Below, piece by piece: positions 1 to 35,533 of a stretch of DNA of 35,533 bases. Source of the stretch: Pelagibacterales bacterium SAG-MED28 (GTDB lineage Bacteria; Pseudomonadota; Alphaproteobacteria; Pelagibacterales; Pelagibacteraceae); assembly GCA_014653835.1 (NCBI GenBank), contig JACWDY010000010.1, positions 1 through 35,533 of the forward strand, given 5' to 3'. A program made the translations under genes and the position numbers. The notes beneath the pieces are model-generated. The model saw only the letters and a list, made by a program, of their open reading frames with translations. It was not told the origin of the DNA and made no database searches. Every line of letters starts with the position of its first letter. Positions within the stretch are counted from its first letter, which is position 1.

Positions 1-1068
1 TTCAATTTTGAAATCGGTATTAGTCAAGAAATTTTTCCTAATAGCAGTGGAGAAAGAAGATTTAGTCCTATGGATAGATCCTTAAGAAGAGAACTGAAAT
101 CAACATTTGGTAATAATAATTACTGGTTTAATACCTCTAAGTTTAAAAATGCTGTTGAAATTAAAATACGCTCTTATAACGATGTTATTGAATTTTTAGT
201 TCCAAAGGAAATGGTATCAACTTCATCGGTGAGACTTTTCGTTTTATGGACTACGTTACCCTCATTAGTTTTAATTATAGTTGCATTAATATTCTTGAAA
301 AATCAAACGAAGCCACTTGTAAAATTAGCAAAAGCTGCAGAAAAGTTTGGAAAGGGTGATTATGTAAATGACTTTCGGGCATCAGGATCACAAGAAATTA
401 GAAAGGCGGCATTTGAATTCGATCGTATGGCAAAGAGAATTAATCGTCACCTTAATCAAAGAGCGGAAATGCTGTCGGGTATAAGCCATGATTTAAGAAC
501 GCCATTAACACGCTTGAAATTACAGCTTGCGATGCTTAAGCAAAAAGAAATTTCAGATAAAATGTCTAAAGACATTGATGAAATGGAAAAAATGCTCAAT
601 GATTATTTACAATTTGCGAAAACTCAAACTCAAGAAGATACTGTCTTAATCAATTTAAATAATCTTCTTAACTCAATAAAAAATAGTCTTAATAATAACA
701 ATTTATTTTTTAATAATCAAGATACAACTGTAGAGTTGAAGGGCAGGCCCACTGCATTAAAAAGATCTTTTGAAAATATAATCCAAAATGGTTTAAGTTA
801 TGGCAAAAATGTCTATCTAGATATTCAAAAAGGGAATAAAAGAGTTACAGTAATAGTAGAGGATGATGGTCCTGGTATACCCACAGATCAATATAAAAAT
901 GTGTTTAAGCCTTTTTTTAGATTGGATAAAAGTAGGAGTTTGAATCAATCCGGAGTTGGTTTAGGTCTTGCAATTGTTGAGGATATAATCAACTCACACG
1001 GAGGAAACATTCAACTTGGCAAAAGCAAGTATAATGGCCTACAGGTTAAAATTTCTTTACCTTTTTAG
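1..1068 (+). CDS. envZ: EnvZ-like sensor histidine kinase, 5' end cut by window edge
   Basis: Membrane histidine kinase of a two-component system. The reading frame is open from base 1, so the N-terminus lies outside; an in-frame ATG at 70 is probably internal. Counting from that ATG, a membrane segment sits near residues 56-76 (LFVLWTTLPSLVLIIVALIF), then a HAMP linker, then a HisKA box SGISHDLRTPLTRLK with the phospho-acceptor His at residue 140 (bases 487-489). The HATPase domain follows: an N-box with the Asn in NIIQNGLSYG, a D-box EDDGPGIP and a G-box SGVGLGLAIVEDII. Box order and sequence resemble EnvZ/OmpR-family kinases. The partner regulator is not visible and presumably lies to the left. 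The gene overlaps the 3' end of the convergent ubiK-like gene by about 12 bases. The kinase assignment is firm; the EnvZ name and the osmosensing role are inferred by similarity only. Confidence 0.85.
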   Translation, partial: FNFEIGISQEIFPNSSGERRFSPMDRSLRRELKSTFGNNNYWFNTSKFKNAVEIKIRSYNDVIEFLVPKEMVSTSSVRLFVLWTTLPSLVLIIVALIFLKNQTKPLVKLAKAAEKFGKGDYVNDFRASGSQEIRKAAFEFDRMAKRINRHLNQRAEMLSGISHDLRTPLTRLKLQLAMLKQKEISDKMSKDIDEMEKMLNDYLQFAKTQTQEDTVLINLNNLLNSIKNSLNNNNLFFNNQDTTVELKGRPTALKRSFENIIQNGLSYGKNVYLDIQKGNKRVTVIVEDDGPGIPTDQYKNVFKPFFRLDKSRSLNQSGVGLGLAIVEDIINSHGGNIQLGKSKYNGLQVKISLPF

Positions 1069-1287
1069 TTTTTTTTTCAATAATTTCTTGATCGTGGCAT
1101 CTTGTTTTTGAACAATTTTTTTTAAAACTTCGAACTCTTCCCTAGAAACTAGCTCAAGCTTGTTAATAATCTTATCTTTTTTAAATTTTAAATCTGTAGT
1201 TATTTCTTTTCTAATATCTTTTGAAGTCAAAATACCATTTTCAATTAAGCTAGATATAGATTTTAAAATTTTTTCTGAATTTTTCAT
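1057..1287 (-). CDS. ubiK: UbiK-like accessory factor (BMFP family), 76 aa
   Basis: Small charged protein with the layout of the BMFP/UbiK family. It has an N-terminal helical part (KILKSISSLIENGILTSKDI) and a C-terminal coiled coil that begins at the typical LVSREEFEVLKKIVQKQD segment and ends in a lysine-rich tail. Known members are about 80-100 residues and form trimers; E. coli UbiK assists the soluble ubiquinone biosynthesis complex, though membrane-fusion activity was also reported for this family. It is convergent with the kinase, with overlapping 3' ends, and divergent from lgt, with 51 bases between the two start codons. Family membership comes from the coiled-coil pattern and length, so the exact function is inferred. 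A ubiquinone role would fit an organism that relies on the bc1 complex encoded nearby. Confidence 0.7.
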   Translation of the reverse strand: MKNSEKILKSISSLIENGILTSKDIRKEITTDLKFKKDKIINKLELVSREEFEVLKKIVQKQDATIKKLLKKKLKR

Positions 1288-1338
1288 GACTTATCTTATT
1301 TGATGAACATCTTAATTTCAAATATGATATAAGAAATT

Positions 1339-2133
1339 ATGTATACCCACAATTTAGACCCTGTTTTAATAGATTTTGGGTTCATATTAATTAGATGGTA
1401 CTCTTTAGCTTACATCTTTGGAATAATTTTAGGTTGGTGGTGGGGAAAAAAAATTATCAATTATATTAGTAAAGATATTAATCTAAAATTTAATGTTAAA
1501 GAATTTGATGATTTGATCACTTATTTAATTATCTCTATTATTTTTGGAGGAAGACTAGGCTATGTAATATTTTACAACTTAGATTACTTCATAGATAATC
1601 CTTTCGATATTATAAAAATCTGGGAAGGAGGGATGTCTTTTCATGGTGCTCTTATAGGAATAATAATTGGAACTTATTTATTTTCCAAAAAAAAAGGTGT
1701 GCCAACTTATTTTTTATTAGATATTATAGCTTGCGTATCCCCTATTGGGATTTTTTTAGGTCGTTTAGCTAATTTTATCAATGGAGAACTTGTAGGAAAA
1801 GTAACTACTGTATCTTGGGGGGTAATCTTTCCGGCTATAGACAGTTTACCTCGACATCCTTCTCAATTATATGAAGCTATGCTTGAGGGTGTAGTATTAT
1901 TTTTAATATTAAATAATTTAATTTTCAAGCGAAGTTATAAAATGGGAACTTGTTCATATTTGTTTTTAATTTATTATGGAATTTTTAGAATCATATCAGA
2001 ATTTTTTAGACAACCAGATCCTCAATTAGGTTACTTGTTTAATTTTTTTAGCATGGGAACCCTTCTAAGTTTTTTGATGATTATAGCTGGTTTAGTTATT
2101 TTAAATTTTTTTCGAAAAAAAAATGAAACCTAA
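1339..2133 (+). CDS. lgt: Prolipoprotein diacylglyceryl transferase
   Basis: Transfers diacylglycerol from phosphatidylglycerol to the lipobox cysteine of prolipoproteins in the inner membrane, the first step of lipoprotein maturation. The 264-residue polytopic protein carries the family motifs: SFHGALIGI (His102), the Lgt signature GRLANFINGELVG (Arg142, Asn145, Glu150) and RHPSQLYEA near residue 172, followed by C-terminal membrane helices. Length is typical. The ATG at 1339 gives the usual short periplasmic N-terminus before the first helix. A TATAAG hexamer ends only five bases before the ATG, so transcription may start almost at the start codon. The last 11 bases overlap the start of the downstream methyltransferase gene, suggesting translational coupling. 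Confidence 0.95.
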   Translation: MYTHNLDPVLIDFGFILIRWYSLAYIFGIILGWWWGKKIINYISKDINLKFNVKEFDDLITYLIISIIFGGRLGYVIFYNLDYFIDNPFDIIKIWEGGMSFHGALIGIIIGTYLFSKKKGVPTYFLLDIIACVSPIGIFLGRLANFINGELVGKVTTVSWGVIFPAIDSLPRHPSQLYEAMLEGVVLFLILNNLIFKRSYKMGTCSYLFLIYYGIFRIISEFFRQPDPQLGYLFNFFSMGTLLSFLMIIAGLVILNFFRKKNET

Positions 2134-3187
2134 TCGAATATTTTTTAAAAAATCAAAAATTTTACCTAGTGACAAATTTTTTAGAAACGTGCTTTATGAT
2201 AAAAAATTTGGCTACTACACTTCACAAATGCCTTTTGGAAAGGGTGGTGATTTTATCACTGCGCCCAAAATTTCAAGTATTTTTTCTGAAATGATTGCAA
2301 TTTGGATTGTATCTTCTTGGATGACATTTGGAAAACCAAAAAATTTTAATATTGTAGAACTTGGTCCAGGAGATGGTAGTTTAGCAAACATTCTCTTAAA
2401 ATCTTTTAAAAAATTTCCTGAATTTAATTCAATAAAAAATATGTTTTTATTGGAAAAAAGTATTTTTTTAAGAAAAGTGCAAAAAAAAAAGATTTTAGAT
2501 AATGATGTTAAATGGATTAATAACTTAAATAGTATCAAAAAAGGACCAGTTATTTTTTTCGGAAATGAATTTTTTGATGCAATACCTATTAAACAATTTA
2601 AAAAAATAAAAAATAATATTTTTGAAAAGCATTATTCACTAGAGAAAAATAAAAATATTAAAGAAATATTTATTAAAGCTTCACCTGCTAGTGTTAAAAT
2701 TATCAAATCTTATAAATCACTAAAGAATTTAAAATTTATCGAATTTCCTCAATTTGGTCTCCAAGAGCTCAAGAAAATAAATAAAAAAATTTCTAAATTA
2801 GGCGGTTGTATCTTAATGATTGATTACGGATATTTAAAATCAAATAATCAAAATACTTTACAATCCGTAATGAAACACAAAAGAAATAGTTTACTCGATA
2901 ACCTTGGTAAAGCAGACATTACTGCTCATGTTAATTTTGCGCTTCTTAGTGAATTTTTTAAGAAAGACGGTTTAAAAGTGAAAAATGTAATTACTCAAAA
3001 ACAATTTTTAGAGAGAATGGGTATTCTTGAAAGAGCTCGGATAATGTCAAACAAAATGAAGTTTAGAGAACAATCTGATCTTTATTTAAGGCTCAAAAGG
3101 TTATTAGGGTCTAATTATATGGGATATTTATTTAAAGTGATTATGGCTTATAAATTTAATAATAATAATTTTGCTGGATTTAAATAA
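2123..3187 (+). CDS. SAM-dependent methyltransferase, MidA/NDUFAF7 (DUF185) family
   Basis: 354-residue class I methyltransferase. The N-terminus (FGYYTSQMPFGKGGDFITAPKISSIFSEMIA) is the characteristic opening of the MidA/NDUFAF7 family, followed by the SAM-binding loop VELGPGDGSLANILL and the later GNEFFDAIPI motif. In mitochondria NDUFAF7 dimethylates an arginine of a complex I subunit (NDUFS2) and is needed for complex I assembly. A bacterial counterpart acting on NuoD is plausible here but not shown by the sequence. It overlaps lgt at its start and shares TAATG with pgeF at its end, so the three genes look co-translated. Family call is firm; the substrate is inferred. Confidence 0.85.
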   Translation: MKPNRIFFKKSKILPSDKFFRNVLYDKKFGYYTSQMPFGKGGDFITAPKISSIFSEMIAIWIVSSWMTFGKPKNFNIVELGPGDGSLANILLKSFKKFPEFNSIKNMFLLEKSIFLRKVQKKKILDNDVKWINNLNSIKKGPVIFFGNEFFDAIPIKQFKKIKNNIFEKHYSLEKNKNIKEIFIKASPASVKIIKSYKSLKNLKFIEFPQFGLQELKKINKKISKLGGCILMIDYGYLKSNNQNTLQSVMKHKRNSLLDNLGKADITAHVNFALLSEFFKKDGLKVKNVITQKQFLERMGILERARIMSNKMKFREQSDLYLRLKRLLGSNYMGYLFKVIMAYKFNNNNFAGFK

Positions 3188-3948
3188 TGTTTTACTCAAA
3201 AAAACTTAAAAAAATAAAAAAAATTAATCATTGCTTCTTTTCAAGAAAAAATGGATTTTCAAAAGGTATTTACAAGGGTTTAAATTGCGGAAAAGGATCA
3301 AAGGATAAAAAAGGAAATGTAAAAAAAAACTTAGATTATGTTGCAAAAAAAATGAATATTGAGAGAGATAAATTAATATTAATGCATCAAACTCATAGTA
3401 ACAAAGTAGTAGAAATTAAAAAAAATAATTATAAAAAAAAGGTCATTGCGGATGCTATGATAACAAAAATGAAAGGTTTTGCTCTTGGAGTAGTAACAGC
3501 GGATTGCGTACCAATTATACTTTATGACGAAAAAAATCAAATTATTGGCTGTATACATGCTGGTTGGAAAGGTACTTTGTTGGGCGTAATTAAAAATACT
3601 GTTTCTAAAATAAAAAAGATAAGTTCTAGTAATAAAATTTACGCATGTGTTGGACCATGCATTGGTAAGAAAAGTTATGAAGTAGATAAAAATTTTTATA
3701 AAATGTTTATTGCTAAATCTAGAAACAATAAAATTTACTTCTCAAACAAAAATAAGACGAAAAAGTTATTTAATTTAAGAAAATTCGTCACAAATAAACT
3801 TTTAAAAAATAATATTAATGTAGATCAAGTAGATCGAGATACTTTTGCTGAAAAAGGTAATTTTTTTAGTTATAGAAGATCATATAAATTGAAGCAAAAA
3901 GATTATGGTAGATGTATATCTTCAATCTGTATGCCTGGACTTAATTAA
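3187..3948 (+). CDS. pgeF: Peptidoglycan editing factor / multicopper polyphenol oxidase family (YfiH, DUF152)
   Basis: 253-residue protein of the YfiH/LACC1 family. Family motifs are visible: LMHQTHSNKVVEI, then ADCVPIILYDEKNQIIGCIHAGWKG with the metal-binding Cys and His residues, then GPCIGKKSYEV. E. coli PgeF removes mis-incorporated residues from peptidoglycan precursors, and other members were reported to act as laccase or purine nucleoside phosphorylase, so the physiological substrate is uncertain. The start codon overlaps the preceding stop (TAATG). A gap of about 40 bases then separates it from prs, which appears to have its own promoter, so this is probably the last gene of the lgt transcription unit. 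Confidence 0.87.
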   Translation: MFYSKKLKKIKKINHCFFSRKNGFSKGIYKGLNCGKGSKDKKGNVKKNLDYVAKKMNIERDKLILMHQTHSNKVVEIKKNNYKKKVIADAMITKMKGFALGVVTADCVPIILYDEKNQIIGCIHAGWKGTLLGVIKNTVSKIKKISSSNKIYACVGPCIGKKSYEVDKNFYKMFIAKSRNNKIYFSNKNKTKKLFNLRKFVTNKLLKNNINVDQVDRDTFAEKGNFFSYRRSYKLKQKDYGRCISSICMPGLN

Positions 3949-3949
3949 T

Positions 3950-3977
3950 TTGAAAAGATACAGAAATAAGGTATAAG
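3950..3977 (+). promoter_or_regulatory. Candidate sigma-70 promoter of prs
   Basis: TTGAAA at 3950-3955 matches the -35 consensus at five of six bases. A 16-base spacer follows, then TATAAG at 3972-3977, five of six for the -10 box. The prs ATG lies at 3990, so transcription would begin about five bases before it. No Shine-Dalgarno sequence is visible in that space, which fits a leaderless or nearly leaderless transcript. Confidence 0.5.
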
Positions 3978-3989
3978 TAGTAACATTTC

Positions 3990-4922
3990 ATGAAAATATT
4001 ATCTGGAACTAGTAATCAAAAACTTAGTAAGGATATATCTAAGCAATTAAAGCTTAAACTCGTTAACACAAATATAAAAAGATTTGCTGATGGAGAAATT
4101 TATATTGAAATAAACGAGAATATTAGAGGAAATAGTATTTTTGTTATTCAATCAACTTCGAATCCTGCTAACGATAATTTAATGGAGCTTTTGTTAATTA
4201 TTGATGCTTTAAAAAGATCATCAGCCAAAAATATTACAGCTGTAATTCCATATTATGGCTACGCAAGACAAGATAGAAAAGTTGCTCCAAGAACATCTAT
4301 TTCAGCAAAAGTAGTTGCGAATTTATTAACTAATGCAGGCGCTAGTAGAGTTGTGACTGTTGATTTACATGCTGGTCAAATTCAAGGTTTTTTTGATATG
4401 CCAGTAGACAACTTATTTACAACTCCGCTTTTTGCAAAATATATTAAAAAAAAATTGAAAAGTAAAAAATTGATTTGTGTTTCTCCAGATGTTGGAGGTG
4501 TTCAAAGAACAAGAGGTCTTGCCACAAGAATTAAAGCTGATTTAGCGATTATAGATAAAAGAAGGCCAAGAGCTGGCCAGTCTAAGGTAATGAATATTAT
4601 TGGAAATGTTAAAGGTAAAACTTGTATCATTGTAGATGATATTATTGATAGTGGTGGCACAATTGTAAATGCTGTAGAGGCTTTAAAAAAAGCAGGTGCT
4701 GTAGATGTATATATTTTTATCACTCACGCTGTTTTAAGTGGTCAGGCAGTTGAAAAAATTAAAAAATCTAAAATAAAGAAACTTATTATTACAGACACAA
4801 TTGATAACTCAAAAAAAATAAAAAATAACAATAAAATTGAGGTATTGTCTATATCCTCATTAATGGCCGAGGCTATCAAAAGAATAGCAAATTCAAATTC
4901 AGTATCTGATTTATTTAATTAA
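3990..4922 (+). CDS. prs: Ribose-phosphate pyrophosphokinase
   Basis: Makes PRPP from ribose 5-phosphate and ATP, feeding purine, pyrimidine, histidine, tryptophan and NAD synthesis in the cytosol. The 310-residue protein matches the family length and carries its landmarks: the N-terminal FADGEIYIEI segment, the flexible-loop region YYGYARQDRK, VDLHAGQIQGFFD, the PDVGGVQRTRG segment, and the PRPP-binding loop VDDIIDSGGTIVNAV. A candidate promoter ends 12 bases upstream. Separated by a 49-base gap from rplY, which is the same arrangement (prs - rplY - pth - ychF) seen in many alphaproteobacteria. Confidence 0.97.
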   Translation: MKILSGTSNQKLSKDISKQLKLKLVNTNIKRFADGEIYIEINENIRGNSIFVIQSTSNPANDNLMELLLIIDALKRSSAKNITAVIPYYGYARQDRKVAPRTSISAKVVANLLTNAGASRVVTVDLHAGQIQGFFDMPVDNLFTTPLFAKYIKKKLKSKKLICVSPDVGGVQRTRGLATRIKADLAIIDKRRPRAGQSKVMNIIGNVKGKTCIIVDDIIDSGGTIVNAVEALKKAGAVDVYIFITHAVLSGQAVEKIKKSKIKKLIITDTIDNSKKIKNNNKIEVLSISSLMAEAIKRIANSNSVSDLFN

Positions 4923-4925
4923 CTC

Positions 4926-4954
4926 TTGTTTTGGTAATCATCTTGGGTTATATA
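4926..4954 (+). promoter_or_regulatory. Weak candidate promoter upstream of rplY
   Basis: TTGTTT at 4926-4931 and TATATA at 4949-4954 are separated by 17 bases. The hexamers match consensus at only three and four of six positions. The predicted leader before the rplY ATG at 4972 would be about 10 bases, with no Shine-Dalgarno sequence. Spacing is the main support, and read-through from prs is an alternative. Confidence 0.3.
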
Positions 4955-4971
4955 CCCTCTTCAATTAATTT

Positions 4972-5724
4972 ATGAGTAATTTAAAGGCAATTAAAAGAGA
5001 GAACACCTCATCGGGATCAAACAATAAGTTAAGATCAGAGGGGCTTATACCTGCCATTTTATATGGTGGCAAAGAAGCTAATAAAAATATTTCAATAGAG
5101 AAAAAAGATATTAAGAATTTAATTCATTCAGATACATTTTTATCAAAAGTTTTAGAATTAGACATTGATGGTAAAAAAGAAAGAGTGATTCCAAGAGAAG
5201 TAGCATTTAATGTTGTTTCAGAAGAGCCTATTCACATAGACTTCATGAGAATAGTCTTAGGTAAAAAAATTATTTTAGAAATACCTGTAAAATTTATTAA
5301 TCATCCGGACTCACCGGGATTAAAAAGAGGTGGGGTTTTAAATATTGTTAGAAGAAAAGTTGAATTAAAGTGTCCTGCTGAAAATATACCTGACGAAATA
5401 ATTATTGATTTAGCTGGAACTGATATCGGAACAAGTATAAAAATTTCATCGGTTAAATTACCAGAAAATGTTATCCCAACAATAACAGATCGTGATTTCG
5501 TCATAGCAACAGTTGCTTCTCCAACAGTTATGAAAGAGCCAGAGAAACCAGCTGAGGGTGATGCAGCGGCCGAAGGTGCTGAAGGCGAAACTCCAATAGA
5601 GGGAGCCGAAGCAGCAGCTAAAGATGGAGAGGGAGCTAAGAAAGATGATAAAACTAAAGAAGGTGCTGATAAAAAGCCTGACGAAAAAAAACCTGCTGAA
5701 AAGAAACCTGCTGAAAAAAAATAA
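4972..5724 (+). CDS. rplY: 50S ribosomal protein L25 (general stress protein Ctc type) with long low-complexity tail
   Basis: Binds 5S rRNA in the large ribosomal subunit. Residues 1 to about 180 form the L25 domain plus the TL5/Ctc C-terminal beta domain. Visible motifs are GLIPAILYGGKEANKNISIEKKD near the start, HIDFMRI, and the VRRKVELKCPAENIPDEIIIDL to VKLPENV segment of the second domain. From about residue 185 the protein turns into a roughly 65-residue acidic Ala/Glu/Gly-rich stretch, which becomes a Lys/Pro/Glu repeat (KKPAE units) at the very end. The tail is richer in G+C than its surroundings around 5560-5640 and contains short tandem repeats. Ctc-type L25 proteins often carry variable tails. 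Pth starts five bases after the stop. Confidence 0.93.
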   Translation: MSNLKAIKRENTSSGSNNKLRSEGLIPAILYGGKEANKNISIEKKDIKNLIHSDTFLSKVLELDIDGKKERVIPREVAFNVVSEEPIHIDFMRIVLGKKIILEIPVKFINHPDSPGLKRGGVLNIVRRKVELKCPAENIPDEIIIDLAGTDIGTSIKISSVKLPENVIPTITDRDFVIATVASPTVMKEPEKPAEGDAAAEGAEGETPIEGAEAAAKDGEGAKKDDKTKEGADKKPDEKKPAEKKPAEKK

Positions 5725-5729
5725 TTAAT

Positions 5730-6302
5730 ATGCTTTTACTTGTCGGATTGGGCAATCCTGGGTCCAACTATACTAATACTAGACATAATATTGGTTTTAA
5801 AATTATTGATGCTATTAACACTCAATTTAAACTTTCTAAACAGAAACCAAAATTCAAAGGTTTGCTTACTACTGGAAATATTGATGAAAAAAAAATCTAT
5901 GCAATTAAGCCTTTAACTTTTATGAATAACTCAGGAACAGCCATTAAAGAGCTAATTGATTACTTTAAAATTGATGCAAAAGATGTTTTTGTTTTTCATG
6001 ATGATATGGATATCGATTTTGGGAAGATAAAAGCTAAATTTGGAGGTGGTAGTGCAGGCCATAATGGAATTGAATCAATAGATAAATTTATTGGTAAGGA
6101 TTATTCACGAGTGCGTATAGGTATAGGTCACCCTAAACAAAAGAAGAAAGTAAACAATCATGTGTTGGAAGATTTTAAAGAAGATGAAGAAGAAAAAATT
6201 AACGATATTACAGAAAACATAGTGAAACAATTACCTACCCTAATTGAAAAAAAAATAGATCTCTTCTCAAGTAAAGTAAATCAAGACCTTAATGGGATTT
6301 AA
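5730..6302 (+). CDS. pth: Peptidyl-tRNA hydrolase
   Basis: Cleaves the ester bond of peptidyl-tRNAs released from stalled ribosomes, recycling tRNA. The 190-residue protein begins with the family signature LLVGLGNPGSNYTNTRHNIGF, including the catalytic His19 and Asn9. It continues with KPLTFMNNSG, FHDDMDIDFGK and GGGSAGHNGIESI, all conserved in bacterial Pth. Length is normal. It sits five bases after rplY and overlaps the start of ychF by 11 bases, so the three genes are probably co-transcribed and coupled. Confidence 0.96.
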   Translation: MLLLVGLGNPGSNYTNTRHNIGFKIIDAINTQFKLSKQKPKFKGLLTTGNIDEKKIYAIKPLTFMNNSGTAIKELIDYFKIDAKDVFVFHDDMDIDFGKIKAKFGGGSAGHNGIESIDKFIGKDYSRVRIGIGHPKQKKKVNNHVLEDFKEDEEEKINDITENIVKQLPTLIEKKIDLFSSKVNQDLNGI

Positions 6303-7362
6303 ATGCGGAATAGTTGGACTTCCAAATGTTGGGAAGTCTACTTTATTTAATGCTTTAACAGCTTCAAAAAATGCAGAAGCAGCAAACTTTCCTTTTTGTA
6401 CTATAGATCCAAATATTGGAGTCGTCGACGTAGTAGATGAGAGACTTGACCAGTTAACTAAATTATCAAATTCAAAAAAGAAGATTTATACAAATATAAC
6501 TTTCGTAGATATTGCAGGTTTGGTTAAAGGTGCTTCAAAAGGTGAGGGTTTGGGTAATAAATTTCTTTCTCATATAAGAGAAGTTGATGCAATCATTCAC
6601 TTAGTAAGATGCTTCGAGTCAGACAAGATTACCCACGTAAATTCAAAAATTAATCCCTTAGATGATCTTGAAACTATAAAAACAGAGATAATACTTTCAG
6701 ATTTAGATATCGTCCAAAAAAAACTAGAAAAGGGTAAAAAAAAATTACTAGAAGAAAAAGAGGTAAAAATACTTGAAGAGAAATTGAGTCAATTAAATGA
6801 TGGCAAAGAAGTAGTGCCTAACAATAAAGAAGAGGAAAAATTTCTAACTACCTTAGGTTTATTAAGTATTAAACCAAAAATTATAGTATGCAATGTTGAT
6901 GAAGAAAGTTTAGCGAAAGGCAATTCCCATACTGAAAGTGTAAAAAAAAATTACTCAGAAGAAAAAGTAGTTACAATTTGTGCTGATATTGAGGATCAAA
7001 TAATGAGTCTAGATAACGACGAAAGAGAAACTTTTATGAAGGAAATAGGTCTTAACAAAACTGGTCTTAACCAATTAATTAAAGAGGGGTATGAACTTTT
7101 AAATCTAGATACTTTTTTTACTTCTGGTCCTGAAGAAAGTAGAGCATGGACAATAGAAAAAAATACGCCGGCACCTAAGGCTGCGAGTGTCATACATACT
7201 GATTTTGAAAAAAATTTTATTAGGGCTGAAACAGTTACTTGTGAAGATTTTGTTAAATACGGTAGTGCTGAGAAATGTAAAGAAAACGGAAAACTAAGAA
7301 TAGAAGGTAAGGACTATATTGTAAAAGATGGCGACGTCTTATACTTCCGTGTCAACCCTTGA
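6292..7362 (+). CDS. ychF: Redox-regulated ATPase YchF (Obg-family P-loop protein)
   Basis: Ribosome-associated P-loop NTPase that prefers ATP over GTP and is linked to translation and oxidative-stress responses. The 356-residue protein shows the Walker A motif GLPNVGKSTLF at residues 9-19 and DIAGLVKGASKGEGLGNKFL. In place of the usual NKxD base-specificity motif it has NVDEES, the change that gives YchF its ATP preference. A C-terminal TGS-type domain holds FVKYGSAEKCKENGKLRIEGKDY in separate pieces. The ATG at 6292 gives the universal MGFKCGIVG start. Its 3' end overlaps that of the convergent petC by 24 bases. Confidence 0.96.
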   Translation: MGFKCGIVGLPNVGKSTLFNALTASKNAEAANFPFCTIDPNIGVVDVVDERLDQLTKLSNSKKKIYTNITFVDIAGLVKGASKGEGLGNKFLSHIREVDAIIHLVRCFESDKITHVNSKINPLDDLETIKTEIILSDLDIVQKKLEKGKKKLLEEKEVKILEEKLSQLNDGKEVVPNNKEEEKFLTTLGLLSIKPKIIVCNVDEESLAKGNSHTESVKKNYSEEKVVTICADIEDQIMSLDNDERETFMKEIGLNKTGLNQLIKEGYELLNLDTFFTSGPEESRAWTIEKNTPAPKAASVIHTDFEKNFIRAETVTCEDFVKYGSAEKCKENGKLRIEGKDYIVKDGDVLYFRVNP

Positions 7363-8121
7363 CCAAATCTTCTTCATACTCAGATAAACAAGAGTGGTTA
7401 AAAGTATTAAGTAAATAATTACTTTCACACCTGTTCTGTGTCTTTCCTCCAGTTCTGGTTCGGCTGCCCATGCTAAAAATGTTGTTACGTCTTTTGCCAT
7501 TTGGTCCACAGTAGAAACTGTTCCATCTGCATATTCTATCAATCCATCCTCAAGATTGTTTGGCATTTTAATTTTATTTCCTATCATATACTTATTATAA
7601 TATACCCCTTGATCTAAAGTTACTCCTGGTGGCGGGTCTTCGTAACCTACTAAAACAGAGTAAATATAATTTGCTCCTCCTTTTCTTGCTTTGACTAAAA
7701 CAGACATGTCTGGAGGATATGCGCCTCCATTTGCTGCTGCTGCTGCCTCCTTATTTGGATGAGGACTTACAAACATATCAGATGGTCGACCAGGTCTAGT
7801 GAACATTTCACCCTGACTGTCTGGTCCGTCAGTAACCTCGAAGCTTGCTGCTATAGCTTTTACCTCTGCCTCTGTAAATTCCGGACCACCAGACTCTCCA
7901 AGATTTCTATAGCTAAGATATTGCATAGAATGACATGATGAACAAACTTCTTTATAAACTTGAAAACCTCTTTGTAGTGATGCTCTATCAAAAGTTCCTG
8001 TTAAACCCTTGAAACTCCAATCTACTTTAATTGGATCGGTCATTTCAGCGCTATATAGAGGTTTAATTGATAAGAATAGTAGTATGATTGTTTTGCTTAT
8101 ACTTAAATTAAACTTTTTCAT
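7339..8121 (-). CDS. petC: Cytochrome c1 of the bc1 complex
   Basis: Heme c subunit of complex III, which passes electrons from the Rieske protein to cytochrome c. The 260-residue precursor has a Sec signal peptide (hydrophobic stretch TIILLFLSI, likely cleavage near SAE at about 24-26) and one c-type heme site CSSCH at residues 60-64. [10 protein letters not shown] follows, typical of cytochrome c1, and the C-terminal membrane anchor [18 protein letters not shown] lies near residues 230-247. A Met in NKIKMPNNL is the likely axial ligand region. It overlaps petB by 14 bases. This is a separate cytochrome c1 gene, not the fused fbcH form known from Bradyrhizobium. Confidence 0.96.
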
Positions 8122-9367
8122 TTAATTTCCGTGCTAAAGACGGTTCTGCTCCCCCAGTCATAACAGGTTCAGATATACTCATTGGAATAGGATCAGTTTT
8201 TTCAAGAAGTCCAACAACTGGTAAAACTACAATAAAATGTAAGAAATAATATATCGTACCTACTCTAGCTAAAACTAAATAAACTCCTTCAGCTGGCATA
8301 GCACCAACATAACCTAACATTAAAACATCAACGACTAATATCCAAAAGAACTGTCTATAAATTGGTCTGAATACAGCTGATCTAACTTTTGAAGTATCTA
8401 GCCAAGGTAATACAAATAAAATAAATATAGCGCTGAACATTAAAATTACTCCACCTAACTTATCAGGCACTGATCTTAAAATTGCGTAAAAAGGCAATAA
8501 ATACCACTCAGGCACTATATGGGCAGGAGTTACCAGTGGATTAGCTGGAATATAATTATCTGAATGACCTAAAACATTTGGTGTGAAAAATACAAATCCA
8601 GCAAATATAATCATAAAAACCAATAGAGCAAAAGCGTCTTTAATAGTTATATATGGATGGAATGGCACAGTATCTTTTGAAGGTTTCTTTATATCTATAC
8701 CAACTGGATTGTTATTACCTGGAATATGCAAAGCCCAGATATGCAAAACAACTAATCCTAAAATTAAAAAAGGAAACAAATAGTGTAAGCTAAAAAATCT
8801 ATTCAATGTAGGATTGTCGACTGAATACGCACCCCACAACCATGTAGTAATACTCTCTCCAACTAGCGGTATGGCGCTAAATAAATTAGTTATTACTGTT
8901 GCCCCCCAAAAACTCATTTGTCCCCATGGTAAGACATAACCTAGGAAAGCAGCTGCCATCATGAGTAAATAGATCATTAGTCCTAATATCCATATTATTT
9001 CTCTTGGTGACTTATATGAACCATAGAATAGAGATCTAAATATATGTATGTAGACTGCAAGGAAAAACATAGATGCTCCGTTACTATGGATATATCTAAT
9101 TAACCATCCGTAATTAACGTTTCTCATAATATGTTCAACACTACCGAATGCTAAATCTGCATGTGCAACATAATGCATTGCAAGAACTATCCCAGTTACA
9201 ATCTGTGTTATTAAACAAAAAGTCAGAATACCACCGAAAGTCCACCAATAATTTAAATTTTTTGGAGTTGGGTAATCAGTTAAATGCGCACCTAAAGTTA
9301 ATAAAGGTAAACGATCATTAAACCATTTTGCAGCTTTTGACTTAGGTATGTATTCGTGATCACTCAT
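8108..9367 (-). CDS. petB: Cytochrome b of the bc1 complex
   Basis: Di-heme membrane subunit of complex III that oxidises and reduces quinone at the Qo and Qi sites. The 419-residue protein has the expected eight or so hydrophobic helices. Diagnostic motifs include [31 protein letters not shown] with a heme-ligand His, [39 protein letters not shown] with paired His residues, and the Qo-site [14 protein letters not shown]. The ORF starts 12 bases after petA ends and overlaps petC at its 3' end, giving the usual petABC order. The single full-length cytochrome b, not split into b6 and subunit IV, fits a proteobacterial bc1 complex. Confidence 0.97.
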
Positions 9368-9379
9368 AATTATTTCTAT

Positions 9380-9901
9380 TTATCCAATTTTAATAGTGTT
9401 GTTATCTAAAAATTCAAACTTAGGTATTTCCATGTTAGTAGGAGCAGGACCTTTTCTAACCCTACCGGATACATCGTAATGAGAACCGTGGCAGGGGCAG
9501 AACCATCCGTTGTAATCACCTTTATCTTTTAAAGGGACACATCCTAGATGAGTACAAACACCTAACATTACTAACCATTCATCTTTACCCTCTTTTACTC
9601 TCTCTTCATCCTTTTGAGGATCGGGCAAATCGTCCAGGTTTACTGATCTAGCCTCTTGTATTTCCCCAGGTGTTCTTCTCTTTACAAAAATTGGTTTCCC
9701 TCTCCATAAAACAGTAATTGATTTTCCAGGTTCCACTTGGCTAATATCAACTTCTGTGGTTGCTAATGCTTGTTGTGCTTTATCTGGATTCATTTGGTCA
9801 ATCATTGGCCAAATAACTGCTCCTACACCAACGGCTCCGATGGTGTAGCTAGCTGTAAATAAAAAATCTCTTCGATTTACTTTTTTTTCTTCTTTGCTCA
9901 T
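9380..9901 (-). CDS. petA: Ubiquinol-cytochrome c reductase Rieske iron-sulfur subunit
   Basis: 2Fe-2S subunit of complex III, taking electrons from ubiquinol at the Qo site. The 173-residue protein has a twin-arginine signal (VNRRDFLFTA, residues 8-17) followed by a hydrophobic anchor to about residue 33. The two cluster-binding boxes are intact: CTHLGC (Cys116, His118, Cys121) and CPCHGSH (Cys135, Cys137, His138). The ending GPAPTNMEIPKFEF is typical. It is first in the petABC operon, and its promoter should lie in the 89-base region shared with the divergent trmL. Confidence 0.97.
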   Translation of the reverse strand: MSKEEKKVNRRDFLFTASYTIGAVGVGAVIWPMIDQMNPDKAQQALATTEVDISQVEPGKSITVLWRGKPIFVKRRTPGEIQEARSVNLDDLPDPQKDEERVKEGKDEWLVMLGVCTHLGCVPLKDKGDYNGWFCPCHGSHYDVSGRVRKGPAPTNMEIPKFEFLDNNTIKIG

Positions 9902-9990
9902 TTATGTATGTGCTTATAATGTAATTATCAAATAAGACTAAATAATTCTATTTTCTAGGGTCAGAATGACACATAAATTAAGGAATAATA
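9902..9990. promoter_or_regulatory. Divergent intergenic region between petA and trmL
   Basis: These 89 bases must hold the bc1 operon promoter (leftward) and probably the trmL-hemF-greA promoter (rightward). A consensus -10 hexamer TATAAT reads rightward at 9915-9920, and an overlapping TATAAG reads leftward at 9913-9918, but neither has a convincing -35 box at 16-18 bases. A clear Shine-Dalgarno AAGGA at 9980-9984 lies six bases before the trmL ATG. I see no obvious operator palindrome. Confidence 0.35.
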
Positions 9991-10440
9991 ATGCACATAG
10001 CTCTTTATAAGCCCGATATTCCTCAAAATACTGCAGCAATAATTAGGTTGGGAGCTTGCCTAAGTCTAAAAATTCACATTATTGAACCTTGTGGTTTTAA
10101 CTTACACGATTCAAGATTTAAAAGGGTAGTGATGGACTATATAGGGTTCAGTAAAATATTTAGATACCAAGATTATGATGATTTTTTAAATAAAAACAAA
10201 AAAAAAAGAATAATACTTATGACAACTAAAGCTAAAAAAAATTATCATAAGTTTAAATTTAAAAAAGATGATATATTATTATTTGGTAGAGAAAGTGCAG
10301 GCGTACCAAACAATTTGCATAAAACTATAAAAGATAAAGTAAAAATACCAATGAATAAAAAAACAAGATCCTTAAATGTTGCTATGAGTGTAGCAATAGT
10401 TTCTGCTGAGGCTTTAAGGCAAAATAATTTGTTAAAATAA
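9991..10440 (+). CDS. trmL: tRNA (cytidine/uridine-34-2'-O)-methyltransferase, SPOUT family
   Basis: Methylates the ribose 2'-OH of the wobble nucleotide in certain tRNA-Leu isoacceptors. The 149-residue single-domain SPOUT protein matches TrmL length. It carries motif 1 (YKPDIPQNTAAIIRLGACL), motif 2 (DDILLFGRESAGVPNNLH) and motif 3 (KTRSLNVAMSVAIVSAEALR), whose knot forms the SAM site. A good Shine-Dalgarno sequence (AAGGA) supports the ATG at 9991. The stop codon shares a base with the hemF start (TAATG). The family call is firm; the precise tRNA targets are inferred. Confidence 0.92.
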   Translation: MHIALYKPDIPQNTAAIIRLGACLSLKIHIIEPCGFNLHDSRFKRVVMDYIGFSKIFRYQDYDDFLNKNKKKRIILMTTKAKKNYHKFKFKKDDILLFGRESAGVPNNLHKTIKDKVKIPMNKKTRSLNVAMSVAIVSAEALRQNNLLK

Positions 10441-11264
10441 TGATCAATTCAGAATTTAGAAAAAAGATGGCGGATAGTTGGTTTTCGTATTTACAAGCGC
10501 AAATATGTAAATCATTTGAAAATTTAGAGGGTAATAAATTAAAATTTTCTAAAAGAGAATGGTACAAAAAAAATATTAAAGAAGGCGGGGGAACGTCTTA
10601 TCTTTTAACAAAGGGTAAAATTTTTGATAAAGTGGGAGTAAATAAATCGACTGTATCTGGTATCTTTCCTAAACAGTTTAGATCTAAAATTTTAGGAGCT
10701 GAAAGAGATGGCAAATACTGGGCATCAGGAATTTCTATAGTTGCTCATATGAAAAGTCCTAAAATACCCGCAGTTCATTTTAATACAAGATTTATCGTGA
10801 CATCAAAAGAATGGTTCGGTGGGGGCATGGATGCAACTCCTAGTCATTTAGATTTTAAAGAGAGTAAAATTATTCATAACGAATTAAAAAAAATTTGTTT
10901 GCAAAATAAAAAAAATTATAAAAAATATAAAAAATGGTGTGACGACTATTTTTACTTGCCTCATAGAAAAGAAGCTAGAGGTATCGGTGGAATTTTTTTT
11001 GATTATGAAACGAAAGATTGGATTAAAAACTTTAAATTTGTAAGAGAACTTGGTTTAGCGTTTATTGATATTTCAAATAAAGTAATTAATAGAAAAAAAA
11101 ATTTAAAATATTCAAAAAAAGATAAAGAAAAACAATTGTTTAAACGTGGAAGATATGTAGAGTTTAATCTTTTGTATGATAGAGGTACTAAGTTTGGTTT
11201 AAATTCTGGAGGTAATATCGACTCTATTTTAATGTCTTTACCGCCAGAAGCTAAATGGAAATAA
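10440..11264 (+). CDS. hemF: Oxygen-dependent coproporphyrinogen III oxidase
   Basis: Converts coproporphyrinogen III to protoporphyrinogen IX using O2, late in heme synthesis. The 274-residue protein shows the HemF signatures: GGGTSYLLTKGKIFDKVGVN, SIVAHMKSPKIPAVHFNTR, EWFGGGMDATP, the CDDYFYLPHRKEARGIGGIF segment, and the C-terminal EFNLLYDRGTKFGL. The oxygen-dependent form agrees with aerobic life, and heme is needed for the bc1 cytochromes encoded next door. It overlaps the trmL stop by one base, and the greA start follows two bases after its own stop. Confidence 0.96.
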   Translation: MINSEFRKKMADSWFSYLQAQICKSFENLEGNKLKFSKREWYKKNIKEGGGTSYLLTKGKIFDKVGVNKSTVSGIFPKQFRSKILGAERDGKYWASGISIVAHMKSPKIPAVHFNTRFIVTSKEWFGGGMDATPSHLDFKESKIIHNELKKICLQNKKNYKKYKKWCDDYFYLPHRKEARGIGGIFFDYETKDWIKNFKFVRELGLAFIDISNKVINRKKNLKYSKKDKEKQLFKRGRYVEFNLLYDRGTKFGLNSGGNIDSILMSLPPEAKWK

Positions 11265-11266
11265 TT

Positions 11267-11743
11267 ATGGATAAAGAACCTATAACAGTGAACGGTCTTA
11301 AAAAATTAAAGTTAGAGTTAGAGGATTTAAAAAATGTTCAAAGACCAAAAGTTGTTGAGGCAATTGCTGAAGCAAGATCTCACGGAGATCTTAAAGAAAA
11401 TGCTGAATATCATGCAGCAAAAGAACAGCAAGGTTTAATTGAAGGACGCGTTCTTGCTATTAACGATTTAATAGCACGTGCAAATATAATTGATGTAACC
11501 AAAATTGAAAATAACGGAAAAGTAATCTTTGGTTCAACAACAAAGCTAAAAGATTTAGAAACAGATAAAGAAATTAGTTATAAATTAGTTGGTCAAGATG
11601 AAGCTGACATAAAAAAAAATTTAATTTTTTTTAAAAGTCCAATTGGAAAAGCTTTAATCGGTAAAAACAAAAGTGAAATGGTGACCGTAAATACTCCATC
11701 TGGTGAAAAAAACTTTGAAATATTGGACGTAGAATACATCTAA
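11267..11743 (+). CDS. greA: Transcription elongation factor GreA
   Basis: Rescues backtracked RNA polymerase by stimulating transcript cleavage through the secondary channel. I place the start at the ATG at 11267 (MDKEPITVNGLKKL), two bases after the hemF stop. An in-frame ATG at 11255 lies inside hemF and would add four residues not found in the family. From 11267 the protein is 158 residues, the same as E. coli GreA. The N-terminal coiled coil has the acidic tip ARSHGDLKENAEYHAAKE (catalytic Asp and Glu), followed by the FKBP-like domain ending SPIGKALIGK. Its stop overlaps the convergent cca stop. Confidence 0.95.
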   Translation: MDKEPITVNGLKKLKLELEDLKNVQRPKVVEAIAEARSHGDLKENAEYHAAKEQQGLIEGRVLAINDLIARANIIDVTKIENNGKVIFGSTTKLKDLETDKEISYKLVGQDEADIKKNLIFFKSPIGKALIGKNKSEMVTVNTPSGEKNFEILDVEYI

Positions 11744-13002
11744 TTAGAGTGTAATCGAATTATTTCTTTCATCTGATCCTCTGAAATTTTAAAATTATTT
11801 TTAATCCATTCTTCCTCTATTTTCTTTAATACTTTACCCATTTGGCTGCCTTGCTTCATTCCATTATCCATCAAATATTTTCCATCAACTGGAAAATTTT
11901 TTTTCTTTGATTGAAGTATTTTTTTTAAGGTATCTGAAAAATCTTTTAACTTTATTTTTTTATTTATAACAAAATTTAAAATGTTTAAATTAATTAAATG
12001 ATTTTTGTCATTAAGATAAATATTTTTTTCTAGGTCTTTTTCAAAAAAATCTTTATTTTCTTTAATTAGTATTAAATTTTTTGCAAACATATGTAAATTC
12101 TCTTTAATATAATTTGAGACATTATATTTATGTATAAAATATTCATGATTATTTTTTTCATCTATAAGAAGCACTGCTAATAAAAGCTCCTTATTTACTT
12201 GAGTGTAATCACAAATTTTTACAAATTGTTCTAAGCGTTTAAGATTTTCAAATTCTGGAAATATCAAAGAAAAAATTTCCTTTAGATGTGTGCTTTCATT
12301 TAAATTTATGAAATTTTTTAAATCTAATATCTTATATAATTCAATTAAAATTCTCTCTTTTGAGATTTTTTTTATTCCGTCTAAATTTTGTTTGATTGCA
12401 TTAATTGTAGATAGTTCGACTTTGCTATCATACATTATTTTAAATCTTAAAAATCGTATGATACGTAAATAATCTTCCTCTATTCTTTTTTGAGGATCAC
12501 CAATAAACTTTACATTATTGTTTTTTAAGTCAACTGTTCCCATTTGAGGGTCGAATATCTTTCCATTAATATCAAGATAAATTGCATTAATAGTAAAATC
12601 TCTTCTTTCTGAATCTAAATGCCAATCATCAATATACTCGACCTCGGCATGTCTACCGTCAGTTTCAACATCTTTTCTGAGTGTTGTTATTTCTAGATTA
12701 AATTTATCAGTAACAAGAGTAACCGTTCCATGTTTTATTCCAGTTTCAACTATGTTAAATTTTGTATTTAAAAATTTTTCTTTTATCTCTTCTGCGCCCA
12801 ATGTTGTTGCGATATCAATATCGTCAATTTTATCATTAGATAAATATTTCCTAACACAACCACCTACAAATCGAGCGGTTACGGTATCAGCTGAAGAACC
12901 CTCTTGAATTTTGTTAAAAACAAATTTTAACTCTTTATCTTTATAGAATGGGAATAAGTTTCGTTTAATTTTATTTATGAAGTTGAAACTTATATTAAGC
13001 AT
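11740..13002 (-). CDS. cca: CCA tRNA nucleotidyltransferase (class II polynucleotidyltransferase family)
   Basis: Adds or repairs the 3'-terminal CCA of tRNAs. The 420-residue protein has the nucleotidyltransferase head: FVGGCVRKYL with the GG pair at residues 47-48, then the metal-binding DID at 61-63, then RRDFTINAIYLD and the RIIRFLRFK neck motif. A helical body follows. Poly(A) polymerases share this fold; the compact length and alphaproteobacterial context favour CCA addition. The start codon lies only seven bases after the 3' end of tRNA-Gln on the same strand, leaving no space for a Shine-Dalgarno sequence after tRNA processing. The 3' end overlaps greA by four bases. Confidence 0.9.
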   Translation of the reverse strand: MLNISFNFINKIKRNLFPFYKDKELKFVFNKIQEGSSADTVTARFVGGCVRKYLSNDKIDDIDIATTLGAEEIKEKFLNTKFNIVETGIKHGTVTLVTDKFNLEITTLRKDVETDGRHAEVEYIDDWHLDSERRDFTINAIYLDINGKIFDPQMGTVDLKNNNVKFIGDPQKRIEEDYLRIIRFLRFKIMYDSKVELSTINAIKQNLDGIKKISKERILIELYKILDLKNFINLNESTHLKEIFSLIFPEFENLKRLEQFVKICDYTQVNKELLLAVLLIDEKNNHEYFIHKYNVSNYIKENLHMFAKNLILIKENKDFFEKDLEKNIYLNDKNHLINLNILNFVINKKIKLKDFSDTLKKILQSKKKNFPVDGKYLMDNGMKQGSQMGKVLKKIEEEWIKNNFKISEDQMKEIIRLHSN

Positions 13003-13009
13003 AAATCTG

Positions 13010-13083
13010 TGGCTGGGGCACTAGGATTCGAACCTAGGATGGCGGTATCAAAAACCGCTGCCTTACCGCTTGGCTATGCCCCA
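13010..13083 (-). tRNA. tRNA-Gln (anticodon TTG)
   Basis: The minus strand folds into a full cloverleaf. The acceptor stem TGGGGCA pairs with TGCCCCA, the D-arm is GCCAAGCGGTAAGGC, and the anticodon stem GCGGT/ACCGC encloses the loop TTTTGAT with anticodon TTG (complement of 13049-13051). The T-arm holds the canonical GGTTCGAATCC core. The discriminator is G and the CCA end is encoded at 13010-13012. It sits between ispE and cca in the same orientation. Confidence 0.96.
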
Positions 13084-13119
13084 ATGTTAAGAAATCTGAT
13101 ATATCATAAATCACAAAAA

Positions 13120-13953
13120 TTAAACAGTTTTCGCAAATGAAAACCAAAAACTTGGAAACTTGGTTTTTAATTTATTTAAGGCTTTTTTTGCTGTTATTTG
13201 ATCCTTGAATAAGCCGTAACAAACTGACCCAGATCCAGTCATTCTTGAAAAACAACACCCCTTTTCATCTCTAATAGCTATTAATAATTTTTTTATAATG
13301 GGATATTTTTTTTCAACAATTGATTGTAAATCATTATTTTCTTGAGAAATAACATTAATGAATTTATTTTTAGTGTTAATTTTATTTTGAAATAATAGTT
13401 GCTTTTTAGAATACTTTCGTACCTTTGAATAAATCTCTTTTGTCGAGCATCTTATATTTGGTTTAACCAGTATGAAAAATAATTTTTTTTTTCGGAAATA
13501 AGTAATATTTTTTAGATTGCTCAAAAAACCTTGTTTGAAAAAAAAAAGTCTTAAATCTGTTCCAATTATACTTTCTGCCTTATTTAATAAGCTTTTCGAT
13601 ATTTTACCTTTTAAGAGAACTTTTAAGATAGATGCTGCATTTCCAGTTCCCCCTCCTAAACCTCCAAAAACAGGAATGTTTTTATTAATACTAACAGAAT
13701 AATAATTTGAAATTATTTTAAGTTTTCTAAGAAACTTAAAAAGATTAATTATTGAATTGTTGTTTTTATTTACAAATTTTGAAAAAGGACCTTTAAAAAA
13801 AATTTTATCTTTTTTTTCTTTAATTTTTTTTAAATTAATTTTATCTGATAAATTTATTAAGCAGAAATAAGATTGAATTTCATGAAGGCCGCCTTTACGC
13901 TTAGAGTTAATTCTTAAAGATAAATTAATTTTAGCGTAAGAACTTAAAACCAT
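13120..13953 (-). CDS. ispE: 4-diphosphocytidyl-2-C-methyl-D-erythritol kinase
   Basis: GHMP-family kinase of the non-mevalonate (MEP) pathway, phosphorylating CDP-methylerythritol on the way to IPP and DMAPP. The 277-residue protein begins SSYAKINLSLRINSKRKGGLHEI, the IspE opening with its substrate-binding Lys and His. It contains the ATP-binding loop PVFGGLGGGTGNAASIL and a C-terminal GHMP motif SRMTGSGSVCYGLF. It starts three bases after the stop of the upstream TPR gene, so the two are co-transcribed. With ispH at 31783 it shows that isoprenoids, including those for retinal, come from the MEP pathway. Confidence 0.93.
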   Translation of the reverse strand: MVLSSYAKINLSLRINSKRKGGLHEIQSYFCLINLSDKINLKKIKEKKDKIFFKGPFSKFVNKNNNSIINLFKFLRKLKIISNYYSVSINKNIPVFGGLGGGTGNAASILKVLLKGKISKSLLNKAESIIGTDLRLFFFKQGFLSNLKNITYFRKKKLFFILVKPNIRCSTKEIYSKVRKYSKKQLLFQNKINTKNKFINVISQENNDLQSIVEKKYPIIKKLLIAIRDEKGCCFSRMTGSGSVCYGLFKDQITAKKALNKLKTKFPSFWFSFAKTV

Positions 13954-13956
13954 ACT

Positions 13957-15651
13957 TTATAGACCTTTGATTAATTTTTGTTCAATAGTTTGCTTAAGTT
14001 CATCTTCTGCTTTTTCAAGATTCAAAACATAATTCCAATAATATCTTGCCTGAATTTGATTACCATTCTTCCAAAGCACATCTCCATAGTGATCATTAAC
14101 TATGGGATCTCCAGGCATCAATCTGACTGCTTGCTGAAGAAAATTTTTAGACTCTTTATATTTTTCAAGTTTAAACAAAGCCCAACCTAAGGAGTCTATT
14201 ATATAAGGATCATTAGATCTTAATTTATTTGCTTTTTCTAACATCTTTAAAGATTTTTCAATTTTCACACCTTGTTCTATCCATGAGTAAGCTAAATAGT
14301 TTATTACGTAAGCTTGATTAGGATTGGCTTCCAATGAAGCTAGTAAATCTTTTTCCGCTTTATCCCACTCTCCTATTCGCTCATAAGATATTCCTCGCCC
14401 GTCTGTTGCCTCTGCGTATAAAGGATTGTCTATTTCGACTTCATCAATAATTTTACTATAAAATATAATTGATTCTTTAAACTTTTCATTATTTTTTAAA
14501 AACTCTGCGTAATCGAAAGTTTCGTAAATATCTTTTATATCTAAACTATTATAGGTATCACTGACAAGTTTTAGTGCTCTATCTTTTTTTTCCTCTTCTA
14601 AAAAAATTTTAGCAAGTTGTTTTGCAGAATACCATGAAAATGCTTTGCCTCGTTTACTTAAATTATTATAAATTTTTTTTGCTTTTGTATAATTATCAAT
14701 TTTGTAAAAATTTTCTGCAAGCAAAGTGTCGTAAGAGTGAAAGTCATCGTTTAAAAATTTTGCTAAATTAAGATAAAAATTCGATAAAGGGTAAATTGAC
14801 TGAGAAGATAAAGCGTTGGCAGTGATGTATAGAATCTCTGAAACAACATGTGCCTCTTTTTTACAATCGAATGCGGAAATACTTTTATTTTTATCTAGGT
14901 CAAGCTTATACTGATTGAGCAATAAGTTTCTGGGATAAAGTTTTATTGCGGATTTTACAATTTTTTTCGCTTCAGATATTTTTTCAGAATTGGCAACGTA
15001 AGAGGCATAAAAATACTTGTATCTAGAAAAATCAATTTTTTCATCTGATGTTAATTTTATAAATAAATCTTCTGTGTTTGGACTATTAAAAAAACAATTT
15101 AAAAAAACATTTTGTATGCTTTTTAATTTTTGAAATCTTTCATCTATTTTATCTAATTCTGATGTTGCTTGATTTAAATTTAAATTATTTAAATTTGACC
15201 AATTATGAAGAGATTTTGATACATAATTATTTAAAATAAATCTTGATCTCTTATTTTTAGCTTTAAGAAAATACTTTTGAGCTAAATCAGTATTTGAGTT
15301 TTTTAGGTGAAAAATTCCTGTTATTAAATGACTTTCGAAAGTATCTAATTTTTTTTTCTCTAGCTTTCTAGAATAATTGAAGGCTTCTCTAATATTTCCG
15401 GAATTTACCAACGAATACAAATATTTTACTGAATAATTTATATGACTATTTTCAAGCCCATTTAATTTTTTAAAAAAATTAAAAGATTGTTCATATTGAT
15501 TATCATTCAATAATAAAATGCCTGAAAAATAGTCAGATACACGTTCAGCCTTATTAAACTTATCCAAAGATTTAGCTGGAGTTGTGGACAAAAAAATAAT
15601 GACAAACAAAATCTGTCCTATAGTCTTTAAATTAAACTTAAATATTTTCAT
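13957..15651 (-). CDS. Exported TPR-repeat protein, function unknown
   Basis: 564 residues. The N-terminus is a plausible Sec signal or membrane anchor (basic start, then IGQILFVIIFLSTTPAKS to about residue 28). The body is helical with degenerate tetratricopeptide repeats throughout and clearer ones from about residue 405 to 550: GISYERIGEWDKAEKDLLAS, YLAYSWIEQG, SLGWALFKLEKYKESKNFLQ and YGDVLWKNGNQIQARYYW. Alphaproteobacterial TPR proteins of this kind are often found beside ispE, and here the stop lies three bases before the ispE start. Such repeats mediate protein-protein contacts, and envelope assembly is a reasonable guess. No catalytic domain is visible. Confidence 0.75.
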   Translation of the reverse strand: MKIFKFNLKTIGQILFVIIFLSTTPAKSLDKFNKAERVSDYFSGILLLNDNQYEQSFNFFKKLNGLENSHINYSVKYLYSLVNSGNIREAFNYSRKLEKKKLDTFESHLITGIFHLKNSNTDLAQKYFLKAKNKRSRFILNNYVSKSLHNWSNLNNLNLNQATSELDKIDERFQKLKSIQNVFLNCFFNSPNTEDLFIKLTSDEKIDFSRYKYFYASYVANSEKISEAKKIVKSAIKLYPRNLLLNQYKLDLDKNKSISAFDCKKEAHVVSEILYITANALSSQSIYPLSNFYLNLAKFLNDDFHSYDTLLAENFYKIDNYTKAKKIYNNLSKRGKAFSWYSAKQLAKIFLEEEKKDRALKLVSDTYNSLDIKDIYETFDYAEFLKNNEKFKESIIFYSKIIDEVEIDNPLYAEATDGRGISYERIGEWDKAEKDLLASLEANPNQAYVINYLAYSWIEQGVKIEKSLKMLEKANKLRSNDPYIIDSLGWALFKLEKYKESKNFLQQAVRLMPGDPIVNDHYGDVLWKNGNQIQARYYWNYVLNLEKAEDELKQTIEQKLIKGL

Positions 15652-15659
15652 AATAACCG

Positions 15660-16361
15660 ATGATAAAAAAAACCAATTCTTCCTCTATAAAATTAATTAA
15701 ATATTACAAACTTATTAATCACAATTTAATTTACAATAACAAGGCAATCAATAGGTATAAAAAGGATAATTTTGAAATTTCTGCTGATAAAGTAGAAAAT
15801 TTAGAAAGACTTAAAAAATCAATCGGTGCTATCAAAAATTGTACTCTAAAAAATAGCGCGACAAATATAGTATTCAGTGATGGCAATCCTAAATCAAAGA
15901 TTATGCTTATAGGGGAAGCCCCGGGTGCAAATGAAGACCAAGAAGGTCTACCTTTTGTTGGTCGTGCAGGAGCTTTACTTGATAAAATGTTAGCCTCAAT
16001 TAATTTGAATAGAAAGAATGTTTATATATCAAATATTATAAATTACCGGCCTCCAGAAAATAGAAGACCTACTGACGAGGAAGTAAATCGATATTTGCCA
16101 TTTATCAAAAAACACATTGAAATAATTAATCCCAAAATTTTAGTTTTGTTGGGGAGTACAGCAATGAATGCTTTAATAGGTAATGATGTTGTCATATCCA
16201 AAGCTAGAGGTAAATGGATTGATAAAGAATTTGGAAGCTGTAAAACTTCTATAATTATAACCTTTCACCCTGCTTTTTTGATGAGGCAACCAGCTCAAAA
16301 AAAAATGGCCTGGATAGATCTAAAAATGATAAGAGATAAAAAAGCTAAAATTAAAATATAA
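15660..16361 (+). CDS. Uracil-DNA glycosylase, family 4-type
   Basis: Removes uracil from DNA to start base excision repair. The 233-residue protein shows motif A GEAPGANEDQEGLPFVGRAG (residues 85-104), the middle YRPPENRRPTDEE and the motif B region FHPAFLMRQP with His203. These identify the family 4/5 UDG superfamily. Family 4 enzymes normally bind a 4Fe-4S cluster through four cysteines. Here the protein has only two cysteines in total: Cys61 (IKNCTL, the second cysteine of the usual CxxC) and Cys194. The expected cysteines near 128 and 144 are Asn and Tyr. It starts eight bases from the divergent TPR gene and ends eight bases before rnhB. Confidence 0.85.
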   Translation: MIKKTNSSSIKLIKYYKLINHNLIYNNKAINRYKKDNFEISADKVENLERLKKSIGAIKNCTLKNSATNIVFSDGNPKSKIMLIGEAPGANEDQEGLPFVGRAGALLDKMLASINLNRKNVYISNIINYRPPENRRPTDEEVNRYLPFIKKHIEIINPKILVLLGSTAMNALIGNDVVISKARGKWIDKEFGSCKTSIIITFHPAFLMRQPAQKKMAWIDLKMIRDKKAKIKI

Positions 16362-16369
16362 ATAAATTA

Positions 16370-16930
16370 ATGATTACCGCAGGTGTTGATGAAGTTGGCA
16401 GAGGATGTTTAGCAGGACCCGTAGTTTCAGCGGCTGTAATTTTAAAAGACTCGATAGATCTTAGTCTTTTAAAGGACTCAAAAAAAATTACTTTTAAGAA
16501 AAGAATTGAAATTGCAAAACATATTAAGCTTAATTCGACTTATGCTGTGGGAATATCTTCAGTTGAAGAAATATTAAACTTAAATATCTTGCAAGCGGCC
16601 TTACTCTCAATGAAAAGGGCAATAAATAAATTAATAATTAAACCAGAATTAATCCTAATTGATGGAAATTTTGCACCAAAGGGCTTGAAAAATTTTAAAA
16701 CTATAATTAACGGAGATGAAAAAATTAAATCAATAAGCGCCGCTTCAATTATAGCTAAAGTTTTTAGAGATCAATTAATGATAAAATTATCGGAGGAGTT
16801 TAATAATTATGCTTGGGAGAGAAATTTTGGCTACGGTACCAAGGCTCATATTAACGCTTTAAAAAAATTTGGAATAACTTCACACCACAGAAAAGGTTTT
16901 AAACCTATACACCAGATGTTGTCGAGTTAG
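16370..16930 (+). CDS. rnhB: Ribonuclease HII
   Basis: Cleaves RNA in RNA-DNA hybrids and initiates removal of single ribonucleotides from DNA. The 186-residue protein opens with AGVDEVGRGCLAGPVVSAAV, whose Asp7 and Glu8 are catalytic. It continues with the conserved ILIDGNFAPKG and SAASIIAKVFRDQLM segments and ends in HHRKGFKP, all RNase HII landmarks. Next to ccrM, an arrangement I recall from other alphaproteobacteria. RNase HI is encoded separately at 33695, so both enzyme types are present. Confidence 0.96.
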   Translation: MITAGVDEVGRGCLAGPVVSAAVILKDSIDLSLLKDSKKITFKKRIEIAKHIKLNSTYAVGISSVEEILNLNILQAALLSMKRAINKLIIKPELILIDGNFAPKGLKNFKTIINGDEKIKSISAASIIAKVFRDQLMIKLSEEFNNYAWERNFGYGTKAHINALKKFGITSHHRKGFKPIHQMLSS

Positions 16931-17007
16931 GACTCTCTAGCACTAAAAGACTCTTTTTTTTTCTAAAATGGTTTGACCATGGATTCAATTTAAGGTTGAA
17001 TCTAAAA
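16931..17007 (+). promoter_or_regulatory. ccrM control region with four GANTC sites and a perfect inverted repeat
   Basis: This 77-base gap contains four copies of GANTC, the sequence methylated by CcrM: GACTC at 16931 and 16949 (both within GACTCT), GATTC at 16982 and GAATC at 16998. The last two lie in a perfect inverted repeat, GATTCAA (16982-16988) and TTGAATC (16996-17002), with a seven-base loop TTTAAGG that holds the best Shine-Dalgarno-like bases. A second small palindrome, ATGGT-TTG-ACCAT, occupies 16968-16980, and TAAAAT at 16964-16969 could be a -10 box. In Caulobacter, GANTC methylation in the ccrM leader represses ccrM; the same feedback is inferred here. Confidence 0.7.
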
Positions 17008-18078
17008 ATGTCAAAAATTTTTAACAGTATTGTTAATGGCGATTGCCTTTCTGAAATAAAAAAAGTTCCCGATAAAACTTTTGACTTAGTTTTTGCCGAC
17101 CCTCCCTACAACATGCAAATTGGTGAGTCTTTAACAAGACCTGATGCTAGCAAAGTAAATGGAGTTGATGACAAGTGGGATCAATTTAATAGTTTTAAAC
17201 ATTATGACGATTTTTGTAAGTCCTGGTTAAAAGAATGTAAAAGAATATTAAAAGATAATGGAAGTATCTGGGTTATAGGTTCTTACCATAATATTTTTAG
17301 ACTAGGGTATCATTTGCAAAATTTAAATTACTGGATTCTCAATGATGTTATATGGAGAAAGAATAATCCTATGCCGAATTTTAGAGGTACAAGATTTACT
17401 AACGCTCATGAAACTTTAATTTGGGCCTCAAAAAATAAAAAATCAAAATACACTTTCAATTATCAATCATTAAAATGTTTAAATGATGATTTGCAAATGA
17501 GATCTGATTGGATGCTTCCAATTTGTAACGGTAAAGAGCGATTGAAGAAAAATGGTAAAAAAGTTCATTCGACACAAAAGCCAGAGGCTCTTATGCATCG
17601 AATTATTTTAGCTTCCTCAAATAAAGGTGATGCCATCTTTGATCCTTTTTTAGGCACTGGAACTACAGCAGTTGTTGCTAAAAAGTTGGGTAGAAAATAT
17701 TTTGGAATTGAAAGAGACAAAAAATATTTTAAGGCCGCTAATGCTCGAATAAAGAAAGCTAAAGTTATCGAGGAAAACTATTTAGATACTATCCAAAACA
17801 ATAAATCAAAACCTAGAATTCCTTTTGGCTCATTAGTCGAATTAGGGATACTAAAACCTGGAACCGTTTTATTTGATCCTAAAAAAAAATTTAATGCCAA
17901 AATTATGGTAGATGGGAGTATCAAACATAAAGAGTCTGAAGGTTCTATTCATAAAGTAGCAGCAAAAATAATGGGAACTGAAAGTTATAATGGATGGACT
18001 TACTGGCATTGTAACATAGGCGGCTCATTAGTGTTAATTGATAATTTAAGACAGAGGTTTCTCAATAAAGCAGGTTAA
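17008..18078 (+). CDS. ccrM: CcrM-type DNA adenine methyltransferase (GANTC)
   Basis: Beta-class N6-adenine methyltransferase expected to methylate GANTC and, in alphaproteobacteria, to mark replication state in the cell cycle. I use the ATG at 17008, giving 356 residues, close to the 358 of Caulobacter CcrM; the in-frame TTG at 16996 falls in the arm of an inverted repeat. Motif IV DPPY is at residues 31-34, and the SAM-binding FDPFLGTGTTAVVAKK is at about 211-226, the beta order. The C-terminal 90 residues (IPFGSLVELGILKPGTVLF to GGSLVLIDNLRQRF) form the RAMA domain shared by CcrM and M.HinfI. A nuclease-like gene follows after three bases, unusual for a normally solitary enzyme. Confidence 0.92.
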   Translation: MSKIFNSIVNGDCLSEIKKVPDKTFDLVFADPPYNMQIGESLTRPDASKVNGVDDKWDQFNSFKHYDDFCKSWLKECKRILKDNGSIWVIGSYHNIFRLGYHLQNLNYWILNDVIWRKNNPMPNFRGTRFTNAHETLIWASKNKKSKYTFNYQSLKCLNDDLQMRSDWMLPICNGKERLKKNGKKVHSTQKPEALMHRIILASSNKGDAIFDPFLGTGTTAVVAKKLGRKYFGIERDKKYFKAANARIKKAKVIEENYLDTIQNNKSKPRIPFGSLVELGILKPGTVLFDPKKKFNAKIMVDGSIKHKESEGSIHKVAAKIMGTESYNGWTYWHCNIGGSLVLIDNLRQRFLNKAG

Positions 18079-18081
18079 AAA

Positions 18082-18825
18082 ATGTCTAAAAGTTTTGACA
18101 TAAAAAAACTATGTGATGAAAGTTTAGATGAATTATTCTCCAAAGAATATTTTGAAAGTAGAATTAAAAGAAAAGAACTTAAAAATAACGCAGAGCCACT
18201 TTATTCCGACTTAGACAGAAGAATTGCATTTATAGTACATGCAGTAACTATTAGGAGCGGAATAATCCTTGAAAAAATTTATTATAATCAAATTAAAAAT
18301 TGCTGCCTGCATTTAGATGTTTGGTCTGAAGAGAAATTTAAAATTTCTAAACATGCTATGCAATTAGCATCTGATCAAGACAATAAAGATGTTATAAATA
18401 CGGATTTACCATACGGTGAAACTTATAAGATTGGAAAGAAAAGAAAGAAAACAAGACAAATAGATCTATTAACTTATGATAAAAGCAAAAAAACTCTTAA
18501 CTCATACGAAATCAAACGTGGTGGTGGCCATCATGACAGTGAAAAACAAGAAAAAATTATAGAGAATCTCATAGCAGTAAAAATGTTATTAAAAGACTAC
18601 GGTAAAAATGAAAAAAATCTCGAAGTAAAAAAATATAAAAGCTTCATTATTTCTCATATGAATCAGGAATTGTTTTCTCCAAATTATAGATTTTTACAAG
18701 TAAATGGCGATGAGGTTGATAAGCATTTTAATTCAAAAATCAAAGTTCATATAGATAAAGATTATGATTATTTTGTTTCAGAATTTAAAAAAAGATTTAC
18801 AAAATTAAAGCTTGAAGCTGTTTAA
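18082..18825 (+). CDS. PD-(D/E)XK nuclease-like protein, candidate restriction endonuclease
   Basis: I do not recognise a named family for this 247-residue protein. It has a PD-(D/E)XK active-site pattern: an upstream acidic helix (ILEKIYYNQ, Glu64), then RQIDLLTYDK with Asp128, then SYEIKRGGGHHD with Glu143 and Lys145, a D-x14-E-x-K spacing seen in many restriction and repair nucleases. The chain is lysine-rich, with no signal peptide or membrane segment. It starts three bases after ccrM, so the two are almost surely co-expressed, and its stop abuts the convergent MT-A70 gene with no gap. The context suggests a nuclease paired with GANTC methylation, as HinfI is with M.HinfI. A repair nuclease, or a protein with no nuclease activity, remains possible. 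Confidence 0.6.
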   Translation: MSKSFDIKKLCDESLDELFSKEYFESRIKRKELKNNAEPLYSDLDRRIAFIVHAVTIRSGIILEKIYYNQIKNCCLHLDVWSEEKFKISKHAMQLASDQDNKDVINTDLPYGETYKIGKKRKKTRQIDLLTYDKSKKTLNSYEIKRGGGHHDSEKQEKIIENLIAVKMLLKDYGKNEKNLEVKKYKSFIISHMNQELFSPNYRFLQVNGDEVDKHFNSKIKVHIDKDYDYFVSEFKKRFTKLKLEAV

Positions 18826-19458
18826 TTAGCTAATTAATTTTAGTTGCTCCTTAGTTTCAAGCCATTTGGACGGCCTTTTTCTAGTTTTAACTTCTTTTTT
18901 ATTATCAAATAAACCAACTTGGTCCCCCCAAGAGTCCCAATTTAATTTTGTTTTGCGTGCAAATAATTCTAGGTAAGGACCTTGCACTAATTTTTCAATT
19001 CTTTCATAAGTTTGTTCCGGCTTTCGACTGTGCTCTCTTCTTTTATCTATTATTAATCTTTTCACGTCTTTTCCAACTCTTTTTGGATTTCCAATTGTAC
19101 CCATTATACATTGTTCGACATTAGCTCTAGTCCAATAACCAAGGCCAGTAAAAAAATCTTTCTCTGCTGAAAGTTTATTTAAATCAACTTTTGTATTTGT
19201 CTTTGCCCAATAAAAAGCTACAGTTTTGAATTCAAAGCCCCAACATTTCATTAAATCTAATCCTTGATCAAGCATTGGATCTGTTACCCACATAAATAAA
19301 GCGCAATCTTTATCTGCATACCTTTTAATATTTAATTTTTTTAGGTCAGCTAACGTCAAGCAGTCGTAATGAGAAATTGCGTTTCTTCCCTCACCTTTTT
19401 CACTAAAATTTTTAAATCTCCAGGGTGGATCAGCGTAAATTGCTTTGTATTTTTTCAT
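18826..19458 (-). CDS. MT-A70 family DNA adenine methyltransferase
   Basis: 210-residue gamma-type N6-adenine methyltransferase of the MT-A70 fold. Motif IV is DPPW at residues 10-13 (IYADPPWRFKNF). It continues with CALFMWVTDPMLDQGLDLM, the AFYWAKTN segment, GYWTRANVEQCIMG and a C-terminal YLELFARKTKLNWDSWGDQVG, all typical of bacterial and phage members. Such proteins are often accessory and phage-associated. Its recognition sequence cannot be read from the protein. It is co-directional with mutY and the FAD monooxygenase, 59 bases downstream, and convergent with the nuclease-like gene with abutting stop codons. A GANTC site (GAATC, 19462-19466) lies four bases before its start codon. Confidence 0.88.
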   Translation of the reverse strand: MKKYKAIYADPPWRFKNFSEKGEGRNAISHYDCLTLADLKKLNIKRYADKDCALFMWVTDPMLDQGLDLMKCWGFEFKTVAFYWAKTNTKVDLNKLSAEKDFFTGLGYWTRANVEQCIMGTIGNPKRVGKDVKRLIIDKRREHSRKPEQTYERIEKLVQGPYLELFARKTKLNWDSWGDQVGLFDNKKEVKTRKRPSKWLETKEQLKLIS

Positions 19459-19517
19459 ATCGAATCACTGAACACTTTATCATATGAACAAAATAGGAAC
19501 AAAAAAAATAAGATTTT

Positions 19518-20648
19518 TTAATTTTTATACACCGGATTTAAATAAGCTTTAATAAATGATTTGCGCCTTGTCAAAAACTTTAAAAAAAAATTTCTTATTT
19601 TTTGCATCAATGAATTTGAAAAATGAAATGCAAAGAAATTAAAGTTTGATCTTTTTCTGACAATTTTTGCTCTTTTAGATCTTAATTCAAAATAAGTGTC
19701 CGAGACTAATTTATTTTCCTTTAATAAATTAAATATTTCATAGGCACTCTCTATCGACTGCCCAGCACCTTGCGCTAAAGTTGGTAAAAATCCGTTAAAA
19801 GCATCACCAATATAGAAAACTTTTTTATTAGATGAGGGAAGGATTTTTGGAGTGAAATAAAGTGGCCAAGATTTAATCTCATTATCAAAAATAATTTTTA
19901 ATTTAGGGTTTTGTTTTAAAACCAAATTTGTAATTAATTGTTTAGTGTTGTCAGGATCAAATTTTTTACATCTCATAATACAAACCAAGTTTAGCTCTTT
20001 TTTTTTATTGATAGGGTAAAGTACGAGGTGACTTTTACTTCCTAGCATTAAACTTATATTTTCATCACTAATATTAAGCTCAGATTTTGATTTTAAAATA
20101 ACTCTTGCCGCTATTGCCTTCTTAAATATAGGCTCATTTTTTTTCTTTTCAAAAAATGATCTTGTATTAGAAAATATCCCATCTGCTGCAAAAACAAAAT
20201 CTACAAGGTCATTAGTATTGTCATCAAACTTTATTAAAATTTTATCTTTTAATTCTGAAACTTCTTTTATTTTTTTTCCAAATCTTAAATGTTGAGTATA
20301 AATATCTTCTTTAAGAAACTCTATTAAAGTTGATCTTTGTAAAGTAGTATATTTTGTTTCCTCGTTATTAAATTTAGATAAATCTAAATCACATATTTTC
20401 TCATTTTGAATATTATAAAAATCTAGTGTTTTTGGATTAAATAATTTCTCATTATTAATTTTTTTAAAGTCTATCTCATTTAAAATTTTAATACTGTTTG
20501 TAGCCAATTGAATTCCATAACCTTCTTCGAGAGATAAACTTTCTTCTCTTTCATAAATCATAAATTCGTGATCAGTAAATTTTTTTAAGAAATTTGCTAG
20601 AGTAAGTCCTGCGATCCCAGCTCCGATTATTGCTAATTTTTTTTTCAT
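19518..20648 (-). CDS. FAD-dependent aromatic-ring monooxygenase (PHBH/NahG fold)
   Basis: 376-residue flavoprotein hydroxylase. The FAD-binding dinucleotide fold opens with AIIGAGIAGLTLANFLKK (residues 5-22). The DG motif is FVFAADGIFSNTR, and the second FAD motif is FYIGDAFNGFLPTLAQGAGQSIESA, in which the usual GDAAH is GDAFN. The GAGQxIExA ending is closer to salicylate or 3-hydroxybenzoate hydroxylases than to UbiH. It lacks the N-terminal membrane signal of lipid-modifying members but ends in a basic, aromatic C-terminus. The start overlaps the mutY stop (TAATG). Substrate unknown: an aromatic acid or a ubiquinone precursor are both possible. Confidence 0.75.
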   Translation of the reverse strand: MKKKLAIIGAGIAGLTLANFLKKFTDHEFMIYEREESLSLEEGYGIQLATNSIKILNEIDFKKINNEKLFNPKTLDFYNIQNEKICDLDLSKFNNEETKYTTLQRSTLIEFLKEDIYTQHLRFGKKIKEVSELKDKILIKFDDNTNDLVDFVFAADGIFSNTRSFFEKKKNEPIFKKAIAARVILKSKSELNISDENISLMLGSKSHLVLYPINKKKELNLVCIMRCKKFDPDNTKQLITNLVLKQNPKLKIIFDNEIKSWPLYFTPKILPSSNKKVFYIGDAFNGFLPTLAQGAGQSIESAYEIFNLLKENKLVSDTYFELRSKRAKIVRKRSNFNFFAFHFSNSLMQKIRNFFLKFLTRRKSFIKAYLNPVYKN

Positions 20649-21649
20649 TAAAATAATACTGAAACTTGCTGAAAGATTTTTTTAGTAAAAGTTGGAATAA
20701 ATTCTTTATTGTTATTTAATGAATACCATTTATAAGATAATGGAATTTTGCTCGAAAACTTATAGTATAAGTTAATATTTAATTTCTGATTAGATATAGA
20801 ATTTTTGTAATTTTTTAAAAATTTCCAGTTTTTGTTACTTTTAATGTTTTTCATTTTTTTAATAGATGGAAGATTAAAATTTTTTAGAAAACTAATTTTA
20901 TTTTCTTTAGTTAAAGCAATTCGTTTACTTTTGTTCAAATAGCAAAAAATATCATAATGCATTATTTTAATTTGTTTTCTTTTATTATTTTTAATTTTAT
21001 TAGTAGATTTTAAATACCTACAGCTTTTATTCAAACAACAATCACCACATTTTGGGTCTTTTGGTTTACACACTAAGGCCCCAAATTCCATTAAAGCCTC
21101 AACAAAGTCTGAATTTCTATTTGTGCTAAATAACTTTTTTTTATTAATAGAAATGAGTTTTTCAAAGTTAATGCCTATCTCTTGTTTATTTAGATATCTT
21201 GCAAATATTCTTTTGACGTTTCCATCTAATGCAATAGTTGGTTTGTCATGAACTAATCCTAATAATGCATTTGCTGTATATTCGCCAACACCTGGCAGTT
21301 TTTTCAATTCTTTTAAATCATCAGGTAACTTTGAATTATATTTTTTTACTAATAATTTTGCAGAAGCTAATAAATTTCTTGCTCGCCTATAGTAACCTAG
21401 TCCTTCCCATAATTTTAGAATTTGATTTTCATTTGCTTTAGAGAGTGTCTTGAGAGACTTGTAGTTTTTGGTGAATTTTTTAAAATAAGGAATAACTGTT
21501 TTTACCTGAGTTTGTTGCAACATAAACTCACTTAAAAGTCTGTAATAAAGCTTTTTTGGTGATTTTTTGCTAACACGCCAGGGTAAAACACGCTTGCTAT
21601 TATCATACCAAGCAAGAATTTTTTTTGATAAAGTTGTGTTTAAATGCAT
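20648..21649 (-). CDS. mutY: A/G-specific adenine DNA glycosylase
   Basis: Removes adenine mispaired with 8-oxoguanine. I start at the ATG at 21649 (MHLNTTLSKKILAWYD), which puts PWR at residues 23-25 as in E. coli MutY; the ATG at 21685 would add 12 residues with no family match. The 333-residue protein has catalytic Glu41 in SEFMLQQTQV, the helix-hairpin-helix LKKLPGVGEYTANAL, catalytic Asp142 in ALDGNVKR, and an intact 4Fe-4S motif Cys194-x6-Cys201-x2-Cys204-x5-Cys210. A short NUDIX-like 8-oxoG recognition domain follows. Its start codon overlaps that of the divergent dciA-like gene. Confidence 0.95.
   Translation of the reverse strand: MHLNTTLSKKILAWYDNSKRVLPWRVSKKSPKKLYYRLLSEFMLQQTQVKTVIPYFKKFTKNYKSLKTLSKANENQILKLWEGLGYYRRARNLLASAKLLVKKYNSKLPDDLKELKKLPGVGEYTANALLGLVHDKPTIALDGNVKRIFARYLNKQEIGINFEKLISINKKKLFSTNRNSDFVEALMEFGALVCKPKDPKCGDCCLNKSCRYLKSTNKIKNNKRKQIKIMHYDIFCYLNKSKRIALTKENKISFLKNFNLPSIKKMKNIKSNKNWKFLKNYKNSISNQKLNINLYYKFSSKIPLSYKWYSLNNNKEFIPTFTKKIFQQVSVLF
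21644..21649. promoter_or_regulatory. Overlapping divergent start codons (ATGCAT)
   Basis: The palindrome ATGCAT holds the start codon of the dciA-like gene (plus, 21644-21646) and of mutY (minus, 21649-21647). No intergenic sequence separates the two genes, so each promoter must lie inside the other's coding region. Confidence 0.7.
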
Positions 21650-22138
21650 AGTAAAAATAATAATAAAACCCAAACGTTCATACAAGGGCTAAGGCCTTTT
21701 TCAAGTTCAATTCCAAAAACATTAAAAAAACATCTAAGGAAAGGTGGTTATAATTATTCCAACATTGTAGACAATTGGACAAATATGGTAAGTAAAAAAA
21801 TTTCCGATGCTTGTTATCCTACGACGGTAAAAATGGGAAAAGAAATGAGAGATGGTACGTTGGTTTTAAATGTTATCCACGGAAAGGAAATGGAAGTTGA
21901 ATATGAAAAAAAAGAGATAATTGATAAAATTAATAGTTTTTTTGGCTATAATTGTATTGGTAATATTAAATTAAAAATTACGCAGGATAAAATAAAGCTT
22001 AATGAAAAGATATTTCCGAAAATAAAAAATTTATCCAAAATCGAGGAAAAAATGAGTAAAGTAAATGATAGTAGTTTAAAAAGTTCTCTTAACAATTTTT
22101 TGAAAGCATTTAATGGGCGAAATAAGAAAAATTTTTAA
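21644..22138 (+). CDS. dciA: DUF721 protein, DciA-like helicase loader
   Basis: 164-residue basic protein of the DUF721/DciA family, whose characterised members help load the replicative helicase DnaB in bacteria without DnaC. The match is in the N-terminal 100 residues: GLRPFSSSIPKTLKKHLRKGG, the VDNWTNMVSKKISDACYP segment, GTLVLNVIHGKEMEVEYEKKEIIDKINSFFGY and CIGNIKLKI, the expected KH-like fold pattern. The C-terminal third is charged and probably flexible. Order mutY - DUF721 - DsbA-like - smc is, as I recall, common in alphaproteobacteria. The start at 21644 is the only reasonable ATG. It overlaps the next gene by 26 bases. Confidence 0.75.
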   Translation: MHSKNNNKTQTFIQGLRPFSSSIPKTLKKHLRKGGYNYSNIVDNWTNMVSKKISDACYPTTVKMGKEMRDGTLVLNVIHGKEMEVEYEKKEIIDKINSFFGYNCIGNIKLKITQDKIKLNEKIFPKIKNLSKIEEKMSKVNDSSLKSSLNNFLKAFNGRNKKNF

Positions 22139-22703
22139 AACAGTTTTTATATTAATATTTATTTTTTCTGCTAAAGCAGAAAGTAAAATATTGAGTATCG
22201 GAAATCCTGATGCTAAAGTTACAGTAAAAGTTTTTTCATCTCTAACTTGTCCTCATTGCGCAACTTTTCATACCTCAATTTTTAATAAGTTAAAAAAGGA
22301 GTATATTGATGAAGGTTTGGTAAGATTTGAACATCATGCTTTTCCATTAGACTTGGCTGCGCTTAATGCAGAAGTAGTTGTGCGGTGCCAAACTGATAAT
22401 GAAAAAAAATTTAAATTATTAGAGGAAATTTATAATAAACAAACCTTCTGGGCCGTGGGTTCTGATATAAACAAAATTAATGATTTAATAAAGAAAGTCG
22501 GTTTAGATTTCGATTTAACTGAGGAAAAAATGAATGCATGTCTAGAAAATAGTAATGTTCAAGATGAAATACTTAATGAAAGGATTGAAGCGCAAAAAAA
22601 ATATAAAATTGAGTCTACTCCTACTATATTTGTAAACGAAAAAAAATACTCTGGCAAAGTAGATTATAAAAAATTTAAAAAGATTATTGAAAAAAATTTG
22701 TAA
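22113..22703 (+). CDS. DsbA-like periplasmic thiol-disulfide oxidoreductase
   Basis: 196-residue exported thioredoxin-fold protein. The signal peptide covers residues 1 to about 22 (KTVFILIFIFSAKAES, cleavage near AKA). The redox motif is CPHC at residues 46-49 in VFSSLTCPHCATFH, and the cis-proline is in ESTPTIFVNEKKY near residue 171. The alpha-helical insertion between them has DsbA/thioredoxin_4 character (FEHHAFPLDLAALNAEVVVRC). Expected to form or reshuffle disulfides in envelope proteins. It overlaps dciA by 26 bases, and the smc start follows its stop directly. Confidence 0.9.
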   Translation: MGEIRKIFKTVFILIFIFSAKAESKILSIGNPDAKVTVKVFSSLTCPHCATFHTSIFNKLKKEYIDEGLVRFEHHAFPLDLAALNAEVVVRCQTDNEKKFKLLEEIYNKQTFWAVGSDINKINDLIKKVGLDFDLTEEKMNACLENSNVQDEILNERIEAQKKYKIESTPTIFVNEKKYSGKVDYKKFKKIIEKNL

Positions 22704-25148
22704 ATGAAATTTAAACAACTAGATATAACCGGCTTTAAATCATTTTCTGAAAAAACTACGATTTTAATTGAGGAAGGGTTGACTGGAATTGTTGGTCCAA
22801 ATGGTTGTGGTAAATCAAATATTGTTGAGTCTTTACGTTGGTGTATGGGAGAAAATTCAGCGAAAAGTATGAGAGGTTCAGGTATGGAGGATGTCATTTT
22901 TGCTGGAACTTCAAATAGACCTTCAAAAAATATTTCAGAAGTTACATTATTACTTGATAATCAGAATAAAGAAGGTCCTTCACACTATAAAGAGTTTGAT
23001 GAAATTTCCGTAAGAAGGAAAATCGAGAAAGACAAAGGATCTAAGTATTATGTTAATGACAAAGAAGTGAGAGCGAGAGATGTCCAAACTTTATTTGCAG
23101 ATTTATCGACTGGAGCACATTCTCCTTCGCTAATAAGCCAAGGAAAAATTGGGCAACTAGTTACGGCAAAACCAATTGAGAGAAAATCTATACTTGAAGA
23201 GGCTGCTGGTATTTCTGGAATACATGCAAGAAGACAAGAAGCCGAGACAAGATTAAATGCGGCTGAAAACAATTTAAAGAGAGCCGATGAACTTAAAAGA
23301 CAACAAGAAAAACAACTAGATAGTTTAAAGAAACAAGCAGAAGAGGCTACAAGATATAAAGAAATTTCACGAGAGATAAAAAAAATTGAAGCAGGATTAT
23401 ATTATTTAAAGATAAGAGAAATAGAAGAAGAAAAGAAACAAATTTTAGAGAAATTGAGTGAGCAAGAAGATGAAATAAGTGCAATAAACATAGATTTTAA
23501 TCATAACAATACACTTTTAGAAGAAGAGAATAAAAAACTTGCTCCTCTTAGAGATAAAAAAATGGAAAGCGCTGCAAGATTACAAAAGCTTAATTTAGAT
23601 ATGTCTAATCTTGTTGAGGAAGAAGAAAGAGTTAAATCGATGCAGGGAAAACTTGAAAAATCAATCAAGACTATTGAGTCAGATCTTGAAAGGGAAAAAA
23701 GTATTTCTTTAGATGCAGATTTGAATGAAAAAAGAATATCAAAAGAAAAAGAGGAGCTTTTAAAAACAGAAAATGAACTTCTTGAGGTAGAAACAAGCTC
23801 ATCTAAGGAATTAAAAGAGTCTAAAAATCAGTTAGATGATTTGCAGTCTAAATTGGATGCTATGTTAGATCAGATTGAAAAAGATATTGATGATGATAAA
23901 AAACTCTCAAAAGAAATATTTAATGATTTAAGACAACTAGTTAAAAATATTACATCATCTCAAGAAGTATATGCTGAAAAATTTGGAAAAGATAAATCTA
24001 TACAAAGTGATTCCATCAAAAGGAAAGAAAGGATAAAAAATATTGATGTAGAATTAGAAAATTGGATAAACCTAAGATCTAATTCTGAAAAAATGACTGC
24101 TGAATTATCAGATCGAAAAAATAAATTGCTTTTAGAGTTAAATGAAAACCAAAAAAATCCTGAACGTATAGCAACTTCTAAGGGGCAGAATTTACAGAAC
24201 TTAGATAATACTAAAAAAAGAAATGAAGAAATAGAAAACGAATTAATCGACTCCGAGAAAAAATATAATTTAATCAATCAAAATTTAAAAGAAATTCAAT
24301 TAAAACTATCAGACTTAAAAGAAAATAAGGCAAGAAATGAAGCAACTGTAGAAGGAATTGAAAATAGAAAAAAAGATTTATTATATTCAGTAAAAAGTGA
24401 ATTAAATATCGAAAGTGAGGAGTCTATCTTATCCCAATCAGATTTAAATGAAATTGTACCTGAAAAATTACCCTCATTAGAGGATCAATCTCAAAAAGCG
24501 GAAAAAATTAAAAAACAAAGAGAGTCGCTTGGATCTGTTAATTTAAGGGCTGACGAAGAAACAAAAAAATACGAGACTGAAATTAAAAAAATGGAGGATG
24601 ATAGAGCCGATCTATATTCTGCAATAGTCAAATTAAAAACAAGTATTGATGAACTTAATCAAAAAGGAAGAGAAAGATTACTTGAAGCATTTACCAAAGT
24701 TAATAGAAAATTTAATGAAGTTTATACCAAATTATTTAATGGTGGAACCGCAAAAATAGAACTTGTTGACTCTGAGGACCCGCTTGAAGCTGGGTTAGAA
24801 ATGTTTGTGTCTCCTCCAGGTAAAAGATTGCAATCAATTACATTGTTATCTGGAGGTGAACAAGCTTTAACAGCTTTGTCATTAGTCTTTGCAGTTTTTT
24901 TAGTAAATCCATCGCCTATTTGTGTTTTAGATGAAGTTGACGCCCCATTAGACGACGCCAATGTTACTAGGTTCTGCGGTTTGTTAGATGAACTTACAAA
25001 AATTACAAAAACCAAGTTTATTATTATCACTCACCACGCTTTAACGATGTCAAGAATGCATAGACTATATGGTGTTACGATGGCAGAGCAAGGTGTGAGC
25101 CAACTAGTTTCTGTAGACTTACAAAAAGCTGAAGAGTTAGTTGCTTAA
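22704..25148 (+). CDS. smc: Chromosome segregation ATPase Smc, unusually short with no recognisable hinge
   Basis: Structural maintenance of chromosomes ATPase. The N-terminal head is clear: ITGFKSFSEKTTILI, Walker A GPNGCGKSN at 31-39, RGSGMEDVIFAGT, and the Q-loop to LEEAAGISGIHARRQEA region ending near 180. The C-terminal head is also clear: signature LLSGGEQALTALSLVFA at 714-730, Walker B ICVLDEVDAPLDDAN at 739-753 and ITHHALTM. Between them (about 180-600) the sequence is almost all charged heptad-like coiled coil. Bacterial Smc is usually about 1,150-1,200 residues; this one is 814. I find no globular Gly-rich hinge. The frame is intact and the heads complete, so it is not a pseudogene. 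ScpA and ScpB are not in the window. Confidence 0.9.
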   Translation: MKFKQLDITGFKSFSEKTTILIEEGLTGIVGPNGCGKSNIVESLRWCMGENSAKSMRGSGMEDVIFAGTSNRPSKNISEVTLLLDNQNKEGPSHYKEFDEISVRRKIEKDKGSKYYVNDKEVRARDVQTLFADLSTGAHSPSLISQGKIGQLVTAKPIERKSILEEAAGISGIHARRQEAETRLNAAENNLKRADELKRQQEKQLDSLKKQAEEATRYKEISREIKKIEAGLYYLKIREIEEEKKQILEKLSEQEDEISAINIDFNHNNTLLEEENKKLAPLRDKKMESAARLQKLNLDMSNLVEEEERVKSMQGKLEKSIKTIESDLEREKSISLDADLNEKRISKEKEELLKTENELLEVETSSSKELKESKNQLDDLQSKLDAMLDQIEKDIDDDKKLSKEIFNDLRQLVKNITSSQEVYAEKFGKDKSIQSDSIKRKERIKNIDVELENWINLRSNSEKMTAELSDRKNKLLLELNENQKNPERIATSKGQNLQNLDNTKKRNEEIENELIDSEKKYNLINQNLKEIQLKLSDLKENKARNEATVEGIENRKKDLLYSVKSELNIESEESILSQSDLNEIVPEKLPSLEDQSQKAEKIKKQRESLGSVNLRADEETKKYETEIKKMEDDRADLYSAIVKLKTSIDELNQKGRERLLEAFTKVNRKFNEVYTKLFNGGTAKIELVDSEDPLEAGLEMFVSPPGKRLQSITLLSGGEQALTALSLVFAVFLVNPSPICVLDEVDAPLDDANVTRFCGLLDELTKITKTKFIIITHHALTMSRMHRLYGVTMAEQGVSQLVSVDLQKAEELVA

Positions 25149-25152
25149 AAAA

Positions 25153-25437
25153 ATGACAATTCCTGAAGACTTTAAAACTCGCCTTAAAATTGCAAAATCA
25201 AAAATAGAAAAACAAGTGCAATCTGACAAAGAAAAAAGGGGTACATTTATGGGCAGTGCTTTCAAATTAGGTACAGAACTAGTAGCAGCAGTTGCTGTTG
25301 GGACAATATTTGGGTTTATTTTAGATAGTTGGTTTGGTACTAAACCTTGGTTAATAATAATTTTCTTTTTTTTGGGTGCGGCTGCAGGCATGTTAAACGT
25401 AATTCGAACTGCCAACCGAATGCAAAAAGAGGATTAA
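25153..25437 (+). CDS. atpI: ATP synthase protein I (AtpI-like)
   Basis: Small membrane protein at the head of the F0 cluster, thought to help assemble the c-ring. I start at ATG 25153 (MTIPEDFKTRLKIAKSK, 94 residues); the in-frame TTG at 25141 lies within the smc 3' end. A charged N-terminal half leads to two hydrophobic helices with the family pattern LGTELVAAVAVGTIFGFILD and KPWLIIIFFFLGAAAGMLNV, the hairpin expected of AtpI. It begins four bases after smc, and atpB follows 13 bases downstream. Confidence 0.88.
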   Translation: MTIPEDFKTRLKIAKSKIEKQVQSDKEKRGTFMGSAFKLGTELVAAVAVGTIFGFILDSWFGTKPWLIIIFFFLGAAAGMLNVIRTANRMQKED

Positions 25438-25450
25438 TTCAAAGGAATTT

Positions 25451-26185
25451 ATGGCAAGCAATCCAATGCAGCAATTTAGCGTTCATAAAATTGGACCTGA
25501 AATTAAAATTGCTGGAATAGATTTATCATTTACGAACGCAAGCTTATTTATGGTTATAAGCGCTTCTTTTATTTTGTTATTTCTATTTTTGGGCACGAGA
25601 GAAAAAAAAATTATTCCAGACAAAGTTCAACTAATAGCAGAGATGTTTTATACATTTGTTGCAAAGATGATAAGTGATACAGCGGGTTCAAAAGCTAAAC
25701 CATACTTCCCATTTATCTTTAGTTTATTTATGTTTGTTCTTTTCTGCAATATGGTTGGAATGCTTCCCTACTCTTTCACAGTTACAAGTCACATTATAGT
25801 AACTTTGATAATGGCTTTATTTATTTTTATTGCGGTCACTATTATAGGATTTGCAAAACATGGCTTTAAATATTTAAGTATATTTGTTCCAAGTGGTGTT
25901 CCTGCAATTCTATTACCTTTGATTACAGTAATTGAGATTATTTCATATTTAAGTAGACCAGTAAGTTTATCGGTCAGATTATTTGCAAACATGATGGCAG
26001 GTCATACTATGTTAAAAGTTTTTGGTGGATTTGTCATAAGTTTGGGATTACTAGGTGGGTGGTTACCACTTAGTTTTTCAGTAGCCTTAACAGGTTTGGA
26101 GATTCTTGTAGCTTTTCTTCAAGCTTATGTTTTTGCAATATTAACCTGCATCTATTTGAATGATGCATTAAATTTACATCATTAA
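25451..26185 (+). CDS. atpB: F0 ATP synthase subunit a
   Basis: Stator subunit forming the two proton half-channels against the c-ring. The 244-residue protein has five or six membrane helices. The essential arginine lies in LSVRLFANMMAGHTMLKV, and the last helix is LTGLEILVAFLQAYVFAILTCIYLNDALNLHH, a near-universal ending. A Shine-Dalgarno AAAGGA at 25441-25446 precedes the ATG by four bases. The family call is secure; nothing unusual in length. Confidence 0.97.
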   Translation: MASNPMQQFSVHKIGPEIKIAGIDLSFTNASLFMVISASFILLFLFLGTREKKIIPDKVQLIAEMFYTFVAKMISDTAGSKAKPYFPFIFSLFMFVLFCNMVGMLPYSFTVTSHIIVTLIMALFIFIAVTIIGFAKHGFKYLSIFVPSGVPAILLPLITVIEIISYLSRPVSLSVRLFANMMAGHTMLKVFGGFVISLGLLGGWLPLSFSVALTGLEILVAFLQAYVFAILTCIYLNDALNLHH

Positions 26186-26190
26186 TTAAT

Positions 26191-26198
26191 AAAGGAGG
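26191..26198 (+). promoter_or_regulatory. Strong Shine-Dalgarno site for atpE
   Basis: AAAGGAGG lies four bases before the atpE ATG and is the strongest ribosome-binding site I noticed in the window, where most genes have weak or no such sequence. It fits the need for about ten or more c subunits per enzyme. Confidence 0.75.
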
Positions 26199-26202
26199 AA
26201 AA

Positions 26203-26430
26203 ATGGAGTTAGAAGCGGCAAAAATGATTGGAGCAGGTCTTGCTGCAATCGCATTAGCTGGAGCTGGTGTAGGTATTGGAATTATTTTCGGTAACTACCT
26301 CTCTGGAGCAATGAGAAATCCGTCTGCTGCCCAAAAACAATTCCCTAATTTACTTTTGGGATTTGCTTTAGCAGAGGCAACTGGATTATTCGGCTTAGTA
26401 GTAGCTTTAATTATTTTATTTGCATTTTAA
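26203..26430 (+). CDS. atpE: F0 ATP synthase subunit c
   Basis: The 75-residue proteolipid of the rotating c-ring. It is a two-helix hairpin: helix 1 is glycine- and alanine-rich (GAGLAAIALAGAGVGIGIIFGNYL), the polar loop contains RNPSA, and helix 2 carries the proton-binding acidic residue in LGFALAEATGLFGLVVALIILFAF (the Glu of AEATG). The ring-packing glycines are conserved. The ion-selective pattern lacks the extra polar residues of sodium-type c subunits, so protons are the likely coupling ion. Preceded by a strong Shine-Dalgarno sequence. Confidence 0.97.
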   Translation: MELEAAKMIGAGLAAIALAGAGVGIGIIFGNYLSGAMRNPSAAQKQFPNLLLGFALAEATGLFGLVVALIILFAF

Positions 26431-26440
26431 TCAAATAAAT

Positions 26441-27016
26441 ATGAGGAGTTACTTTAGTTTAGTAATAGCTACTTTAGCTATAAACACTGATTTGTTTGCA
26501 GCTGAGGCTGGTATGCCTCAGCTGGATCCAAAGTATTGGGCGTCTCAAGCCTTTTGGTTAATTTTAATTTTTACGATTTTATATATTTCTATAGCAAAAT
26601 TTTACCTACCAAAAATAAAAAGTAATTTAGATGATCGTGAAAAAAAAATTAAAGATGATGTTGATGATGCAAATAAATTTAAAGAGTTGTCTGAAACTAA
26701 ATTTAGAGAATATGAAAAAATGTTAGCAGATGCTAAAAAAGAAGTTATTAAAATTCAAATTGACTCTAAAAAAATATTGGATAAAGATATTCAGTCGAAA
26801 AAAGAGGTTATGGAAAAAGAGATTGAAAACGAAATATCGAAAGCACAAAAGGAAATTGATGAATTAAAAAGAAATTCTCTAAATGATATACAAAATATTT
26901 CAGAAAACATCGCTTCTAGCATAATTGAAAATATTTCAGGAGATACACTCAACGAAAGTAGTGTTAAGGCTGCAGTTGAAGATGTATCAAAAAAAAATAT
27001 AGGTAAATATTTATGA
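26441..27016 (+). CDS. atpG: F0 ATP synthase subunit b'
   Basis: One of two peripheral-stalk b subunits. I start at ATG 26441 (MRSYFSLVIATLAINTDLFAAEAG), not the in-frame TTG at 26420 inside atpE; this gives 191 residues. An N-terminal signal-like segment ends at FAAEAG, then GMPQLDPKYWASQAFWLILIF, the hallmark of alphaproteobacterial b', leads into the membrane helix, followed by a long charged coiled coil with heptads to the C-terminus. It overlaps the next gene by ATGA. Having both b' and b indicates a heterodimeric stalk, as in alphaproteobacteria and cyanobacteria. Confidence 0.9.
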   Translation: MRSYFSLVIATLAINTDLFAAEAGMPQLDPKYWASQAFWLILIFTILYISIAKFYLPKIKSNLDDREKKIKDDVDDANKFKELSETKFREYEKMLADAKKEVIKIQIDSKKILDKDIQSKKEVMEKEIENEISKAQKEIDELKRNSLNDIQNISENIASSIIENISGDTLNESSVKAAVEDVSKKNIGKYL

Positions 27017-27510
27017 CTATAGATGCGACTTTCTGGGTCATGATATCCTTCTTTATTTTTTTAGGATTGCTCATTTACTTTAAAATACCTCAAAAAATTA
27101 AGACAACATTAGATGAAAATATCAGTAGTATAAAAAGTGAAATCGATGAGGCAGATAAGCTAAAAGAAGATGCTAAGAATATTTTAACAGAGCATGAAAA
27201 AAAAATTAGTAATTCTAAAGCTGAGATAAAATTAATGGTTGATAAAGCTAATGAGGATGCTGAAAAGAATGTGATAAAAACTAACCAGGACTTTTACAAT
27301 TTAATGGAGAATAGAAAGAAAAACGCTGAGGAAAAAATAAAACAACTTAAAAACCAAGCATTGAAGGATATTAAAAATACTTCTGTCAAAATTGCAATAG
27401 AGTCTGTGGAAAAACTGCTTAAAAATTCGTTAGATAAAAGCAAATTAGATAAAATTTACACATCTAGTATTGAGGAAACAAAATTAGCACTTAAGAAAAA
27501 ATCTAGTTAG
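27013..27510 (+). CDS. atpF: F0 ATP synthase subunit b
   Basis: Second peripheral-stalk subunit, 165 residues. A short periplasmic start (TIDATFWVMISFFIFLGLLIYFK) forms the single membrane helix, then a lysine- and glutamate-rich coiled coil runs to the C-terminus (ESVEKLLKNSLDKSKLDKIY). It is translationally coupled to b' through ATGA and ends the F0 group; the F1 genes are elsewhere, as is usual in alphaproteobacteria. The carotenoid gene crtI begins 18 bases after the stop on the same strand, so read-through into the pigment genes is likely unless a promoter intervenes. A possible -10 (TAGAAT, 27508-27513) is too weak to call. Confidence 0.92.
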   Translation: MTIDATFWVMISFFIFLGLLIYFKIPQKIKTTLDENISSIKSEIDEADKLKEDAKNILTEHEKKISNSKAEIKLMVDKANEDAEKNVIKTNQDFYNLMENRKKNAEEKIKQLKNQALKDIKNTSVKIAIESVEKLLKNSLDKSKLDKIYTSSIEETKLALKKKSS

Positions 27511-27528
27511 AATAGGCCATAAATATCA

Positions 27529-28998
27529 ATGGCAAAAAAAATTATTGTAATAGGATCTGGTTTTGGTGGTTTAGCTGCTTCCCTAAGATTAAAAGCAAAA
27601 GGATATAAAGTTACATTACTAGAAAAACATCCTGATCTTGGTGGTCGAGCTAGAGTTTTCAAAAAAGGTGATTTTATATATGACGGTGGGCCAACAGTCA
27701 TAACTGCTCCTTATCTTTTTGAGGAGCTATTTTCAATGTTTAATAAAAAAATTTCAGATTATGTAAAAATTGTACCTTTAAATTTATGGTACCGTTTTGT
27801 GTTCAGCGACGGAGATACTTTTGATTATAATGGGAACGATAAATCAATGGAAGAACAAGTTAAAAGATTTAATTCTGATGATTATAATGGATACAAAAAA
27901 CTAGTAAATTTTACTGAGAAAATTTTTGATAAAGGATTTACAGATTTATCTGACAGACCATTTAATAATTTGGTTTTTATGATGAAACAAATACCTTCTC
28001 TTTTAAAGTTAAAAAGTTATAAATCTGTGTATAGTTTAGTTTCAAATTATATCACGGATGAAAAATTAAGAAGGGTGTTTAGCATGCATCCTCTTTTAGT
28101 AGGTGGTAATCCCTTCAGTACTACTTCTATTTACACTTTAATTCTTTTTTTGGAAAAAAAGTGGGGTATCCATTACTCAATGGGGGGGACCGGAAGCGTT
28201 GTCAGTGCATTAGAAAAATTGATGATAGAGGAAAATATTAAAATTATCAAAAATGCTGAAGTAACAGAAATACTCGTAGAGAGAGAAAAAGTAAAGGGTG
28301 TAAAAGTAAATAATTCCAAAATAATAAATTGTGATTATATTATTTGTAATTCAGATCCCCCGAATGTTTATAATAAATTAATTAAGTCTAAAGAGGATTA
28401 TAGTTTTTTATTTAAACAAAAAATGAAAAGAATGGATTATTCAATGGGATTGTTTGTTTACTACTTTGGATCTAAGAAAAAGTATAACAATGTTGCGCAT
28501 CATACGATTTATTTTGGAAAATCTTACGAGAAACATTTAAACAAAATATTTGAAAAAAAAACTCTTTCGGAGGACATAAGTTATTATTTACACAGACCAT
28601 CTGCTACTGATCCAAACATGGCACCAAAAGATCAAGATGCTTTTTATGTTTTAGTGCCAGTGCCTAATAATCAATCAAATATAAATTGGATTGAAGAGGG
28701 AGATAAATTTAAAAATTTAGTTTTAGATAAAATGGATAAAACTGTTTTGCCAGGAATAAAAGAAAATGTAGTTAGTGATTTTTATCTAACTCCTGATTAC
28801 TTTGAGATAGACTTAGCTACTCTACATGGATCTGGTTTTTCTATTCAGCCAAAATTTTCACAATCGGCGTATTTTAGATTTCATAACCAGTCAGAAATTT
28901 ATAAAAATTTATATTTTGTAGGTGCAGGTACACATCCTGGTGCTGGTATGCCAGGAGTTCTTTCTTCTGCTAAAGTATTAGATAGATTATTTAAATGA
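27529..28998 (+). CDS. crtI: Phytoene desaturase
   Basis: FAD-dependent desaturase that introduces four double bonds into phytoene to give lycopene. The 489-residue protein begins with the dinucleotide fold IIVIGSGFGGLAASLRLKAKG and DLGGRARVFKKGDF, and ends with the bacterial CrtI signature FVGAGTHPGAGMPGVLSSAKV. Interior motifs such as GGPTVITAPYLFEELF support the family. The two enzymes after it in the operon (phytoene synthase and lycopene cyclase) make the CrtI role clear, although desaturase step number cannot be read from sequence. Coupled to crtB through ATGA. Confidence 0.95.
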   Translation: MAKKIIVIGSGFGGLAASLRLKAKGYKVTLLEKHPDLGGRARVFKKGDFIYDGGPTVITAPYLFEELFSMFNKKISDYVKIVPLNLWYRFVFSDGDTFDYNGNDKSMEEQVKRFNSDDYNGYKKLVNFTEKIFDKGFTDLSDRPFNNLVFMMKQIPSLLKLKSYKSVYSLVSNYITDEKLRRVFSMHPLLVGGNPFSTTSIYTLILFLEKKWGIHYSMGGTGSVVSALEKLMIEENIKIIKNAEVTEILVEREKVKGVKVNNSKIINCDYIICNSDPPNVYNKLIKSKEDYSFLFKQKMKRMDYSMGLFVYYFGSKKKYNNVAHHTIYFGKSYEKHLNKIFEKKTLSEDISYYLHRPSATDPNMAPKDQDAFYVLVPVPNNQSNINWIEEGDKFKNLVLDKMDKTVLPGIKENVVSDFYLTPDYFEIDLATLHGSGFSIQPKFSQSAYFRFHNQSEIYKNLYFVGAGTHPGAGMPGVLSSAKVLDRLFK

Positions 28999-29843
28999 GT
29001 AATAATTTATTAGAAAAACATGCAAAATCTTTTTACTGGGCTAGTTTTTTTCTATCCAAAGAAACATTTAAGAAATGTTCGTCGCTTTATAATTTTTGTA
29101 GAACTTTAGATGACATAGTTGATGATAACAAAGAACTAAAGGATAAAAGAGAAAATTTCTTTAAGTTCAAAAAAGAATTTATTAACAAAGATTTTAGGAG
29201 TTCAATCATAAAAGAAATGTGGTCAACAATTGATACTGAAAATATTTCTACAAAAATTGTATTTGATTTATTTGACGGTGTAGAAACAGATTTAAAAGAG
29301 AGAGTCGAGATAAATAAAAAAAAGGATTTATTTATATATTCTTACAGAGTTGCAGGTACAGTTGGTTTAATGATGTCAAAAATACTTAAAGTTAAAAACA
29401 AAGAGGCTTTAAAAGGTGCAATTGATCTTGGTATTGCAATGCAACTTACAAATATTGCTAGGGATGTTTGTGAAGACAAAGAACGTAATAGACAATATAT
29501 CAACCCTGATTTTTCTTCTATTCAAGATTTGATAAGTGAGTCTCAAATATTTTATGAAAAATCCTTTAAATCTTTAAGTAGTATTCCTCTGAGATCAAGA
29601 TTTTCAGTTGTCGTAGCAAGGCGTGTTTATAGAAAAATTGGTGATTATATTCTTAAGCAAAAAAACATTAATAATTATAACAAGGCAGGAAAAATTTATG
29701 TTCCAGTATTGGGAAAAATATTTCAAACCTTTTTATCTATATTTGATTTTACAAAGTTATTATTTATGAAAGAGTTAAATTACGATAATCATATTAATCA
29801 CGATATTCTAAAAAAAGAAATAAATTTTAATGAAAGAATTTGA
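28995..29843 (+). CDS. crtB: Phytoene synthase
   Basis: Joins two geranylgeranyl diphosphates into phytoene. The 282-residue protein has both aspartate-rich substrate motifs: FCRTLDDIVDD near residue 33 and QLTNIARDVCEDKERNRQY near residue 146. It also has YSYRVAGTVGLMM, all typical of the squalene/phytoene synthase family. The position between crtI and crtY excludes squalene synthase as the likelier role. Its 3' end overlaps crtY by 14 bases. No geranylgeranyl diphosphate synthase gene (crtE) is in the window, so the substrate must come from an enzyme encoded elsewhere. Confidence 0.95.
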   Translation: MSNNLLEKHAKSFYWASFFLSKETFKKCSSLYNFCRTLDDIVDDNKELKDKRENFFKFKKEFINKDFRSSIIKEMWSTIDTENISTKIVFDLFDGVETDLKERVEINKKKDLFIYSYRVAGTVGLMMSKILKVKNKEALKGAIDLGIAMQLTNIARDVCEDKERNRQYINPDFSSIQDLISESQIFYEKSFKSLSSIPLRSRFSVVVARRVYRKIGDYILKQKNINNYNKAGKIYVPVLGKIFQTFLSIFDFTKLLFMKELNYDNHINHDILKKEINFNERI

Positions 29844-30894
29844 TTATGTAATTATAGGTGGAGGTTGTGCGGGATTATCTTTAGCTTATGAACTTGAGAT
29901 TAGTAATAAATTAAAAGATAAAACTTTAGCTATAATTGAACTGCGTGAAGAGTATAAACGAGATAAAACATGGTCTTTCTGGAAGGTTTTTGATCATAGC
30001 TTTGAAGATTGTGTAATTAAAAGTTGGAATAATTTTACAATAAATACCTCAGAGGGTTCTCAAGAATTAAAGAATGATAAATACCCTTACCAAAGTATTA
30101 ATAGCGGAAAATTTTATGAGAAAATTAATTTAAAACTTTCTAGTAACCCTAACGTCAATTTTTTTAAAAATTTGGATGAAATTAAATCTGAAAATTCTTT
30201 AATTTTTAATAGTGTGATAAAAGACGAGCTAGATAAATCTGAGCTATGGCAACATTTTCAGGGCTTAGAAATTGAAACACCAAAAGATGTTTTTGATGAT
30301 GAAATTTTAAATCTTATGGATTTCAATTGTGATCAAAGAAATGATGTACATTTTTTTTACACACTTCCATTTAGTAAAAATAGAGCTTTAGTTGAAACAA
30401 CTTGGTTATCAAATTTAGAGGATCAAAATCTTATGGATTATGATTTACAATTAGAGAACTATATTAAAAATAATTTGGGAATTAAAAATTATAAAATAAA
30501 TTTTTTAGAAAAAGGTACCATTCCTCTATTTTACCCTTTTTTAAAAAATGAAAATCAAATTAATATTGGTTCCGCTGGTGGTATGACTAGGTTGAGTACC
30601 GGGTATACTTTTTTAAATATACAAGAGCATAGTAGATATATTGTAAAAAATTTAGATAAAATTGAAAAAGTAAAAACATTTAACTTAGGAAAAAAATACC
30701 AATTCTTAGATAAAGTATTTCTAAGAGTTTTAGAAAAGCATCCAGAGAAAATGCCAAAGATTTTCTTTGAAATGTTTAAAGCACCCTCGGATACTGTCAT
30801 AAAATTTTTATCTAATAAAAGTAATATTTTTGAAGATATTAATATTATAAGTAAAATGCCTAAATTTATTTTTATAAAAGCGCTATTTAATTAA
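29830..30894 (+). CDS. crtY: Lycopene beta-cyclase
   Basis: Cyclises both ends of lycopene to beta-carotene without net redox change. The 354-residue protein has an N-terminal FAD/NAD fold DYVIIGGGCAGLSLAYELE, the DKTWSFWKVFD segment characteristic of CrtY-type cyclases, and later FYTLPFSKNRALVETTW and NIGSAGGMTRLSTGYTFLNIQ. It is the flavin-dependent CrtY type, not the membrane CrtYcd type. The start lies inside crtB, and the stop shares TAATG with blh. Neighbours on both sides make the product, beta-carotene, the direct substrate of the next enzyme. Confidence 0.93.
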   Translation: MKEFDYVIIGGGCAGLSLAYELEISNKLKDKTLAIIELREEYKRDKTWSFWKVFDHSFEDCVIKSWNNFTINTSEGSQELKNDKYPYQSINSGKFYEKINLKLSSNPNVNFFKNLDEIKSENSLIFNSVIKDELDKSELWQHFQGLEIETPKDVFDDEILNLMDFNCDQRNDVHFFYTLPFSKNRALVETTWLSNLEDQNLMDYDLQLENYIKNNLGIKNYKINFLEKGTIPLFYPFLKNENQINIGSAGGMTRLSTGYTFLNIQEHSRYIVKNLDKIEKVKTFNLGKKYQFLDKVFLRVLEKHPEKMPKIFFEMFKAPSDTVIKFLSNKSNIFEDINIISKMPKFIFIKALFN

Positions 30895-31799
30895 TGGAAA
30901 GAATAAGCTTCAAACACTCAGTTATATTTTTCAATTTTTGTATTTTGATTAGTCCATTTTATTTCATAGTAAATTTTGAACCAATAATTTTTTGTTTATT
31001 CTTAATATTAATTCTTGGAATTTCTCATGGGGCTTTAGATAATATTAAAGGGAAAAAACTTTTTAAAATATTTGGTTATAAATCTAGCGTTTATTTTTAT
31101 CTTGCATATGTATTTATCTCTGTTTTAATTGTAGCTAGCTGGTTGTGTTTTCCTAATACTGTCTTGTTTATATTTCTAGTTGTTGCATCTTATCATTTTG
31201 GAAAAGAAGATACGGTGTTTTCTTTTAAAAGAAAGTTTTTGATATCTGAATTTTTATTTTTTTTAAAAGGTTCATCAATTATCTTAATGCCTCTATTATT
31301 AAAAAAAGCTGAAACGATTGAAATATTTAGAATTTTAAATTTTAATGTATTCGAATCATCAATTTTCACAGATCAATTTTTGATAATAATGTTATTTTTA
31401 AGCTTTTTATCGTCTTTATATATTTCACAAAAAAAGAATGCTAACCTTATTGGAATTATGGTTATGGATTTTTTTTCGTTATTTATATTAAATTTTTTCT
31501 TAACGCCTGTATTAGCTTTCACACTTTATTTTTGCTTTCTACATTCTATAAGACATTCTATTAAATTGATTTTTGAATTAGATAAATCTATTAAAAGTGG
31601 ACTTAAAAAATTTATTAGTAGGGCAATTCCTTTAACGCTGGTCACTGGTGTAATGTTTTTATTAGCAATATTTTTTTTAAATAATTTTTATGAGCTCGAT
31701 GAGGCTATTTATAAGGTAATTTTTATTGGTTTGGCGTCTCTTACTTTTCCGCATATATTGCTTGAATACTTGTTAGAAAAGAATGAAAAAAGAACTTAA
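30894..31799 (+). CDS. blh: Beta-carotene 15,15'-dioxygenase, Brp/Blh family
   Basis: Membrane dioxygenase that splits beta-carotene into two retinals, the chromophore of microbial rhodopsins. The 301-residue protein has about seven or eight hydrophobic segments and the family's iron-binding histidine motifs: LGISHGALDN (His45), ASYHFGKEDTVF (His100), CFLHSIRHSIKL (near 216 and 220) and TFPHILLEYL (near 285). Presence of crtI-crtB-crtY directly upstream supports a retinal rather than carotenoid end point. The rhodopsin gene itself is not in the window. It overlaps ispH by 17 bases. Confidence 0.93.
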   Translation: MERISFKHSVIFFNFCILISPFYFIVNFEPIIFCLFLILILGISHGALDNIKGKKLFKIFGYKSSVYFYLAYVFISVLIVASWLCFPNTVLFIFLVVASYHFGKEDTVFSFKRKFLISEFLFFLKGSSIILMPLLLKKAETIEIFRILNFNVFESSIFTDQFLIIMLFLSFLSSLYISQKKNANLIGIMVMDFFSLFILNFFLTPVLAFTLYFCFLHSIRHSIKLIFELDKSIKSGLKKFISRAIPLTLVTGVMFLLAIFFLNNFYELDEAIYKVIFIGLASLTFPHILLEYLLEKNEKRT

Positions 31800-32727
31800 A
31801 ATTTATTTAGCGTCTCCCAGAGGATTCTGTGCCGGAGTTAAAAGAGCAATTGAGATTGTAGAGAAAGCTATAGATAAATTTGGAACTCCCGTTTATGTAA
31901 GACATGAAATTGTGCACAACAAACAAGTTGTTGATGAATTAAAAGAAAAAGGTGCAATATTCGTGGATGAGCTCTCGGACATTAAGGATTCAAGTAGACC
32001 GGTTATTTTTTCCGCACATGGTGTTCCTAAATCAGTTCCTGAGGAAGCAAAATTTAAAAATTTATCTTATGTGGATGCTACTTGTCCGCTAGTTTCTAAA
32101 GTACATAGAGAGTCTGAACAACTAAATAAAAATGGTTATGACATATTATTAATTGGTCACAAAGATCACCCGGAGGTTATTGGTACCATGGGACAGCTTC
32201 CAAAAGGTTCAATTACGTTAATTGAAACTAAAAATGATACCGATAATCTCAATGCAGATAATTTCAATAAACCCTTAGCATATATAACTCAAACCACTTT
32301 ATCTGTTGATGATACCGCTGAAATAATTGATGCCCTTAAAAAGAAGTTTCCAAAAATTAAAGGTCCTATTAAAGAGGATATTTGTTATGCAACAACTAAT
32401 CGACAATCTGCTGTAAAAGAAATAGCCTCTAAATGTGATATATTTTTTGTTGTAGGTAGTCGGAATTCATCTAATTCAGTAAGACTTGTAGAGGTGGCAA
32501 AAAAGGCGGGATGTAATAATTCTCATTTAATGCACTCAGAAAAGGAGATTCCTTATAACGATATAGAAGACTCTAACACCATTGGAATATCCTCGGGTGC
32601 TTCGGCTCCAGAAAAATTGGTTCAAGGATTACTTAATAATTTAAAAAAAGATCGTAAAGTTTCTATAGAAGAGGTAGTAGTTGCAGAAGAAAAAGTTGTA
32701 TTCAAATTACCAAAAGAACTTAACTAA
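31783..32727 (+). CDS. ispH: 4-hydroxy-3-methylbut-2-enyl diphosphate reductase
   Basis: Last MEP-pathway enzyme, giving IPP and DMAPP through a 4Fe-4S cluster. The 314-residue protein has the three cluster cysteines at the expected places: Cys16 in SPRGFCAGVKRAI, Cys101 in DATCPLVSKVH and Cys201 in EDICYATTNRQ (E. coli 12, 96, 197). Conserved His residues include VRHEIVHNKQVV, SAHGVP and GHKDHPEV. The ATG at 31783 lies inside blh, so isoprenoid supply and retinal synthesis are translationally linked. thrB follows with TAATG. Confidence 0.97.
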   Translation: MKKELKIYLASPRGFCAGVKRAIEIVEKAIDKFGTPVYVRHEIVHNKQVVDELKEKGAIFVDELSDIKDSSRPVIFSAHGVPKSVPEEAKFKNLSYVDATCPLVSKVHRESEQLNKNGYDILLIGHKDHPEVIGTMGQLPKGSITLIETKNDTDNLNADNFNKPLAYITQTTLSVDDTAEIIDALKKKFPKIKGPIKEDICYATTNRQSAVKEIASKCDIFFVVGSRNSSNSVRLVEVAKKAGCNNSHLMHSEKEIPYNDIEDSNTIGISSGASAPEKLVQGLLNNLKKDRKVSIEEVVVAEEKVVFKLPKELN

Positions 32728-33695
32728 TGGCAGTCTACACAAAATTAAATCAAAATAAAATTGAGGAAATTTTATTAAGTTACGACTTAGGAAAGTTAGA
32801 CTTTTTCGAAGGTATTGAAGAAGGAATAGAAAACACAAATTATTTTTTATCAATTAACAAAAAAAAATTTATACTAACTATTTATGAAAAAAGAGTTAGA
32901 TCTGCTGATCTTCCTTTTTTTTCAGATTTAATGTCATCATTAAATAAAGCTAGCTTTAAATGCCCCGCCCCTATTTCAAATAATAATAATGAAACTATTA
33001 CAAATTTTGAGGGAAAAAAACTAATGATTGTAACGTTTCTTGAAGGAAGAGCAAAACAAAATCTTTCACCTGCCAACTGTAAAACAATTGGGTCTGAGGT
33101 AGCTAAAATGCATGAGCTCACAAAGAGTCTTAAACTAAATCGACAAAATGATCTCTCAGTCAATTCATGGAGAAAGTTGTTTAATTCAGTTAAAGATAAG
33201 TGTGAAAATATACATAAAGATTTGCCAAGATTAATTGAGGAAAATCTTAATGATGTTGAAAAAAATTGGCCAAAAAATCTGCCAAGAGGAATAATCCATG
33301 CAGATTTATTTCACGACAATATTTTTTTTATTCAAGATAAATTTAGCGGTGTAATTGACTTTTATTTCTCATGTGAAGATTTTTTTGCTTTTGAAATAGC
33401 TATTTGCTTTAACGCTTTGTGTTTTGACGGTCTAAAAAGCAATTTAAGTTTTAACGTTACTAAAGCAAAAAATTTTATAGATGGATATACATCTGTAAGA
33501 AAATTATCTGACGAAGAATTGAATAATATTAAGGTTTTATCTCAAGGCGCTGCTTTAAGATTTTTGCTAACTCGAGTATTCGATGCGTTAAATAAGGTAG
33601 AGGGAGCAATAGTTAAAATAAAAGATCCGATGGAGTATTTAAAAAGATTAGAATTTCACAAGAATGCAAAAAATCATGAGGATTATTTTTTTTAA
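32727..33695 (+). CDS. thrB: Homoserine kinase, ThrB2 type (APH fold)
   Basis: Phosphorylates homoserine for threonine synthesis. This is the aminoglycoside phosphotransferase-like form found in alphaproteobacteria and pseudomonads, not the GHMP-type ThrB. The 322-residue protein has GIENTNYFLSINKKKFILTIYEKR in the N-lobe, the catalytic loop HADLFHDNIFF at residues 191-201 and the metal-binding GVIDFYFSCED with Asp211. Threonine synthase (thrC) lies 0.9 kb downstream on the other strand, supporting the assignment. Its start shares TAATG with ispH and its stop does the same with rnhA. Confidence 0.92.
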   Translation: MAVYTKLNQNKIEEILLSYDLGKLDFFEGIEEGIENTNYFLSINKKKFILTIYEKRVRSADLPFFSDLMSSLNKASFKCPAPISNNNNETITNFEGKKLMIVTFLEGRAKQNLSPANCKTIGSEVAKMHELTKSLKLNRQNDLSVNSWRKLFNSVKDKCENIHKDLPRLIEENLNDVEKNWPKNLPRGIIHADLFHDNIFFIQDKFSGVIDFYFSCEDFFAFEIAICFNALCFDGLKSNLSFNVTKAKNFIDGYTSVRKLSDEELNNIKVLSQGAALRFLLTRVFDALNKVEGAIVKIKDPMEYLKRLEFHKNAKNHEDYFF

Positions 33696-34117
33696 TGAAA
33701 TTAAAAATTTATACAGATGGTGCTTGCTCAGGTAACCCTGGGAAAGGAGGTTGGGCAGCGATCATATTAGATGATACTAACCAATCAAGTATTTCTGGAG
33801 GCGAAAAAAATACGACTAATAATAGGATGGAATTAATGGCTCCAATTATGGCATTAAAAAAAATAAAAAAGAAATCAGAAATTACAATTTTTACTGACTC
33901 AAAGTACGTGAAAGACGGAATTACTGATTGGATTAAAAAATGGAAACAAAATAATTGGAAAAGTGCAAATAAGAAACCAGTTAAAAATAAAGATTTATGG
34001 GTGAAATTGGAAAATGCTTGTCTAAAACATAAAATTACTTGGAAATGGGTTAAAGCTCACGCTGGCAACAAATATAATAATCTTGTTGATGAGTTAGCAG
34101 TTTCAGAGACTAAATAG
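33695..34117 (+). CDS. rnhA: Ribonuclease HI
   Basis: Degrades the RNA strand of RNA-DNA hybrids. The 140-residue protein has the full catalytic set: Asp8 in IYTDGACSGNPG, Glu46 in NNRMELMAP, Asp68 in IFTDSKYV and Asp131 in NNLVDELA, plus the basic handle region WIKKWKQNNWKSANKKPVKN and His121 in KAHAGN. The thrB-rnhA neighbour pair is common in alphaproteobacteria as far as I recall. It is the last gene of the long plus-strand run, overlapping the convergent peroxiredoxin gene by eight bases. Confidence 0.97.
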   Translation: MKLKIYTDGACSGNPGKGGWAAIILDDTNQSSISGGEKNTTNNRMELMAPIMALKKIKKKSEITIFTDSKYVKDGITDWIKKWKQNNWKSANKKPVKNKDLWVKLENACLKHKITWKWVKAHAGNKYNNLVDELAVSETK

Positions 34118-34595
34118 ATTTTAAAAAATTCTCAGCAGCAGATAGTTCGCAAGTAGCTGTTTCTTTTTCTTCCTCCACTTTTTTAACTTCACCATTCTCC
34201 ACAAGCATAGTGTATCTATTTGATCTAATTCCTAATCCTTTTTCTGACTTATCTACTTCTGCTCCTATCGCTTTGGTAAATTTAAGAAATGGATCTCCAG
34301 CCATGAAAATTTTACCTCCAGCATTTTGATTTTCTCCCCAAGCCTTCATAACATTTGGATCATTTACAGCGATACATATAATTTTTGAAATTCCTTTTTT
34401 AGTAGCCAACTCGTAATTTTTTACGTACCCAGGAAGATGACGAGCTGAACAAGTTTTAGTAAAAGCTCCAGGCATACCTAAAATAATAATCTTGCCTGTA
34501 CAAAGATCTAAGAGATCAATTTTTTTTACATCATTATTTTGGTCAAGATAAAATAATTCCGAGTTAGGTAGTTTGTCTCCTATTTTTATTCTCAT
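34110..34595 (-). CDS. Peroxiredoxin, Prx5 type
   Basis: 161-residue thiol peroxidase that reduces hydrogen peroxide and organic peroxides. The active-site segment is PGAFTKTCSARHLPGYV with the peroxidatic cysteine at Cys49. The downstream VNDPNVMKAWGENQNAGGKIFMAGDP and GLGIRSNRYTMLVENGEVK segments are characteristic of the Prx5 subfamily. A cysteine near the C-terminus (TATCELS) could act as a resolving residue. Cytosolic, as no signal is seen. The start overlaps the thrC stop (ATGA), so it is probably co-transcribed with thrC. Confidence 0.92.
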   Translation of the reverse strand: MRIKIGDKLPNSELFYLDQNNDVKKIDLLDLCTGKIIILGMPGAFTKTCSARHLPGYVKNYELATKKGISKIICIAVNDPNVMKAWGENQNAGGKIFMAGDPFLKFTKAIGAEVDKSEKGLGIRSNRYTMLVENGEVKKVEEEKETATCELSAAENFLKSI

Positions 34596-35533
34596 TGTAT
34601 TTTACCCAAAATATAATTTTTTACTTCTGAATTTGAATTCCCAATAATATCAAATGTTTCCTTTTTATCTATATTCAATTTTAGATGTTCAGGTAAGTCT
34701 AAATTTTTACCTATAGCTTTTTTTATTGTATCGTTAAACTTGTAAGGATGAGCTGTACCAAGAACAACTATATCTCCCAAATTTTTAAAACTTTTTGCTG
34801 CACCTACGCCAGTAGCAGTATGGGGATCAATTATAAATTTATGCTCTTTATATATCTCATCGATTATAGATACTGTCTCTTCATCTGTAACTTTTACTGC
34901 TTCAAAATCTTTTTTTATTCTATCGATTTCTTTTTTTTCTAAATTGAATAAACTTTTAGATGACAGATCATTCATTAATGACCCTACCTTACTATCGCTT
35001 TCATCTAATATATAATAAAGTAGCCTCTCAAAATTGCTGGCAACTTGGATATCCATGCTTGGTGTGATGGTTGCTTTCACTGTATCAGGTTTATATTCAC
35101 CCGTATTAATAACTCTTTGTAAAATATCATTTTTATTTGTAGCAACTATAAGTTTATTAATTGGTAAACCCATTTTTTTTGCCACATATCCAGCATAGAT
35201 ATCTCCAAAATTACCAGTTGGTACAGAAAAGCTAATATTGTTTTTTTTTAATTTAAAAAAAGAATAAAAATAATAAACAATTTGACAAACAATTCTTGCC
35301 CAATTGATAGAATTTACGCCAGACATGTTTATTTTTGATCTAAAACTATCTTCATTAAAGAGCTGTTTTACAATTTTTTGACAATCATCAAATGAACCCT
35401 CAATAGCAATATTATAAATATTAGCACCGCCAATTGTTGTCATTATTTTTCTTTGAATATTAGAAATTTTATTATGAGGATGCAGAACAAAAAGATTTAT
35501 ATTTTTTCTATTACTTAATGCTGCAATAGCCGC
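34592..35533 (-). CDS. thrC: Threonine synthase, 5' end cut by window edge
   Basis: PLP enzyme converting O-phosphohomoserine to threonine. The frame is open through the right edge; the first ATG in the window (35443) is internal, since the upstream codons read AAIAALSNRKNINLFVLHPH, the usual interior threonine synthase sequence before MTT. Further landmarks are NIYNIAIEGSFDDCQKIV, INWARIVCQIVYYF, VPTGNFGDIYAGYVAKKMGLP with the phosphate-binding glycines, and DPHTATGVGAAKSF with VVLGTAHPYKF. The PLP lysine lies beyond the window. The order of features is that of the long bacterial/yeast-type threonine synthase. It is followed by a coupled peroxiredoxin gene. Confidence 0.95.
   Translation of the reverse strand, partial: AAIAALSNRKNINLFVLHPHNKISNIQRKIMTTIGGANIYNIAIEGSFDDCQKIVKQLFNEDSFRSKINMSGVNSINWARIVCQIVYYFYSFFKLKKNNISFSVPTGNFGDIYAGYVAKKMGLPINKLIVATNKNDILQRVINTGEYKPDTVKATITPSMDIQVASNFERLLYYILDESDSKVGSLMNDLSSKSLFNLEKKEIDRIKKDFEAVKVTDEETVSIIDEIYKEHKFIIDPHTATGVGAAKSFKNLGDIVVLGTAHPYKFNDTIKKAIGKNLDLPEHLKLNIDKKETFDIIGNSNSEVKNYILGKIQ

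Follow-up and report, generated by a model that had tools for sequence, protein, structure and literature searches.

A putative restriction endonuclease gene and a LexA-boxed MT-A70 methyltransferase gene form an accessory pair behind core ccrM in SAR11

Which methyltransferase, if any, guards against a nuclease-like gene that begins directly behind ccrM? The question is raised by a 35,533-nucleotide stretch of DNA from Pelagibacterales bacterium SAG-MED28 (the window), in which a gene of the MT-A70 family abuts the far end of a nuclease-like open reading frame (ORF). The original prediction saw a possible GANTC restriction-modification module here, with CcrM as the antidote. We consider it likely, at a probability of roughly two in three, that the two genes behind core ccrM instead make up a Type II-like restriction-modification pair in which MT-A70 is the LexA-boxed partner of the nuclease and CcrM its neighbour and promoter donor.

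The predicted anatomy of the locus was confirmed to the base (Table 1). The 247-amino-acid ORF follows ccrM after a gap of three bases, both genes opening with ATG, and the MT-A70 gene runs towards it on the minus strand, so that the two stop codons abut at 18825/18826. The pair of CcrM target sites 5' of ccrM is kept in three other loci (L004, L037 and L044), and L040 has the second site only.

Table 1. Features of the locus, with coordinates in the window; genes run from start codon to stop codon.
Feature	Position	Strand	Basis
GATTC-N11-GAATC pair, two CcrM target sites 5' of ccrM	16982..17002	+	sequence
ccrM, core gene (GANTC adenine methyltransferase) behind which the pair is inserted	17008..18078	+	
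Putative PD-(D/E)XK restriction endonuclease (D128, E143, K145), absent from Pfam, NCBIfam and PADLOC	18082..18825	+	
MT-A70 family adenine methyltransferase, probable partner of the nuclease	18826..19458	-	
GAATC (GANTC) directly 5' of the MT-A70 start, found in L004 too	19462..19466	.	
LexA (SOS) box GTTC-N7-GTTC, 5' of MT-A70	19486..19500	-	
FAD-monooxygenase-like gene (fad), named by eye, opposite flank of the insertion slot	19518..20648	-	

The nuclease ORF matched no family in Pfam, NCBIfam or PADLOC at E-values up to 1, gave only weak matches to PHROG (best E 0.006) and had no significant match in sequence searches of the PDB. The predicted active site held in two of its three residues: Asp128, Glu143 and Lys145 are all present in the ORF, and Asp128 and Lys145 are invariant across the nine aligned family members, whereas Glu143 is found in six of the nine, and some relatives have Asn or Ser instead. 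A structure model of mediocre quality (pLDDT 66, pTM 0.65; an earlier model from two sequences was discarded at pLDDT 36) gave no Foldseek match at E 0.001 or better, and in VIA-align it resembled mainly PD-(D/E)XK nucleases at middling Z-scores of at most 6.2. We take 25 of the 26 listed VIA-align entries at Z of at least 5 to have the PD-(D/E)XK fold; 15 of these 25 are from bunya- and hantaviruses, and several are copies of one protein. The invariant Asp and Lys and the resemblance of the model support the prediction of a PD-(D/E)XK-like nuclease, and the ORF is a candidate gene for a restriction endonuclease of this fold. Its relatives likewise matched no restriction-enzyme family of Pfam, NCBIfam or PADLOC and would define an undescribed family.

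The three genes differ in their distribution. The CcrM protein, which matches the NCBIfam CcrM model (E 5e-171; 568 bits, under the model's 830-bit cut-off) and carries the Pfam domains N6_N4_Mtase and, C-terminally, RAMA, is encoded by a core gene, with a match in 175 of 197 SAR11 family genomes. Nuclease matches occurred in three of the 197, including the window genome; the other two (L002 and L003, E about 1e-4) are chance hits that overlap ordinary housekeeping ORFs. Within the genus, two of 169 genomes carry the nuclease, the window genome and AG-912-A04 (G1175, locus L004). The slot between ccrM and fad is empty (gap between matched segments 3–21 bp) in 28 of 29 other SAR11 ccrM loci, which were the best matches from a search of the family genomes. 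The exception, G029, is a MAG (4% contamination) in which ccrM occurs twice; it holds a decayed 5' remnant of an MT-A70 gene behind ccrM, which points to an older presence of at least MT-A70. The order of ccrM and fad holds in nine of 11 fetched loci; both G029 loci lack fad. We read the nuclease and MT-A70 genes as an accessory pair, present only in the window genome and one other SAR11 genome.

Between these two carriers the nuclease proteins are 85% identical and the MT-A70 proteins 95%, against 45–70% for the flanking genes other than ccrM, yet identical residues share a codon in only 64% and 63% of cases, respectively; the nuclease ORF is therefore a real gene, and both proteins are under purifying selection. 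Codon identity (0.64 and 0.63) and four-fold-site identity (0.50 and 0.53) of the pair are low and yet the highest among 11 genes compared, the others ranging over 0.52–0.60 and 0.26–0.47, so an old recombination of the pair is possible; a recent transfer between the carriers is not indicated by these values.

At 22 loci outside SAR11 with distant relatives of the nuclease, we read stretches of 3.3–16.5 kb. Phage records held no relative and plasmid records two; three scans of viral contigs with single nuclease proteins found none, and a scan with the nuclease alignment found eight. An MT-A70 gene adjoins the nuclease at three of the 22 loci (L060, L083 and L084, the last two being close to each other) and a second, motif-recognised methyltransferase at six (L059, L061, L062, L063, L080 and L085); the convergent arrangement of the window recurs at five of these nine (L059, L062, L063, L080 and L085). 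The motif-called methyltransferases match library models weakly (Pfam MTS at E 4e-4, under cut-off, in one of four; PADLOC mad2 at E 8e-5 and 4e-4 in two of two). At the other 13 loci, no methyltransferase of the types searched for adjoins the nuclease: five are viral loci in GHKL-ATPase/helicase clusters, three of whose contigs end at the nuclease, and the remaining eight hold more divergent relatives in varied settings. GHKL-ATPase and helicase-Mrr genes adjoin the relatives in L062, L063 and L086–L090, and three such clusters also hold a Vsr gene. The nuclease tree does not set members linked to MT-A70 apart from those linked to another methyltransferase, and its branch to the SAR11 nucleases is long.

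None of these 22 stretches contains a CcrM relative. This bears on the original proposal, in which the nuclease would cut unmethylated GANTC and CcrM would protect; MT-A70 would then be incidental. Such an arrangement would fit the direct, co-directional adjacency of ccrM and nuclease in both carriers, and a GANTC nuclease could be tolerable given the near-complete methylation expected of CcrM; a LexA-repressed MT-A70 might, moreover, leave protection to another factor. GANTC is also depleted in about half of 33 pelagiphages, with no SAR11 restriction-modification system to explain it in the available text of PMC9516812. However, nine of the 22 loci have another methyltransferase beside the nuclease, SAR11 ccrM almost always stands without the nuclease, and GANTC sites stay hemimethylated for long behind the replication fork, which would endanger a cell with a GANTC-cutting enzyme that does not spare such sites. 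The original proposal was to be given up if most homologs occurred without a GANTC methyltransferase, and at the level of the locus only this is the case. We consider a CcrM antidote very unlikely, and CcrM is probably a neighbour and promoter donor of the pair rather than its partner. The broader prediction of a restriction-modification module fared better, with MT-A70 as the probable partner.

The gene convergent with the nuclease is by sequence a member of the MT-A70 family (PF05063: E 2e-28, 99.8 bits, cut-off 23.9), with a DPPW motif at residues 10–13 and METTL3 as its top-ranked solved relative. It could be a solitary methyltransferase of phage type that arrived together with an unrelated nuclease, as would suit the 348 phage records that have a relative of the window MT-A70 and no relative of the nuclease. 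The best listed rows from these and from 196 plasmid records reach 48.4% and 49.5% identity, respectively, and all lie below 60%; identity to the MT-A70 of phage contig L083, where the nuclease family is adjacent, is 59%. The recurrence of MT-A70 beside the nuclease family at L060 and the two similar loci L083 and L084 argues against chance neighbours, as does the MT-A70 tree (built without one intended row, L036 from G171), in which four of five nuclease-linked MT-A70s fall in one clade (support 95/93) and all five lie on one side of a weakly supported branch (57/89). Conversely, 13 fetched unlinked MT-A70s (of 544 records) have no nuclease relative within 2 kb. A chance association is, in our judgement, quite unlikely.

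The LexA box upstream of MT-A70 lies inside a 31-bp block (19474–19504) that is identical in AG-912-A04. GTTC-N7-GTTC is the alphaproteobacterial LexA motif, as summarised in PMC3323433, and the window genome has 13 exact sites, ten inside ORFs (one of which, L115, is also 158 bases before another ORF) and three before ORFs, namely umuD, lexA and MT-A70. Both umuD and lexA pass NCBIfam cut-offs, and in both pair-carrying genomes the MT-A70 box fits the umuD box, GAACAAAAYARGAAC, which was present in 30 of 30 loci fetched. Genome-wide enrichment is absent (13 sites versus 14 for a reversed control), so the case for an SOS box depends on where the site lies and on its resemblance to the boxes of lexA and umuD. 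The MT-A70 site is the only exact one in the window, leaving none before the nuclease, and at the 22 loci outside SAR11 neither the nuclease nor the methyltransferase has one next to it. A sigma-70 consensus scan returned no more promoter-like sites than shuffles did (11 versus 12.6) and gave no minus-strand site where MT-A70 starts; searching for consensus promoters and terminators therefore gave no guidance on transcription. MT-A70 looks like a candidate LexA-regulon gene under SOS control. A LexA-repressed methyltransferase makes a strange guardian if its basal level is not enough. Judged by title and opening of the abstract, none of the open-licence papers retrieved deals with a LexA-controlled restriction methyltransferase.

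The box shared by MT-A70, lexA and umuD would also suit a damage-response pair, in which SOS-induced MT-A70 marks DNA or RNA while repair is under way and the nuclease acts with it as a repair enzyme, as in Vsr/Dcm. Some nuclease relatives do occur within GHKL-ATPase/helicase clusters, three of which include a Vsr gene, and clusters of this kind are tied to MutL-like ATPases in the account of PMC2292703; in Caulobacter, a Vsr-like PD-(D/E)XK nuclease with a LexA box is described as functionally tied to a methyltransferase (PMC12907096, in outline). A repair enzyme would not be expected to be scarce in SAR11 and carried by phages in some relatives, as this pair is, and the lack of a LexA box both before the nuclease and beside the pair outside SAR11 also speaks against this role, which we regard as unlikely.

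Under the favoured restriction-modification reading, MT-A70 would methylate adenine in its target, and the putative nuclease would cut the same target when unmethylated, mainly in incoming phage DNA. Starting so close behind ccrM, whose transcript is cell-cycle-timed in relatives, the nuclease would probably be made from the ccrM transcript, and MT-A70 would be transcribed towards it from the LexA-box region. A basal level of MT-A70 would shield the chromosome. When DNA is damaged, by accidental self-cutting or otherwise, LexA would be inactivated and the antidote would rise. Host circuits might in this way set the balance without a controller protein, with the nuclease on the ccrM transcript, the antidote in the LexA regulon, and self-cutting relieving restriction through SOS. 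We offer this circuit tentatively and hold it to be possible rather than probable. Pelagiphage HTVC027P raises recA, lexA, umuD and umuC in SAR11, as summarised in PMC12753301, so a LexA-controlled MT-A70 would be expected to respond to infection.

By 2022, reports of restriction-modification systems in SAR11 were lacking, a few common defence systems in some genomes excepted, according to the available text of PMC9516812. A conserved pair would show that some SAR11 lineages keep one. If the proposed wiring is true, the most abundant marine bacteria would include some with a restriction system that senses damage and limits itself. LexA control of the antidote methyltransferase would be an unusual solution to the problem of restriction self-damage; SOS wiring of the protecting gene could let the cell raise the antidote when the cutter does harm.

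Among known systems, MunI is a Type II restriction-modification system with an MT-A70-like methyltransferase. The SAR11 pair shares with such systems two small abutting genes, a candidate D...ExK nuclease and an MT-A70-class adenine methyltransferase, in patchy accessory distribution; it differs in that its nuclease matches none of the restriction-enzyme families of Pfam, NCBIfam and PADLOC and lies directly behind ccrM, and in the LexA box 5' of its methyltransferase. The HinfI system recognises GANTC and has a methyltransferase of CcrM architecture. HinfI was placed in a CcrM tree in the available text of PMC3973325. In contrast to HinfI, SAR11 ccrM is a core gene, and CcrM is unlinked to the nuclease family at the 22 loci read outside SAR11; among all loci read, a ccrM gene adjoins a member of this family in the two SAR11 carriers alone. 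Lactococcus pSRQ700 has a CcrM-type methyltransferase beside a restriction enzyme, in a set of two methyltransferases and one restriction enzyme. The relatives that adjoin GHKL-ATPase and helicase-Mrr genes resemble the MORC/paraMORC GHKL-ATPase restriction clusters, in which uncharacterised restriction-fold nucleases occur, as outlined in PMC2292703, whereas ATPase and helicase are both missing from the SAR11 pair. ScmA/VsrA of Caulobacter, as summarised in PMC12907096, likewise joins a methyltransferase and a PD-(D/E)XK nuclease whose imbalance triggers SOS, with a LexA box involved; there, however, the box lies within the nuclease gene and the two genes are unlinked, whereas in SAR11 the box stands 5' of the methyltransferase and the genes abut.

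The arrangement described in the original prediction, with the nuclease ORF starting three bases past ccrM and its stop abutting that of the opposite-strand MT-A70 gene, was seen in full at 17008-19458. CcrM scored 568 bits against its NCBIfam model, below the model cut-off of 830, and searches of Pfam, NCBIfam and PADLOC at E values up to 1 matched nothing to the nuclease-like ORF. The source organism belongs to SAR11, and the closest relative of this ORF is in AG-912-A04 (genome G1175, locus L004), which belongs to the same genus as the window genome.

Coordinates of genes, remnants and sites at the ccrM locus and at related loci
Feature	Locus	Position	Strand	Remark
ccrM	window	17008-18078	+	Pfam and NCBIfam match
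Nuclease-like ORF, 247 aa	window	18082-18825	+	start three bases after ccrM
MT-A70 methyltransferase gene	window	19458 to 18826	-	Pfam match; stop abuts nuclease ORF stop
GATTC-N11-GAATC	window	16982-17002		upstream of ccrM
Decayed MT-A70 5' remnant (G029)	L042	4568-4659		corresponds to L025 1364-1455
Distant MT-A70 (G171)	L047	4444-4962
Divergent nuclease relative near a large uncharacterised protein	L065	5415-7544
Divergent nuclease relative near a large uncharacterised protein	L066	5390-7519
Divergent nuclease relative near a large uncharacterised protein	L075	9156-10646

We found ccrM matches in 175 of the 197 genomes of the family, and in 75 of the 77 good ones. Nuclease matches occurred in three of the 197 (the window genome and two others discarded as chance) and, at genus level, in two of 169 genomes, the window genome and G1175; the window MT-A70 matched in 2/197, the second match being 36% identical. 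Of 11 further loci read over a long stretch, 9 keep the order udg-rnhB-ccrM-fad-mutY; the other two, both from G029, a genome of another SAR11 genus, have no fad. Among 29 other ccrM loci (the best matches of the family ccrM search, overlapping with the 11 long loci), the slot between ccrM and fad was empty in 28, with matched ends 3-21 bases apart and no match to the pair. The remaining locus, in G029, carries a decayed piece of MT-A70 behind ccrM, which covers residues 1-31 in two reading frames, at 75% and 81% identity, and has the orientation seen in the window, with no exact LexA box and no trace of the nuclease seen in the slot; at least MT-A70 was thus once present there in another genus. 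A second, distant MT-A70 (33-36% identical) was observed in the SAR11 genome G171, not adjoining ccrM within the stretch read.

Profile searches recovered nuclease relatives in 8 of 384 other alphaproteobacterial genomes, in three more genomes among Pseudomonadota labelled as the same class, in one further genome from a search of one order, and in two plasmid records and eight viral contigs. The proposed Asp128/Glu143/Lys145 site held in part: D128 and K145 are invariant in an alignment of nine sequences, of which six have Glu at position 143, two Asn and one Ser. Asn also occupies this position in the L080 relative and, in the alignment with viral relatives, in the four from GHKL-ATPase clusters. 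Asn there is tolerated for activity in some enzymes, such as MspI. A structure model built from the nine sequences (pLDDT 66, pTM 0.65) gave nothing at E 0.001 or better in Foldseek, whose 50-entry list includes BstEII, MunI, McrBC, RecBCD and Shedu at E 0.3 to 2.7. A VIA-align comparison, covering just the chains ranked by Foldseek, listed 26 entries with Z of 5 or more (top Z 6.2, rated middling by the tool), 25 of which count, by their known folds, among the PD-(D/E)XK nucleases; these comprise six R2 endonuclease entries, EcoO109I, AvaII, two McrBC and 15 bunyaviral or hantaviral endonucleases. The modelled protein likely has a PD-(D/E)XK fold.

We surveyed the partners of nuclease relatives at 22 loci outside SAR11, reading 3.3-16.5 kb per locus, and found an adjoining methyltransferase at nine, with five of the nine pairs convergent as in the window. 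MT-A70 adjoins the relative at L060, L083 and L084; at L059, L061, L062, L063, L080 and L085 the neighbour has a DFPTPPWAT-like start and EPACG and NPPF motifs, and is probably, by these motifs, an adenine-type methyltransferase. The libraries back this reading weakly: Pfam gave no match for three of four such NPPF proteins and a sub-threshold one for the fourth, PADLOC mad2 matched both of two examined (E 8e-5 and 4e-4), and an alignment with an annotated putative DNA methyltransferase gene of Rhizobium phage RHph_TM3_3_3 reached E 3e-5. The MT-A70s of the similar phage contigs L083 and L084 are 58-59% identical to that of the window, for which the best matches listed reached 48.4% in 348 phage records and 49.5% in 196 plasmid records, all below 60%. 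The nuclease-linked members come together in a tree built from 18 MT-A70s: a clade with 95/93 support includes four of them, and all five fall to the same side of a 57/89 branch.

Seven of the 22 loci (L062, L063, L086-L090) carry a GHKL-ATPase and a helicase-Mrr gene, called by Pfam or PADLOC for L062, L063 and L086 and by likeness for the others; such clusters are described as restriction systems in PMC2292703. L087-L089 additionally carry a Vsr gene, a type I system lies about 0.8 kb from the relative at L064, and L049 has CBASS genes. All six nucleases aligned from the GHKL-ATPase clusters were observed to be the Asn variant, and the L063 cluster also has a C5-methyltransferase. Three methyltransferase kinds were sought at L065, L066 and L072-L075, namely CcrM, MT-A70 and the NPPF protein, and none of them had a relative there. 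Divergent nuclease relatives at L065, L066 and L075 lie near a large uncharacterised protein, and at L075 also near a gene resembling, by eye, an FtsH-type ATPase.

The original prediction tentatively linked this nuclease to CcrM, which would protect GANTC sites that the nuclease would cut when unmethylated. That linkage did not recur: no CcrM relative was found at any of the 22 loci within the stretches read. GANTC depletion in roughly half of 33 pelagiphages, for which no restriction system is known to account (PMC9516812), would fit the GANTC model. We regard this model as improbable because the family was not seen with CcrM at the other loci. PMC3973325 places an endonuclease gene near ccrM homologs only in several Epsilon- and Gammaproteobacteria, and a single orphan GANTC methyltransferase, from a Pelagibacter MAG, is recorded in PMC12570018.

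Between the window and L004, protein identity is 84.6% for the nuclease, 95.2% for MT-A70 and 87.6% for ccrM, and 45-70% for the other flanking genes. Codons agree at 64% and 63% of identical residues in the pair and at 52-60% in other genes. This high protein identity with low codon agreement indicates that both proteins are held by purifying selection. At silent sites the pair has diverged slightly less than the genes around it, and the carrier lineages may therefore have recombined long ago; the comparison does not indicate a recent event.

Upstream of MT-A70, the window and L004 share a 31-bp block containing GAACAAAATAGGAAC. The alphaproteobacterial LexA motif is given as GTTC-N7-GTTC (PMC3323433 and PMC12907096). 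The window genome has 13 such sites versus 14 for a reversed control, no excess; ten are within ORFs, including one that stands 158 bases ahead of another ORF as well, and three precede ORFs, namely umuD (4 bases), lexA (4 bases) and MT-A70 (about 28 bases). Exact-motif upstream sites at these three alone (L105, L108 and L109) would make a very small candidate SOS regulon. The lexA and umuD genes exceed their NCBIfam cut-offs, and a Pfam LexA DNA-binding domain was also found. The umuD box reads GAACAAAAYARGAAC in 30 of 30 fetched loci, which are the top-ranking ones from 156 genomes where umuD or lexA was matched, and also in AG-912-A04; in both carriers the MT-A70 box conforms to it. In 7/7 fetched loci a LexA-type site precedes lexA, and none lies beside the pair at the 22 loci outside SAR11. 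Infection by pelagiphage HTVC027P raises SAR11 recA, lexA, umuD and umuC, as PMC12753301 reports.

The nuclease starts 3 bases after ccrM in the window and 7 in L004, and this short spacing, together with the GATTC-N11-GAATC pair upstream of ccrM (kept in 4 of 5 SAR11 loci read), suggests that the nuclease is probably made together with CcrM. A consensus promoter scan, which performed no better than on shuffled sequence, found no plus-strand promoter-like site inside ccrM. The GATTC-N11-GAATC pair may also allow CcrM autoregulation. MT-A70 has a separate upstream region bearing the LexA-type box. According to PMC9516812, reports of a restriction-modification system in SAR11 were lacking, bar a few common defence systems, and a search of open-licence papers listed none that deals with a LexA-controlled restriction methyltransferase, judged by title and abstract opening. 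If the nuclease and MT-A70 work as a restriction-modification pair, basal MT-A70 supply would keep the chromosome protected, and DNA damage, self-cutting included, would increase that supply. The slot holds no third gene, and the balance would be struck without the controller gene used by other systems.
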